Assembly: GCA_900299205.1 (NCBI GenBank)
Contig: OMIW01000131.1
Coordinates: 1-8,076, forward strand
Direction: 5' to 3'
Length of the DNA stretch: 8,076 nt
Source: Pseudomonadota bacterium
Lineage (GTDB): Bacteria > Bdellovibrionota_C > UBA2361 > OMIW01
Part shown: positions 1-8,076 of the stretch, piece after piece
Layout of the letters: each line of letters starts with the position of its first letter
Position numbering within the stretch: the stretch's first letter is position 1
Notes under the pieces: model-generated
Told to the model about the DNA's origin: nothing
Database searches by the model: none
The model's input: the letters and a program-made list of their open reading frames with translations, nothing else
Translations under genes and position numbers: made by a program

Positions 1-1
1 T

Positions 2-709
2 GGCGGTCACATCTCGAGAGAAGTAGCAGAAAAACTCCGAGGTGCAGCGGAAGGCGCCCGGATAGCTTTGTTGAAAGATGGCGGTCAAGTTGAAAACCTT
101 ATTAAGAACACCGCGGGGGCGAGCCGTCGAGCGGGAATCGCGGCTTTGAGGGATCGAGTCGCGGACTTTTCTGAGAGGATGGACGCCGCAATTGTGAAAG
201 CGGAGCTGGGGCAACTCCGCGAAAAGGGGATTGAATCTCTTGGAGGGGTGGCTCCTGGTTCCACCGATGTCGCGGGAGTCATGAGGGCTCATGGAGTGGA
301 CGAAGCAATAGCAGCAAGCGACCAGCATCAGTTTATGATTTGCATGAAGGAGGTCGAGAGGGATCTAGGTAGGCGAAATAGGGTTATGGCCCGATTTGAC
401 GAGGTTGAAGGAAGCAGCCGAGGAAGGGGTTGGTCAGACCCACAGCGGAAAATATTTGAAGAGTGGAAGAGCGGTTTCGCAGAGGCTGTCGCGGACCAAA
501 AATTTACGGTGGAGGAGTATCAGCGTAACATGGCACTGCTTGACCGGTGCCGGACTGCTCTTCATGAGCGGGTGTTCGATGAGTTGGAGAAAGGTGCTAG
601 GGGATTCATGCAGATGCTCCGTAGTGCGAGGACGAATGGAGAAGGAAAGCGGATAGATGGCGCGCTTGGCGAACTAGGGGGGGCGTTGGATTCAGAAATC
701 GGCAGGTAA
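2..709 (+). CDS. Unrecognised helical protein, 5'-truncated by the window edge
   Basis: The reading frame is open from base 2 to the TAA at 707-709 (235 codons visible) and has no stop before the window edge, so the true start probably lies upstream. A TTG at 68 is in frame but has no convincing ribosome binding site. I do not recognise the family. The product is hydrophilic, rich in Ala, Arg, Glu and Lys, and looks almost entirely alpha-helical, with heptad-like stretches near the start and in the last 80 residues. One Gly/Pro/Ser break (around GGVAPGSTD) may separate two helical blocks. There is no hydrophobic membrane segment and no motif I can tie to an enzyme. It lies 205 bp upstream of another small helical acidic gene on the same strand, so the two could be functionally linked, but that is inference only. 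Its continuous length and ordinary codon use make it a credible gene. Confidence 0.7.
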   Translation, partial: GGHISREVAEKLRGAAEGARIALLKDGGQVENLIKNTAGASRRAGIAALRDRVADFSERMDAAIVKAELGQLREKGIESLGGVAPGSTDVAGVMRAHGVDEAIAASDQHQFMICMKEVERDLGRRNRVMARFDEVEGSSRGRGWSDPQRKIFEEWKSGFAEAVADQKFTVEEYQRNMALLDRCRTALHERVFDELEKGARGFMQMLRSARTNGEGKRIDGALGELGGALDSEIGR

Positions 710-791
710 GGCTGCCCGCGGCTATTTAGCTTGAATTGGGGGGCGTTTGGTTGGAGCTTAGTCTGTTCATCCGGGGGCCGTTGCTATTTAC

Positions 792-824
792 GGGGAGAAT
801 CCGTTCGTTTCGCGGCTTCTCCCC
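792..824 (+). other. Stem-loop between the two orphan genes
   Basis: GGGGAGAA (792-799) pairs perfectly with TTCTCCCC (817-824), and a short inner CCG/CGG stem (801-803 with 813-815) sits inside the loop. The sequence after the stem is pyrimidine-rich but is not a run of T, so it is not a textbook intrinsic terminator. It could still act as a transcription end, a processing site or a 3' stabiliser for the upstream gene. Confidence 0.45.
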
Positions 825-914
825 TTCCTGAAGTTCGGTGATCGGTTGAGGAGGCCGGGGCGTATTTAGGTCGTGCATTCTGGGGTTTTTAAGGCGTTGT
901 GAAGAGGAGGTAAC

Positions 915-1130
915 ATGACAGACTCGGGAGACAGTTTTGATGCGGAGTATTCTGCTTTGTGTGAAGACCTCGATCTGATGGAGGTCCTTGGAGAACAGCG
1001 GCTTCAGGCAATCAACGAGGTGATGGATCGGATTAAGTCGTTCTTGGCGATTGAGGGCACTGATGGGCTTGAGCTGGCGATGGCAGAGGTAAAGGCCCTC
1101 GAGGAACGCATAGCAAGGGGTGAATTTTGA
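915..1130 (+). CDS. Small acidic helical protein of unknown function (71 aa)
   Basis: The ATG at 915 is preceded by a strong Shine-Dalgarno, AGGAGG at 905-910, four bases upstream, and the frame closes with TGA at 1128-1130. The 71-residue product is strongly acidic at its N-terminus (several Asp/Glu and Ser) and becomes an amphipathic helix with regular Leu, Ile and Met spacing from about residue 18 to the end, suggesting a coiled-coil or helical-hairpin adaptor. It has no signal peptide or membrane segment and one Cys (about residue 16). I do not recognise the family. The ribosome binding site is the main reason to accept it over the overlapping antisense frame. It follows the helical gene ending at 709 and precedes the mraZ promoter region, so it could be the last gene of an upstream operon. 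A small partner or chaperone of the upstream product is possible but unsupported. Confidence 0.65.
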   Translation: MTDSGDSFDAEYSALCEDLDLMEVLGEQRLQAINEVMDRIKSFLAIEGTDGLELAMAEVKALEERIARGEF

Positions 1131-1337
1131 CGACATCCCAGTTTTTTTGTTGGTGGGTCTCTCTCGAACCAACCCTGGACCACCGGAGCTGGATACGAGC
1201 CTGAAGTAATTACAAAAACCTGCCACCGTTCCCCGCTAGCATAGGGTGGGTCGGCATCCTTGAACTTCCCCGCGGTCTCTGCATACCGACTCGGAGTCGC
1301 TAGGCAAGCCAGCCCAATCACCCTCCCCGAGCCATCG

Positions 1338-1358
1338 TTTGAAATGGGGCGTTTCAAA
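1338..1358 (+). other. Perfect 7-bp hairpin
   Basis: TTTGAAA at 1338-1344 pairs with TTTCAAA at 1352-1358 around a 7-base loop, TGGGGCG. A G-T wobble could extend it by one pair. No T-run follows, so it is not a standard terminator. Confidence 0.4.
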
Positions 1359-1406
1359 TCATTACCAAAGCATCCGTTAACCCCATGGGTAGCTCTCGGA
1401 TTCGTG

Positions 1407-1429
1407 CTCGGGGTCTCTGATACCCCGAG
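1407..1429 (+). other. Perfect 8-bp GC-rich hairpin upstream of the mraZ promoter
   Basis: CTCGGGGT at 1407-1414 pairs with ACCCCGAG at 1422-1429 around the 7-base loop CTCTGAT. It ends 39 bases before the candidate -35 box. There is no U-tract after it. The core GGTCTCTG-ATACC recurs with one extra base at 1274-1287, where it can also form a weaker hairpin. Confidence 0.5.
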
Positions 1430-1468
1430 GGTTCGCTCGAAAGCAACGCAATCCCCTTTATTTGCACC

Positions 1469-1496
1469 TTGACCAACCCTTCCCGCGTCCTATAGT
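1469..1496 (+). promoter_or_regulatory. Candidate sigma70-type promoter of the dcw cluster
   Basis: TTGACC (1469-1474) and TATAGT (1491-1496) are separated by 16 bases, each box one or two mismatches from consensus. Transcription would start near 1503, giving a leader of about 95 nt before mraZ. Its location directly upstream of the phased GTGG repeats and mraZ matches the arrangement of the E. coli mra promoter. Confidence 0.6.
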
Positions 1497-1504
1497 GTAG
1501 CGGA

Positions 1505-1530
1505 GTGGGATGAAGTGGCAAGCTGTCCCC
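1505..1530 (+). promoter_or_regulatory. Candidate MraZ operator: GTGG repeats at 10-bp phase
   Basis: GTGGGA (1505-1510), GTGGCA (1515-1520) and GTCCCC (1525-1530) start exactly 10 bases apart, so they lie on one face of the helix. MraZ proteins are known to bind arrays of short TGGGN repeats separated by 5 bases upstream of their own gene. Two units fit well and the third only partly. The array begins at the predicted start of transcription, a position suited to autorepression. Confidence 0.5.
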
Positions 1531-1598
1531 TAAACGATGTTCCGAAATGTCTAGTGTTGGTCTGAACTCACTGAAGTTTCCGAGGACGCGGTGGTGTC

Positions 1599-2111
1599 AT
1601 GGCGTTTGATGATGCATCGGGCGAAGCGGTTGAAGAGGTGTGTGAACAGGGGCTGGTGGCCTTCCGGGGGAGTTTTAGCCATGCGGTGGACGAAAAGGGG
1701 CGAGTGAGTTTGCCTTCGGAGTTTCGCCGGGTGTTGCAGCTTCGGAATGAGCAGACGGTCGTGCTGACCAACTATATCTCTGACGGAGCGCGGTGTATCG
1801 AGGGTTTCGGGGTTCGGGAGTGGGCGGCTTTTGAGGCGAAGCTTCGGGCGAAGAGTCGGTTTGATCCGAGGGTGCAGAAACTCGAGAACTTCTATCTCAG
1901 CCGTGCGACTGAATGTTCTCTCGATGGTAGTGGGCGAATGTTGATTCCGGGGCACCTCAGGACGTATGCAGGTCTCGAGCGAGATGTTACCTTCACCTCC
2001 TCGTTGCATGGCTTTCGGCTGTGGGATAAGCGGGTATGGGATGTGATCTTCAATGCGGCTGAGGCGGCTCTGATGGCTGACCCTTCAATTTTTGCCGCGG
2101 TGGATCTGTAG
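1599..2111 (+). CDS. mraZ: MraZ, transcriptional regulator of the division/cell-wall cluster
   Basis: MraZ is a small DNA-binding protein that forms ring oligomers and represses the dcw operon through repeats in its own promoter. The two SpoVT/AbrB-like halves are visible: the first around residues 22-37, with FRGSF followed by DEKGRVSLPSEFR, and the second around residues 105-120, with DGSGRMLIPGHLR and a following YAGLERDV. The WDKRVWD segment near the C-terminus is also typical. At 170 aa from ATG 1599 it is longer than the roughly 150 aa usual for the family, because about 20 residues precede the normal FRG start. GTG codons at 1638 and 1656 are possible alternative starts; the SD-like GAGGA at 1582-1586 is 12 bases from ATG 1599. 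It is the first gene after the promoter and phased sites at 1469-1530, and opens the order mraZ-rsmH-ftsL-ftsI. Confidence 0.95.
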   Translation: MAFDDASGEAVEEVCEQGLVAFRGSFSHAVDEKGRVSLPSEFRRVLQLRNEQTVVLTNYISDGARCIEGFGVREWAAFEAKLRAKSRFDPRVQKLENFYLSRATECSLDGSGRMLIPGHLRTYAGLERDVTFTSSLHGFRLWDKRVWDVIFNAAEAALMADPSIFAAVDL

Positions 2112-2116
2112 TTAGT

Positions 2117-2155
2117 TCCGTTCTGAAAAAAACTCCATGGTTTTCTCAGAACGGA
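2117..2155 (+). other. Long hairpin directly after mraZ
   Basis: TCCGTTCTGA (2117-2126) pairs with TCAGAACGGA (2146-2155). After one A-C mismatch, AAAA (2128-2131) pairs with TTTT (2141-2144), leaving a 9-base loop. It starts 6 bases past the mraZ stop codon. No T-run follows on the + strand, so full termination is unlikely; attenuation, RNA processing or an inserted palindromic repeat are all possible. Confidence 0.6.
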
Positions 2156-2174
2156 CCATAGGTGGTCCGGAGTA

Positions 2175-2205
2175 CCTCCTGAAATAGGTATTCTATTTCA
2201 GGAGG
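2175..2205 (+). other. Perfect 13-bp hairpin between mraZ and rsmH
   Basis: CCTCCTGAAATAG (2175-2187) pairs without mismatch with CTATTTCAGGAGG (2193-2205) around the loop GTATT. It ends 36 bases before the rsmH start. The right arm contains GGAGG, which would be masked in the stem, but it is too far from the rsmH ATG to be its ribosome binding site. No U-tract follows. Confidence 0.65.
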
Positions 2206-2241
2206 CTCAGGTTTCTGTTCGGGCAATCCGGGAGAGGTATC

Positions 2242-3246
2242 ATGACTGGGGAACCGATTGCACCAGTGGGGCAGATTTCATCAGAACTGGATGGTGGCGA
2301 GCAGGTTGAGGTGACTCGTCATGTGCCGGTGCTCGTGCGAGAGGTGCTCGAAGGCCTTGGTGTCGAGCGAGGGGGGTTGTTCCTCGATTGCACCCTCGGA
2401 GGAGGGGGGCATAGTAGTGCGATTCTCGGAGCTCATCCCGAGACAACAATTGTTGCGGTTGATCGGGATATGCGGGCGCTTGGGAGAGCTCGGACGCGAT
2501 TCCAGGGGGAGGAGCGGATAGTCATTCATCACGGACGGTTTGGTGATGTCGCGCGAATTGTTGGGGTAAGCGGTGATGGAGTGGTCGGGGTTGCGGCTGA
2601 AGGGCAGCAACGCTTTGATGGTGTCCTCGCTGACCTTGGAATGTCGACTGACCAACTTACCGAGGGCCGCGGATTTTCGTTTCGTGATGCTTTATCGCTC
2701 GATATGCGGATGGATGAGGGAGAGGGGCTGACGGCGGCATCACTCCTCAACTCGTCATCGATGGCCGAATTAATGCGGGTCTTACGACTAGGCGGGGTTG
2801 GGCGCGAGGTATCTCGTATTGCGAACGAGATTCTCCGTTCGCGACCGATTGAATCGGGGCAAATGCTCGCTGACCTTGTTGCTCGGGTTGTTCCTCGTAC
2901 CCAAGGAGGAAGCCATCCAGCGACGGTGGTGTTCCAGGCGCTTCGTATTGCGGTTAATCGAGAGTGGGAAGAGATCGATTCGCTGCTGCAAGCGGTGCCA
3001 CGGATGATGAAGCCAGGGGGACGGCTTGCGATCATCTGTTTTCATTCGCTGGAGGATCAGCGGGTGACGCGACAGCTACGACAATGGGCCGCAGGTGATA
3101 CTGCTCCCGCTTCGAGGACGGATATGAGGAGGGAGCGGCCCATCGGTCGTCTTCTCACGAAACATGCGGTTGAGCCACGACCTGAGGAGGTACAGGCCAA
3201 TTCCGCATCGCGAAGTGCGCGTTTGCGGGTATTTGAATTTTTTTGA
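2242..3246 (+). CDS. rsmH: RsmH (MraW), 16S rRNA m4C1402 methyltransferase
   Basis: RsmH is a cytoplasmic SAM-dependent enzyme that methylates N4 of cytidine 1402 in the 16S rRNA P-site. The family signature HVPVLVREVLEGL (from residue 27) is followed by the SAM-binding glycine loop DCTLGGGGHS (residues 49-58), an acidic DRDMRALGRA segment, LADLGMSTDQL, the GRGFSF and LDMRMD motifs, then GGRLAIICFHSLEDQRV and the C-terminal SRSARLRVFEF, all typical of full-length family members. At 334 aa it is slightly longer than E. coli RsmH (313 aa), mainly through about 20 extra N-terminal residues and a short insertion before LADLGMS. The start is ATG 2242, with GAGAGGT a few bases upstream. It lies 130 bp after mraZ, with two hairpins between, and 50 bp before ftsL, in the standard dcw order. 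Its expression presumably depends on the promoter upstream of mraZ. Confidence 0.96.
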   Translation: MTGEPIAPVGQISSELDGGEQVEVTRHVPVLVREVLEGLGVERGGLFLDCTLGGGGHSSAILGAHPETTIVAVDRDMRALGRARTRFQGEERIVIHHGRFGDVARIVGVSGDGVVGVAAEGQQRFDGVLADLGMSTDQLTEGRGFSFRDALSLDMRMDEGEGLTAASLLNSSSMAELMRVLRLGGVGREVSRIANEILRSRPIESGQMLADLVARVVPRTQGGSHPATVVFQALRIAVNREWEEIDSLLQAVPRMMKPGGRLAIICFHSLEDQRVTRQLRQWAAGDTAPASRTDMRRERPIGRLLTKHAVEPRPEEVQANSASRSARLRVFEFF

Positions 3247-3296
3247 TCCATTGACTGTTTTTACATTTCGGTCCATTCACTATCGGGGAGGAAGCT

Positions 3297-3614
3297 ATGG
3301 CGGTATGTCTTGATTATCAAACGGTCTACTTGCGGCGGGAGTCGAGCTCGCTGGGGTGGCATCTCTGTGTGGCATCGGGTGTTATTCTTATCGGGACGCT
3401 GATGGGCCAGATTTGGGTTCGCACTGAAGTCACCGATCTTGGATACCAGATAGCAGAGCAGCACCGTCTTCAGGGGCAGTTGACGATGGAGCGCCAAGAG
3501 CTCGAATTGGAGCGGATCGTTCTTCATCGTCCTGACCAGTTGAAGGAACGGGCTGCGAAAAAGCTCGGATTTCGTTCCCCACAAAAAGACCAGGTATTTC
3601 GGGTAGGGCGATAG
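3297..3614 (+). CDS. ftsL: FtsL-like bitopic cell-division protein
   Basis: FtsL is a small single-pass inner-membrane protein that, with FtsB and FtsQ, forms the divisome scaffold and activates FtsW-FtsI septal synthesis. The 105-residue product has a short cytoplasmic N-terminus with RR at 13-14, one hydrophobic segment at about residues 19-41, and a periplasmic helix (about 45-85) with coiled-coil spacing rich in Gln, Glu and Leu. It ends with the family-typical pattern of a short helix, KKLGF and a Pro/Gln-containing tail near QVFRV. Sequence conservation in this family is low, so the call rests on size, topology, this tail and position between rsmH and ftsI. The start is ATG 3297 with a strong GGGGAGGA SD at 3285-3292. 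I see no credible promoter of its own in the 50-bp gap after rsmH. Confidence 0.88.
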   Translation: MAVCLDYQTVYLRRESSSLGWHLCVASGVILIGTLMGQIWVRTEVTDLGYQIAEQHRLQGQLTMERQELELERIVLHRPDQLKERAAKKLGFRSPQKDQVFRVGR

Positions 3615-3682
3615 TGAGATCCCTTGGTGAAGGGAAGAAGAGTTGATGCGAACCCGACGGGACGGAAGAAAGAGGACGCGAG

Positions 3683-3710
3683 CACCTGCAGGTGTCAGGG
3701 GAGGAGTGCC
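3683..3710 (+). promoter_or_regulatory. ftsI ribosome binding site with an adjacent 12-bp palindrome
   Basis: GGGGAGGAG at 3698-3706 places the SD core six bases before ATG 3711 and decides that start over TTG 3624 and GTG 3627, which lack a good SD. Immediately upstream is the perfect palindrome CACCTGCAGGTG (3683-3694). As RNA it could form only a short hairpin, possibly affecting access to the SD. Confidence 0.6.
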
Positions 3711-5684
3711 ATGAGGGGACAGGATCGGTGCGCGGGGTGGCTTGAGTCACTGCGAGAGGTTTTGTTGGAACGACAAGGGGCATGGTGGAGTCGTTTCATC
3801 CCTAGGCGAGGTTATCACCATAAGAGAGTTGGCGGAGGCCATCGCCGCTCAAATGGTAATTTCCCGAATCGAATGCCTAACTACGCCAACGTGGTGCAGA
3901 CCCGGCAATCGAGGCACCACGTTGTCGCAGTGCCAGCATCGGAGCTTCGCGAAGCGAGACTCACGGTTATATTCGTGCCAGCTCTCCTTTGGGCGGGGCT
4001 CGTTGTTGGTAATTTGTATCGGATTCAGCTCGCGGGGGTCGAGCGATGGCGTGGTCGTGCCGAAGACCAGCAATTTAGCGAGATAGCGCTCGCGGGCGAG
4101 CGGGGGGCTATTCTCGATAGAGCTGGACGGGTGATTGCGATGTCGGTCCCTGCTGCGTCGATATATGCGCGTCCTAAATCGATAAAGGACCGCCGAGCTG
4201 TGATTGATGCGGTTGCGCCGATTGTCGGAGCAGAGAAAGCCAGTCTCGCGAAGTCGCTTGAGTCATCGCAGCCATTTGTCTTCCTCGCTCGGCAGGTATC
4301 GCGCAAAATTGCTGAACAGGTATCAGCGCTCGGATTGTCAGGAGTTGGCCATTTGCCCGAATCAAAACGGACCTATCCCTACGGGCAGGCTGCGAGCACA
4401 CTTATCGGGGCGGTGGGTATTGATGGTGAGGGTCTCTCGGGGATTGAGCGGGTTAACGAGGGACGGCTCGCATCAGCGCCAGTGAAGGCTCGGGTGGCGC
4501 GCGATGCGCACGGAAAGCTTATCCAGCTTCCAATGGGGGACGATGCGGTTCTTGAGCCCCGAGTGGGCCATGCAGTGCAGCTCACCCTCGATGTCGAGTT
4601 ACAACGGATGCTCGACGAGGAGCTCGAACAGGGCCGGGTTGCTTCGGGTGCCCGTGGTGCGTTTGGGGTGATGGTCAATGCGACATCAGGGGAGATTCTC
4701 GCGATGAGTCAAGCACCTTCCCCTAACTTCAACGTGCTGCGCCGATTTAACCCTCGGCATCTCCACAATCAGGCGGTCGAAGCAACCTTCGAACCGGGTT
4801 CGATCCTCAAAGCGGTGGTTGCCGCGGGAGCCGTCGAGCGGGGAGTCGTACGTCCCAAAGAGATGATAAATTGCGAGCACGGGAGCTTTTCTTACGCGGG
4901 GCGGACCGTTCACGACGCGCACCCCTCCGATACGATTTCATTTTTTGATGTCGTGGTCCGCTCTTCAAATATTGGAATGGCGAAGGTCGGTGATCGTCTC
5001 GGTCGTTCAAACCTTTACACCATGCTCTCAACCTTTGGGTTCGGGAAACTCACCGATATTGGTCTGCCGGGAGAGAGTGCGGGTATTCTTCGCCCTGTCT
5101 CAACCTGGGCTCAGATAGATGTCGCAACCCATGCCTACGGACAGGGAATTGCCGTTACTCCTCTCCAGGTGGTGCGTGCGTTTAGCGCCCTTGTCAACGG
5201 TGGTACCTTAAATCCCCTTCGTCTCATCAGGGGGCGTCCGGTGAGAGACGAGCCCCAGCGGGTTATTTCGCCGAAGACTTCGGAGATCATTCAGGAAATG
5301 CTTATCGGGGTTGTAGAGGAAGAGCGGGGAACGGGTAGCTTTGCCGCGATTCCTGGTGTCCGTATCGGGGGAAAGACAGGAACTGCCCAGAAGGCAAGAG
5401 TTGGTGGGAGAGGCTATCTCCCCGGAAAGTACATGTCCTCGTTCGTCGGCTTTGCTGACGGTACCGATATAGGCATCACCGATAGATTGGTACTTCTTGT
5501 AACCATGGATGAGCCCACGAGAGGCTCCTATTACGGCGGGATCGTCGCAGCCCCTGTGTTTCAAAGGACGATGAAGAGGGCTCTTGAACATCTTTCTGTG
5601 AGAACGCTTCTGGCGCCGCAGGATGGTGCATCTGAGGGGATGGCGAGATGGCGGGGGCCTGAGGGGTCGGAGATTTCCTCGTAG
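3711..5684 (+). CDS. ftsI: FtsI (PBP3), septal peptidoglycan D,D-transpeptidase
   Basis: FtsI is the class B penicillin-binding protein that cross-links septal peptidoglycan together with FtsW. From ATG 3711 it has 657 aa. Residues 1-83 are a basic, Arg-rich cytoplasmic tail and 84-103 a membrane anchor (VIFVPALLWAGLVV). The dimerisation domain follows, with GERGAILDRAGRVIA starting near residue 130. The transpeptidase domain holds all three active-site motifs: SILK (S364 nucleophile, K367), SSN (418-420) and KTGTA (555-559), plus the conserved YGQGIAVTPLQ segment. No PASTA domain is present. The frame is open back to TTG 3624, adding 29 basic residues, but only ATG 3711 has a strong SD. The cytoplasmic tail of about 83 residues is longer than the roughly 20-25 residues in E. 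coli FtsI. It lies 96 bp after ftsL. murE, the usual next gene, is absent. Confidence 0.95.
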   Translation: MRGQDRCAGWLESLREVLLERQGAWWSRFIPRRGYHHKRVGGGHRRSNGNFPNRMPNYANVVQTRQSRHHVVAVPASELREARLTVIFVPALLWAGLVVGNLYRIQLAGVERWRGRAEDQQFSEIALAGERGAILDRAGRVIAMSVPAASIYARPKSIKDRRAVIDAVAPIVGAEKASLAKSLESSQPFVFLARQVSRKIAEQVSALGLSGVGHLPESKRTYPYGQAASTLIGAVGIDGEGLSGIERVNEGRLASAPVKARVARDAHGKLIQLPMGDDAVLEPRVGHAVQLTLDVELQRMLDEELEQGRVASGARGAFGVMVNATSGEILAMSQAPSPNFNVLRRFNPRHLHNQAVEATFEPGSILKAVVAAGAVERGVVRPKEMINCEHGSFSYAGRTVHDAHPSDTISFFDVVVRSSNIGMAKVGDRLGRSNLYTMLSTFGFGKLTDIGLPGESAGILRPVSTWAQIDVATHAYGQGIAVTPLQVVRAFSALVNGGTLNPLRLIRGRPVRDEPQRVISPKTSEIIQEMLIGVVEEERGTGSFAAIPGVRIGGKTGTAQKARVGGRGYLPGKYMSSFVGFADGTDIGITDRLVLLVTMDEPTRGSYYGGIVAAPVFQRTMKRALEHLSVRTLLAPQDGASEGMARWRGPEGSEISS

Positions 5685-5693
5685 CCTTTTTTT
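5656..5693 (+). terminator. Possible intrinsic terminator overlapping the ftsI 3' end
   Basis: GGC (5656-5658) and GAGG (5661-5664) can pair with CCTC (5677-5680) and GCC (5684-5686) around a small internal loop, and seven T residues follow directly at 5687-5693. The stem is short, so the call is tentative. If functional, it would end the dcw transcript right after ftsI. The T-run also belongs to the left inverted-repeat arm of the transposase unit. Confidence 0.35.
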
Positions 5694-5714
5694 GTCTCAG
5701 AGACACCGTGGAGG
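5684..5714 (+). repeat. Left arm of the inverted repeat flanking the transposase gene
   Basis: The core TCTCAGAGACAC (5695-5706) is exactly the reverse complement of 6937-6948. Going inward, the next eight bases match at six positions and end in a shared GGAGG, so the inner 20 bases agree at 18 of 20. Going outward, GCCTTTTTTT matches GCCTGTTCTT at 8 of 10 after one extra G (5694). The arm contains a small internal palindrome, GTCT CAG AGAC. Confidence 0.6.
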
Positions 5715-5735
5715 CAACATTTTTAAGGAAGTGTC

Positions 5736-5778
5736 GATGATGGGGAAGTACTGATACTTCTCGTTGGAAACCATCATC
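5736..5778 (+). promoter_or_regulatory. Nested stem-loops reaching the transposase start codon
   Basis: GATGATGG (5736-5743) pairs perfectly with CCATCATC (5771-5778), whose last base abuts ATG 5779. Inside it, GAAGTA (5745-5750) pairs with TACTTC (5755-5760) around CTGA. The SD-like GGAAA (5766-5770) lies in the unpaired part. The structure could limit translation of the transposase or serve as a DNA hairpin recognised by it. Confidence 0.45.
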
Positions 5779-6711
5779 ATGGGCTACCATCCTCGGATTG
5801 AAACGAATGAGCATGCAGATTTTATTACGTCGCGGACCCGCAACTCCAAGCTCTGGTTTGTGAACAATAAGAGCCTTGAGGTAGCGACGCTTGGGGCTCT
5901 AGCTAAATATTCGAAACGATACAACATTACTCTGTATGCGTTTGGGGTTGAGGGGAACCACATCCATTCGGTCATGCAGGTCAATGAGAGGAATCGGGGT
6001 CACTTTATGCGGGACCTTAAATCCTCGATTGCGAAAGCGATCGTGCGAAACGTGCCATCGTATCCGGGAGGTTCGGTCTGGGGGCGACGGTATTCGAACG
6101 AGTTTCTGCCCGGGGATGCGGATGTTGAGAATTGGTTTTTCTACACGGTGCTGCAACCGGTACAGGACGGGCTTGTTGAAAAGATATCGGACTATCCCGG
6201 CTACAACTGCTTCCACGATGCGGTATGGGGAATCAAGAGAAAATACAAGTCTGTTAATTGGACGGCGTATCATGATGCGCTCAGATGGGATCCGAGGGCG
6301 AACATCAGGGATTTTACCGAGTTCTACATCCTTGAATACGCGCGACTTCCTGGGTATGAGGAGCTCAGTCAACGGGAGTACGCCGTGTTGATGCATAAGA
6401 AGCTTGAGGAGCGGCGGCAAGAGATTGTGGCGAAGCGGCGAGCGGAGGGGAAAGGATTTGCAGGGCGAACGGCGCTAATCAAAACTCGTCCCGGCTCGCG
6501 CCCCCGTTCGACGAAGGTTTCAACCCGAGATTGCCATCGCCCTCGGATTCTCTCTGTGTGCCCTAATCGCCGAGCCGAGGCGACGATGTGGTACTTTGAC
6601 ATCTATTTTGAATTCAAAACGGCATCAAAGTCATACCGAGACGGGGACCAAACGGTGGTGTTCCCCGAAGGGACTTACCGACCGTATGTGCCGCCGGTGG
6701 GGACCATATGA
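5779..6711 (+). CDS. REP-associated (RAYT / IS200-like) HUH tyrosine transposase
   Basis: This is a Y1-type single-strand DNA transposase of the RAYT group, which nicks and rejoins DNA at palindromic REP-like hairpins. The HUH metal-binding motif is HIH at residues 61-63, within GVEGNHIHSVMQV. The catalytic tyrosine is most likely Y122, in the segment FFYTVLQPVQDGLVEKISDYPGY that matches the RAYT consensus around YxxxNPVxAGLV. The HUH domain covers about residues 1-160. The remaining 150 or so residues are an extension with a basic helix (EERRQEIVAKRRAEGKGF), a Pro/Arg-rich linker and a closing segment with YRDGDQTVVFPEGTYRP, which I believe recurs in related deltaproteobacterial-type transposases. 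ATG 5779 (310 aa) is preferred over TTG 5764 because GGAAA (5766-5770) lies 8 bases upstream. The frame is intact with both catalytic motifs, so it may be active. It interrupts the usual ftsI-murE junction. Confidence 0.88.
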   Translation: MGYHPRIETNEHADFITSRTRNSKLWFVNNKSLEVATLGALAKYSKRYNITLYAFGVEGNHIHSVMQVNERNRGHFMRDLKSSIAKAIVRNVPSYPGGSVWGRRYSNEFLPGDADVENWFFYTVLQPVQDGLVEKISDYPGYNCFHDAVWGIKRKYKSVNWTAYHDALRWDPRANIRDFTEFYILEYARLPGYEELSQREYAVLMHKKLEERRQEIVAKRRAEGKGFAGRTALIKTRPGSRPRSTKVSTRDCHRPRILSVCPNRRAEATMWYFDIYFEFKTASKSYRDGDQTVVFPEGTYRPYVPPVGTI

Positions 6712-6737
6712 CGGTAGAGTCTCATCTCCTACCCGTC
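6710..6737 (+). repeat. Imperfect hairpin with GTAG at the transposase stop codon
   Basis: GACG and GTAG (6710-6717) pair with CTAC (6729-6732) and CGTC (6734-6737), with one bulged C at 6733 and an 11-base loop. It begins within the TGA stop codon. E. coli RAYT recognises a GTAG tetranucleotide beside REP hairpins, so the GTAG here is suggestive but short. The right-arm word CTACCCGTC recurs at 6910-6918. Confidence 0.4.
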
Positions 6738-7043
6738 CCTTATAGTTTTGCTTGCCGAGTCTCGATGGATTGGGGGAGGTGAGGTATAGCTTGGGATTAA
6801 AAATGGCGATTTGAATAGACAAAAAACCCCCTAATTTCCCTTCCGCTCCGAAAAAGTTTGCTGAACCACATTATCGTTAAGAACAACTGTTCCTACCCCA
6901 TAATCATTTCTACCCGTCTGACGATTGACCTCCCCAGTGTCTCTGAGAAAGAACAGGCCAGGCCTCCCCAATTAAATGTTGTGTTTGAAGACTAACAATC
7001 AACCCGATACGCCGATTCCTCTCAAACCCTCAAACACCAGATT
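6738..7043. other. Gene-free stretch between convergent genes
   Basis: No credible coding frame is present. It holds GAACAACTGTTC, a near-perfect palindrome (6881-6892), a second CTACCCGTC (6910-6918), the right inverted-repeat arm (6929-6958), and GTGTTTGA (6981-6988) that can pair at a distance with TCAAACAC (7030-7037). No convincing bidirectional terminator is seen. CAAAAAACCCCC at 6820-6831 would read as a G-run and T6 on the minus strand, but no stem precedes it. Confidence 0.4.
6929..6958 (-). repeat. Right arm of the inverted repeat flanking the transposase gene
   Basis: Read on the minus strand it gives GCCTGTTCTT, then TCTCAGAGACAC, then TGGGGAGG, matching the left arm 5684-5714 with 18 of 20 identities over the inner part and 8 of 10 outside. 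It lies 218 bp after the transposase stop. An AGGCC-A-GGCCT palindrome overlaps its outer edge. Confidence 0.6.
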
Positions 7044-8076
7044 TCATTTCAAGTCATTCGCCGCCAGGTCATACTTCTCCAACCCAATCGGCACAACCTT
7101 CATGCCGGCCGGTATGTCGCCCCAGCAGCGAAAACGACATTGGGCATATCTGTTAGTGGAGGCTGCTGCTCGCAGTGACCAATATTTGGTCCCGTTAGGG
7201 ACCGCCGAGGTGTCAGACAACGAGGGGCTGGTATTACTTACCGGCACCGTACAGAATGTGTTCGTTGTGTCGCCGACTTGACACGCGATGACATCGCAGA
7301 CCCCGTAACCCTCTATTCCATTCCCAGCGACGATACAAAAGGGTCGGGGTTCGAAAATCCTATCCATGTCGCTCCTGACCCTCAACCAGTACTCCTCATA
7401 GTTCGCAAAACCCGAAAAAAAGTCAGAATTCTTCGGTGGCACCACCCGCACCACTGCATAATTAGCGATTTCCGGGGTTGTCCCGAACTCAAAGCCGAAC
7501 AACGAGAGCTTTCGGACCGGCTTCTTCGCCACCACCGATATCCAGTAAGGTTTTGTCTTATCGGTATTGGGGTTCTCATAGCTCCAACCAAAGCCCGGCA
7601 CATTCGTATTGCGGCCGCTTGGATGCCATCCATCTGCCTGAGGAGCAGCAACCCCTGTCTCTGGATTGGGTACAAACCGATAGGGAAACTGTGCCTTAAT
7701 CTGACTGTCTGTGGGCTGTTCCGCATACGACTGAATGTTGACCACCGCGTCGCGTGCGCCAACATCACGCCGTTCATTGCAATTCCCGAAGGCACCCTGA
7801 CGCCTTTCGTACCGACCGGCTCTGGCAAAGTGTTCTTGCGCCTGAGCGTCTGAAAAAGTGGACAGGTCGGAATTGCAGCTTTTGTAGGTTGCCACATTGA
7901 ATCCTTGGGGCACCGGATCGCCGTTACCGGTCGCCGCCAAAACAACTCTGTCGAGATCTCCGAGACTACCGCCCCAATTCCCCTGAGAAATAGTAGGGTC
8001 ATCCTGAATAGCCCGCGCAATGACCCGAGCGGAATCTGCCAATCGGGTCTTGGTCCAGTATAGATCTGCATAGAAA
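7044..8076 (-). CDS. Unrecognised, probably exported Cys-containing protein, 5'-truncated
   Basis: On the minus strand the frame is open from the right window edge to TGA at 7044-7046, leaving 343 visible residues. The start lies outside the window; a TTG at 8042 is in frame but lacks support, since coding sense continues upstream (FYADLYWTKTR). I do not recognise the full protein. One segment, from about 7901 down to 7788, reads FNVATYKSCNSDLSTF followed by HFARAGRYERRQGAF, resembling the short 'Y-N-PDL ... HY-GxxEGR' module found in some surface and secreted bacterial proteins. The middle and C-terminal parts are rich in Trp, Tyr, Pro, Gly and Asn and look beta-rich. Eight Cys occur in all, six of them in the last 110 or so residues, consistent with disulfides and export. 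No signal peptide can be checked. It is convergent with the transposase gene and unrelated to the dcw cluster. Confidence 0.7.
   Translation of the reverse strand, partial: FYADLYWTKTRLADSARVIARAIQDDPTISQGNWGGSLGDLDRVVLAATGNGDPVPQGFNVATYKSCNSDLSTFSDAQAQEHFARAGRYERRQGAFGNCNERRDVGARDAVVNIQSYAEQPTDSQIKAQFPYRFVPNPETGVAAPQADGWHPSGRNTNVPGFGWSYENPNTDKTKPYWISVVAKKPVRKLSLFGFEFGTTPEIANYAVVRVVPPKNSDFFSGFANYEEYWLRVRSDMDRIFEPRPFCIVAGNGIEGYGVCDVIACQVGDTTNTFCTVPVSNTSPSLSDTSAVPNGTKYWSLRAAASTNRYAQCRFRCWGDIPAGMKVVPIGLEKYDLAANDLK

Follow-up and report, generated by a model that had tools for sequence, protein, structure and literature searches.

A REPtron-like and TIRtron-like element with a long, divergent HUH/Tyr transposase and a dispersed palindromic core

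The window analysed here, a stretch of 8,076 nucleotides, is the whole of one contig (C131) from a 2.45-Mb draft genome that comprises 206 contigs and is 90% complete. It carries mraZ, rsmH, a small ORF at the position of ftsL, and ftsI, followed by an element in which two inverted arms bracket a transposase gene, and finally by a minus-strand ORF without a match in Pfam, NCBIfam or PHROG (Table 1). Among the 22 relatives in which ftsI was found, 17 have directly after it a gene that we take, from reading its sequence, to be murE. In the window, the element and the minus-strand ORF occupy this place, and because most relatives read murE after ftsI, the dcw cluster seems to have been interrupted or rearranged here. 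The ftsI-murE gaps of the relatives contain no copies of the repeat described below.

Table 1. Position of repeats and genes in the window, counted from its first nucleotide
Feature	Position	Strand	Remarks
Probable degenerate repeat copy	1264-1281	-	Same orientation as 1401-1430, about 137 bp away; weak, E 0.032
REP-like palindrome CTCGGGGTATCAGAGACCCCGAG	1401-1430	-	Gap upstream of mraZ; fold z -4.1; E 9.4e-8 with a model that lacks the arms but has this copy itself in its training set
Left inverted arm (element end)	5684-5714	+	Sequence GCCTTTTTTTGTCTCAGAGACACCGTGGAGG
RAYT-type (HUH/Tyr, IS200-like) transposase with long C-terminal extension	5779-6711	+	Y1_Tnp match and motifs
Right inverted arm	6929-6958	-	Reverse complement GCCTGTTCTTTCTCAGAGACACTGGGGAGG
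ORF, 332 aa	7044-8042	-	After the element

The transposase gene is single-copy in the host genome. Its best start is the ATG at 5779, with the TTG at 5764 as an alternative and the stop at 6711; the proteins of relatives, which bear on this choice, begin with M.YHPRIE. The encoded protein of about 310 aa has NHIH as its HUH motif and Y127 as its tyrosine, the latter within YTVLQP, a sequence that most close relatives likewise carry in place of the Y---NP motif of TnpAY1 class 2. It matches Pfam Y1_Tnp (E 2.7e-6) and, by profile comparison, the E. coli TnpA-REP structure 4er8 (E 1.3e-6), and it reaches 53 bits against REP_Tyr_transpos of NCBIfam, which is below the cut-off of 80. An AlphaFold model built from a 3-row alignment had a mean pLDDT of 36.7 and was too poor for a structure search. 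No relatives were present in the plasmids or viral contigs searched.

The arms share an identical 12-bp core, TCTCAGAGACAC, match at 18 of 20 positions in their inner part and are gapped in their outer part; their local inverted-repeat score of 34 exceeds the maximum of 25 among 100 shuffles. Both the arms and the intact HUH/Tyr gene between them, as described in an earlier note on this DNA, were confirmed. In the host genome, the exact 12-mer occurs four times, compared with no occurrence of the reversed control. A solo copy of the left end (45 bp, 98% identical; similarity spanning 5674-5733 of the window) lies on contig C187, between a convergent ORF and the 3′ side of a gene that is presumably aroC, judging from its ORF translation. 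For the right end, no second copy was found in the host genome, and the 3′ flank (6712-6965) has no match there other than the left arm. When folded as single strands, the left arm gives a z of -1.35 and the right arm does no better than chance. In genomes G018, G023 and G043 and in the C187 copy, the end has a CCCC tract on its outer side (GGGG when read on the opposite strand); in the window, such a tract is not clear. Inverted flanks specific to individual copies had appeared to lie outside the arms (0 of 20000 permutations over mixed genomes); this candidate was dropped because CCCC..CTATTTC proved to be a conserved part of the outer end in the G018 family.

Confinement of the arm to the two ends would, according to the earlier note, have spoken against its reading; instead, the arm core is present at about 26 places in the host genome, mostly in palindromes such as CTCGGGGTATCAGAGACCCCGAG. 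With up to one mismatch, TGTCAGAGACCC has 26 matches (8 exact and 18 with one mismatch) versus 10 for the reversed control, and the broader pattern TNTCAGASACYNCG has 18 versus 0. Allowing mismatches in this way led to the family consensus TGTCAGAGACC with variable flanks, and in a profile search of the host genome 26 places reached E <= 0.05, almost all of these being the profile's own training copies. The family was discovered via searches with arm-like sequences and, because the search began from the arms, its resemblance to them is partly built in. In the window, a model from whose training the arms had been left out ranks the palindrome upstream of mraZ first, followed by the two arms (E 0.0029 and 0.025) and then the weak degenerate copy. 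Arms and palindromes have TCAGAGAC and a 3′ CG.GGA tract in common, with the GG..CC of the palindromes replaced by T/G..A in the arms.

Of the 26 copies, 13 lie outside ORFs, as judged by crude ORF calls that cover 85% of the DNA. A copy number of about 26, in a draft that is 90% complete, is low for a REP family. No match was found in PHROG or Rfam, and when the literature was searched for the core, none of the titles listed dealt with bacterial repeats. Of the undescribed REP-like family that the earlier note had suspected, what is supported is that the arm core belongs to a dispersed, palindromic and mostly extragenic family; the arms themselves are not classical REPs.

Most of the dispersed copies have a palindromic structure with TSTCAGAGA at its centre, and those tested fold as single strands with z values of -2.2 to -4.1. 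Their stem arms match better within than between copies (0 of 5000 shuffles with all genomes pooled, p 0.004 in G020, p 0.028 in the host), even though covariation of the stems within the host genome is weak. The 5′ side of the palindrome lacks a conserved GT[AG]G foot, and what is conserved is a CG.GG tract on the 3′ side. The paired, oppositely oriented copies anticipated by the earlier note were not borne out: all eight pairs of neighbouring copies in the host genome are direct, without the inversion typical of REPINs or BIMEs, and the same is true of 18 of 20 neighbours less than 200 bp apart in relatives. Spacing within these head-to-tail clusters is variable (24-179 bp).

Homologues of the transposase occur in 24 of the 37 genomes of the phylum that were searched. 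In a clade from the same order, whose proteins are 53-63% identical to that of the window, almost every gene examined has an inward-facing TCTCAGAGAC with up to one mismatch on its upstream side, and many have one downstream too; more distant homologues are without this core. Counting the window, 12 of 22 transposase genes have an inward core with up to one mismatch upstream and seven have one downstream, compared with three and two, respectively, for outward-facing controls. Genomes of the same order have a median of six core copies if they carry the gene and of one if they do not (p 0.011), and palindromes with the same core are found in G007, G020 and G043, all of which carry the transposase. 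G022 is an exception, with 17 matches to the core pattern and no transposase gene detected in an assembly that is 87% complete. The earlier note had also named, as a finding against its reading, related genomes that keep the repeats without the transposase gene; as worded, this objection does not hold, the arms being kept by the related transposases, although G022 has many core copies. At the metal-binding motif, HIQ replaces HIH in three relatives (L022, L030 and L034) and YIQ is found in a fourth (L027), each with the tyrosine retained; because several relatives have HUQ rather than HUH, activity cannot be assumed for the whole clade.

Recent copies of an entire element are preserved in the metagenome-assembled genome SJ526, where two copies share 92% identity across 1409 bp, with the similarity stopping exactly at the terminal repeats, CCCCCCTCTTTCCTCGGAGAC and its inverse. 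In one of them, the first 79 bp are duplicated in tandem. Gene-less elements of 263-411 bp with the same ends occur in genomes of the family f11 and in G004, with most copies in G018. Several of these gene-less elements (L111-L115, L134 and L138) have at least one palindrome of the TATGATTTNAAATCATA type in their interior, at varying positions. Elsewhere, the end and its adjoining sequence are tandemly duplicated, up to three times (L052, 1885-2042; L110, 1840-1895; L122; L123; L141).

We regard it as likely that the locus is a REPtron- or TIRtron-like unit, i.e. a single-copy, divergent and long HUH/Tyr transposase between inward-facing recognition ends whose core has been dispersed as palindromes. 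One could instead see in it an insertion sequence of the ordinary kind that has terminal inverted repeats, survives in one copy and shares the TCTCAGAGA palindrome with unrelated repeats by coincidence. In favour of this, the sister copies have the look of a mobile insertion sequence accompanied by gene-less derivatives, arms and palindromes are unlike each other beyond the core, and the right arm folds no better than chance. Such a coincidence is unlikely, however, given TCAGAGAC and the 3′ tract common to arms and palindromes, the same-core palindromes in three relatives that all have the transposase, and the larger number of core copies in same-order genomes with the gene.

The palindromic shape of the repeats and their frequent location between genes would also suit host regulatory sites or transcription terminators, which the transposon ends imitate or one of which they captured. 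Head-to-tail clusters of variable spacing, stems that vary around a constant core and the tandem duplication of the end unit in relatives make this explanation very improbable. As for a chance match of the arms around an isolated, domesticated transposase, the gene is indeed single-copy in the host genome, but the arm score lies above every shuffle, and the 45-bp second copy elsewhere in that genome together with the arms kept in relatives refutes this reading.

The likely reading as a REPtron- or TIRtron-like unit retains much of the REPtron layout put forward in the earlier note, namely the arms, the gene, the dispersed core and a pairing kept in relatives; against that layout stand the missing GTAG/GTGG foot, the direct pairs, the unfolded right arm and the transposon-like ends. 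Because the foot and the inverted pairs fail, as does the Y---NP of class 2, we do not file the element as a proven REPtron; it is more accurately described as resembling both REPtrons and TIRtrons, with a transposase of a divergent subclass, than simply as a REPtron. A core that recurs about 26 times and a gene-repeat pairing that is kept in relatives make it look like a new branch of a known type of hairpin-repeat-copying system.

Mechanistically, the recognition end would consist of TCTCAGAGAC, preceded by an outer CCCC/GCCT-T-rich tract and followed by CG.GG, with two inward-facing copies bounding the transposase. Its core would have been reshaped into palindromes of 20-25 bp and scattered mostly extragenically, often as head-to-tail pairs. 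By analogy with TnpA-REP, the folded TCTCAGAGA core is probably what the protein recognises, and it would be moved through cleavage and rejoining by the tyrosine. During replication, a single-stranded repeat may fold around TCTCAGAGA, whereupon Tyr127 would nick at the base of the hairpin and the strand would be joined to a new single-stranded site. A fixed polarity of cleavage would place insertions beside an existing repeat head-to-tail, which could explain the direct arrays. The arms, the gene, the repeat family with its clustering, the conserved pairing of gene and end sequence, and the recent element copies with exact ends in a relative are observed; that strands are cleaved, that the palindromes are mobilised in trans and that the system is active today we infer. 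The transposase would presumably move repeats in trans and, among sister lineages, would also have moved itself and the short gene-less elements. More tentatively, the element may represent a distinct transposase subclass (QP for NP, HUH/HUQ, long C-terminal domain) in an uncultured bacterial lineage, intermediate between insertion sequences and domesticated RAYTs. Such a transposase would use one recognition core in two roles, at the transposon ends and in self-complementary REPs, would spread repeats head-to-tail and not in inverted pairs, and would still be mobile with gene-less derivatives of its own.

The element bears on the open question of how REPs originated from mobile elements. Related genomes carry the same end on a full transposon, on short gene-less elements and on solo palindromes, and the transposase is single-copy in some hosts and present as near-identical copies in another; with them, the transition of an insertion sequence into a domesticated RAYT could be tested along a natural series, and this in a host lineage outside those covered by the REP literature cited here.

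In REPtrons, such as those of E. coli and Stenotrophomonas, a RAYT or TnpA-REP gene is flanked by REPs (PMC2817692, PMC8266576), and in vitro work has shown that TnpA-REP cuts repeats that are single-stranded and folded (PMC8266576). The window element resembles REPtrons in that its HUH/Tyr gene is single-copy and lies between inverted repeats, the core of which is found dispersed in short extragenic palindromes. Unlike in REPtrons, the hairpin is not preceded on its 5′ side by a GTAG/GTGG foot, the arms are not clean hairpins, and the protein is about 310 rather than 150-200 aa long, with Y-x-x-x-QP instead of NP; the repeat has only about 26 copies. Its neighbouring copies are direct, whereas head-to-head dimers are said to predominate in known REPs (PMC3733652).

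TIRtrons, whose TIRYT transposases largely belong to TnpAY1 subclass 2.1, have TIRs that can form modest families, some of them self-complementary and clustered (Di Nocera et al. 2013; PMC3733652). In both TIRtrons and the window element, a long transposase lies between terminal inverted repeats that have no relation to GTAG REPs. The two differ in host lineage, in the Tyr motif and in the ends, which here are formed by TCTCAGAGAC, joined in some relatives by the outer CCCC tract, and do not clearly show the reported GGGGWSAS motif as such. Similar in length (median 325 aa) and in the long C-terminal domain is TnpAY1 subclass 2.3, characterised by NHYH...YVDLNP and reported without REP-like flanks (Quentin et al. 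2018; PMC6006769); NHIH...YTVLQP and the flanks set the window protein apart from it, by published description only. Finally, the element has the Y1 HUH fold family (Pfam Y1_Tnp) in common with the IS200/IS605 insertion sequences, but possesses terminal inverted repeats, which IS200/IS605 are reported not to have (PMC2817692).
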